Positions 1-64,000 of a stretch of DNA of 64,000 nt are shown here, in pieces. Origin of the DNA: Acanthamoeba castellanii str. Neff (Eukaryota > Discosea > Longamoebia > Acanthamoebidae); NCBI RefSeq assembly GCF_000313135.1, contig NW_004457618.1, positions 492,782 to 556,781 on the forward strand. Direction: 5' to 3'. Within the stretch, counting starts at the first letter, position 1. Each line of letters begins with the position of its first letter. The notes beneath the pieces were generated by a model, which worked only from the letters and a program-made list of their open reading frames with translations, did no database searches and had not been told where the DNA came from. Made by a program: the position numbers and the translations under genes.

Positions 1-1844
1 CCTCCTGCACAGCGTCCTCGGTGTCGGCAAAGTAGTAGTGGAGCTTGTCGTCGTCGTCGTCGTTGGAGTAGTCGGTCGCCCAGATGGCGAACTCGGCCAG
101 CGGCGCGCCGACGCCGATCAGGATGGCCAGCTCAAAGGCCTGCTCGCCGTTGCACTCCACCTCGGCCAGCGTGTCGATCAGGTGCTTTCGGCCCCCGTCA
201 CCCTACAAAGGAAAGAGAAAACCACAAAAAAACAGAATTCCTTAACTTAGCACTAAAGCTACAGTGCAACGCATGGTTGAGCACGTACGATGGAGTTGTA
301 GTGAAGCTCAGTCAAAATGTCCAACGCTCTCTGTGCGTGTGTGTGTGCAGACCACCACAATCATAGTTAGTCGCCGTTTGCTGTTGAAGTGGCACGCCAA
401 TGAATGAACAAACCTGGTTCGTCTGGGTCCAGCTGAAGAAGGTGAGCAGGTCGGTCACGAGCGAGCAGTCGGGTGAGGTGAGGTTGTTCGGGATGGAGAT
501 GAAGCTGATATAAGCCAGTGGATAGGACTCAGCGCCCGGCGCATCGAGGATGTCCACAACCGTGCCCGCATTGATCTCCTGGGCAAAGTCAGCCACCGCC
601 GCCGCCACACTGCGATCGGAAGCAACCCAGGTGAGAAACCACCAACCAACGGGAAAGTGGGACACGCTTCGCGGAGGCGAACCTCTTGGTGGAGAGCGCG
701 ATGGTGTTGTTGGCCTTGTTGACCAGGCTCGCGCAAACCAGGTTGGCCCGCAACGCGTCGGCCGAGCCCAGGTAGGTGAGCGCTCCCTCAGTCGCCCGCA
801 CAAAGTTGAGGCGCTCCGCCTGGTCCGCAATGGCGTGGGCGTGGCCGTTGAGCGCGGGCGGGAGGCCGCTGAAGTCGCCGTCGGCGGCCTCGATAGCCGG
901 ACCCAGCGCGTCGTTGTAGGGCAACAGCGCGCGCTTGAGCGGCTCCGATATGTCGAGGCCGTCGCCGGTGATGAAGGCCATGGTGATGTTGAGCGTAGGC
1001 AGCTTGTTGGCGAGCGCGAGCTCAGGATTGAGCGTAGCCAGGTAGGGATCGGACCACACGGTGATGTTTCCCATGAAGATCTGAGTCGTCCCCCAGTGTC
1101 AACGCCGAATACAGGACAACCGCATAAAAGGAAATCGTGATGGGATTAATCGCACAGTACCCCAGCAGTGAATTAGGTGCGTTTCAGGGTACTAGCATAA
1201 AAGGAAAACAGAGCACACCAATCCGAAAAAAGCAAAGAAATAGATTAAAAAAACGATAATAGCAGTGGGTGGCCGTGGTAACGTGAGCAGTGGGCGACGT
1301 ACATCAGCGAGGGCTTTGAGATCCAGCACGAGCAGTGGGTCGGTCGACGCATTCAGTGTGGGCAGGTTGTAGGTGAAGGCCAGGCCCTGCGCGGCGATGG
1401 GCACCTGGAACATGGAGCCGTACTGCTCGATTGAGTCCGGGTCACTGGAGTCAACTGCGGCGTTGAGGTTGATGAAGTCGTTCTGGCCCGACAGGATGTT
1501 GTCCAGGGCCTGCTCGGCCGCCTCGACATCGTAGACCACGGTCACGTCGTCCCGAGTGGCGCGGTAAGCGTTGCTCCAGGCCTCGTAGAGGGGCTTCACG
1601 TCTGCGTCGCCCTGGCCATACAGCTCCTTGCTGAAGATGCTCGCTGCTTTGGGGGGAGCGTACCAGCAACAATCAGTTTGTACAAAATGTAGAAATAGAA
1701 GAAGAAGAACAAGACAAGAAAGAGGAACAAAGACACATGAGGGAGGAGGAGGGGCAGCTTACCAGAGCCAGGCTGCAGCAGCGGGGCCAGCAGCCCAACT
1801 ACGAGGAGGAGAGGGAAGAGCGCTATGTGCCGGTGAGGCCCCAT
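1..1844 (-). CDS. PstS-like phosphate-binding-domain protein, 3' end outside window
   Basis: Predicted exons on the minus strand are 1763-1844, 1303-1643, 683-1080, 414-609 and 1-202; all join in one frame. The first exon encodes a signal peptide with a Leu/Val-rich core. The mature part resembles bacterial PstS (periplasmic phosphate-binding protein, PBP type II fold): an N-terminal LY..W...Y block, V.VVYD, the IFMGNITVWSDP block typical of PstS, SVAAAV, and a YPLAYISFISIP block near the C terminus. About 407 residues lie in the window and the protein continues to the left. PstS normally feeds an ABC importer in bacteria. In a eukaryote it is more likely a secreted or cell-surface ligand-binding ectodomain, perhaps joined to a membrane or signalling part beyond the edge. 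A bacterial origin of the domain is inferred. The start is the only ATG preceding the signal peptide. Confidence 0.72.
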
Positions 1845-2229
1845 TATTGTTGTTGCTCAGCCCTTCCCTTTCAATGGCTGGTTGGTGTGAGCTGTGCGGC
1901 TTTGCGTCAGGCGTGGCTTGTGTGATGTCGCGGTGCCAGAAAGTTAAGGCCTTGGTCAAGCTGAGTACGCCTACTCGGAGACCATGACACCATGCCACGC
2001 CAGATCTTTGCCAAAGATAGGTTGCCACTATTCCTGGGTTTGGAAAAAACGCTCAATGTAACCCTCGTTGCTTTGTGTGCGTGCCACGGGAAGAAGGTGC
2101 CGTGTAAAAGGTGAAACCGCTCACCGCCCACTGGGCACTCGGAGAAAATGAATTTCTTACTTTTTTCTTTAAAGCTTTTCCTTTATTTTTATGTGACTTT
2201 CGTTTTCGTTCTTGTGATTGCGTGCGGGG
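1845..2229. other. Intergenic region between divergent genes
   Basis: About 385 bases separate the PstS-like start from the next start on the plus strand. Apart from T-rich runs near 2160-2220, just before the plus-strand start, nothing recognisable is seen. It presumably holds both promoters. Confidence 0.5.
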
Positions 2230-3934
2230 ATGGTGCAGGTACGGCCGCTCTATGGATTGGTGGCGGTTGTTGCGGCGACGCTCCTTCTCCTGTTCTTCGC
2301 GGGTCCTTCCGCCGTGCCTCGCAATTGGGACTCGGCCCCTGACGCACTCCTATCCACCACCATCGACATAGATATCGATCCGCCGGCTCCCACACCCCCA
2401 ACTCCTACCGACCACGTGTCTCCCAGCACCAAGGAGCATACAGAGCCACCTAGTCGTTCGATTGATGAAGAGAAAGATGAAGAAGTGGAGAAAGATGCAT
2501 CTGGAGATGAGGTACCCAAAACAACTGAGTCACCACCAACAGCAACGACGAGAAAAGATGAAAAAGATGAAGAAATAGATCACATCGCAAAGACGCCACA
2601 ACCAGCGACCAAGGGGAAGGAGGAGATGGAAGAAGAAGATGAAGAGGAAAAGAAAGAGGAGAAGAAGGTGAGCGACTACACGCTCGTGGTCTACGTGTAC
2701 TGGGAGCGCGACGCGGTCTACGCCGAGAACCTGCGATTCTTCCTGCGCGCGGGCGTGGGCTCGGCCGAAGAGAGCCAGCGGGACCGGGTGGAGTACCTCC
2801 TGATCGTGCAGGGCCGCACCCTGTCCGTCGACGTGCCGCGCCACGTCAAGGTGTGGAAGCGCGACAACACCTGCTTCGACTTTGGCGCCGTCGGCGCAGC
2901 CCTTCGGTCGAAAGCGCTCCGCCTCCCCACATTCCGTCGCTACGTCATCCTGTACACGGCTCCTCTTCGTTCTTCGTTCTTTGCCCTTCGTTTTTCTTCG
3001 TTCTTCGTTCTTCGTTCTTTGCTCTACGTTTTCGTTTCGCTCTTTCGTTCTCACGCGTCTGTGGCCACAGGAATTCGAGCGTGAAGGGGCCTTTTCTGCC
3101 GGCGTACTGGCCGTCCAACGTGCATTGGTCCACCATCTTCACCAGTCGCATCAACGATCGCGTCAAGCAAGGTATTAAGACGTTGTGTATTGCGTGTTTC
3201 GTGTGCGCATGTATGTGCGTTCATGCGTGTGTATGCGTGTTTGCGTGCGAAGCTAACGGTGCTGTGCCTCTTCTCAACGCAGTGGGCACGTCGATCGTGT
3301 GCCTGCCCAAAACGGACCTGGGCGGCTGGGGTCCACGCATTGAGGGATTCTGTTGGGCGACCGATCACGTGGGCATCGAGCTGGGCATCAAGCGCGGAGT
3401 GTTCGACTGCTTCGCCAACAAGGAAGACGTCATCGTCAAAGTACGCTCACTCGCTTCCCTCAGCTCTCTTCATTTCTCTTACAGAAACACGGTCGACTTG
3501 AGTCCATCATATGTACTAATCATCCTTCATTCGTTCCCAGGGCGAATACGGCATGTCGCGCGCAGTGCTGGATGCCAACTACACGCTCGACACGGTGCAG
3601 CTCAAGTACCAGGGCGTCAATTGGACCGACACCGCCAACTGGGGCTGCAACGCCAACGTGCATCCCACCCGAGCCGACGCCTACGACGGCATCAGTACAA
3701 CTGCGCCCACTTTTATTATTATGAGAGATATGCTATGCAAGACTATGCTATGCTGCGATATTAATACGATGTTAATGCGTTGATTCAGGCATGCACCCGC
3801 TGGAGACGGTGTTCCACAAGAGGAGCTGGACCGACGTCAGGACCGACGTGCTGCCTGAGTACATGAACCGCTACGCGCAGTGGAAATATGACGCGCTCGA
3901 TCGCCGGGCGGGAAAGAGTCGACCACCATCATGA
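2230..3934 (+). CDS. Type II membrane protein, putative glycosyltransferase-like
   Basis: Predicted exons are 2230-2951, 3071-3171, 3283-3440, 3541-3694 and 3789-3934, giving one frame that ends in TGA. The protein starts with a short cytosolic tail and a signal anchor (LVAVVAATLLLLFFAG). About 130 residues of Pro/Thr- and Glu/Lys-rich stem follow, then a globular domain. That domain has conserved-looking blocks: an early YVYWERD, then NTCFDFGA, a NSSVKGPFLP block, FCWATDHVG, and a C-terminal WGCNANVHP...DGIS.HPLE region. This arrangement is typical of Golgi type II glycosyltransferases, and similar proteins occur in algae and other protists as far as I recall. The enzymatic activity is inferred, and no classical DxD motif is claimed. 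The intron at 2952-3070 is rich in TTCGT repeats. Confidence 0.65.
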
Positions 3935-4104
3935 GTGTAAATGTTATGAGATCATCTTTACACCTCTCTCTCTCCTCGCGTTGAACTGAGTACGTCATGG
4001 GTCAGAGGACCGTAAGAGACCTTGGACTATCACACTTTTGCAGGCTGAGCTGAGAGCTTTCAGCTTGTATTAGAATAGCTCGGTGTTGATTGATGTTGAC
4101 CACT

Positions 4105-4980
4105 TCACTTCCTCTTGGGCTTGTTGGCGCGCTGCTTCTCGACGTCGCCGAAGGGCTTGGGGTAGAGGACCATTTTGATCGTCAGCGCCAGCGGGATGAG
4201 GAACCACGGCAGGTACACGCTGAACATCTTGAGCCTGCACAGCCAGCCCCAGTTCTCCCATCAGCATTTGCTTATCGTGCGCGCATGTGCGTGTGCGGTG
4301 GTGCGTGTGCGTGTGCGGTAACAACCTGTGGGTGGGGTCCATCGGCGTGAAGGCGGTCTCGAAGAGGATGGGCGTCATGACGGTGACCAGGTGCGTGCCG
4401 TACATCAGGGCAGGAATGCGGATCCAGTTGCGGCCTGGTCAAGAGGAAGAGGAGGAGGAGGTGTTAGCCCGATGCCGACGCCGACGCCGATGCCGATGTC
4501 GACGCGAATTGGCCACCCAGCTGTGTCTACGTACACTTGGCGAAGGCGTAGACGGCAACGAAGAAGAACGGCACCTGGACGAGCATCTCGGCCCACATCA
4601 ACGACTGGAACCACAGCGGCGGCTTCGCCATCAGGAAATCTGTGCGTGCGGCGTGCGCGGTCGCGTGTAGTGTCGTTGTTCAATTCTTTTAGTCGACCAA
4701 CTCAAAAGGGAAATAAAGAGAAGCTGCACGAGTTTGAAGCTGCGGCTCTCCGTACCTCCGAAGTCGCTGATGTAGAAGTCGACAAGGTACACGGCGGCTT
4801 GCGGGTAGATGCTGCGGTCCGGCACCAGCGCCTGTGCATCTGCAGATTGTGATTGCGATTCAGCAGCCGGAAATTGAAAATCGACACTGAAATCAGTGGC
4901 GTACCAATGAGAAGGGTGATGGGAATGTGGATGGCGAAGTAAATCAAGAAAATGTTATCGAGCAGCGAGCGTCCTGCCAT
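4105..4980 (-). CDS. TMEM97 / sigma-2 receptor family protein (EXPERA domain)
   Basis: Exons 4905-4980, 4756-4839, 4535-4639, 4326-4434 and 4105-4234 join into 167 codons, close to the ~176 residues usual for the family. Family landmarks are visible: an N-terminal helix with HIPITLLID, an Asp-rich loop with YP and DFYISDFGD, the PPLWFQSL.WAE..VQVPFF helix, RNWIRIPALMYG.H, a long third helix and a final helix PWFLIPLALTIKM. The tail ends in Lys/Arg (NKPKRK), a possible ER-retrieval signal. TMEM97 proteins are four-helix ER/lysosomal proteins linked to sterol handling and NPC1 in animals. The role here is inferred by homology. The gene is divergent from the next, with about 150 bp between the starts. 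Confidence 0.9.
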
Positions 4981-5128
4981 CTTGTTCTTCGCCAATAGAA
5001 ATAATAAATTAATTAGCCACTGTCGACAGAAAAGGAAATAAGCGGGAAGGAAAAGGAGAAAAAAAAGAAACTCCGTCGGACCAAAACACAATCTTGTAAT
5101 CAACAAACGACAATCCAGTAACTATACC

Positions 5129-5999
5129 ATGGTACCATCTTTGTTCATGCTTTCTTGCGGCTCGTGCAACTGTTGGCCATCCTCCTGTGTTTGCGATTTT
5201 TTCGATTACGAAACAATTTTCATCTGTGATTTCTGTGATTTTCGCGATTTTTTTTTCATCTTCTGATGATGCGGGGGGCGGAACACAGTCGCGTAAAAAC
5301 AATCTGTCGCGGCGCCGGACACAGCATGCGTCGGTCCTGAAGAAGGAGGCCGAGGAGGAACGCAAGCGGCAGGAGCGGCTCCAGCGCCGGAAGGACAACG
5401 CCACCAAACGCAAGCGCGAGGAGGTGAGCCCTTATCCTTTTTCTTTTTTTTTCTTTTCTGCATGCCGTGTGCGTGCGGTCATGCCGTGTGTTGTTGTGGT
5501 GTGTGTCGTGTTGTGAGGCGTGTCGTGTGCCGTGTCGTGCCGTGCGGTTGTGTCTTCACTCAACCGGTGAACGTCTGATGCGCTGCAGGAGGCCAAGGAG
5601 GAGATGCAGATGGAGCACAGCGAGGCGCCGGCGGGCAAGAGGCGAAAGATCAAGCGCAACAAGAAGAGCAAGGCTGCGCGCAAGGAGAAGGGCAAGGAGG
5701 TCGACAACGAGGAAGAGGAGGAGGTATGCGCCCATCTACCTGTGTCGTGCGGTGGTGTCAGTGTGCGGTGTGTGTCGTGTGTTTATTATGCTAATCACGA
5801 TTATCACTGTCAACAGGAGATGGAGACGGAGAAGGCGGCCGGCACGTCGACGGTGACGTCCACGACGACCACGGCGGCCATGGAGGTGGCGGCGCCCAGC
5901 GAACTGGCCCGGCGAACGATCAGGCGGGCCAAGCGCAGGTCCGACGGCGCCAAGCCCGCTGCTGCCGCCACTTCGATGGCCATCGAAAACGCGGCCTAA
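5129..5999 (+). CDS. Small Lys/Arg/Glu-rich, probably nuclear protein
   Basis: Three coding blocks at 5289-5423, 5589-5723 and 5817-5999 share one frame and are separated by clean GT-AG introns. The 5' end is uncertain. A one-codon exon (ATG at 5129-5131, intron 5132-5288) gives a good splice; the alternative is an unspliced start at ATG 5187. The protein is about 152 residues, very basic and acidic in alternation: SRKNNLSRRR, a Lys/Glu coiled-coil-like stretch, and the nuclear-localisation-like KRRKIKRNKKSK. It ends in an Ala/Thr-rich tail with RRAKRR. The composition suggests a nucleolar or ribosome-biogenesis role, but no domain is recognised and no function is asserted. Confidence 0.55.
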
Positions 6000-6166
6000 T
6001 GCTGCGAAGCCATTACTACACAAATATAAATGCCCACTTATGCATTATTACCTCACACTCCCAACATCTCCTCCTTACCACATGCTGGCAAAAATGTAAG
6101 GAATACGAGTGCGGCTCCGGAATGTTCTGACTCGTTTGCCCCAAGGCCAAGAATATTGCACACAAG

Positions 6167-7276
6167 ATGAAGAGGGAGGAGTACCGGCAGTGTGGCTTGG
6201 GTGCGGTGGCGCTTACGGCGCTCGTCCTTCTGGTTAGTTGTTGCCTGCCGCCGGCGGATGCGTCATCTTCGTCGCTGTTCTTCGGCGTCGAGTTCGCCTA
6301 CTCTGTCCACGTTCGCTCTGCCTCCTCCCCCAACGTACCCCGCCCTCTTTCTAAAGCTCCCCCCCTTTGGTGTTCTTTTCTTGTCGTTTTCGTTCTTGAT
6401 TTATTTTATTTATTTTTTATTCGCTCCCACCGGCGCCGCATTGCCCCAGTTGTCGTTCGACAGCTTCACGTCGGTGAGCGCAAAGGAGCAAAAGATGAAG
6501 ACCGTCACCGCCGAGTCGGGTTCCGGCGATGTGTTGTGGAACGCACAGGTCTACGACTGCACCACCAAGCGAGGTTCGTCCCAAACCGTACATTGAATGA
6601 ACAAGACTGATTGTGGTGGCGGGATTCGATCAGCGTATGCGTGGACGGCATTCACCAACAACACCTTGGGACGCTGTGCGACGGCGGGCATCGCGTCCAT
6701 TTGCCCCATCGCGACCGGACCCACATTCTGGGGTACATGACGCACACACAGCACACGCGACACTCAGAGGCGCACGCACACGCACAGGATAATTACAACA
6801 ACGGCAACGTGCAGGTTCGTTTGCGTTCCTCCAGAACACGTCGCTGTTAGAGTTCGATGACGTGCAGCAATGGCGCTGGCAGGGACCCTACACCTGGCAG
6901 AAGGGCGACTTTTACACTCGCACCGTCGTGGTACATCGCTCTGGGCCAAATATGACCTGGTTGTGGTCACCAATCACAACCATGAGTATCAAAATTGATC
7001 ACTGTGTTCTTTTTGGTGATTTGGTCTGATCACACTCAGGGCGGACGCATTGAACCGGTGGCCATCGCGGCGATGGCGACTTCGATTGGCGCGAGTGGCA
7101 AGGCGGCGCCGAGTACGACTACCTGGAACTACTACACGAGCTTCACGAACGAGCTGCCCTTCGACGCTTTCGCAATCCCCGCCGCGTGCTTCGCGTCTTC
7201 GCCGTTGCCCACCGCTGCCGGCCGGCTTCGGGCTCTCCCCTCGTCATTCTTGCTTGCTCGCCCGTCTTTTGTCTAA
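6167..7276 (+). CDS. Secreted Cys-containing protein, possibly LVN1.2/ependymin-related
   Basis: Predicted exons are 6167-6310, 6450-6573, 6634-6732, 6815-6930 and 7040-7276. The first exon encodes a signal peptide (LTALVLLVSCCLPPADA). Downstream blocks include LSFDSFTSV, VYDCTTKR, TLGRCATAG, a Trp-rich QQWRWQGPYTWQKGDF segment, and WNYYTSFTNELPFDAF with IPAAC near the end. The pattern F-x-x-P-x-x-C after a YY..F segment resembles secreted development-specific LVN1.2 / ependymin-related proteins, but the match is by eye and weak. The final exon is the least certain; its last ~35 residues are Ala/Pro/Leu/Ser-rich. No enzymatic function is suggested. Confidence 0.5.
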
Positions 7277-7554
7277 GACTTGCATTCTTGAGTGGCGCCA
7301 CATTCCCTAAACGTTTCAACAAGATATTTATTGCGGGCTTTTCTCATCAACATGCCTGCACACACGAGGGCATAGTCCAAGCAACATCCAGGTTTAGGAC
7401 TTGATTGGCAACATCTCTCCTAATGCACAACATTGTCGTAACCTTCGGAGCTTTGGTGATTGATTACAAGGTTGGCCAGCCACCACAAAAGTTGGCTTGA
7501 ACAAGAAGACAAGTCATTGCCTACCTCCTAACCTGCTCCATCTCACCGCTCAAC

Positions 7555-8224
7555 ATGTTGAGGCCTACACTTGCATTCGCTCTGCTCTACCTCGCCTGTC
7601 TGGCCGCTGTGGCCATGGTGTGTCCATCCTTAAGCACTCCCAGGCCCACAGTTCTGCTAATCTGCATCTTCCACGTCCTTCAGGGCTACTCCTCCACTCT
7701 CTACAGTTCGAAAGACTGCTCTGGAACGCCTTTGATGACTATCACCTATGAGGAGGAACGCTGCTACCAGAGCTTCAACATCAACAGCACCGTCTGCCAA
7801 AGATTCTTTGACTGCGCCGGTAACGGAAGGATTGACCAGGCCGTCCTCTACGGGAGATGCGCTCAGTACCTGCTCCCTCGCAACGCATCGCTCCTGGTGC
7901 AATGTACGGCCAACCCCCGCTACCTTTTTCGTTTTTTTCGTTTTTCGTTTTTCGTTTCGTTTTGCTTTCTACCGAACCGCCCAAGCAATAACACCTCTAC
8001 CCTCAGCCGATGGAGTCGTTCGCTCGTACCTCTCGAGCCCGGATTGCACCAAGGGCTTCATCCCCTTCACACCGCCCAAAACCAACTGCGAAGTGAGGAA
8101 GGCGTCGGCGTCCTGCAGCGAGCTTTATGGGAGCGCCTCGTCCACCACTTCGGCCGGCTCCGCGTCCCCCGCCAGCGCACTTCACTTCTGGCTGCGCCAG
8201 CTTCTCTCCCTCTTGTTGGCGTGA
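7555..8224 (+). CDS. Small secreted Cys-rich protein, probably GPI-anchored
   Basis: Exons 7555-7617, 7684-7903 and 8007-8224 join in frame to give about 166 residues. The protein has an N-terminal signal peptide (LAFALLYLACLAAVAM) and a Cys-rich ectodomain with spaced cysteines (KDCSGTP, ERCYQSF, TVCQRFFDCAG, YGRCAQY, SPDCTKG, TNCEV, SCSELYG). A Ser/Thr/Ala spacer and a hydrophobic C terminus (HFWLRQLLSLLLA) follow. That architecture is classic for GPI-anchored surface proteins. The fold is not recognised. The second intron contains TTTTTCG repeats. Confidence 0.68.
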
Positions 8225-8509
8225 TGATCTTTATTTTCATTGTTTGAAGTATGGAATAAATAGAAGAGCTTTTAACGAGGCCAAGACGTGTATCTTCTTA
8301 GTCGATGTGAAGAGTGCGGTCAGCGTAGCCGTGGGCAGCCTTGTGCTTCTCGAAGAGCGCCGAGAGCGCAGCCACGTAGCGTTCGTGCAACGCGTCCACT
8401 GCCTCCGCGCTCGGGTTGTCCGTCTGTGTCGGTGGGTCGTTGGTGAGCTCCCCCCCTCTCACAGTAGCTCATGCTTTTAATTGTGCACAGCTGCGTACCT
8501 TGGTCACGG

Positions 8510-8513
8510 GTAT
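8510..8513. repeat. Target-site duplication GTAT, left copy
   Basis: The left flank reads CACGG-GTAT and then the element begins with TAGTATATAC. The right flank reads GTAT-GGGCTCG. Removing the element and one GTAT restores CACGGGTATGGGCTC, whose reverse complement continues the acyltransferase frame (GEP-I-PVT). Confidence 0.9.
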
Positions 8514-8631
8514 TAGTATATACGCGTTACGGTTTCGCCTACACACCCCTTACGGTTTCGCCTACATGCCCGTTACGGTTTTCCCGACACTCCGGAACGA
8601 CCCTCTACGCTCTCACCCACGCTACGCATTA
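8514..8631 (+). repeat. Left terminal inverted repeat
   Basis: The outer 58 bases are identical to the reverse complement of the right end, starting TAGTATATACGCGTTACGGT. A 32-base left-only segment follows, then 28 more shared bases ending GCTACGCATTA. Inside are two copies of TTACGGTTTCGCCTAC and a third degenerate one (near 8526, 8550 and 8572), which could be protein-binding sites. Confidence 0.93.
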
Positions 8632-8648
8632 TATGTATTGGGAGGTGA

Positions 8649-11600
8649 CTAACACGGCCAGTGGAGAGGGTCCTCTTCGAGGAGAGAGAGGAGTTCACTC
8701 CAACTGATCTCCTCATCGGGGTGGGTAACGTCATGAGGGGGAGCTCGTCCCGGCGAGGACGGGCACGTGCGCGTATCGCCTTCCGAAAGAAAGCTATCTA
8801 GGATTCCGTCAAGGAGGGCGCGCGTATCGCCTTCCGAAAGAAAGCCATCTAGGATTCCGTCAAGGAGGGCAAGGTCCTCGTGGGCGTCCCACGGAGTTGC
8901 ATCGGCGTGTAGCTGCTCGCGTGCGGAGTAATCAGCGACAATCATCTCGTGCATTTCGACCTCGACATCGCCTATCATGTGCGTGAGTACGCAGAGTTAA
9001 AACCTGGAATGCAGGAGCGTGTATTCGTACCATCCGCGGGACCGGCATCGGCTTGTAGCTGCTCGCGTGTGGGGCCATCGCACACTGTCCTGTCCTTCAT
9101 TTCGGCCTCAACGTCCCCTATCCGGTGTGAGTGAGTCAGTATGCAATTCGAGAATGGTGAGTGAGGGGAGTGAACCAAGGGCGGAAATGAACTCCTGCAG
9201 CTCATCGTTTGGGGCAGTAATGCAAACCGCATTACCATCACCACGTCCGGTGAAGCAGTACTCATGAGGCGTGACAGTCGACAGACCCTTCGATCTTGTT
9301 ACGACTTAAAGGGAGGTCAGTCTTTCCGACTCGAAATGAAAAGGTAGAAAGGGGTACCTAGTATGTAAATCGTTCCACCGAAGAATTTGACGAGCTCCTC
9401 CGCCTTCGATACAATCGGCATTCGCCGGTTGGTTTCGTTCTTCGTCGGTGTGTTTGCTGGCCTTGCTGAAAGCTGAGGGAACAACCCAACGCCGCGTAGA
9501 AGACAGTACAGGTTTTGGAGTTGTTGGAGGTCGACCTGTTCGAGGAGCTCGTGGTGTGGAATGTCGGGGAAGTACTCGATCTAGTCTTGTGAGTAGGAGA
9601 TTCCTACTGAGGTGTGAAAGGGGGTACCTACCTTCCTTCCTTTGTTTGAGACGCGCTTAGTGAGGAACAAGATGTCGTTGTTGGGGAAGTCTCTCTGGTA
9701 CGCCCTAACCATGCTCAGTAAAGTGGAATATCGAGAGTTCCTGTTGGAGGGAGAAGCTGTTTAGTATTGCTTTTGAAGACGGTTAGGTGAACATGGTACC
9801 ATCTCGATGATCGTAGCCGCTTTGCAAACGGTAGATTTGTTTCCATTCGGACTCGCCCAGGATCAACTGCGTTGGATGGAAGCCATGAGTGTTGATTGTG
9901 AAAAAGGGGAGGGAATTGTTTATACGTTGATACGGTGGAGATGACCGAGGAGGTGGCCAGTCAGGCCGAGTGGATGTCACTTGATCTAGTGGAAGATCTG
10001 CGGAGGGACAGATGAGTAAATGTGAAAAAGTGATTGATAATAAGGGAGGGAGAGTACCAGTACGGTGCGTATTGTTCTCTGTCTTAAACACCGAGCCGAA
10101 CAGTGACTGTTCACCACTAATGACCATAGCTTCGAAGTTGTTGAGGTTGGTCAACGTGCCACATGACGGGCAGTTGATCGCGAGATCTTTCAGGATGAGG
10201 TTGTGCGAGGGATCCACAGGGCATGGCCACGCGCTCACGAATCTCTGCACTTGATCGACGATAAAGTCACGTTGCGCCTGGCACAGTTGGGAGGCTTCGT
10301 GGTGTATTGTTGGCATGGTCTTCCGAATATAAGTAGTGAGAGCATCGGCATCCGGGGCCAAGTCTGTATGCAAAACTCACAACGTGTTAAGCTCCGCTAT
10401 ATCAGATGTATGGTCAGTGAATACCGTTTAACAGAACTGGCGAGACGAGGACGGGCTGGGGGACGGGCGTGGAGCGAGCGTCAAGGAAGATGTAGAGATT
10501 CTTGACCGGCGGAAGGGAAGAATCGAGTTGCTGAAGCCGTGTGTTCATCGTAGAAACGAGGAAGAGGCGAAGCTTCTCGATAAGGAGGTGCACAAAGCTA
10601 TTTGTGCAGAAACTGACCCGCGCATGGATGTGTTCTTTCCCCATAACGGGTCCTGTTTCCGCAGCAAAAGCTGTATGCCATAGGTGAGCTAATCATTGAG
10701 GGTTACTGCAACGGTGGATAAGAAGACGTTCAGGTCATCGGCGTTCTTTGGTGGGAGTACATACCGCAGTACACGCGACTTAAAACGTGGCGCCAATGCT
10801 GCTCATGATCGCCGGGGGGGAGGAATTCAAAACACCTGCGAATCTCGATTAGCATCTGCCACTGAGTGGGGAAAGTAGTGGCGTGCTGAAGGAGGACATA
10901 CTCCATTACACGTTGACCTCCATCTCCGAAAAGAAGTGCGTCAACCGCGGTGGACAGCGCACTGACGTAGTCCCGCCGCTGGATGCCCAGGGGGTCGCCA
11001 CGGAAGGATCGTCCAGTCACGGTGATGCCAAGTGAGTAGTGCCGAACCTCCCTTCTCTGTTGTACAACTTCTACCAGGAATGGACGAAGACACTGCATCT
11101 CGCAAGATTAAGAGCGAGGATGATAATCATGAGTTGGTGGCCCATACCTCTCGTAGAGTTTGCATCCGATACTGCATTCGTGAGAGTAAGAACTCTCGGC
11201 CCTCGGCTGTGGTGAGGTCCAGCCTGGGCGGTGGGGTCTCCTGCTGGTCGTAGGTGAGTAGTAGCTTACGATATTTCGTGAGGCCCTTCGACAGCACTGG
11301 CGTGTGGCGATCGAGTGCAGAATTGGACTGCGCGACGATGTTGAGTAGGGTGACCTCTCCCTCGATGTCCTCTCCAATATCGCGTATCTCCTCGTCGCTG
11401 ATGGTCATGATGTGGAGGGGTTCGTCGATGATCGGGGGTGTGCTTGTTGAATTTACGCGGCTGCTGAGCATGCGTTTCAACCTGCGATGGTACTCTGCAC
11501 GCTGGTGACGGAAAGGTTGGCAATGAGATGGTACAAGCCAATAAACATTGCACTTACCATTGCGGTGGGGTCATCGTGGGAGGGAAGGCAGAGCGAGTTG

Positions 11601-11987
11601 ATGGTATTCTTCAGAATCTGACTCGCCACGCTGGTGCAATCTGACGCAGCCAGCTGTTCGAGGGTGACCTGGAAAACAATGCGTGAGGATCGAGCAGCCC
11701 GTTAACACCATGGTGGTGGACGTACCTCGTCCAGCGCAGAGACCACCCTGGCTGCTGGCGTTGTTACGTCAGCAGCAGGGGATTCATCTGCGGGTGGTGT
11801 GGGCTGAGTGGATGGTGGTATGGTGGGCTTGCTTCTCTTTGGCGTAGAGGCAGTAGTCGGCCTCGCCAAAGATTTTCTTTTGTTATCTGTGGGCGCCTGG
11901 AGGGTGGGGGCGTTAGTACATATAGCAGTTTAGTCCGCAAGACCTCACCTTTAGAAATGGCGTGTGGAATGGCCTCCTCTTCGACAT
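8649..11987 (-). CDS. Element-encoded 817-residue protein of unknown function
   Basis: Fifteen exons give one open frame: 11949-11987, 11726-11896, 11558-11668, 11148-11501, 10836-11092, 10765-10778, 10425-10670, 10058-10363, 9981-9997, 9800-9866, 9632-9741, 9358-9580, 9176-9304, 9031-9117 and 8649-8971. The N terminus is basic and Pro/Thr-rich (MSKRRPF, TPKRSKPTIPP). The middle is globular, with a single CPSCG motif near residue 450 and a GKEHIHARVSFCTNSF block. A later region has GYDHRDGTLDIPLLL, EYFPDIPHHELLEQV and SKAEELVKFFGGTIY. The C-terminal ~150 residues are acidic and repetitive. I do not recognise the family. Position and co-orientation with the endonuclease suggest it takes part in mobilisation (end binding, strand transfer or replication), but that is inference. 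The 14-bp and 17-bp exons are the least certain. Confidence 0.7.
8766..8870 (-). repeat. Two tandem ~51-bp coding repeats in the element gene
   Basis: Two adjacent, almost identical 51-bp units containing CGCCTTCCGAAAGAAAGC encode two copies of a 17-residue acidic/hydrophobic unit (LLDGILD.FLSEGDTR). They lie in the C-terminal tail of the 817-residue protein. Confidence 0.85.
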
Positions 11988-12091
11988 CTTCCGCCTCTAC
12001 AAAGAACGAAGAAGAACTGGCAAAAGCCGAAAAGGTATTTACAAATAATTTTCTTCCAGATTATTGTGAAAAAGGTGAGTTTCTTTGTATT

Positions 12092-13182
12092 TTAGAGGCG
12101 CTTTAGGGCGGACATCTGTTTCTTCCTTTCGTCGTACTTCTGCCGCCAAACCGATCCACGCTTCATATACTCCGTGTCGCGTAAGTGAGCAGCCAACAGG
12201 TTGCGTTGGGGCACCTTCTGGCCAAAGTCGAGGAACGGGCCGATGGTGTCGATGTAGGACAGCATGTTCGACCTGTTCCCCCAGAAGATCGAGTTCTGAC
12301 CGACGCGACCGCCCCACGGGAACTTCTCGTTGATCTGGTGAAGAAGCGGAATGCACCCGGCTTGGCAGATCTTGATGTTACGAAGAGAGAAGCTGCCCTC
12401 GGCGATCGTTAGCCCGGCGACATAGGCCGCGGTCACGCGCTCCCACTGATGGTCCTCGTGGTTTCGGTCACGTTGACCACGCAGCCGGGCCTTGTACTCG
12501 TCGGTGGTCGGCCTCCTCCGATCTGAGCGTAGGAACTCCTCAGCCGTCCTGAGCTCGGCGTACTTGATGACGGAGTTGGCGAGGAGGACCTGGAGCAGCG
12601 GGTGGTCGGGCGACGCGACGGTGAAGTTGAGGGAGTATAGATTCCTCAGCGGTGGCTTCTGCTTGCTCTTGCGGATAACTCCAACCGACCAGCGCTGGAC
12701 AATCCATTCGAGCTCCGGCGCCTCTCCGGCCGCGCAAGCCTGCGTGAAGTCGATCCGTATCGCGCCTAAATGGAGGGGAGCATAAGTGAATAGACCACTC
12801 CATAGGGGGTACTACGCCGGAAATATGTACCTCGCACACCCAAACTTCCGATGTGGACAATGACTGAGCCATCACCGTCGAAGAAGCCGGCGATCTTTTG
12901 CTTGTCGTGCTCGGTGGGTTCGACACGTGCATGTTGCTCGAAGTACTCCTCGATAACCTCGCTTGTAAGACGTCGAGCCCGCTTATGATTGATGTTGAGC
13001 GTAGTGCGTGTGAGGAGGAGGGACGCATGACCGTTCTGGACGATCCAGGCCTTGATCTGATCGTCCGTGGGGCGGGGTCCGAGGTCTGGAAGGGGATCGT
13101 CCTGGAAGCAGGGAGCTCCTTCGCGGCGGCGGATCTGTCTATACTGGCGGACATGCGGTTGGATGTGGAAGCGACAGTCCAT
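12092..13182 (-). CDS. Two-motif LAGLIDADG homing-endonuclease-like protein
   Basis: Exons 12831-13182 and 12092-12765 (intron 12766-12830, GT-AG) give 341 residues. Motif 1 reads KIAGFFDGDGSV at about residue 96 and motif 2 reads YVAGLTIAEGSF at about residue 235. These are the two LAGLIDADG helices of a single-chain, pseudo-symmetric enzyme. Both carry the final acidic residue (Asp, Glu) that binds metal for DNA cleavage, so activity is plausible. An ~95-residue N-terminal extension rich in Arg/His precedes the core. Such enzymes cut long sites and leave 4-nt 3' overhangs. They usually live in organellar or viral introns and inteins; a spliced nuclear copy between inverted repeats is unusual. 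Nothing in the sequence suggests a maturase or intein. The start is the first ATG, 139 bp inside the right repeat. Confidence 0.88.
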
Positions 13183-13320
13183 GGTGCCGCTGTGGTCGGT
13201 GGTGTTGGGTAAAACGTTAATATTATACTGATTTGTTTTATATTAACAATAACGTAGGCAAATGCATAAAGCCAATAATAATCGCAGGTGTAGGCAGAAT
13301 AGAACCAGTGTATCGTGGGC

Positions 13321-13406
13321 TAATGCGTAGCGTGGGTGAGAGCGTAGAGGGCATGTAGGCGAAACCGTAAGGGGTGTGTAGGCGAAACCGTAACGCGTAT
13401 ATACTA
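13321..13406 (-). repeat. Right terminal inverted repeat
   Basis: This 86-base end is the inverted copy of the left end without the 32-base left-only segment. Its outer 58 bases match exactly. It contains two copies of the TTACGGTTTCGCCTAC motif. Confidence 0.93.
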
Positions 13407-13410
13407 GTAT
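13407..13410. repeat. Target-site duplication GTAT, right copy
   Basis: This directly follows the element end CGCGTATATACTA and matches the four bases at 8510-8513. Confidence 0.9.
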
Positions 13411-14176
13411 GGGCTCGCCCACTACGGCCGTGAGCGGCACGGCGTAGGGAGCCGCGAGGAATCTGCGCCGCGGGCGATACAGGCAACCACGTCAGCAAGA
13501 GAGGCGCTCGAGAGATGCATTATTGGAACAGACACGCGTACCGGCCCATGAAGCGCACGACGGCCACCCGGAACCGCTTCGACACCCACATGCGCCATCG
13601 CATGCCCCACGAGTAGGTCTACAATATAGACCGAGAGGTAAATGACGTCAGCAGCCAAAAAAGGGGTTTATTGTTTATTTGATTTTGGAGGTTTGTGAGC
13701 GTAGGTACCTTGTAGAGGGAGGTCTCACCAAATACGTAGATAGGCACGAGGTGGGCGCCCTCTTCCATGGCGAGCCGAACGAAGCCCTTACGCGACTTCA
13801 GATGAATGTTTTCCTTGCCGTACTCGGTCCTGATCTGCTCGGCCTCGCCTACGCCACCATCATCATCATCCACAGAGCAACACTCATTGACAACTCATCT
13901 GCGCGATCAATTGTTGCAACCGTACCACCGGGGTACACAAGCACGGACAAGTGGTGGCGAAGCACGTTGGCGGCCACCGGCTTCGAGGCGTCGACACACG
14001 ACGTCCACAGCCACAAGTCGCGAATGAACGGAATCTGAAGGAAACGAGAAGAAGAGAAATGTCAGTCCACTGGGAACCGGCATACGCCCGAGCATTCCTC
14101 AGAGCACCTTGAATGCGGAGGAGGCCACCAAGTCGCGGGTCTCGATGCCCGGGAACTGTTTGTTCCACCTACGTTG

Positions 14177-14252
14177 TAGTTTGTTTGTTTGTTGTTTGTT
14201 GTTTGTTGTTTGTTGTTTGTTGTTTGTTGTTTGTTGTTTGTTGTTTGTTGTT
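14177..14252. repeat. GTTTGTT simple repeat in an acyltransferase intron
   Basis: About 75 bases of TGTTTGT/TTG repeats lie entirely within the intron 14169-14306. Confidence 0.9.
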
Positions 14253-15107
14253 GTTAGGGGTCAAGCGAATGATAACGGGCGACAGGCGTTTGGTGTACGC
14301 GCGTACCGATCCTGCTTGTTGAAGCAGAAGATGGCGCGATTGAGTGCCAACGTCCCGTGTGGATGAACCGCAAGCACATATCTGATTGGTTGGTTGCGTG
14401 TTAACAAGCCACCACTATTGACTTTTTCGAATCGTGATCGATTGCAAGGAGAACGAGCAGTACACATTGGACGGGTCAAGCTCGGCAGTCTTGACGACGC
14501 TGCACGGGAAGTAGTCGAACAGGTACCTGAACACCGCGTGGTCATGGAACCAACGCCAGGGCTTGCCTGCGAGGGAGCAAAAGAAACTGAATAAATTTCT
14601 GATTATTTAATTTTGAGAGAATTTAAAATTATCGAATTTAAAATTATAGGTAATTTATTAATTGAGCCTAAAGTTCGGGGGATTGGTGGCGCGTACCCAG
14701 CCTGCGCTCGGAGCCGTCAAAGGAGAGGTAGAGATAGGCGGTGATGAGACCCACGCCTAGCCACCACCATGGGGTGAACAGGAGCCACACGGGCAGGCCC
14801 ACAAGCACCAGCGGACCCACCACGTAGCACCCGTTCAGGAGTGTCAGCGCCACCGCGTCCCTCACCCACCCACGCCCCGACATATTTGCGTAAAAAAAAA
14901 GAAATGTCCAGGTAAAATGCTGGAGAAAAAGAAAATCATGTGCGGTCCTGACCACAGAATTTGCCCTGGCTTCGATGAAAAGGCCTTCTAGGACCAGAGA
15001 CAGCGGTGGGCTTCCTTGAAGTGGACCTCCTCAAATACTCGCATGTGGTGCCCTGTCAAGTCATTCCAACAAACAACCAACCAGTACTTCCAACAGCAAA
15101 CAGAAGA

Positions 15108-15650
15108 ATGTCGATCGTGTCCGGAACCGGAGCTGTCCATCTCACCGACGACGTGCGCTCGGCTGTCGTCGCCGTCAGCAAGCGCTACAACTTCACCACC
15201 ACCTCCGCCAGCGACAACTCGTCGCTCTTCGTGCCCTTCTGCACCCTCAAGTTCGTCGACGGCAAGCCCTGCCTCACCATCGACACCGTCTCTGCCACCA
15301 CGCCAGTCTCTTCTTCATCATCGGACTCCGGCAGCGAGGTGGCGGCGGCGACGTGGGAGAGCCTGGTGGCGAGCCTGCCGCGCGACCAGTGCCGCATGGC
15401 CGTGGCGCAGGTGCCGTGGCGCGCCCACGCCGATGGCGTCGTGCGGTCGCGCCTGGTGTTCATCCTGTGGGCGCCCGAGGCCACGTCGACCAAGGAGCGC
15501 ATGGTGGCGAGCATGTTCGCCAAGGGCGCCAAGGGCCTCATCGACCAGTGGGGCGCCGGCATGAGCCTGCCCATCCAGGCCGCCGGCGTCGATGACCTCG
15601 CCCTCGAGGACGTCGAGGACAAGATCCGCGCTAAGGCCACCGTCAAGTAG
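15108..15650 (+). CDS. ADF/cofilin-like actin-binding protein, copy 1
   Basis: A single exon encodes 180 residues. The ADF-homology core is visible in its second half: a DQCRMAVAQVPW strand, then RLVFILWAPEATSTKERM, which matches the WAPDSAPIKSKM actin-binding helix of cofilins, and a following AKGAKGLID helix. A Ser-rich insertion (SSSSSDSGSE) around residue 70 makes it longer than the ~140 residues of ordinary cofilin. ADF/cofilins sever and depolymerise actin filaments. A near-identical inverted copy lies at 53605-54153, and the ~70 bp around GTGGGCTTCCTTGAAGT upstream is conserved too. It is divergent from the acyltransferase gene (224 bp between starts). Confidence 0.8.
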   Translation: MSIVSGTGAVHLTDDVRSAVVAVSKRYNFTTTSASDNSSLFVPFCTLKFVDGKPCLTIDTVSATTPVSSSSSDSGSEVAAATWESLVASLPRDQCRMAVAQVPWRAHADGVVRSRLVFILWAPEATSTKERMVASMFAKGAKGLIDQWGAGMSLPIQAAGVDDLALEDVEDKIRAKATVK

Positions 15651-15759
15651 AACCAGAAGATCAAAGAGAAGGAGACATTAGATAGCGATGAACATGTGCG
15701 CAAGGTGACGTGAACTGTAAATAGATGATTTTACAACATATTTTGTTCCGTTCCTCGTG

Positions 15760-16038
15760 CTATTTTCCAGGCAGTGAGCGCTTGTGCGGTTCTTGTTCGG
15801 TGTCCTCGTCAGTGCGCAGTACGAATCGTACTCCGCAGTCGGGCTCCGTGCGCCAGGTCTCGTCGAGGGTGTATCCTGCTGGCGCCCGCTTCAGGCCCAT
15901 ATCCCACGCCAAGGCCACCACGCTTTCCACCCACGCCGGATCTGTGCAAACGGTTGGGGTACAGCTTCCGGCCTTGCGCGGTGCCGGATCATCTCCTGGC
16001 GGGACGAACCTCACCCCTCGAGGGACTTCGTTGGCCAT
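15760..16038 (-). CDS. Possible small protein, 92 residues
   Basis: An uninterrupted minus-strand frame from ATG to TAG with coding-like composition lies between two plus-strand genes. It has a Pro/Arg-rich start (PRGVRFVPPGDDP) and an alternating charged/hydrophobic middle (WVESVVALAWDMG). No domain is recognised. It could equally be the last exon of a longer gene or a chance frame in GC-rich DNA. Confidence 0.35.
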   Translation of the reverse strand: MANEVPRGVRFVPPGDDPAPRKAGSCTPTVCTDPAWVESVVALAWDMGLKRAPAGYTLDETWRTEPDCGVRFVLRTDEDTEQEPHKRSLPGK

Positions 16039-16163
16039 CTGGTTCCAAAGATGGCAAGATGGAGTGGCTGTTGTTTGTTGGAAAATTGTTCTTGGAAAAT
16101 ATGAGTCACGATAGTAGAAAATGAAGAAGGGCAAAGGCAACAAGGAAAGATCACAAGAAGAAC

Positions 16164-19100
16164 ATGGACGAACCTTGCGGTGCAGAGGCGGGAGGGGTGG
16201 ATTTACCCCTTGTTGAGCGGCTGCTTCAAGAAGCACTGCCGTATGCGCATCGAGTGGTGAATATGTACTTGGTGGGGTCGCGCGCCTACGGCCTCGCTGG
16301 TCCCGACTCGGACTACGACGTGACCGTGGTCATAGAGAGCGCGTACGATCTCGTCGGGCTGCAGTTCCTCTCCTTCTACGACGGCAATCTCAATCTCAAC
16401 ATCTTTCACCTGGCCTACTTTCGCAAGCTCATCCAACAAAACGTTGTCTGGATCCTCACGGTACACCTTCCTTCACGAAGGCCTCTTTATTTCTATTTAA
16501 TGATAAATCGATCGTTATTTTATTTTATTTTATTTTATTTTTATTTATTTCTCTTGTGTAGGTGCTCTACTTGCCGCGAGAGTTCGTGTGGAAGGAGGAG
16601 GTGCGAGTGCCGTTTGAGCTCAGGAAGGTCGACCTCAGGCGCGCCGTGACGCTGGATGCGGACCACCACCTCTCCAAGGCCAAGCGCCTCTGGGTTCGTG
16701 AAGGTAGTCATCTTCACCACCACCATCGCCATCATCACTGGCCTCATGCGCGGTAGTGGCTGTGGTGACAAGCTTTGTAAAGTGGACTACACAACTGAGT
16801 TGCCGTCGTAGGTGACATACGGCGAGGCAAAAAGAACATCCTACACGGATTGCGGACGCTCCACTACGCACTGCAGCTCCTGCGACATGGGGCCATCATC
16901 GACCTGCAGGAGGTCAACCACCATTGGCCTGAGGTGCGAGATCTTGGTGGCTTCTTCTTATCGGCAGCTTGCTTACAAGTGTGTTATGTCTCCTCTCTCT
17001 CTCTCTCTCTCTTTTGTATTTACAGATCGACGCGGACCCCTCGACCGACTGGGCACACTACCAGAAGCGGTACCTGCCGCTGTACCAACGACTCAAGAAG
17101 GAGGTGACGGCCCTCACCGAGCCCAAGCCGATTCCTCCCGCCGCATTCACCGAGGAGCGACCCCTCACGCTCGCCTACGTCGAACGCTATGGCCTGAGCG
17201 CACCCTCTACGGTACTTCCCCACATTCACACATCGAATTGCGCAATGATGTTCGTGCGCGTGTGCGGTGGTGCGTGTGCGGTGGTGTGTGCGTGCCAAGC
17301 TACTAATGCGATATTGTTGATATTTTCAGGAGCTGGACATATTCATCAAGAGGGACAGCAAGTACCCCGAGCTGGTCCTGCTCCATCCCGACAAGTTGTG
17401 CTCGCCCTATTCCAACCCGGTGGTGAGGGAATGCTCCTCGGGTCTGCTGGTCGAGTTGACCAAGCCCACCGCGCAAGCCAACCAAGACAAAAGCGAAAGC
17501 GAAATCGAAAAGAACGAAAGAGAAAGCGAGAGCGAGGAGATCAGGCGGCTCGTGTGCCTCCCCTACCCGAAGGTGTACGAACTCGGGCACGCCAACGCCG
17601 AGCAGATCTGCGACTGGTCGGGCGCCAAGGTGTTCAGGATCGAGATCACCGACAACGCGCGAGTCGTCTCGCTCTACCACTATGCCGACGAATGGCGCAT
17701 CTGCTCGTCGGAGTCGAGCGACTGCTCGGATCGGATCTGCCGAGTGCGGGTCAAGCACGGCTCCGCCGAGGAGCCGAGGAGAGAAGGAGGCGATGATGAA
17801 GAGGAAGAAGAGGATCGATACTACCTCAACTTCCCCAGCACGACACACTACAACCCGTGGAACTTCTTCGAGGAGAAGCTGACCAAGCCCCGTCAAGCCT
17901 TCGCCGCATTCACCACGGCCACGTCAACAGGTGAGCTCTTGCTTTTCTCCTCTCTTCCTTTTGTTTTCTTTTATTTGCCTTTGGTTAATTACGAAACATA
18001 TTGGAAAGCGACTGGGCAGGGACCCCAGCATGGAGACAAAAATGAAGACGGGGCACAAGAAGACCTTGGCGAAGGAATGATCAACAAAACGTTTGGCGAC
18101 TTCTTTTGGGACATCTGGCAGGAAAGGGACTACCGATTCCCCGAAGACACCAGCCTCTGCTACTGCTTCATGACCGCAGTGCCAGCGATACAGATCTTCA
18201 CACACCTCACCCCACCAGGTACCTGTGTTTCCCATCACCAGTCGTTTATTTTAGTGGGAAATAAACCATTCAAAAGCATCAACGCTGACGGCGCGAGCAG
18301 ATCCCGCCTCGGCCGGACAGGCGTGGCTGAGCGGTGTGCGCGATATGAAGACGCTGCGCCAATTGGCTCCGGAGGAGGTGCGAGCCATCGCCCATGCGCG
18401 CGGCTGGGAGACCATTTGTACGTTGATCCATCGACCCGCTCCCCGGACCACCAGAGAGTCTGCGCAGAGATATTCACACATATGTATGCACATATATAGT
18501 TGATCGCCCATGGACGGAGCCTCCAGCTGCTGAGCGCCTGGAGTGTGTCACGGCGCAGACAACGGCAACAATCGATGACACACCTGATGCCCCCTCGGCC
18601 TCTTCGTCATCGTCGTCGCCGCAGTTTCCGTTCCCATGGCCACCCGTGGCGCCGTCATCCGAGCCGCTGGACCGCATTCTGCAGCGGTAAAAGAGCCCTC
18701 TCTCACGCCACACACACACACGCACGCACACACACACACACACACACAACAAGCGCATACATGCTTTGTTGGCGCAACAGTGTTGTTATTTGACCACATG
18801 CCTCCCTCCTCTCAGAGCCTGCAGAGAACTCGACCCTGTCAAGTGCGCCGGTTTCCTGGTCGTCGACGACCGAATGCGAAGGTGCGTGCGTGGCTTTGAT
18901 TTAGTCGCTCCTGCCAACAGCTCATTGATTTCTTATTGGGTGCACACGCGACACATAAAAGGGTGAAGGTGGTCTCGCCTCAATACTCGGCGCTCTCGCG
19001 GCTGAGCTGGTGGTCGGGCGACGAGGCCGCCCTGCGTCTCCTGCTTCTCGAGGTGGTGCGCGCCAACGATCACGACTCCTTCATCCGCCGCTACCCCCAA

Positions 19101-19539
19101 TGGTACGTTAACAGCCCGTACGCGCACGCACACGCACACGCTTCGATCTAAGCCTCTTCAGCGCCGATCTGATCGGCAACCAACAGGGAGGCCACCTACC
19201 GCCAGGTCCGCCAGCAGTTCCACGCCCTGCTCTCCCTGCTCGAACAGGTGTACAGCCCCCTGATCTCCCGACCCAGGTACTGCAGCCTGCAGCTTTGTTT
19301 GGCGTGCGCGGTCGTGTGCGGTTGTGTGGCCACAATGGAAAGTGTTAGCCGAGGAGCCGACCTGAACCGCAATGAGCAGAGAGGAGTTTCTGGCGGCTGC
19401 GCAGAACGGCAAATTGAGGAAGGTGCTCTTCAAGATGGCGCGGAAGAGCGTGTGCGATGTGCGGGACTATCTGAACGACGTGGCGCCCAAGAAGCTCGCC
19501 GCTTGGATGCGCCTCGCGACGGTCACCCACCGGCCGTAG
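16164..19539 (+). CDS. Fused nucleotidyltransferase and RNA-ligase-like protein
   Basis: Twelve exons give 772 residues: 16164-16460, 16562-16703, 16812-16933, 17026-17211, 17330-17930, 18009-18218, 18301-18417, 18500-18686, 18816-18881, 18962-19102, 19187-19276 and 19380-19539. The N-terminal third is a DNA-polymerase-beta-type nucleotidyltransferase with GSRAYGLAGPDSDYDVTVV (GS motif plus DxD) and a helical companion domain. From about residue 290 the protein resembles T4 Rnl1-like RNA ligases: KVYELGHANAEQICDWS, a Ser-Leu-Tyr strand and W.ICSSE, then FPEDTSLCYCF, GVRDMKTL, AGFLVVDD and RVKVVSPQYSALSRLSWW. The ligase motif I (KxDG) appears replaced by ITDN, so ligation may be lost. A Glu/Asp-rich insert lies near 17770-17820. 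RNA repair or modification is a guess from the domain pair. The 17931-18008 intron is optional because its frame stays open. Confidence 0.75.
18716..18749. repeat. CA-rich intronic microsatellite
   Basis: An (AC)n tract interrupted by G lies inside an intron of the nucleotidyltransferase/ligase-like gene. Confidence 0.8.
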
Positions 19540-19824
19540 CGAGAACCCTCCTCGTATTTGATCAAAATAAACACTGCCAAGGCACCTCTCAGCCCACCTG
19601 CACAACACAGGGGGTATGATTCACAGGGATATCAAGCACACCAACATCCTTGCTACAAGACGTCCTCAGGGGGTATGTTTCCTGTTGCTGTGGCTACTGC
19701 TGGCACAGCCTATGCCATGCAATGTGTTGTGCTACAAGTAGTGGCCGGCTCTACACAAAGAAAGGGCAGAGAAAAAGAAAAGAAACTGCGAAGAAATGAG
19801 CGCTTCCGGTCGGTCTGCGAAGGC
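19540..19824. other. Intergenic region between convergent genes
   Basis: 285 bases between two stop codons. A repeated CAGGGGGTATG-like pair (near 19608 and 19667) is visible, but no gene or clear terminator is. Confidence 0.5.
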
Positions 19825-22559
19825 CTATGCGGCGTTGGTGTGGGCGAGCTGCGGATGCTGGGCTCCTGCGGTTTGGAGCCATCGCGAGTAGCAGAGGGCG
19901 GCCGCGGTGACTGCGCCGAAGGAAATGACGACGAGGATGCCGAACTGCTCCGGCGAGAAGAACACGATGCCCATCGCGAACGAGAAGAGCGAGAAGATGT
20001 TGGTGAGCGAGTACTCCACCGAGTTGATGACGCCCCGCGACTCCGCCGGCACATACTCCTATCAACACCGCACACGCACGCACGCACGCACAAATGAGCA
20101 TTTTTGGTTTTAACGGTGAGGTGTGTGCGGGCGACGGCGGCGTGCCTGCATGAGCTGGCGTTCGGCGAGGTCGAAGGTCCAGAGGCCGATGCGCGAGAGG
20201 ATGAGGCAGAGGAGAAACACCCAGAGCGACCAGGAAGTGTAGGCGTTGTTGTTGCTCTCCTCCTCTTGCAAGAAGAGCGCGCTCAATGCGCTGGCGAGGC
20301 TGAGTTGGCCGTCGGCGACGAGGCGGCCGAACTGGACCACGTTGGGCGCCAGGAAGAACACAACACCCACCAGCAAGCACACATCCTGGCCCCAGATCGC
20401 GTACAACCCTGCGTGTGTGCGGTGTGCGCGGTTTGTGCGATGGGTGGTGCGTGAGTGCGTGAATGCGTGAGTGCGTGAGTGTGGTATGAAAGAAAAGAAG
20501 AAGAAGAAGACGGGCGACGACGTTACCCGTTTTCTCAATGCCGAATCGCTTGAAGAGGCGAGAGGTGAAGAAGGTGGGGATCATGCCGATCACCGACGAT
20601 ATGCCCATGTAGAGGGCGATGTAGATTTCGTTGATTCCGTGCGTCAGCAGGTACGCCGACATCAACGCCCCCGGGCTGCGGCCGGATCACACCATGACAC
20701 CTCCTTATTAGGTACACTGCTACACTGCAGTTACATTGCAACAACCGCCGGTATCGTAGGTCCAGAGGCGTACCTCAGCGCGGTCCAAAAGAGGAGGGCG
20801 TAGGCGAAGCTGGCGAGGAAGGTGCGGCGGGAGGCGATGTAGGCGCGCCACCCGGCCCACAGGGTCGAGAAGGCGTTGCCGTGCGACTGCCTGACGACGA
20901 TCTTCTTCTGCAGGCCCGGCACCTCGTTGTAGATGTGCAGCAGCGAGAACAGCTCCGGCAGGATCGACACCGCATTCCACATACACACGAATATCAAGCT
21001 GCCCGCTACACACATACATATCCACATGTTGACGTTTTTTATACAGTTCGCGTGCATTATTCAAGACCAAGATAAAAGTTAAGTAACGTACTGGTGGATG
21101 TGATGGACATGACGAGGGAGAAGGCCACGGGGGCCGCCACCTTACAGAAAAGGCTAATGCGTGTCACCATGGCATTGGCGTCTGTCACAACACAAGTTTA
21201 AAAACAGTTACAAGGGAACATAATGGCCAATCAGCAATTAAGTGTTGTGCGTTACCGGTGAGGGCGTCTCGATCGCCCGAGGTGAGGACCACCACCCAGT
21301 CGCGGCCCACCGCAATGTCCTCGGCCATGGACGCCAGCGCCGCCACCGAACCCACCTGTGTGGACAGAAAGGGGTGAACCAGCTGCGTGTGCGGTGCGGT
21401 GTGCAACAGACATGCGCGCGTGCGTGTGCGCACACGAGTGCGGCGGATGGCCTGGTGCGCTAGGGTACCGCGACGAGGGAGAAGAAGAGGGAGAGGAATC
21501 GCCAATCGCTCAGCGGCGGGTGGGGTGCCTCGAAGGGGAGGAGGAGGTAGAGGAAGACGGCGCAGATCATCACGCAGCCGTTCTGCACCATCAGCGAAAA
21601 GGTGATGATCTTCTTGCGGTCCACCTCATCCACCATGCGCCCCATCCACGTCCCTAGCCGTCAGTCGTATAGGAGTCAGCGACCATTCGATCGAATGACA
21701 TCGTGTGCCGTGTGCCGTGTGCCGTGTGCCGTGTGCCGTGTGCCGTGTGCTGTGTGCCGTGTGCCGTGTGCCGTGTGCCGTGTGTCGTATGCCGTGTGTC
21801 GTGTGTGTCGTGTGTGTCGTGTGTCATGTGCCGTGTGTATCGCGTGTGGTGCGTCGTGTGGCACCAACCAAAGATGACGCAGGCGAGTTGTGTGGCAAAG
21901 GGGAAGGCGGAAGCTGGAAGCAAGCTGTCCCTGAAGATCGACGTCAACAGTAATGGCACCTGCAAGTGTGTGTAGAGTGTATCGTTTGCGCGTTGTGTGT
22001 GCGTGCGTGCGCGCGCGCGCATTGTGCGTTGTTGTTACATCAGACGACTGATCCTCCCTATTGTGGTCCAACGAGAAGACATTGGCCTACCGCGAATCCC
22101 CACATGCGATCGCCCCACGCCGACAGAAAGGAGCTGCAGTACAGCACTCGCAACAAAGACTGCCCTCGGCCTCCTGCACCGGCACATGCAATGTCAATAC
22201 ACCAGTCCGCTATAATAATAATACAATTTCGATATTTAAATGTAAGATATATATATACATGGGAGAATAGGAATGGTGTGGCTAGGGGTGGCGAGAACTG
22301 CACCGTCTGCGTGGTCGTCCTCGAGGAGTTCAAATTGGGGCATCCCCCCCTGCGCCTGGCCTGCGTGGACGGGCGGGGCATCATCGCCATCGTCGTCGTC
22401 GAGCTGGCCTGCTGCGTCGTCCTGGCTCTGCGTCCACGGAGGAAAGCTGTCGCTGGACATGTGGATTTCTTGCAGCTCGTCGTGTCCGTTGAATGCCGGC
22501 TCGTCGAAGGGCGACACCCCCTCCACCTCGGTCCCCAGCGCTTCATAGGCCGCCTCCAT
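19825..22559 (-). CDS. Ferroportin-like metal exporter (SLC40)
   Basis: Ten exons on the minus strand (22299-22559, 22073-22159, 21869-21959, 21469-21653, 21256-21355, 21092-21181, 20774-21005, 20527-20675, 20146-20408, 19825-20058) give 563 residues, the usual ferroportin length. The N terminus is an acidic cytosolic tail rich in Asp/Glu. Ferroportin landmarks follow: FLSAWGDRMW in the first helix, the GRMVDEVDRKK loop, EDIAVGRDWVVV, and TSGDRDALTDANAMVTRI. Later come a GIEKT loop, SRIGLWTFDLAERQLMQ and EYVPAESRGVINSVEYSLTN. Ferroportin is the only known Fe(II) exporter family in eukaryotes. The tail Asp/Glu run could bind metal (inference). The last intron is GC-AG (donor CAG-GCACGC). The gene is head-to-head with phytochelatin synthase, about 100 bp apart. 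Confidence 0.92.
21703..21840. repeat. GTGCCGT tandem repeat in a ferroportin intron
   Basis: About ten copies of a 7-base GTGCCGT unit, grading into GTGTGTC, lie within the intron 21654-21868. Confidence 0.9.
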
Positions 22560-22661
22560 TTTGTTGTATTTTATTATCTTATGCTAATAAAACAATATAA
22601 TGCGATACCCGAAAAAGGAAAAACAAGAGGAAAAGGCTGTCAAATTTAAAAAAGCAGGAAC
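22560..22661. promoter_or_regulatory. Shared ferroportin / phytochelatin synthase promoter region
   Basis: Only 102 bases lie between the two divergent start codons. The segment is much richer in A/T than its surroundings, with TTTTATTATCTTATGC and AAATTTAAAAAAG runs. No metal-responsive motif is named, but the spacing implies that both genes share one control region. Confidence 0.6.
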
Positions 22662-24984
22662 ATGGAAAAGAAGGAGCAGCAGAAGGAGCAGCAGGGGTTC
22701 TACCGACGTCCGCTGCCGGACGTGTGCGTGGACTTTGCGTCGGCTGAGGGCCGTGCCCTCTTTGCAGAGGCGCTGCAGGCCTCGCGCATGACTTGCTACT
22801 TCCCCCTCGCCGCCCAATTCCACACCCAAAGGCACCCCCCTTACCTCCTGCACTGCTTTTTTTCCTATTTACTTATGAATTAATCCAGTTAATTATTTAT
22901 TATTTTAGATATTTTAACAATTTAATTAAAATCTCAATTATTTGCTTCGGTGGAAACAGTGAACCGGCGTATTGTGGGCTGGGCACGCTGGCCATGGTGC
23001 TCAACGCGCTGGCCATCGACCCGCAGCGGATCTGGAAGGGTCCCTGGCGCTGGTTCTCCGAAGAGCTCCTCGACTGCTGCTCGCCTCTCGAGGTGCTCCC
23101 CACCGCCCTCCAGATATCTGGCCACAGTGCGTTGCCACGCTGCAGTTCGTTCTTGAGCAACACATCATCACCACCGCCATCATCGTAATCATCGCCGTCG
23201 TTGTCGTCGTTGTCGTCCTCAGGTGGTCAAGAAGAACGGCATCACCATCTCCGAGTTCGTCTGCCTCGGTATCGAACCCTCCTTCTCTCAGCCATGATCA
23301 TGGTTGAGGGTGATGCTGACGACGACGACGATGTGACATGGGGCGGTTGGTGGTCGGTCAGCGCGCTGCAACGGTGCCGCGGCGCAGCCCATCTACGCAT
23401 CAGAGAGGTACCCACAATCTGCACACGGCATGCATGTCGCTTGTGTTGGTCATCAGTTTGGCGAGCACACAAAACTCACCGCACGCACAACACCAGCGAT
23501 GTGGACCAGTTCCGGGAGGTGGTGCGGGAGTGCTCAGCCAGGGACGATCGTCTCCTGGTCGTATCCTACGACCGAAGGTACGCCCAAGGCTGCACCTCCG
23601 GAAACGTTCAAACTGTGAGCAATGTAATATAGTTCTATATGTGTCCATGTATTGACGCAATGTCTAGAGTTATATTGTAATTGTAATTAATTGAGTGTTG
23701 GGACCTCAGAGGCCTGAAGCAAACCGGATCCGGCCATTTCAGCCCCATCGGCGGGTACCACCCAGACAAAGACATGGGTACGTGCACCAGTTTCTTCGAT
23801 TTTCTTAAAAAAATACCAAAGAGCTTTACCCCATCTAACCACATCTACCATGTCGCCACGTAACATAGTACTCATCCTCGACGTGGCGCGCTTCAAGTAT
23901 CCGCCCCACTGGGTCTCGCTCCCCACCCTGTTTGCCGCCATGCAGACCATCGACTCCGCCTCCCAGCGATCTCGCGGTACGTCCACTCGTGTGCGTGCGT
24001 GTGCGGTGGTGCGTGTGCGACAAGTGCGATCTGTGCGATGTGTGCGTCGACGCAATGATACCAATCTCATGGGCGTACGTACCACCACCAGGCTACATCA
24101 GCGTGACGGCGGCCCCGCAGCGGCCGCACATCTTCTCGCGGATCCGGGCCGGGTCGGGCGAGTGGGCGCAGCTCGTGGATCGGCTGTGCAACCAGCTGCC
24201 CGCGCTCTTCGCCCACAACAGGCTGCAGCAGTCCGCCGCCGACTCGCCCGCACCGCCGCCGGTGGTGGAACTGCCCGAGTTCGTCGCGACGGCGCTGGCC
24301 TACATCACCGCCCCTTCGCCCAGCCTGCTGACGTCAGCATCGTCATTGTCGTCGTGCGCCATCAGCGACTTCTTCAGCACCTACGAGAAGGACCTCCAGG
24401 ACCGTATGACCGTCGAGCACCGGCAGATGGTGAAGCAGCTCTTCGACGAGATCCACTCCACCGACATCTACCGCGCCCTCGACGCCACCGACACCGCGAG
24501 CAGACGCATTGGCGGCGGCGGCGAAGCGGCGTGTTGTCGCGTCAGCACCGTGCACGATGAAGACAGGAAGAAGCCAACGACTGCGAGTTCATCGCCGGCC
24601 ACCATTCCCGGCGAGCTGGCGACGCTCATCCTCTTCCTGCTCCTGCGACAGCTCGACGAGACCAAGCACCATCAGCAGCAGCAGCAAGAGCAAGTGCAAG
24701 AGCCCGAAGCGGCATCGTCGTCGTCGTCGTCGACTTCATCGCCGGCTCCAGCCTGTTCGTCGTGCACGGCGTCGCTAGGGCCGAAGCAGCAGCAGCAGCG
24801 GCAAGAGCCCCACGACGGCTGCGCCCGGGCGAGCGAGGTCCGCTTCGGGGAGTCGGTGGCGGCGGCGTTCAAGCAGCTCGACGCGCTGCCGCTGGTGTCG
24901 GGCGAGGTCGGGTACCTGTGGGCCTCCTTCCGCAACATCGCCTTCTTCTGCGCCTGCCGCGACCGACGCACGCCTTGCCACTGA
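22662..24984 (+). CDS. Phytochelatin synthase
   Basis: Eight exons (22662-22831, 22960-23092, 23223-23268, 23362-23407, 23497-23577, 23710-23777, 23869-23976, 24092-24984) encode 514 residues. The N-terminal ~220 residues are the papain-like catalytic domain: FYRRPLP at the start, [18 protein letters not shown] with the catalytic Cys, [26 protein letters not shown] with the catalytic His, and [12 protein letters not shown] with the Asp. The enzyme joins gamma-Glu-Cys units of glutathione into phytochelatins when metals such as Cd or Zn are present. The long C-terminal half is variable, with Cys pairs, poly-Gln and poly-Ser runs, as in other family members where it serves metal sensing. The first intron uses a GC donor (AAAG-GCACCC). 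It is head-to-head with a ferroportin-like exporter. Confidence 0.95.
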
Positions 24985-25116
24985 CGAGGCTGATGATGAT
25001 CACACCACCAAGCCCGCCCGCTTGGAGCTCGGCGAGCGAGAGTAAAGAAATCTTCTCGTAAGAACTATAACAAATAAACTCGTGCACAAGCACAAGAGTC
25101 TCTCTCCTGGTGGCGA

Positions 25117-28100
25117 TCACCTGAGGATGAAGAGGAGGAGCAACGCGAAGAGGAGGACGCCGACGATCCAGTGCATACAGCAGGCGCCCACCATGTGGGA
25201 GTGACCGGGTTGCACCATAGCCTGGGGCAAAGGCGTTCTTTAGAAACACAAACACCAAACTTCAGGTATTTGTGGCGCCACCAAAAAGATATGCGTACCC
25301 TGTCGTTGGCGGCGTACACGCCGTAGAAGTGGAAGAACCGGGGGTCGTCCGGCCTGATGTGCGCAGGGCACGTGTCCTGGCTCCTGCTGCCCCACACCAC
25401 CGGCGCCTGTGGTAGATTATCCCACCATCATGATTGCGTTGTTACCGCGTACGATTGGCATTCCAACAACAGCCACAATATTGCGGTGGGAGTGCGTACG
25501 TTGGGCTCTAGGGCACCCTGGACTGGCGGGCACGCAGTGCAGGAGGTCGAGCCTTCTTCCGCTGCGTACGAGCCGGGCGGGCACATGGAGCAGTGGGTGT
25601 TGCCCGAGCCCTCGGCGAACTGGCCCCGGGCACACGCCGTGCAGACCTCGGAATTGGGGTGGTAGGAGAAGGTGCCGAGCGGGCAGGGCGTGCATCCCCG
25701 CATCCTGTCGAGGGCCATGCCGGGAGGGCAGAGCTCCTCCGGGTCTGGTATGTGAAGAATTCAGAAAAAAATGAGAGAATGACGGGGGTGGTTGAGCTCT
25801 TATGGAGGAGGAAGAGCGACGAACGATCAGTGGCGAAGTGGGGCTTGAGGGCGGCGACCACGATATCGAGCACCTCCTGCACGGGGACCACCATGTTGCC
25901 GGCCCACGAAGACTCGGGAATGGGCAACATCCAGTACTCTACCCCCACCGCTGCACGCGCCAAAGTCAGGTGACACGGCCATGTGTGGTGTGTGTGTGTG
26001 TGTGTGTGTGCGGACATTACGTTAGCAACGCAACAAAGTGGTGGCTTCGAAGATTGGTGATGGCGCGTACCGGCGGCCATGTGCCAGTAGCAGAGGAGAG
26101 GGTAGGACATGTGCAGGAATTCGATGACCTTGGTCCCTTCCTGCGTCCACAGCATGTTCGTCATGCCAGCGCCGTGCGGTCCGATGACCAAGATGGCGCG
26201 CTGGAAAAGGCCGATGGTCTCCTCCACGCCGAGCGAACCGTCGAAGACCACCAACTCCAGATCTGTCCGCGGACAAAAGGGGGTGCAGCCCTTCAACACC
26301 AATACAGGAAACGAAGAAGAGCATCGAGCATGCGCGCGCGAGCACGCACCGGTCTTGGCAAGCAGAGCGCGCATGGCTTTGATGATGAACCTCTCGTTCG
26401 CCACATCGCGGGACCACGACCCTTCGCGCGACGCGTAGATCACCAGGTTCCTCGGACCTTGCACCGGAACCTTAACAGCCCAGAGGGGGGGGGTGAGAAA
26501 CAGCAGAGAGGTCTCTTCGTATGTCTGAGTAGATGAAGAAGAAAAGAATGGCAAGAGAGTGGAGGAATGTGTAGTACGTCGACGGCGAGGTGTTGGTAGA
26601 GCGCCAACAGATTCTCCTGGGGCGGCGAGAACATCTTGGTCGGCGTGGGCACGTACAGGGTGTTCGCGAAGATTACCTGACAGGCGACTAGGAGGTTAGG
26701 AGCGCACAATACACCGTCACCGGTGAGAAGCCGGTGAGATTGCGTACGTGATCATGGCGGAGGGTCTCGATCCTGTCAGCGGCGATGCCGAGCCTCGCCA
26801 AGAACTGCCGATCACGCACCGTAGGAGTAAGAGCTAGAAACAAGACCAAAGGGGCCGTGCATGGGAGTGAAGGGGGGCGGATCCGCGTGCCTGCCGGATG
26901 AATGGTCGGTCTCGGGTGAGCAGCCGCACTGACGGGTCCTGCAGCAGGATGTCCCTGGCCATGATCAATCGCGGCAGACTCTCCGCCACGAAGTGGTAGT
27001 AGTTCTCCTGGTAGGGCTGCACCATGGTGATTCGTTGTTAACACGATGTGTGAGCGACATCCAAGAAGAGCGACGGGAGCAGGAGGGAGCTCAAGAGTCG
27101 TCAGATATCGGATGAGACGGGTGGCATGTCAGGGAGTATTACCTGAAGGATGGTGACGAGCTTGTCGACGCAGATCACCGAGAGGGGTCTCGCGGGCATG
27201 AAGACACCCGGACCGTGGCCCCCCGAGGGGCGTTCGCCTGCGTGGCGCATCGGCTCGCCTCCGCCCTCGCCTCCGGAATGCCTCTTGGCCTCATCGCTGG
27301 CCAGCTGGCCAGACTCCGACGTGATGGGGTCGGTGGGCTGCTCCGCGGCGGCGGCCGCCATGTCCGCCTCCTCCTTTGCCTGCCAGTGGGGCTCGTGCCA
27401 CCTGCGATTGCCCTGGCTCGGATAGACCCACGAGCTGTCGAACACCAATCCTGCGGCGGGGCCACACCAGAGAGTGGAGTGAGTTGCGAAGAAAGCAGTG
27501 AGCACTGAGCAAGGGGATTCGCTTCGCTGAGCAGAGAGGGAGAGCTCACCGTCGTAGTCGACGTAGGCGTTGTTAAGAGCAACAACGAATGGGCTACCCT
27601 CGAGCACAAAGTCGTTGCAGTGCTCACTGCTGTCCAGGTCGTCCGCCTACGCGTTAGTCTTGCACTGCAAAGAAGAAAACGCGTAAAAGAGATGTTCAAA
27701 CGCGGAGTGTACGCACCCTGTACACTTGGCGGGCGGAACGAAGTTCTGTTCGTGGTTGAAGGTCTCTTCAGCCTGGTCGAGGAATGCGACGTCCAACATC
27801 TTGGGAAGAGGCCGCTCGAAGGAAGCCCACTTGCCCTGCACTCCCTCACCTGGTACGAGACGATGAGAAAACATGTAGCGACCGGCATGCCAGCGCCTTC
27901 TGAACAAGAGCAGCTGGCTACGAACCAGAGATGGAAGAGGGCAGATCTTGCGCGTCATGCCAACTGGCGCGCTCACCCACGTTCCTCACCCAGTCGCCCA
28001 TCTGGGGCAGCTGCCCATGCTCGCCACATTCTTGATGCACCTGCGCCTCTTGCGCGAGCGCCACCGCCACCTGCACAACGAGCACGTTAGTACCCTGCGC

Positions 28101-28159
28101 ACAATCTCCACCTCCCAGACTCGGATTTGATGAACATTCAAAAAAAGATGGATCATCAT
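25117..28159 (-). CDS. GT61-type glycosyltransferase with Cys-rich repeats and C-terminal TM helix
   Basis: Fourteen predicted exons give about 654 residues: 28094-28159, 27990-28070, 27713-27946, 27550-27646, 27143-27450, 26891-27016, 26748-26804, 26578-26676, 26350-26470, 26071-26262, 25825-25950, 25500-25744, 25299-25406, 25117-25221. The middle matches the DUF563/GT61 family: QENYYHFVAESLPRL, FLARLGI, NTLYVPTP, NLVIYASREGS, and the hallmark VIGPHGAGMTNMLW. Behind it are two Cys-rich ephrin-receptor/GCC2-like repeats (C..CPLGTFSYHPNSEVC, C.MCPPGSYAAEEGSTSC) and a C-terminal TM helix (IVGVLLFALLLLFIL). GT61 enzymes transfer GlcNAc or xylose in the secretory pathway. The N terminus is uncertain: a hydrophobic stretch at 28553-28640 could be an upstream signal-anchor exon. 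The 26805-26890 intron uses a GC donor. Confidence 0.75.
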
Positions 28160-28674
28160 GGATGCATTGGCGTAGAGAAAGTGTCGGGCCTCAACAAAGT
28201 CGAAAGGAACAGAGAGATGGTACCAACAATGCAAGTACAACTATACAACGCGAGGCCATGCCAAGCATCAACTGGATGTTTCTCGTCTTCCTCAGACGCC
28301 TCTTGGCTATTTTTCTAATAAAGAATAAATAGCAACCAAGAAAGTGCTCAGGAAAGAGAGTATCGCCTCAAAGAAACCTCCAAGGAAAGGGAAGTCTACG
28401 CTGCCGGCGCTGCGCTGTCACACGCACGGAGGATTGTGGATGATTGATACTTGTTTGATTTCTAATCACTGAGATTATTTAATTGATAAACATCATCGAC
28501 TACCCACGAAGAGCAGTCATGCGGTTTGCCCCCCCCCAAGTTCCACTTACCTTTTTGCACGTTATGCCAAATTAGGTTGCCCGTGAGCACGAAGGTAGCG
28601 ACAAGGAGAGAAGAGGAGAGGAGAGTGAGAGTGAGAGTGATCAAAGACGGATTAACTTCTCTGAGCAGGCAAGC
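28160..28674. other. Region between divergent GT61-like and myosin genes
   Basis: 515 bases. On the minus strand, 28553-28640 encodes a hydrophobic segment (LLSSSLLVATFVLTGNLIWH) without an ATG. It ends in a good donor (AAAG-GTAAGTGG) and may be an unassigned 5' exon of the glycosyltransferase. The rest presumably holds both promoters. Confidence 0.4.
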
Positions 28675-40978
<12,304 letters not shown>

Positions 40979-41173
40979 GAGAGAGAGAGAGAGAGGCAGT
41001 CACCAAGGATTGAATTGCCACTACCGCTGGGTCTCCTCCTCCACACGGACAGGCGTATTCGCTTGACAATGACTCTAATTATTATTAATTATTATTAATT
41101 ATTAATTATTATTCTGTACTACCATATCCATGAGGTGTGTCCGTGTGCGCTGTACATTGGGGGGGGGGGTTGG

Positions 41174-42801
41174 TCACGACGAAGACGACGAAGCAGCGTG
41201 GTGTGCATCGGGGTAGACGCGGGCGAGCATCTGCTCGTAGACTCGGTAGAGGAAGAACTGGACCGCCACCGACGGGGTTTGCTGTGCCACCCGCGGCCAC
41301 GCGCCTCTGTCCAATCCGATCCGATGACACACGCGCGCGTGAGCGAACCCCGGTGAGTGTGTGGGAACTGGTGCAAGAGGCGATTGAGACTGACAGTACC
41401 GGAACCACTTGCGCCACAGTCCCTGGTCCTGGGCGTTGATCTTGCGGATGGCCTCCATCACCCGCAGCTTTCGCTTGTTGGGATCAGCGCCCGAGTAGGC
41501 CTGCACCTGGGTCTTGATCAGGTCCAACGGGTTGGTCATGTAGGCCGAGATGGCGCCCGCCGTCGCTCCAGCAGCCAACGGGATCCACGTGGGCGGCCGA
41601 GCGTCGGAAGTCGACGCGAAATGGCTGCATTTGTGCGGCAGAGCAATGAGTCGTCGGCCAGAGAGAAGAGGTGATGATGGAGAGAGAGAGAGAGAGAGAA
41701 GGAGCCGGTAGTTCACCTCTGGAGCACGCTCTCGATGTGGAAGAAGATGCCGAAGCGAAGGCCCAGATTGCCGGTTTGCCGAAGGAGCGTCGCCGAGTTG
41801 CCCCTGATGGCCACCACCCCGAAGAAGAGCGAGAATGGTGTGTGAGTGATGAGGCTCGCGCCAAGTGGCCTGCGAGTGGCATAACGCTGTGGGTTGGGCG
41901 CTACGCACCTGTAGAATCCCAGAAATCCGTCGTTGCGCCACGTGTCTCGGAAGGTGGTCAGCCACGGCACTCCCTGCGAAAGCGGCTTTTGAGCGACGAC
42001 CACTACTACTACTACGACTACTGCAAGTAGCGAGCGAGCGAGCAGGCCTTTGGGGGGGGGGGATATGATATACCCTGGCTTGTGTTCGGGTCTTGGTGCT
42101 TTCGATGGGCGCCATCACGAAGGTGTCGATCACGCCCGCGACGAGGCCGCCCAGGTACTTGCCCCATGTACCCGGACCCGTCATTTGCGTCACCGTCTCT
42201 GCAGGGATCGATCACCACATGATGAAGGTCATTACGACGATGTCAGCCCACCAAGCAGCATTGGTGGTAGAAGAGAGCAGAGAAGCGGTGCACGCACCGG
42301 TAACGTGGAAGCGAAGCGAAGTCTGGAGGCCTCGGCCCAGGGTGCTCGGCACAATGCCTGGTCGTGGAGTGTCAGGAGCCATGGAGAAGAAGATGAAGAA
42401 GGGGTAATGGGGGTAAGGCTCGAGAGCGAGGCAGAAATAGAGGGAAGAGGAGAAGGCAACACCCTGCAAAGGCGAGAGTAGTAGCAGTTGGTTGTCGTAC
42501 CGCGGTAGAACGAGGCGAGGCCCTTGTCGCGCCATCGCGAGGAGATGACCTGCACGGCTGAGGCGGAGGCTGGTGTGTTTTGTAGGACCACCTTGCACGT
42601 CTCGACGGGGTGGGACAGGAAGCGCTCGGTTACCCCAGTCAGCACGCCCGCCACCACGCGGCGCAGCTTGGCACGGGCCTCGGGGTCTTGCACGGCTGCA
42701 TGTTGTTGTTGTTGTTGGGCCTTCACACCGGGCTTGCTGTCGTTCGCGCTATCCTTCACCTGGCGTGTAGCGCCCTCCTGGTGCTTGGGGTGAATCAGCA
42801 T
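41174..42801 (-). CDS. Mitochondrial carrier family protein (SLC25), complete copy
   Basis: Seven exons (42501-42801, 42298-42357, 42074-42198, 41909-41973, 41717-41869, 41400-41624, 41174-41306) encode 353 residues. The three-fold carrier repeat is visible through its signature PX[DE]XX[KR]: SHPVETCKVVLQ in repeat 1, MAPIESTKTRTQA in repeat 2 and TNPLDLIKTQVQ in repeat 3. Each is followed by a GFYRG- or LWRKWF-type motif. About 60 N-terminal residues including poly-Gln precede the first helix. SLC25 proteins exchange metabolites across the inner mitochondrial membrane. The sequence resembles the citrate/tricarboxylate branch, but the substrate is not assigned. The 5' part is duplicated at 46628-47059. 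Confidence 0.88.
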
Positions 42802-43202
42802 CTTTTTGGATGCAGGCAAATGAGGAGTCGTGTAGGAAGATGATAAAAGATTATAACAATGGGCCAAACGAATGGGCAACGGAGGCCTCTGCTGCAACCT
42901 CCAAGATCGATTTTATGGGCCTCACCTACGCCGGGCGAAAGTCAGCCGGCATGCCCGCGAAAACAGCACCCCACCGCGTCCACAAAAATGCCACCTCAAC
43001 CGCCCAAAACAGTCACTACCCCCTCATCACTGTCTCTGATCGCCTTCACGCTTCATCTTCTTGAAGCCTTTGTGGGAAACGGAAGGAGGAGCTGGCCCAA
43101 CTCCGTGGGGTCGTGGTATTTTCCGGGCTCGCTGGTGCATCCCATAATGGGCGCTGCGTGCGCAGAGTAGAAGTGGGCGGGGAGTGCACGAGGGCAAATC
43201 GA
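42802..43202. other. Upstream region of the carrier gene, duplicated
   Basis: About 400 bases with no gene that I can support. The stretch recurs at 47060-47475 with small indels and substitutions, so it belongs to the segmental duplication. Confidence 0.6.
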
Positions 43203-43401
43203 TCAAAAAGCTAAGTTTGCGGGGCTCTTACGCCACGGTGGTGTCTTTGGCCCTGGCCACTCCTCATTACCAGTGGGGTGGTTTAGGTGTGAGGCACCAC
43301 CGCCCAGTCTACGCACATACCAATGCTTGTGGTTCCTTTAGGAAACGATCCCACACGGTGTAGGACCCGGGTTGGGGGACCGTGCTGGTGAACCACCACA
43401 T
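43203..43401 (-). CDS. Putative 46-residue protein, copy 1
   Basis: Two exons (43321-43401 and 43203-43262) with GT-AG ends give a 46-residue Trp/Pro-rich protein. It begins MWWFTSTVPQPGSYTVWDRF and ends WPGPKTPPWRKSPANLAF. The same two exons are base-identical in the duplicate at 47476-47674, while the intron differs. Small Trp/Pro-rich proteins like this are often accessory subunits of mitochondrial complexes, but no family is recognised. Its existence needs transcript evidence. Confidence 0.4.
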
Positions 43402-43986
43402 CTCCTCTTTTTTTCCCCCATCAACAAAAACAAAAAACCTTCCCTCTGCCCTTGTTTGCTCACACACCAGCGATAAACGAAAGAAGAGACTGTTTTGTCA
43501 GCACTTCGAGAGCCGGGTCATTTTTTAACAGGGCTGCAGGATTGTGAGTGCTTTCAGCGTCGGTACCAGGGATAAAAAAAACACAGTTTGAGCCAATGGT
43601 TGTTGTTCTCTCTTGAGCTGAAATGAAGAAACAACCAATAAACAATGGAACACACTGTCACTGAGCTTTTGAGAGTGTCAAATGTGTATATTCATCGTGT
43701 TGGACAAGTTGAGTGCACAGCTCCTTGTGGAGGTTCCCCACTTTGTGTTGGACAGGCCAGCCTGGTATCAGGCACCTTCTTTCTTTCTTTCTTTCTTTCC
43801 TTGGTGTTGTAGTCTGTGAGTGGTGCCCCCAGCAAAGTTCTCTTGCAACAATATGCAGAACTGTTAATGATGAGTCACCAATCAAGATTTTCGGAGGACT
43901 CGCTCTCTTTATTTATTGAAAAAAAATTACCAAGTTGTTCAACTCCAAGACATCCTTCAGCTGCTCATCGACACAACCAGACTATA
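43402..43986. other. Non-coding region with a TTTC repeat
   Basis: 585 bases with no convincing frame. A short (TTTC)n run lies at 43780-43800. From about 43450 the sequence has no counterpart in the second duplication unit. Confidence 0.5.
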
Positions 43987-44623
43987 ATGAAGAAGCTGTA
44001 TCTGCTCTTGGCCTTCTTGTTGCTTGCAGCTTGCTGCAGAGCGGACGACGAGGAGTGGGGAAGCAGCCACGACCACCACCAGTGCTCTCCCGAGCTGGGC
44101 TCTTTCTTTGAGGTGCCTCTGCACGGTGTCTTTACTGAGTCCTACTACGGCTCAGAGTTGAAGCTGTGTGAGTACACAAATGGCTTCCTCAAAGGCGTCT
44201 ACGGAAAGGGAGCAGTGTTTGAAGGCGAACCGACAATCGTCCACGGTACGTGAAATCCGCTTATCAAGGAAGGTGGAAGGGCCCTAATGCTTAATCTGAA
44301 TATGGCCAGGATTTATCAGGGGCTGGAGATCCGAGTACTTTGCAGCAGGGACGTATACTGAGTTGTACCTGGATAGCACCTCTGATTCTGGCAACTGGTT
44401 CGGCATGATTGAAGACAATGGCCGCTTCTTCAATGGCTCTACAAATGATGATATAGGCTTCCTTTCCGCCCCTTGGAGCTTCACCCATGTGCGCAAGGGT
44501 AGGTCCTGCTGGGAACATGGATTGCCCTCTGCCAAACTCACCCTTCACATCACAGGTCAATGCTTCTGCCCGGAGAAGATCGATTACTCGTTCCCTATCG
44601 TTGTGCCCACCCCTTCGTCCTAG
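43987..44623 (+). CDS. Small secreted Cys-containing protein
   Basis: Exons 43987-44245, 44310-44498 and 44556-44623 join in frame to about 171 residues. The protein starts with a clear signal peptide (LYLLLAFLLLAACCRA), followed by an acidic, His-rich linker (SSHDHHQCSPELG). The Gly/Tyr/Trp-rich body includes FIRGWRSEYFAAGTY, GNWFGMIEDNGRFF and FLSAPWSFTHVRKG, and the C terminus has CFCPEK. No TM helix or GPI signal is seen, so it is probably secreted. The third intron is optional because its frame stays open. It lies in a ~1.4-kb segment present in only one duplication unit. Confidence 0.65.
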
Positions 44624-45053
44624 ATCAGCAGCCTTGCACCAAAGCCAGTCATGAACATACGCAAGCGAATTGTTGCTATTTGTTTGTTTATTGTCCTTAT
44701 TCTTCCTTACTTCTAATGAAGATTCACACTTTCCATTTCGTAATTCCTCTTCGTTCACCCTTTCCCGTATCTGCTCTTGGATATCGAGCTCTTCTTCGAG
44801 AGACCTCTCACCGGGATGCTCGACCGCCGGGAGCATAGGCATGGACATGGCGGACAGGTACGTGCGGTTCTCTGTAGCATTGCTTGTGCTGGCTCTTTCT
44901 TCTCTGAGGAGAGAGGTCCCTAGATCGGTGGTGAACTGCGCCAGGTAAATGCAGTTCTCGCATGCTCAAATCATAATTCCGCTCCGTTCCCCTACCGGGC
45001 AAATAATCACAAATAAATGAACAAAAATACACTAAAAACAAAAAATTGTTAGT
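44624..45053. other. Region between secreted-protein gene and aminotransferase copy 1
   Basis: 430 bases, mostly T-rich and Ser-codon-like sequence with no gene I can support. It has no counterpart in the second duplication unit until about 45045. Confidence 0.45.
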
Positions 45054-46333
45054 ATGAGGCGTGTGGGTTGTGCTGCGTCTCGTCCCTCGTTCTTCATCGT
45101 CTCGCCGCTGACATCGTCCACCCGAGTCTTGGCGCTATCGTCGTCTTCTTCACTCTCCATGCAGCGAGCGTTGGCATCGAGCGGAGCCTCCCGCATCACG
45201 GACTACGAGCCGTTCTTGAGCGTGACGTCCAAGCGACGTCAGCCCTCCCCCATCCGCTCCCTCCAGCCCCTCCTTGAGCTGCCCGGCATGGTACCCCCCC
45301 CCACAGCACTACACACTCAAACCATCGGCCCATTTCGATTTGGCACATAAAAAAAAATAAAAATAAAACTATTTAACTCTAGCTACGGCGTGGTGCAGAT
45401 CTCGCTGGGTGGTGGCATGCCCAACACGTCGTTCTTCCCCATCAAGGGGGTGGACGTGCACCTGACGGACGGCACCACCCTCCCCATCCAGGGCGCCGAC
45501 ATGAACGCCGCCCTCCAGTACTCCTCCTCGGTACTTCCTTGTCCAGTGGCCTGGCCTGATACCTCGTGGGGGCCTACCACGACTGTTTCGCCTGCTAAGT
45601 GCTTCCACCACCCCCTTCTCCCCCACAGTACGGTGTCACGGAGTTCGTGGAGTGGCTCAAAGACTACCAGACGCGCGAGCACCACCCGCCCTACGCGTAC
45701 GTGTTGACCACCAGCCAAACCACCCACAACGTTGAGATATGAGCAGCAGCAGCCAGCAGCAGCCAGCAGCATGAAGATGACGGCCGTTCCTCCTCATTAT
45801 TCGTTCTTTCATTCATTCATTCTTCCTTTCGTTCTTCTTCCTCTTCGCCACATGCGCGTAGTTCGAGGAAGGACTGGCACGTGTGCGTGACGAACGGGTC
45901 GTCGGACGCCAACGCCAAGGCCTTCGAGATGCTCATCGACCCCGACGACTACGTCCTCGTCGAGAACCCCACCTACAGGTGCCCCGCCCGCTGCCCTTTT
46001 CCCTGAAGCTTCCGATCAATGCAATGCAATGCCAACCACCACCCACCACTAACCGCCATCCACTCACCGCCGCGGCGGCGCAGTGGGTCGCTGGCGGGGC
46101 TGCGGCCGCTCGGGTGCCGGCTGGTGGGTGTGGAGACCGACCACTCGGGCCTCTCGCCTACCCACCTCCGCTCGCTCCTCGACTCGTGGCCCGTCGACCG
46201 CCCCAAGCCCAAGGTGCGCTTGTGCGTGCGTGCGTGCGTGTGCGTGTGCGTGCGTGCGTGTGCGTGTGCGTGCGTGTCATTGATCGTGTCGTGTCGTGGG
46301 TGTCGTTGGTCTGCGTGTAGGTGCTGTACGTGA
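45054..46333 (+). pseudogene. AADAT-like aminotransferase, copy 1, cut by assembly gap
   Basis: Exons 45054-45290, 45399-45530, 45629-45696, 45862-45978 and 46084-46213 and the first 13 bases of the next exon (46321) match copy 2 almost base for base. The sequence then enters a 294-base run of N. Beyond the N comes carrier-gene sequence, so the remaining exons with the PLP lysine are absent here. It is either a true truncated duplicate or an assembly artefact. The N-terminal region is a Ser/Arg-rich mitochondrial presequence, and ISLGGGMPN and NGSSDANAKAF are present. Confidence 0.8.
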
Positions 46334-46627
46334 NNNNNNNNNNNNNNNNNNNNNNNNNNNNNNNNNNNNNNNNNNNNNNNNNNNNNNNNNNNNNNNNNNN
46401 NNNNNNNNNNNNNNNNNNNNNNNNNNNNNNNNNNNNNNNNNNNNNNNNNNNNNNNNNNNNNNNNNNNNNNNNNNNNNNNNNNNNNNNNNNNNNNNNNNNN
46501 NNNNNNNNNNNNNNNNNNNNNNNNNNNNNNNNNNNNNNNNNNNNNNNNNNNNNNNNNNNNNNNNNNNNNNNNNNNNNNNNNNNNNNNNNNNNNNNNNNNN
46601 NNNNNNNNNNNNNNNNNNNNNNNNNNN
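46334..46627. other. Assembly gap, 294 N
   Basis: A run of 294 unknown bases between aminotransferase exon 6 (left) and carrier intron 1 (right). Confidence 1.
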
Positions 46628-47059
46628 AGTGTCAGGAGCCATGGAGAAGAAGATGAAGAAGGGGTAATGGGGGTAAGGCTCGAGAGCGAGGCAGAAATAG
46701 AGGGAAGAGGAGGAAGGCAACACCCTGCAAAGGCGAGAGTAGTAGCAGTTGGTTGTCGTACCGCGGTAGAACGAGGCGAGGCCCTTGTCGCGCCATCGCG
46801 AGGAGATGACCTGCACGGCTGAGGCGGAGGCTGGTGTGTTTTGTAGGACCACCTTGCACGTCTCGACGGGGTGGGACAGGAAGCGCTCGGTTACCCCGGT
46901 CAGCACGCCCGCCACCACACGGCGCAGCTTGGCACGGGCCTCGGGGTCTTGCACGGCTGCATGTTGTTGTTGTTGGGCCTTCATACCGAGCTTGCTGTCG
47001 TTCGCGCTATCCTTCACCTGGCGTGTAGCGCCCTCCTGGTGCTTGGGGTGAATCAGCAT
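46628..47059 (-). pseudogene. Mitochondrial carrier, 5' fragment copy
   Basis: The first exon (46762-47059) and part of intron 1 repeat 42368-42801. Substitutions change a few N-terminal residues (for example Pro-Gly-Val to Leu-Gly-Met before poly-Gln, with one Gln fewer). Exons 2-7 are missing because of the gap. The fragment contains the first carrier motif (SHPVETCKVVLQ) only. Confidence 0.85.
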
Positions 47060-47475
47060 CTTTTTGCGGATGCAGGCAAACGAGGAGTCGTGTAGGAAGA
47101 TGATAAAAGATTATAACAATGGGCCAAACGGAGGCCTCTGCTGCAACCTCCAAGATCGATTTTATGGGCCTCACCTACGCCAGGGCGAAAGTCAGCCGGC
47201 ATGCCCGCGAAAACAGAACCCCACCGCGTCCACAAAAATGCCACCTCAACCGCCCAAAACAGTCACTGCCCTGCCCCTGATCACTGTCTCTGATCGCCTT
47301 CACGCTTCATCTTCTGCAAGCCTTGGCTTTGTTGTGGGAACGGAAGGAGGAGGCTGGCTGGCCCAACTCCGTGGGTCGTGGTATTTTCCGGGCTCGGAGG
47401 TCGGCTGGTGCATCCCATAATGGGCGCTGTGTGCGCAGAGTAGAAGTGGGCGGGGAGAGCCCTAGGGCAAATCGA
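47060..47475. other. Duplicate of carrier upstream region
   Basis: 416 bases matching 42802-43202 with scattered indels; no gene supported. Confidence 0.6.
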
Positions 47476-47674
47476 TCAAAAAGCTAAGTTTGCGGGGCTC
47501 TTACGCCACGGTGGTGTCTTTGGCCCTGGCCACTCCTCATTACCAGTGGGGTGGTTTAGGTGTGAGGCACCACCGCCCAGTCTGCGCACATACCAATGCT
47601 TGTGGTTCCTTTAGGAAACGATCCCACACGGTGTAGGACCCGGGTTGGGGGACCGTGCTGGTGAACCACCACAT
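47476..47674 (-). CDS. Putative 46-residue protein, copy 2
   Basis: Exons 47594-47674 and 47476-47535 are base-identical to those at 43203-43401. Only the intron differs. The same uncertainty about expression applies. Confidence 0.4.
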
Positions 47675-47871
47675 CTCCTCTTTTTTTCCCATCAACAAAA
47701 AACAAACCAAACTGGTACCCTCTGCACTTGCACAACGTTCCCTCTGCTTTTGTTTGCGCCACTTGGTGCTCCCCCCAGTGAACGCAAACAAGAGCCGGAA
47801 GTCTCCGCTCACCATTCCACTCCGTGAAATAGAGAGAAATATTAGAACAACATTGATTAAAATTTGTTATT

Positions 47872-50455
47872 ATGAGGCGTGTGGGTTGTGCTGCGTCTCG
47901 TCCCTCGTTCTTCGTCGTCTCGCCGCTGACGTCGTCCACCCGAGTCTTGGCGCTATCGTCTTCTTCACTCTCCATGCAGCGAGCGTTGGCATCGAGCGGA
48001 GCCTCCCGCATCACGGACTATGAGCCGTTCTTGAGCGTGACGTCCAAGCGACGTCAGCCCTCCCCCATCCGCTCCCTCCAGCCCCTCCTTGAGCTGCCCG
48101 GCATGGTACCCCCCCCACAGCACTACACACTCAAACCATCGGCCCATTTCGATTTGGCACATAAAAAAATAAAACTATTTAACTCTAACTACGGCGTGGT
48201 GCAGATCTCGCTGGGTGGTGGCATGCCCAACACGTCGTTCTTCCCCATCAAGGGGGTGGACGTGCACCTGACGGACGGCACCACCCTCCCCATCCAGGGC
48301 GTCGACATGAACGCCGCCCTCCAGTACTCCTCCTCGGTACTTCCTTGTCCTGTGGCCTGGCCTGATACCTCGTGGTGGCCTACCACGACTGTTTCGCCTG
48401 CTAAGTGCTTCCACCCCCCCCCCCTCTCCCCCCTTCTCCCCCCACAGTACGGTGTCACGGAGTTCGTGGAGTGGCTCAAAGACTACCAGACGCGCGAGCA
48501 CCACCCACCCTACGCGTACGTGTTGACCACGAGCCAAACCACCCACAACGTTGTGATGTGAGCAGCAGCAGCAGCAGCAGCAGCCAGCAGCATGAAGATG
48601 ACGGCCATTCCTCCTCATTATTCGTTCTTTCATTCATTCTTCCTTTCGTTCTTCTTCCTCTTCGCCACATGCGCGTAGTTCGAGGAAGGACTGGCACGTG
48701 TGCGTGACGAACGGGTCGTCGGACGCCAACGCCAAGGCCTTCGAGATGCTCATCGACCCCGACGACTACGTCCTCGTCGAGAACCCCACCTACAGGTGCC
48801 CCGCCCGCTGCCCTTTTCCCTGAAGCTTCCGATCAATGCAATGCAATGCAATGCCAACCACCACCCACCACTAACCGCCATCCACTCACCGCCGCGGCGG
48901 CGCAGTGGGTCGCTGGCGGGGCTGCGGCCGCTCGGGTGCCGGCTGGTGGGTGTGGAGACCGACCACTCGGGCCTCTCGCCTACCCACCTCCGCTCGCTCC
49001 TCGACTCGTGGCCCGTCGACCGCCCCAAGCCCAAGGTGCGCTTGTGCGTGTGCGTGTGCGTGTGCGTGTGCGTGTGCGTGTGCGTGTGCGTGCGTGTCAT
49101 TGATCGTGTCGTGTCGTGGGTGTCGTTGGTGTGCGTGTAGGTGCTGTACGTGATCCCCACGGGACAGAACCCGTCGGGGGCCACACTGCCCGAGGAGAGG
49201 CGTCGGGAGATCTACGGCATCGCGCAGCAGCACAACCTCATCATCCTCGAGGACGACCCCTACTTCCACCTCCAGCTCGACAAGCAACAGGTCCCCACTT
49301 CCTTACTTACCTATCTACTACTACAGCTGCCGCTCTCTTTCTCTTCACCTCTCTCTCTCTCTCTCGCTCTCGCTGGTTGTGTTTGGGCCATGGTGGCTGC
49401 TGGCGGCGGCGGTTGACGATGGGTCGGGGGGGGGGTGAACCGCGCAGGACGATGAGCCGTTGAAGTCGTTCCTCTCGATGGACGTGGATGGGCGCGTGGT
49501 GCGCTTCGACTCCTTCTCCAAGATCATCTCCTCGGGTGCGTTGATTGTTCCCACTGTCGGACACACGCACCACCGCACACGCACACGCACCACCGCACCA
49601 CCGCACCACCGCACACCGACGTCCTCATGGCAATTTCGCTGCAGGTTTCAGGATCGGGTGGGCCACCGGCCCCGCTCCGCTCATCGAGCGGATTCAGCTC
49701 CACCAGCAGGTGCGCCCCTCCCCTTTCCCTCTCTTCCTCTCTCTCTCTCTCTCTGTGTTGTGTGTGTGTGTGTGTGTGGTCAACCAAGCCACCTTCATCT
49801 CTCCAGGCCTCGACGCTGCATGTCAGCGGACTGAGCCAGGTGGTGCTCCTCACGCTGCTCAAGAACTGGGGCGAGGAGGGCTTCAAGCGCCACATCGCCA
49901 TGGTCCAGGTAATAATACATAAATAAATATAAATAAATAAATAATAATGCTACGTGTATTGGACGACGACGACTATACGCAGCCCGACTCACCCCGCCCC
50001 TCTCTCTTTGCAGGAGGGGTACCGCCAACGGAGGGACCTGTTCTGCAAGCTCGCCGAGAAGCACCTCACCGGCCTCGCCGAGTGGCATCCGCCGTCCGCC
50101 GGTGCGCCTCTCCCCGGCACCATTGCCGCTAAACAAACTGCGCGATGGCTTACATGCATCGATCCCCACAATTCCCACGCGCCACATACACGCACGCACA
50201 CATGTCCCTGTATGGACACAAGGCATGTTCGTGTGGTTCAAGGCGCTGGGGGTACGGTCGACGGAGAAGATGATCAAGGAGCGAGCCCTGGCCCAGAAGG
50301 TGCTGCTCGTGCCGGGCGTGGCGTTCACGCCCAACGGCGAGGAATCATCGTTCGTGCGGGCCTCCTTCTCCACCGCCTCCCCCGACGACATGGACGAAGC
50401 CCTCCGCCGATTCGCCGCCCTCCTCCACGAGGAACGCAACGCGCACCACCAGTAG
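47872..50455 (+). CDS. AADAT/kynurenine-type PLP aminotransferase, complete copy 2
   Basis: Eleven exons (47872-48105, 48205-48336, 48448-48515, 48679-48795, 48906-49035, 49141-49290, 49448-49535, 49645-49709, 49807-49908, 50014-50101, 50223-50455) encode 468 residues. A mitochondrial-type presequence (Arg/Ser/Ala-rich, ~45 residues) leads into a class I/II fold. Landmarks are MISLGGGMPN, LVENPTYSGSLAGLRPLGC, VIPTGQNPSGATLPEERR, LIILEDDPYF, and DSFSKIISSG with the PLP-binding lysine, followed by GFRIGWATGP and GMFVWFK. The closest family is alpha-aminoadipate/kynurenine aminotransferase, which acts in lysine and tryptophan breakdown. The exact substrate is inferred. Exons 1-5 and the start of exon 6 are duplicated at 45054-46333. 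Confidence 0.93.
49036..49096. repeat. GTGTGC repeat in an aminotransferase intron
   Basis: A (GTGTGC)n tract fills most of the intron 49036-49140. The matching intron in copy 1 (46214-46280) has a shorter, different pattern, showing repeat-length divergence. Confidence 0.9.
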
Positions 50456-50647
50456 AACTAGAAGCCAATGTTTGAGGCCAAGAAGGGGGGTGGGCATTGC
50501 GCGTCAAGACAAGATCTTGTTGACGTTGTTTTGTTTGGAGAAAACACACTTCAATGTTTTAACAATCAAAATTAGTTACTATGTACACGCGAGGGCACCC
50601 TCTGGTCCTGCTTTTGCTTTTTCTCCCTCACTCTCCGCCTTCGCTTC

Positions 50648-51916
50648 TCAGTAGCCGAGGCTCATGTCGTCGCTGTCGAGGCAGGCGAGGACAGCGGCCG
50701 CCTGCAGCTCCTCGCGGTGCACATCGTCGTCGTCGTCGTCGTCTTCGCGTTCCTCCTCCTCCCTTTCGCTGTCCCCCGTTGTGTCGCTCTCGGCGTCGGC
50801 TGTGGTGGTGGTGGTGGTGCTTCGGCTCGTCGCTTGCGTGTGTGCGTGTGCGCCCTCGGGCACGAGGTGGAGGAACGGGTGGAGGAGGGCGCCGTCGAGG
50901 GAGAGTCGCTTGCGCGGGTCGGGCCGCAGGAGCGACCAGACGAGGTCGCGCGCGTCGGCAGACACGTGCGGCGGGAAGGGCAGCGAGGCGAGGAAGCCGG
51001 GCGAGGTCTGCTCGTCGAACTGGGCCTCGACGTCGTCCGGGCTGAACGGGTAGGCGCCCGTGAGGAGCAAGTAGAGCACCACGCCCAGCGCGTAGGCATC
51101 GGTCTTGAACCCGTCGTAGGCGCGGCCCTCCAGCATCTCCGGCGCCGCGTACTGCTCCGTCCCGCTGAACGTCGCCAGCAGCTGCCCGGGCCGCTCCACC
51201 CGGCACGCCAGCCCAAAGTCGATCAGCTTCACCCGCGCCCCCGCCGGCAACAGTTCTCCTCCTCCTCCTTCTTCTGCTTCTTCTGCTTCCTGCTCCTGCG
51301 ATGGCCGCCGCTTCGTAGAATCCCGTCGGCGCGTCGTCGTGCTCGTCGTCGTCGTGGGTTCGTCTTCGTCTTCGTCGTCGGTCTCCTCTCCTCGGCTGTC
51401 GTCCATCTCACAACGGCCGTTGTCGTCTTCTTCGTCGTCGCCCGCGGCGTCGTGGTGGTGGTGGTGATGCGGCATCGCTGACGGCGGGATGGTGAGCATG
51501 AGGTTCTCCAGCTTAATGTCCGAGTGGACGACGCCCCGGGCGTGGCAGTGGCGCACGGCCTCGCAGAGCTGGCGGAAGAGCGGGCGCACCTCGCGGCGCT
51601 CGTCGAGCGGACCGCCGCGCCGCTGGACGAAGTCGAACAGGTCGCCTCCGTTCATGTGCTCCAGGAGGAGGTACACGCAGCGATCGTCCTGCGCGGCCTG
51701 GTAGAGCCGGCAGATGCCGTCGTGGTCGGCCAGGCGGGTGAGGTGGTCGACCTCCTGCTGGATCCTGTCCCGCCTCTTGCGATTGAGCCGGGCCTTTTCG
51801 ATGATCTTGACGGCCAGCTTGCGACCCGTGGCGCGGTGCACGGCCTCCCTCACCTCTCCGAAAGTGCCTTGGCCCAGCACACCCTGCAGCGACAGCCCTT
51901 CCAAGCTCATCATCAT
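50648..51916 (-). CDS. Serine/threonine protein kinase, CAMK-like
   Basis: A single exon encodes 422 residues from the first ATG of an ATG triplet. Kinase landmarks are a Gly loop (GQGTFGEV), AVKIIEK with the ATP lysine, HSDIKLENLML as catalytic loop, IDFGLACRV, a GTEQYAAPE activation segment, DAYALGVVLYLLLTG and a DPRKRLSL end. The catalytic loop has HSD where HRD is usual. About 80 residues rich in His, Asp/Glu, Thr and Gln (from the PHHHHHH run to GGGGELLP) are inserted between the catalytic loop and DFG. The tail is acidic. It looks like a soluble CAMK/AMPK-type kinase. The substrate is unknown. Confidence 0.88.
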   Translation of the reverse strand: MMMSLEGLSLQGVLGQGTFGEVREAVHRATGRKLAVKIIEKARLNRKRRDRIQQEVDHLTRLADHDGICRLYQAAQDDRCVYLLLEHMNGGDLFDFVQRRGGPLDERREVRPLFRQLCEAVRHCHARGVVHSDIKLENLMLTIPPSAMPHHHHHHDAAGDDEEDDNGRCEMDDSRGEETDDEDEDEPTTTTSTTTRRRDSTKRRPSQEQEAEEAEEGGGGELLPAGARVKLIDFGLACRVERPGQLLATFSGTEQYAAPEMLEGRAYDGFKTDAYALGVVLYLLLTGAYPFSPDDVEAQFDEQTSPGFLASLPFPPHVSADARDLVWSLLRPDPRKRLSLDGALLHPFLHLVPEGAHAHTQATSRSTTTTTTADAESDTTGDSEREEEEREDDDDDDDVHREELQAAAVLACLDSDDMSLGY

Positions 51917-52443
51917 CTTCGCTGGCAAAAGCGCGAGTTGTGTGGATGATGGTGGCAAGCAATTGCTTGTTTGTCTGAAAATCGTTCGATTGATTGAAAG
52001 TAGTATTGCTGGCCGAGTACTACTGGGTGCTGGCAGTACTCACCCTACTCGCAATCTAATCTGAAGAGGATTTCCGGCTGTGGTGCTGCCCTACTCCTCT
52101 CACTTGGGTTGAAAATTGAAAGGACTGGGAACTGGACGAGGACCTCAGGGTTTGGCGGACAGGAACAAGCTTCTCTTCTTCTTGCGTGTGATTTGATTGA
52201 AAAAGCTCGAAAGGGTGCGACTTTTTCCTGGTACCATTCTCCGATTTCGGCGGCATCAACAATGAGAAAAATGTAGGATATGTTTCGCATTCTAATCGAA
52301 AAAATTCTAAACACGCACGCACGTTTTCGTACTTCTTTCGGTTAGTGATGGGCAGCTTGCTCTTGCGTCCACTCGTCCTGGATCTGCAGTAGCCGTGCTC
52401 GCCATTGCCCATACCCTACAAGGCTAACCACAGTGCACGAGTG
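51917..52443. other. Region between kinase and TsaE-like gene
   Basis: 527 bases. A minus-strand frame at 52056-52414 (MGNGEHGYCRSRTSGRKSK...) could be an extra 3' exon of the TsaE-like gene if the GTGAGG donor near 52494 is used, or 5' sequence of the kinase gene. Not resolved. Confidence 0.35.
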
Positions 52444-53453
52444 TCAGCGTCGTTCGAAGCTTCGTGCAGAGCGCATAACGCACCTCACTCGTCGTTGTTC
52501 GCTATCTTCGTCCTCGTCCTCATCTTCATCACCATTGCCTTCCCCGCGGTTGTTGTTGTTGGCCTCTGTTCGCTTGTAGCTTTTGTGCGGGTTGGGTTCG
52601 CCATCTTCCTTGTCAAGGAGCTCGAAGTGGAGATCCAACCGGTCTCGTGGCATGAAGTCCATTCCCACACGCTGCGGCCACTCGATCAGGGCAATCTCAC
52701 TCCTGGCTAAACAAGCCACAACGCAAGTAGAGCCACCGCCATCATCACCACGACGATCCAAAGAGTTCCTCTCTCCTGGGCGAGCACAGCCAGCTGGATC
52801 ATCGGGTTGTACGTACGCAGGCTGATCCTTGGTGGCCGGGAGGCGGACGTGGCTGGTGCGACGAGTCCCAGTGCCCGCAAGTCATCAGGACCCGTGCACC
52901 GAAAGAGGTCCAGGTGCCGAACCCTAAACCCACCCCACGCGCCACGCGGTCAGTCACAGCACCAGGCACCATTACTGATGCGTCATGGGCGATTGTTGGG
53001 GGGGGGGTATCACGTGATGTCGGGTCGGGAGGGTGCCGCGTAGTGCAGATCGAGCAGATAGGTGGGCGACGTAACCTGCATGGTCGGGTCATCGAAGAAG
53101 CTTCGAACGAAGCACCGAGTAAAGGCCGTCTTGCCCGTCCCCATTTCCCTATGGACACCACGAAGAAAATAAACAATTCCATAAATAAAATAATAAAAAC
53201 AGACAAGGACGTACCCGGTAAGGCACAGCACATCGGAGCCCGTTGTGTGGTGAGCTAGAAGGCGAGCGAACTTCTCGGTGCACATAAGAGACTGCAAGGT
53301 TGCCCCCAGTTGCACGGAATCTTCGTGGGTGGTAGTTGTCAGCCACGTGCGAGCGCCCCAGTGGAGACGCTGCCGGGGCATCACCAGCATTTGCGGACAG
53401 GAAACAGCAAAGCCCTGTCTCGTCCACGCTACTCCAACCCAACGTCGCTGCAT
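52444..53453 (-). CDS. TsaE-like tRNA t6A-modification ATPase
   Basis: Exons 53215-53453, 53014-53148, 52817-52923 and 52444-52706 give 247 residues. TsaE features are a first block THEDSVQLGATLQSLM, the Walker A LTGEMGTGKTAFTR split by an intron, VTSPTYLLDLHY, HLDLFR, and ALIEWPQRVGMDFMPRDRLDLHFEL. In bacteria TsaE is the ATPase that works with TsaB and TsaD to put threonylcarbamoyladenosine on A37 of ANN-decoding tRNAs. Eukaryotic cytosolic KEOPS lacks it, so a nuclear-encoded TsaE points to an organellar pathway or bacterial ancestry. An Asn/Asp/Glu-rich tail is extra. The N terminus is Arg/Trp-rich and could be a mitochondrial presequence. Confidence 0.85.
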
Positions 53454-53604
53454 CTAGCGCAACTGTTGTTTTTCCTTGTTCATTTCTTTAGTTGTTTTCC
53501 TCGGCCAGTCGGAGCTGTTTGGAATCATAAAACTTCTTTTTTAACGCCTTCTATTTACAGGGCCTGTTCGCACATCTTGTTCATCTCGGTGTACTGTTGT
53601 CCTT

Positions 53605-54153
53605 CTACTTGACGGTGGCCTTGGCCCGGATCTTGTCCTCGACGTCCTCGAGGGCGAGGTCATCGACGCCGGCGGCCTGGATGGGCAGGCTCATGCCGGC
53701 GCCCCACTGGTCGATGAGGCCCTTGGCGCCCTTGGCGAACATGCTCGCCACCATGCGCTCCTTGGTCGACGTGGCCTCGGGCGCCCACAGGATGAACACC
53801 AGGCGCGACCGCACGACGCCATCGGCGTGGGCTCGCCACGGCATCTGCGCCACGGCCATGCGGCACTGGTCGCGCGGCAGGCTCGCCACCAGGCTCTCCC
53901 ACGTCGCCGCCGCCATCTCGCTGCCGGAGTCCGATGATGAAGAAGAGGCTGGCGTGGTGGCGGAGACGGTGTCGATGGTGAGGCAGGACTGCTTGCCGTC
54001 GACGAACTTGAGGGTGCAGAAGGGCACGAAGAGCGGCGAGTTGTCGCTGGCGGAGGTGGTGGTGGTGAAGTGGTAGCGCTTGCTGACGGCGACGACAGCC
54101 GAGCGCACGTCGTCAGTGAGATGGACAGCTCCGGTTCCGGACACGATCGACAT
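53605..54153 (-). CDS. ADF/cofilin-like actin-binding protein, copy 2
   Basis: A single exon of 182 residues, nearly identical to copy 1 at 15108-15650. Differences include one extra Thr after KRYHFTTT, GKQSC for GKPC and PASSSSS for PVSSSSS. The RLVFILWAPEATSTKERM actin-binding segment is unchanged. The upstream segment around GTGGGCTTCCTTGAAGT is shared with copy 1, so the duplication included the promoter. It is divergent from the VPS62-like/RhoGAP gene, 248 bp between starts. Confidence 0.8.
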   Translation of the reverse strand: MSIVSGTGAVHLTDDVRSAVVAVSKRYHFTTTTSASDNSPLFVPFCTLKFVDGKQSCLTIDTVSATTPASSSSSDSGSEMAAATWESLVASLPRDQCRMAVAQMPWRAHADGVVRSRLVFILWAPEATSTKERMVASMFAKGAKGLIDQWGAGMSLPIQAAGVDDLALEDVEDKIRAKATVK

Positions 54154-54401
54154 TCTTCTTCTGGTTCCGGGAGGTGTTAGGGCACTTGGCTGGTTGAGTG
54201 CTGGTTGTTGGTTGAAATGACTCCACTGGAGACACAGCGAATATTTGAGGTGGTCAACTTCAAGGAAGCCCACCTCCACCCTGTTTCATCGAAGGCAAGG
54301 CCGGCCACTCACGTAGTCCGATTCTCCTTGAAAAGAGAAATTGCGGAAGAAATCCTTACCAATCAAATATATTATATTCCAGAGGCACCCCGACAGTCGA
54401 C

Positions 54402-56813
54402 ATGGAGGGAGTGGCGGCTAAGCTGGTGGGGGTGCGGCCCGCCGCATACCACAAGGTGTGGGACGACCGGTGCGACAACCCTTCCCGTGTGTCGCCTGGT
54501 GGGAGTGAGCTCAAGTGTTGTTTTCTCACCATTTTAATTTAAATGCTGCCCCTGTAAAAGGAAGACGGGCAGCAAGCCACACCACGTGTCGTTCTGGAGG
54601 CCAGTGCCTCCGCGCGGCTTCCACCGCGTGTCCGACCTTGCCCAACGGTTCCCCGCCCATCGCGGTGCATCTTCTTTCTTTGAGTGCCAAGAGAGAGCTC
54701 TGACGATGTCCGTGTCTATGTGCGCATGCGCATGCGCGTGTGTCATGTGACCTTTTGACCACCGTACGCGAACAGCACGCACGAGAAGGAGCCCGCTCAG
54801 ATGGCCCGCTGTCTGGTAGTAGCGGCCCACGGCAGCGTAGCCGACGGGTCGTCACCCGTGTTGCGCCCGCCCGTGGACTACACGTGCGTGTGGACCGACA
54901 AGCGCTCGGGAGGACGCTACGGCAATTGCTCTCTCTGGGTCCGCGATGCACACGCACACGCACACACACAGTACCACCGCATGCGTTCCTTTCCGGACTC
55001 GCGCACGACCTGCGCACGTAGTTGTATGAACCTCGATCGTGTGCGGCGCGGTGTCTGCAGGTTCCGGTGGCGCCAGAGGGCTACTGCGCGTTGGGGTGCG
55101 TGGCGGTCGTGGGGTACGAGAAGCCGGGGCTCAACGAGGTCATGTGCGTGCACAGTAGCCTCTGCACACCCGCCGGGGTCGTGAGCGAAGATCCGACCGG
55201 GCCTCTGTGGAAGGACGCCGGCTCCGGTATGCGGCCTCCATAATTTATTACTTTTTTTATATATTTCTATTACTTTATAACATTGCATTGCGGTGGCACT
55301 GTTGCAGGATCGGTCAATGACGTCAGCATATGGACCATGGCGCCGCTAGAGATAGGCGAGGGAATCTGTAACGTGCCCCTCTACCCCGCCACGCCACGCT
55401 CTTGCTTCTGCTGAATATTCACTCCCGCTTGGTTGTGCGTGTGTCGTGTGTCGTGTGTTGCGTCCCTGTAGCGATTGACTCCTTCCTGGCGGTGCCGCAC
55501 CACGGCACCAAGGTCAACCCCGCCCATCCGTTCGCCTTCTGCGGGCTCTACTGCATCTCCACGAGCGCCATCATCATCGAGACCCCCCAGTCTCCCCTCG
55601 TCGCCGCCATCGCCGCTGCCGCTGCCTCCGCTACTGCCACCACCGCCGCATCTTCCGCTGTCTCCACGTCGACGTCGGCTTCGATGTGCACTTTCGGCGG
55701 ATTCGCCTCTGCGCTGGCGTCCCTCGCGGCCCCGGCGACTGCGCCGCTTCTGCCGTTCGGGGTGGACCCTGCCACCCTTCCCCTGGAGCGCGACGACGCC
55801 ACGGGTGCGCCCACCCCTCCCGCACGGCGAGGAATGTTGAGCATGCAACAGCTACTAACGGCTGCGAGCGTCGGATGCCATTGGTTGGGCATTCAGGTCT
55901 GACGGTGCCCAGGGGTCTGGTGGCCCTGCGGCGGCTCTTCTACGCCATGAACGGACACATGGAGGAGGGCATCTTCCGCATCGCCGGCTCGGAGACGGAG
56001 TGTCAGAAGATGCAGGCCAGCCTCAACAAACCGAGGAACGTGGACAAGCAGGGCAACTTCAGCTTCGACGTGTTCCCCAACGACGTGCACGCCGTGTCTT
56101 CCCTCATCAAGGTGTCCCTCCATCTCTTTCGCTTTTCGCTATCTCTTTCGCTTTCGCTTTCCTGACCCGGGGTTGTGTAATCTAGCGCTGGTACCGGGAA
56201 CTGCCGGTGCGTCTGCTGGCCGGCAGTGCCGCGTGCGTCGCGGACCTGTCTGGTCGCCTCGCCGCCGCGTATGTGACCCCCCCCCTTGCACAAGCAAAGC
56301 AAAGCAAGCACAGACATTCATTTTGTGATCCCAGGGCAGTGCCACTTGACGCTTAGCTCATGTGTTCTTCTTTGCTTTGCTTTGCTTTACGTCGTATAAG
56401 GGACGATCGCGCGGTGCTGCTCGAGGAGATCAGAGGCTTTCCCGATAGCCTGCCGCCCCTGCAGAAAGACCTCTTCCTCTTTCTCATGGGCCTCGGGCGC
56501 GACGTAGCCCGCAATTCGGCCGTTAACAAGATGGTCCCGCGCAACATCGGTGCGTACCCACCACACACGACACACGCTACACGCATGGCCTGCTACGCAC
56601 ATGGCACCCGACACGAACGAACCCTTCTGTTCGCACATAATTGCTGGCTCAATCCGGTGGATTCACTTCTCCCATTTTCTGGCGCCGTGTGGTGGATCAG
56701 CCGTCGTGTTCGCGCCCATGCTCGTGGAGCGAACGTCCCCCATGGAGGAGATGATGCGCACCTCCGAGATCATGCTCTTCCTCGTGGCCTGCCTCGAGCT
56801 GCCCGAGCCATGA
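54402..56813 (+). CDS. VPS62/DUF946-like protein fused to a RhoGAP domain
   Basis: Ten predicted exons (54402-54514, 54561-54683, 54776-54938, 55061-55226, 55308-55367, 55472-55804, 55897-56111, 56186-56268, 56401-56549, 56701-56813) give about 505 residues. The first ~310 resemble plant DUF946/VPS62 repeats: KVWDDR, SFWRPVPPRGFHRVSDLA, CVWTDKRSGG, WVPVAPEGYCALGCVAVVGYEKP, SVNDVSIWTMAP and FLAVPHHGTKVN. An Ala/Thr/Ser-rich linker follows, then a RhoGAP domain: GLVALRRLFY, EGIFRIAGSETECQKMQ with the catalytic arginine finger, KRWYRELPVRLL, and MVPRNIAVVFAPMLVERTSP. RhoGAPs switch off Rho-family GTPases, and the VPS62-like part may supply membrane or vesicle targeting (inference). The exon 2-3 join is tentative. 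Confidence 0.8.
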
Positions 56814-57924
56814 ATGCCGGCCACGAGCGCGCCCTACTTTGTACCCATTTCTATCGCGTTTTAAAAACCAGCAGAATTGCAAAAGAAAACAGGAAAATTC
56901 AATCGAGAAAGAAATTAGCGGACTTAGCGTCCAACGTTGGCCGGCCATGTGGCAGCAGCACCGTGGCCTCCGGCAAGGGGCTGGTGTGTGGCGTCCTGCT
57001 CCTGCTACTGCTGACGGCAGCAGTCATGGTGCTCGCCCTCCTTCACGCGGTACGCCCCACCCCTCTCGAGACTTGGTCCCTTTTGCCAGTGGTTCACCTT
57101 CGTGCGTGGCTTGGGGGGGCACAGGAAGAGAAGGACCCCGGTGGGCCGCCTCCGCTGGTGGTGCAGCTCGAGCGCCGACCGCCCCCCCGCGCTGCGACCG
57201 CCGTCAACGCTGAAACCGTCCGGCGCGTCGCGCGGCGCTTTTCCTCCACCGCGTCGGCCGCGGCGCCCACGCCCGTCCCGGCGGACGCCCTCTTCGCCAT
57301 CGAGGAGGCCTCCGGAGCTCACGACGACGACGACCAGGAGGTGCTCTCCGCGCCCCTCCACCATAACGCTGCCGGTGCGTTGGCCACCACCACCCAGTTC
57401 ACCATGACGACGACGATGAAGGTGCCGCCCACCAACCGTGTCGTTGCCACTGATCCGTGTGTCGTGATGTGTTGTGTTGTGTTGTGCTGTGTTGTGCTGT
57501 GCTGTGCTGTGTGTGTGTGCGTGTGCGTGTGTGGGTGTCGCAGAGTATTTCGTGGAGGTGGCCATAGCCGACGGTAATGGTCACGATCTTCCACGTGCTG
57601 TCGACGCTGCTGGGGGTGGTGACGCCGACGGTGATGATGTCGGTAGTGGCGAGCAGCAGCAGCAACAGCAACAACAACCGGAAGTGGAGGAGGAGCGCGG
57701 CTCCAAGGTGGGCCGGCAGCGGGGCGCCGGGTACTTCCTGCTGCACGTCGACACCGGGAGCGCGGTGATGGCCCTCCCCTCTCGACTCTGCACCGGCTGC
57801 TGCGCCCATTCCCTTCGGTACCGCCGCATTGCCGCCGGATCATGTCGTGCGTGTCATGCGACATCGCGTCGCGTCGCGTTGTGTGTGGTGTGTCGTGTCG
57901 TGTGACCTCGTCGCGTTGTGCGCC

Positions 57925-57956
<32 letters not shown>

Positions 57957-59966
57957 GTGGGCCTTCCCAGGTACGGACGTGAGGAGGAGCGCGGGGTGGC
58001 GTGTGCGGAGTGCGGGGGCGGGTGCCACGGGGCGCTGTGCGGGTTCGAGATGGCCTACGCGGACCGCTCGCGCATCGCGGGGGTGCTAGTGCGGGACCGC
58101 GTGCACATGGCGGGCGTGGAGTGGGCCGCCACCTTTGGCGCCATCGTCGATGCACATCGCTTCTGCGTGCGGGGCGTCGACGGCATCCTGGGCCTCGCCC
58201 GCCCCGGCACCGCCACCAACCCCCTCAACGTACATACGCCCCCCCCAAACCCAGTAGTGAATCTGAAGCGAGCGTTGACACACGCCACCGCACACGCACA
58301 CGCACACGCACACGACACACACGTGGGGGGGGGTTGGGTGAGAGCAGTGCGTGCCCAACTGCGTGGAACCGCCACTGGATTCTCTGATGCGGGAGCACCC
58401 CATGCCCGACGTGTTCGCCCTTCAGCTCCGCGACACAGTACGCCGCTCCCTCTCCGCCCACGATCGCCCCCCGCGACGCCGTTGGCGCTGACCGCCCTCA
58501 GGGCGGACGTCTGATCGTGGGCAGCGCGGACGACGGCGTGACGGCTCTGCGCGAACCCGTGGCCTGGAGCGCCGACCTGGGCGCCCACGCCGGGCATTAC
58601 CGCATCGCTCTCCGCACCATCGCCGTGCTCGACGCGCCGCCCGCCGGCCCCCGCCTCGTCCGCCTCCCTGGCCGCGGTGCTTACCCCCCCCCTCTTCTCT
58701 GTGTGTGGAATGCGTTCCGAAGGATAGCACCGCATTCTTTCTATTTTTTAACTTATTTTCTGTTTGTAGGCAGGGCGACGGCAGAGGCGCTGCTGGACAG
58801 CGGGACGAGCGTGATCGCCGCCTCGTCTCCGCTCTACGCCGCCATTGTGGCGGCCTTCCTCGCGGGCAACTGCACTACCCGCGGCATATGCGCCCACGCC
58901 CGGTACTCGACACGCCACGGCACGACTGCTGAGGGCGGGTCCCGCTGACAAGTAGGACACACTACACGCACACGCGCGACCAACACCACATTAGGGAGAG
59001 TGGGGAGCACGTGTTCCAGTACTGCTTCCCGCGCGACTCGTTTCCGATCGACCGCTACCCGGCCCTCTCCCTCGGCCTCGCCCACGGAGTCACCCTCACC
59101 CTCCGCCCCAGGTACGCCCACGCAAGTCGCGCATGCATCGGTTCTCTTTATTCATTTATTTATTTATTTTTTATTTCATAAATGTGTAAGTGCACGTAAC
59201 ACACTTTTGTCTATATTGCTGCGTGCACCCGGGAAACCTGTACCTTACGTCAATGCTGCAGGCAGTACCTGCTAGAGCGGTTGGCCGACGACGGGACCAC
59301 CGTGATGGTGTGCTCCGCCATCCGCGAGACCAAGGCCTCCCACGCCAGCCTCGTGCTCGGCGCGCCTTTCTTCCGAGGTACGCAGAGGAGGAGGAATACC
59401 ACCATCGCACGACGAGCCAGCAGCTGATTGCATTTGCCCTCCTCCTCCTCCTCCTCTTCATCTTCTTCTTCATCTTCAGCATTCCACACCGTGTTTGACC
59501 GGGTACCCCCCTACACAGCTTCCTTCCTTTCCTCGTTCTCGCTTGGCTACATGGTTTTTGTTAATGTGTGTCGTGTGTCGTGTGTCGTGTGGACAGGGTA
59601 ACGGGCGCATCGGTTTTGCGGAGCATGCCGACGGCGAAGGTGGAGCAGTCGAGGTCGACCCCGACTACCGGGAGCCCGCGCCTGACCTCGCCCTCTACAC
59701 CTCGTGGTCCCGTCCCTCATTCCCCCCTTGGCCCGAAAGAGCTGAGGCGAACCGCAATATGTGTGCCGAGCTCACCAAACTCTCTCTCTGTGTGTGTGTG
59801 TGTGTGCGTGTGACAACACAGGGAGAACGGGGCCGGGGTATGGGTGGGGCTGGCCCTCGTGGGTGCCCTGGTCTCCGTCTGTGGCGGGGTGCTGGTGTGC
59901 CTCTACGCTCGTCCCCCCGTAGACCGTGCTCGTCCCCGTGCCCGTGCCCGAGGCCGTGCCACCTGA
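56810..59966 (+). CDS. Pepsin-type aspartic protease, membrane-anchored
   Basis: Exons 56810-57049, 57125-57374, 57544-57817, 57971-58229, 58348-58437, 58502-58676, 58770-58902, 58995-59111, 59262-59377, 59480-59502, 59597-59706 and 59822-59966 stay in frame for 643 residues. Both catalytic motifs are present: LHVDTGSAV and LLDSGTSV. FEMAYADRSRIAG, GILGLARPG, LVLGAPFFRAFHTVFD and RIGFAEH are typical of A1 peptidases. A hydrophobic N-terminal anchor (VCGVLLLLLLTAAVMVLALLHA) and a C-terminal TM helix (VWVGLALVGALVSVCGGVLVCLY) suggest a lysosomal or surface BACE-like protease. A Gly/Asp/Gln-rich insertion lies just before DTGS. The start is uncertain: ATG 56810 overlaps the upstream stop codon, and an upstream exon or ATG at 57026 is possible. 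Confidence 0.82.
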
Positions 59967-60476
59967 TCGGAGGGCTGACCAACAGCTGACCCCCCTGATC
60001 GGGGAGAGGGGCCGACAAGGAGGACTTCCGTTCAACGCCGCCATTCCCGCGCTGGCAGGTCGCCCGTCGACCGACCACAAGGACAAACGTCATTCGTGTC
60101 CTCTGTGCGGCCAATCCTGGCTGACCGAGTCAACGCCCTCGCCACAGATCACGGCGGCGTAAGAGAGCCCCACCGGATCGGCGTGTCTTTCCTCCTCCCG
60201 CCGGAGAAGCACACACTGTCATCCCTCTTTCCCACAGCACCTCCTGTCATCTGAAAGCATTCCTATGTTTGGTTGTAAGATCTAGATACAAGTATATTTA
60301 TATATATATTTATAAACGCTTCATCTGTACACCACCGCTCCCAAACCCTTCCTTCCCTTACAGGGCAGCAGCAGCAGCAGCACGCGCGCTACTGCCATTA
60401 TTCACAAAAATGTCTCGCTTTCGCGAGCTTTCCTCTCTCTCCTCTCTCTCTTGTGTGGTTGGTTGTGTGAGGAGAG
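59967..60476. other. Region between protease and histidine kinase genes (convergent)
   Basis: 510 bases. A GC-rich plus-strand frame runs to 60162 and could be an alternative protease tail. The rest is AT-rich (TATA repeats near 60290-60315) and T/C-rich. No gene is supported. Confidence 0.4.
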
Positions 60477-61907
60477 CTAGGAGTCCTTGGACATGGAGAG
60501 GAAGCTCTCGATGGTCTGCTTGAGGGACTCGGCGTGGATGGGCTTCGATATGTAGCCGTCCATGCCGCCCTCGAGGCACTTTTCGCGGTAGCCTTGGATG
60601 GCGTGGGCGGTCATGGCGACGATCGGGGTGTGGCCGCGGCCGGCCTGCTTGCTCTCGAGGCCACGGATCTTGGCGGTGGCCTCGAAGCCGCCCATCTCGG
60701 GCATCTGGACGTCCATGAGGATGAGGTCGAAGCTCTGCGTCTTGGCGATGTCAACGGCCTTGCGTCCGTTGTCGGCGAGGGTGACCGAGTAGCCGAAGCG
60801 CTCGAGGAGGCGGATGGCGAGCTTCTGGTTGACGACGTTGTCCTCGGCCAGAAGAATGCGCTGCCGGGGCTTCTCGCCGCCGTGAGAGCCGGCGCGGCCA
60901 TCGGAGGCGTGCGGGCTGCCGCGGTGGGCCGACCCGGGTCCGCCGGGCAGCAGCGACGAGGTGGGCTCGAGCAGGTCGAAGGGCTTGAGCAGGGCGCCGA
61001 GGAGCTCGCTCTGGCCCACGGGCTTGGAGATGTAGGCGCACGTGGGCGGGCACGAGTGCCAGCTGACGAGGTCGCGCTTGGTGGCGGTGGGCGAGAGGGC
61101 CATGATGATGGTGGTCTCCTTGGTCACCACCTGCAGGCTCTCGCTGAACTGCGCGATCGTGAGGCCCTCGAGGTCATCCGGGATCTGCGACACGAGCAGC
61201 ACGTACTCGAACGGTCTCTGCACCATCACCGACTCGGCGTACAGCTGGCTGGCCTCCCGCACCGTGTCCACCACGATCGGCTCCATGCGCCAGTTGAGCA
61301 GCGTCTGCGACAGGATGCGCCGCGACGTCTCGTTGGCGTCGGCCACCAGCACCCGCCGCCCGCCCAGCACCGCCGTCGACCGCTCGCGCGGCAGAGAGCT
61401 CTCCTCGCGCGCCAGCCCGAACGTGGCCGTGAAGTGGAACAGCGAGCCCTTGCCCGGGTTGCTCTCCGCCGTCAGCTTGCCCTGCATGAGCTGCACCAGC
61501 CGCGTCGAGATCGTCAGCCCCAGGCCCGTCCCTCCGTACTTGCGCGTGATCGACCCGTCGGCCTGCGAGAACGCCTCGAAGATCACCGACAGCTTGTCCG
61601 GCGGAATGCCTGCCGTACAAATATGATGTGTAGGGGGTCAGGTGGTGGTAGTGGTGGTGGTGTTGGTGGTGGTGGTGGTGGTGATGATGATGATGATGAT
61701 GACGATGATGGATTGATCACCGAGCGCTGTGCAGTGGAACGTCGAGTGCGTACCGATGCCCGTGTCGCGTACGGCAAAGTGGAGTACGACGGCGTCGGCC
61801 TTGCGCTCCTGCATCTTGACCGAGAGGACGACCTCGCCCTGCGACGTGAACTTGATGGCGTTGCCCACTAATCGATTATGGGTTGGAGTCAGACATCCAA
61901 TGGACTA

Positions 61908-61949
<42 letters not shown>

Positions 61950-62251
61950 GAAGCCAGAAGAAGAAGAGCGACGCGGGCGTACCTAGGTTGATGATGACCT
62001 GCCGCAGCCGCACGGGGTCGCCCACCAGCTTGTCGGGCAGGGTGGGCTCGATGTCGCTCAGCAGCTCGATACCCTTTTCGTGGGCCTTGAGCGCCAGCGC
62101 CTTGAGCGTGTCGCCCAGGGTCTCGTGTAGCGACATATCTGCATTCCGGCCATTCCTCGTTAGTTAGCCCCGAAACAGCACTGAGGAGAGAGAGCAACAA
62201 AGAAGGGGTGCTGGTACCGATGTGCTCAATGTCGAGCTTGCCGGCCTCGAT

Positions 62252-62283
<32 letters not shown>

Positions 62284-63975
62284 TCAGGAGGCCGAGCGCG
62301 GAGGAGTGCACGAGCTTGAGGTAGTCCCGCTGCTCCGAGTTCAGCTGCGTGTCGAGGGCAAGCTCCGTCATGCCGATGATTCCGTTCTGCGCCCGCGAGA
62401 GTCAATGAGCGAGAGCGCACAAGCAGTGTGTGTGTGTCAAATGCGTACCATGGGCGTTCGAATCTCGTGGGACATGTTAGCCATGAATTCGGTCTTGGCG
62501 CGGTTGGCCTCGTTGGCGAGCGCGGTCTTGATGAGCATCTCCTTGAGGGTGCAGATCATCTCGTTGATGATGGTCTTGAGGGTGTTCATCTCGCCGTAGG
62601 CCTCCACCGTGATGAAGCGCGTGAAGTCGCCCTTGGTCACCGCGCGGGCCACCTCGGCGATGGCGCGCACCTGGTTGGTGAGGTTGGCCGCCATCGTGTT
62701 GACGTTGGTCGTGAGGTCCTCCCAGATGCCGCTCACGCCCTTGACCTGGGCCTGGCCGCCAAGCTTGCCCTCCGTGCCCACCTCGCGCGCGACTCGTGTC
62801 ACCTCGGAGGCGAAGGTGTTGAGCTGGTCGACCATGGTGTTGATCGTGTTCTTGAGCTCGAGGATCTCGCCCTTGGCGTCAGCGGTCATCTTCTTGGAGA
62901 GGTCGCCCTTGGCCACGGCCGTGGTCACCTGCGCGATGGCGCGCACCTGGCCGGTGAGGTTGGCCGCCATGGTGTTGACGTTGTAGGTGAGGTCCTTCCA
63001 GATGCCGCTCACGCCCTTGACCTGGGCCTGGCCGCCGAGCTTGCCCTCCGTGCCCACTTCGCCAGCAACGCGGGTCACTTCGGAGGCGAAGGAGTTGAGC
63101 TGGTCCACCATGGTGTTGATCGTGTTCTTGAGCTCGAGGATTTCGCCCTTGACGTCGGTGGTGATCTTCTTGGAGAGGTCGCCGCGCGCCACGGCCGTGG
63201 TCACTTCGGCGATGGCGCGCACCTGGCCGGTGAGGTTGGCCGCCATGGTGTTGACGTTGTCCGTGAGGTCCTTCCACGTGCCGGCGACGCCGCGGACCAT
63301 GGCCTGGCCGCCGAGTTTGCCCTCCGTGCCGACTTCCAGCGCGACTCGCATGACCTCGGAGGCGAAGGTGTTGAGCTGGTCGACCATGGTGTTGATCGTG
63401 TTCTTTAGTTCGAGGATTTCGCCCTTGACGTCGACCGCGATCTTCTTGGAGAGATCGCCACTGGCCACGGCCGTGGTCACCTGCGCGATGGCGCGCACCT
63501 GGCCGGTGAGATTGGCCGCCATGGTGTTGACGTTATTCGTGAGGTCCTCCCAGATGCCGCTCACGCCCTTCACGTGGGCCTGGCCGCCGAGCTTGCCCTC
63601 CGTGCCCACCTCGCGCGCGACTCGTGTCACCTCGGAGGCGAACGAGTTGAGCTGGTCCACCATGGTGTTGATCGTAAGCTTGAGCTCGAGGATCTCGCCC
63701 TTGGCCTCGGCGGTCATCTTCTTGGAGAGGTCGCCCTTGGCCACGGCCGTGGTCACCTGCGCGATGGCGCGCACCTGGCCGGTCAGACGGGCCGCCATGG
63801 TGTTGACGTTGTGTGTGAGGTCCTTCCAGATGCCCGAGACATCCTTGACGTTGGCTTGGCCGCCGAGCTTGCCCTCCGTGCCCACCTCGCGCGCGACGCG
63901 GGTCACCTCGGAGGCGAAGGAGTTGAGTTGGTCCACCATGGTGTTGATTGTGTTCTTGAGCAGCAGGATTTCGCC
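60477..63975 (-). CDS. Class III-like hybrid histidine kinase with HAMP repeats, 5' end outside window
   Basis: Exons 62449-63975, 62218-62386, 61983-62138, 61754-61867 and 60477-61609 are in the window. The acceptor at 63976 shows that more lies beyond the edge. The first ~440 residues are at least five HAMP-type units of ~92 residues ([23 protein letters not shown]...). A HisKA follows with [22 protein letters not shown] (phospho-accepting His), and a HATPase with [18 protein letters not shown] and GGTGLGL. A degenerate receiver and a full receiver ([27 protein letters not shown] with the phospho-Asp, MTAHA, ISKP) complete it. This layout matches fungal group III (Nik1/Os-1) and Dictyostelium DokA-like kinases that sense osmotic stress. 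The function here is inferred. Confidence 0.93.
61909..61950. repeat. (AAC)n microsatellite in a histidine kinase intron
   Basis: About fourteen AAC units lie in the intron 61868-61982. A GGT/GAT-rich trinucleotide tract at 61645-61710 fills the neighbouring intron. Confidence 0.92.
62449..63975 (-). repeat. ~276-bp tandem repeats encoding HAMP units
   Basis: Five direct repeats of about 276 bp are recognisable at the DNA level, for example by the recurring GAGCTGGTCGACCATGGTG / GAGCTGGTCCACCATGGTG segments near 62820, 63095, 63372, 63648 and 63925. Confidence 0.9.
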
Positions 63976-64000
63976 CTACCAACGAGAGAGGTGCCACATA

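Follow-up and report, generated by a model that had tools for sequence, protein, structure and literature searches.

The closest described relatives of the element reported here are of two kinds. KolobokP is a eukaryotic DNA transposon in which a DDE transposase sits beside a His-Me finger homing endonuclease, as set out in passages of Kojima and Bao (2022, PMC9587614). According to the same passages, it targets TTAA with a 4-bp duplication, ends in long terminal direct repeats with 5'-RR...YY-3' tips, alters a few flanking bases on excision, and shares the C/DxxH signature of the Kolobok DDE transposase. A homing endonuclease inside a transposon with terminal inverted repeats (TIRs) is not new in itself, with KolobokP as the precedent. 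The WHO elements of Torulaspora and Lachancea (eLife 2020, PMC7282813) are nuclear LAGLIDADG elements that are tied to a metabolic gene and vary between strains, and the present locus shares these properties; an ability to invade other loci would be a further one. In the sections of that paper concerned with these points, the WHO enzyme is an intein–zinc finger fusion with CxxC, the elements carry duplicated 3' fragments of the host gene, and LAGLIDADG cleavage leaves 4-base 3' overhangs.

Structure of the element

The window, the whole stretch of Acanthamoeba castellanii str. Neff DNA analysed here, is 64,000 nucleotides long. At positions 8514–13406 it contains a discrete element of ∼4.9 kb, which interrupts a DGAT2-type acyltransferase gene within its coding sequence. 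The locus has the following features.

8298..8509, minus strand: DGAT2-type host gene, 3' part (PVTK, intron, last exon with stop)
8510..8513, no strand: GTAT, left copy of the putative 4-bp target-site duplication
8514..8631, plus strand: 118-bp left terminal inverted repeat, the outer part of which contains three 23-bp subrepeats
8649..11987, minus strand: second gene, 860-aa model in 14 exons (identical to database protein P0002 over the last 511 aa; the preceding 349 aa come from the model only)
12092..13182, minus strand: LAGLIDADG endonuclease gene, 341 aa (exons 13182–12831 and 12765–12092; database protein P0001)
13321..13406, minus strand: 86-bp right terminal inverted repeat containing two 23-bp subrepeats
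13407..13410, no strand: GTAT, right copy of the putative 4-bp target-site duplication
13411..14883, minus strand: DGAT2-type host gene, 5' part to codon GEPI (5' limit is a chosen ATG)

Starting at the outer tip, the two arms are exactly complementary over 58 bp; a second exact run of 31 bp lies on the inner side (8601–8631 and 13321–13351) and, in the right arm, overlaps the first by three bases. With 32 more bases than the right arm, the left one holds a third copy of the 23-bp subrepeat. In region 8300–13700, with copies at least 1 kb apart, the longest exact inverted repeat is 58 bp, whereas 200 dinucleotide shuffles produced none longer than 15 bp, which bears out the precise inverted repeats described in an earlier note on this DNA and confirms 8514–13406 as a bounded TIR element. 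None of the six direct-repeat families in this region joins both termini; the ends are inverted here and direct in KolobokP. Inverted termini with a short duplication (GTAT, alternatively TA) are a general mark of DDE cut-and-paste transposons, and both were found. Our leading, though tentative, interpretation is that the locus holds a complete cut-and-paste DNA transposon of an undescribed family, polymorphic and probably recent, with the large protein as its transposase and the LAGLIDADG enzyme as an accessory.

Since TIR-flanked viral insertions are reported in Acanthamoeba genomes (PMC11702301), the termini would also suit a virus or plasmid derivative of small size, such as a transpoviron or a polinton-like element, that has integrated into the amoeba genome. 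We consider this most improbable: the element is intron-rich, spans 4.9 kb with two genes only, and in Pfam neither protein matched a family of capsids, polymerases or integrases. Phage records contained no match to the endonuclease, viral and prokaryote genome contigs contained no close relative of it, and viral contigs contained none of the last 511 residues of the large protein. An exact 17-mer of the element end is present in three viral contigs, which we take as chance.

The interrupted host gene and an element-free product

Removing the element with one GTAT restores VVGEPIPVTK in the host protein, and the rejoined protein matches Pfam DAGAT (E 4.1e-61), in keeping with the clean interruption of a host exon claimed earlier. 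Its nearest named relative is from Balamuthia mandrillaris (56% identity). The query for these Pfam, homologue and genome searches was approximate: compared with the database protein P0003, it had an R in place of a V and some additional residues following VTK.

P0003 is the product of this same host gene with the element absent, and the insertion is therefore polymorphic between alleles or strains. It reads GEPIIPVTK, in which a single additional codon falls precisely at the insertion site (GTAT/ATAC). Enumeration of removals near the junctions gave three equivalent ones that yield GEPIIPVTK, all leaving CCCATAATACCC on the minus strand, which is both ATAC copies minus one base. We also considered whether P0003 could arise from the element being spliced out as an intron, and rejected this, as none of the three removals is GT...AG. 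Judged from the protein sequence, the extra codon is compatible with the footprint of an excision or with repair of a cut, and it may possibly be native variation.

A presence/absence difference at a single locus, a metabolic-gene target and a LAGLIDADG enzyme would also be shown by a WHO-type homing genetic element, spread by allele-to-allele repair copying, with TIRs and GTAT derived from an old captured transposon. We think this very unlikely. The duplicated host-gene 3' end that WHO elements carry (passages of PMC7282813) was not found here: DGAT places outside contig C61 have at most 55% identity, and the last exon was found once on C61 in a search that sets a lower bound. Such an origin would also leave the precise TIRs and the second open gene without explanation; the term 'inverted repeat' does not occur in the WHO paper, and its passages on the elements mention no second element protein.

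Length of the putative target-site duplication

GTAT is present at both flanks, as the earlier note stated in describing a 4-bp duplication, but the junctions can alternatively be read as a TA duplication (TA-GTATATACGCG...CGCGTATATAC-TA), which would give VVGEPILIPVTK, and we infer the length from the host protein. On the minus strand, the empty allele is expected to be CCCATACCC under the GTAT model (GEPIPVTK) and CCCATACTAATACCC under the TA model (GEPILIPVTK); P0003 is one codon away from each and does not discriminate. Of 97 homologues examined, 35 were without the motif, and among the 62 measurable ones, P0003 (18 residues) included, the host linker has a spacing of 17 residues in 38 and another spacing in 24. 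Only the GTAT model reaches 17 residues, while the TA model requires 19, found in two of the 62. Because the linker length fits the GTAT model, a duplication of 4 bp is favoured over 2-bp TA on this comparison of homologues. An ordinary TA-duplicating transposon (Tc1/mariner-like or other) with an unrecognised transposase, carrying the endonuclease as a passenger whose overhang likeness is accidental, is distinctly unlikely given that spacing and the lack of any DDE family match, even though the junctions can be read in its favour. By comparison with KolobokP (passages of PMC9587614), the target is GTAT (or TA) rather than TTAA, while a putative 4-bp duplication and, as P0003 suggests, excision altering a few flanking bases would be common to both.

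The putative duplication is as long as the overhangs of LAGLIDADG enzymes, for which the 4-nt 3' length given in the earlier note is stated in a passage of PMC7282813. Insertion could thus be driven by the homing enzyme: it would cut DGAT at GTAT leaving 4-nt 3' overhangs, the element would be joined with help from the large protein or host repair, and fill-in would create the duplication, with P0003 as a cut, mis-repaired and now resistant target. We hold this to be possible but doubtful. The position of the extra P0003 codon, exactly at GTAT/ATAC, is consistent with it, and five survivors of WHO cutting bear scars of this sort, small indels where the cut was made (passages of PMC7282813), although those are 1-bp changes and that in P0003 is 3 bp. 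Each element end also has a GTAT 2 bp inwards, and the target ATACCCGTGAC resembles the end ATACGCGTTAC at 9 of 11 positions, in register with the duplication, a likeness that may be chance. Set against this, the 4-bp length is itself deduced, DDE transposons such as Kolobok also give 4 bp (passages of PMC9587614), and one copy provides neither a repeated 4-bp duplication nor a target consensus. The specific proposal that the LAGLIDADG enzyme opens the target of a TIR transposon, its overhang becoming the duplication and P0003 bearing the scar of the same cut, seems rather unlikely to us.

The LAGLIDADG endonuclease

The endonuclease comprises 341 residues from two exons and is identical to P0001. 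Its motifs, IAGFFDGDGSV at residue 97 and VAGLTIAEGSF at residue 233, lie 136 residues apart, and each has the acidic residue before GS expected of a LAGLIDADG motif. This two-motif pattern, which was defined with the motifs already known, was found in none of 200,000 shuffles. Pfam scores fell below the curated cut-offs (LAGLIDADG_3, 18.7 against 22.5 bits; LAGLIDADG_1, 14.7 against 23.1), the second half alone had no Pfam match, and PHROG 5046, labelled HNH endonuclease, matched residues 97–213 (E 1.4e-5). Judged by profile, the protein is a diverged LAGLIDADG member and, the second protein being without a family match, the only recognisable enzyme of the element, as had been claimed. No relative beyond P0001 was found at E ≤ 1e-3 among 1562 database candidates. 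PF14528 and PF00961 gave no match across the genome at E ≤ 1, not even to the element's own gene, so similarly diverged LAGLIDADG genes would be missed. The AlphaFold2 model, made without homologues, has a pLDDT of 35.4.

With regard to enzymes of the I-MsoI/I-CreI type, IAGFFDGDGS aligns with LAGFVDGDGS of the engineered chain 3mx9, presumably an I-CreI derivative, at E 1.1, and I-MsoI matches at E 1.5; both matches are weak and rank below a clearly spurious one to cytochrome oxidase (E 0.023). In contrast to that type, the gene here has a GT–AG intron and lies in a TIR element, and the window contains no Rfam family at the gathering threshold, group I introns included. P0001 has no CxxC, which separates it from the WHO fusion enzyme (passages of PMC7282813).

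The large second protein

The present splice model of the second gene gives 860 residues, in place of the 817 reported earlier; it supersedes our 885-residue version, as P0002 revealed one more intron. Its 13 GT–AG introns make 14 with that of the endonuclease gene, all of 51–76 nt, and with open frames in both and agreement with P0001 and P0002, the two intact spliced genes described in the earlier note stand. The protein has a basic N-terminus, one CPSC motif and an acidic C-terminal tail.

No transposase family was matched by the large protein in Pfam or PDB sequences, or by its last 511 residues in PHROGs and NCBIfam. The 885-residue version was the query in the genome copy, protein-database and first Pfam searches, the 860-residue model in the PDB search, residues 1–349 and P0002 separately in the second Pfam search, and P0002 alone for PHROGs and NCBIfam. 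No relative beyond P0002 was found at E ≤ 10 among the 7991 scored candidates sharing most words, a search that returned proteins of ∼487–1549 residues and would miss a separate short N-terminal protein. The 860-residue model contains four DxxH strings, with no profile match in Pfam, which is not a transposase-specific library. The search for a hidden transposase that had been proposed thus gave no family match, and its structural part, an AlphaFold2 model of the last 511 residues made without homologues (pLDDT 33.8), was uninformative. A resemblance to XRN/FEN nucleases, seen by eye, was rejected: an HMM of the genome's own XRN exons scored −0.3 bits on the whole protein and −1.6 bits on residues 301–700, and 109 of the 411 reported shuffles (1000 made) scored at least as high as residues 301–700.

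Copy number and proposed mechanism

Searches with the end sequence, both proteins and a 20-bp end pattern found one copy of the element in 38.4 Mb, which is a lower bound, and likewise lower-bound searches of the 38.4 Mb found no solo ends. The further copies sought on the suggestion of the earlier note did not appear, nor did the several dispersed copies typical of a DDE transposon. From a single copy, neither a target consensus nor a constant duplication length can be derived. A single copy without solo ends is odd for an active transposon.

Under the transposon interpretation that we favour, the element would move by cut and paste. The large protein would most likely be a transposase that has diverged beyond recognition and acts on the TIR subrepeats. 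The LAGLIDADG enzyme was most likely captured as an accessory; it may cut donor DNA, or alleles that lack the element, and so lead repair to copy the element, analogous to the second route proposed for KolobokP via its His-Me endonuclease. The TIRs with repeated 23-bp units, the GTAT flanks, the host frame and 17-residue spacing restored by collapse to one GTAT, the junction codon of P0003, the two preserved LAGLIDADG motifs, the open frames and GT–AG introns of both genes and the KolobokP precedent argue for this reading; the lack of transposase matches and the possibly native P0003 codon (24 of 62 spacings are not 17) argue against it. Transposition driven by the endonuclease is no more likely than the presence, in the large protein, of a transposase that escapes recognition.

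Literature searches found no TIR transposon with a LAGLIDADG enzyme and no recognisable transposase. The earlier suggestion of an undescribed system is consistent with these searches as regards this combination, but does not extend to a homing endonuclease in a transposon, since KolobokP pairs its His-Me enzyme with a recognisable DDE transposase (passages of PMC9587614). Transposons and homing elements are usually held to be separate kinds of selfish DNA, and a TIR element with LAGLIDADG as its only recognisable enzyme would join both. The interpretation can be tested through a predicted GTAT cut in one gene, a predicted empty site and the existing element-free P0003. If the endonuclease does open the target, a homing endonuclease would be carrying out transposition together with a partner protein of a novel kind; on the more modest reading, the element would represent a new family of transposons in which LAGLIDADG is an accessory, and its ∼860-residue orphan protein would be a candidate new transposase.

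Structure and insertion site of the element

The element lies on contig C61 of the 38.4-Mb, 250-contig genome assembly and comprises the following features.

8510–8513: GTAT, directly outside the left end
Starts at 8514: left inverted end, 118 bp, 32 bases longer than the right arm, with its 23-bp subrepeat present a third time
8649–11987, minus strand: gene for the large protein
13182–12831 and 12765–12092, minus strand: two exons of the endonuclease gene (341 aa, identical to the database protein P0001)
Stops at 13406: right inverted end, 86 bp
13407–13410: GTAT, directly outside the right end

The precise inverted repeats described in the earlier note were borne out. The outermost 58 bp of the two arms are exactly complementary, as are 31 bp on the inner side (8601–8631 and 13321–13351), against a maximum of 15 bp for an exact inverted repeat in 200 dinucleotide shuffles of 8300–13700. 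As the arms differ solely by the extra block in the left one, the insertion is likely to be young. A palindrome, GTATATAC, near both tips (8514–8560 and 13360–13406) includes a GTAT 2 bp inside each end, and the element end ATACGCGTTAC, aligned with the target ATACCCGTGAC in the register of the duplication, agrees with it at 9 of 11 positions; both features may or may not be relevant to the mechanism.

One minus-strand gene spans both flanks. Removing the element and one GTAT restores a product with VVGEPIPVTK at the junction and a match to Pfam DAGAT (E = 4.1e-61), confirming that a host exon is cleanly interrupted. GTAT adjoins both ends as first proposed, but a 4-bp duplication is likely rather than established, because the ends would also fit a duplication of TA. 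The spacing from the G-x-P-I/L/V motif to the next histidine, measurable in 62 of the 97 homologues examined, is 17 residues in 38, as in the 4-bp reading, 18 in seven (including P0003, the host product without the element), 19 in two, the length given by a TA duplication, and of other lengths in 15. A 4-bp length would match the four-base 3′ overhangs that LAGLIDADG enzymes leave and so favours endonuclease-driven insertion, as the earlier note proposed; that 4 bp is itself the length we infer counts against this reading. Elsewhere in the host gene, an intron carries a 7-bp tandem repeat (14174–14252; TTGTTGT × 11 on the plus strand).

An element-free host product

P0003 (source 'lgn') corresponds to this host protein but lacks the element. 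Its first residue is M where the window reads V, and its one substitution is L for R, at the codon 13553–13555 (VVRFMGR in the window, VVLFMGR in P0003 and the nearest relatives), as if constraint on the interrupted gene were being lost, or through a sequencing or allele difference. The longest source contig is 1521 nt, whereas the exons covered extend over ∼1.6 kb of genomic DNA even with the element left out, from which we infer that P0003 derives from spliced RNA. No second near-identical DGAT gene was found in the assembly, where DGAT matches outside C61 reach at most 55% identity; with P0003 element-free, an allele or strain must lack the element.

P0003 has an extra isoleucine exactly at the insertion junction (VVGEPIIPVTK). 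When possible removals close to the junctions were enumerated, three, equivalent to one another, yielded its residues, each leaving CCCATAATACCC, which is both ATAC copies (GTAT on the minus strand) minus one base. None of the three has GT...AG boundaries, and splicing of the element as an intron was rejected. The extra codon, read from the protein sequence, could be an excision footprint or a repaired cut at GTAT, or alternatively native variation. Its position favours endonuclease-driven insertion, as do the indel scars described at WHO cut sites (PMC7282813), with 1-bp changes there and 3 bp here; against this reading, cutting by the present enzyme at the DGAT site is only putative.

The encoded proteins

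The endonuclease carries the motifs IAGFFDGDGSV (residue 97) and VAGLTIAEGSF (residue 233), each retaining an acidic residue that we take to be catalytic. The two-motif pattern, written around these motifs, occurred in 0 of 200,000 shuffles. Profile support is modest, the scores for Pfam LAGLIDADG_3 and LAGLIDADG_1 falling under cut-off. The protein matched PHROG 5046 (named HNH endonuclease) at E = 1.4e-5; there was no NCBIfam match, no Pfam match to the second half alone and no relative in a protein search at E ≤ 1e-3. Among PDB sequences, a chain presumably of I-CreI-like origin (E = 1.1) and I-MsoI (E = 1.5) ranked below a spurious match at 0.023.

Both genes have intact spliced models, that of the large protein having 14 exons, 860 aa and 13 of 13 introns GT–AG (51–76 nt). 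The last 511 aa are identical to the database protein P0002, which supports their splices. P0002 begins 15 codons into exon 6, where retention of intron 5 would introduce a stop; the first 349 aa are therefore a gene model only and may be part of another gene. The protein has a basic N-terminus, one CPSC and an acidic C-terminal tail. Part of this tail is encoded by two repeats, a 51-bp unit at 8769–8870 whose copies are 98% identical and an 83-nt unit at 8899–9127 whose copies are 75% identical and separated by an intron. The search for a hidden transposase gave only weak zinc-ribbon scores in Pfam (885-aa model, then parts), nothing in PHROGs or NCBIfam for the last 511 aa and nothing among PDB sequences for the 860 aa, while an AlphaFold model of the last 511 aa, made without homologues, was uninformative. 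A resemblance to XRN noticed by eye failed its test. XRN_N matches in this genome lie on the long contigs C189 and C190 and also on C80, C116, C179 (85, 31 and 15 kb) and C215; some of the last four could be of viral origin.

Copy number and mode of movement

Searches of the 38.4-Mb assembly by end sequence, both proteins (the endonuclease gene being single) and a 20-bp end pattern found one copy; such searches give a lower bound, and the assembly may be incomplete. With up to three mismatches the pattern gave five matches, four of them the element's own ends, against two for the reversed control.

KolobokP (PMC9587614) shows that a DNA transposon can hold a homing endonuclease next to a DDE transposase; its TTAA target and long direct repeats are absent here. 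WHO elements (PMC7282813) are nuclear LAGLIDADG elements at metabolic genes, but the present endonuclease has none of their zinc fingers, and a host-gene duplication like theirs was not found. A passage of a 2017 review (PMC5718144) states that transposable elements of eukaryotes contain nucleases of at least two homing types, GIY-YIG and PD(D/E)XK; LAGLIDADG is not mentioned there as one of them. Among the matches listed in a literature search of titles and abstract openings, with most subscription papers outside its coverage, no TIR element with a LAGLIDADG enzyme appeared.

Endonuclease-driven insertion is the main rival reading but, on balance, unlikely, and its categorically new form, transposition by a homing endonuclease that opens the target, seems to us about as unlikely. 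Our tentative preference is for a transposon that moves by cut and paste and belongs to an undescribed family, a reading with a little under an even chance, in which the large protein would be an unrecognised transposase moving the element and the LAGLIDADG enzyme an accessory.
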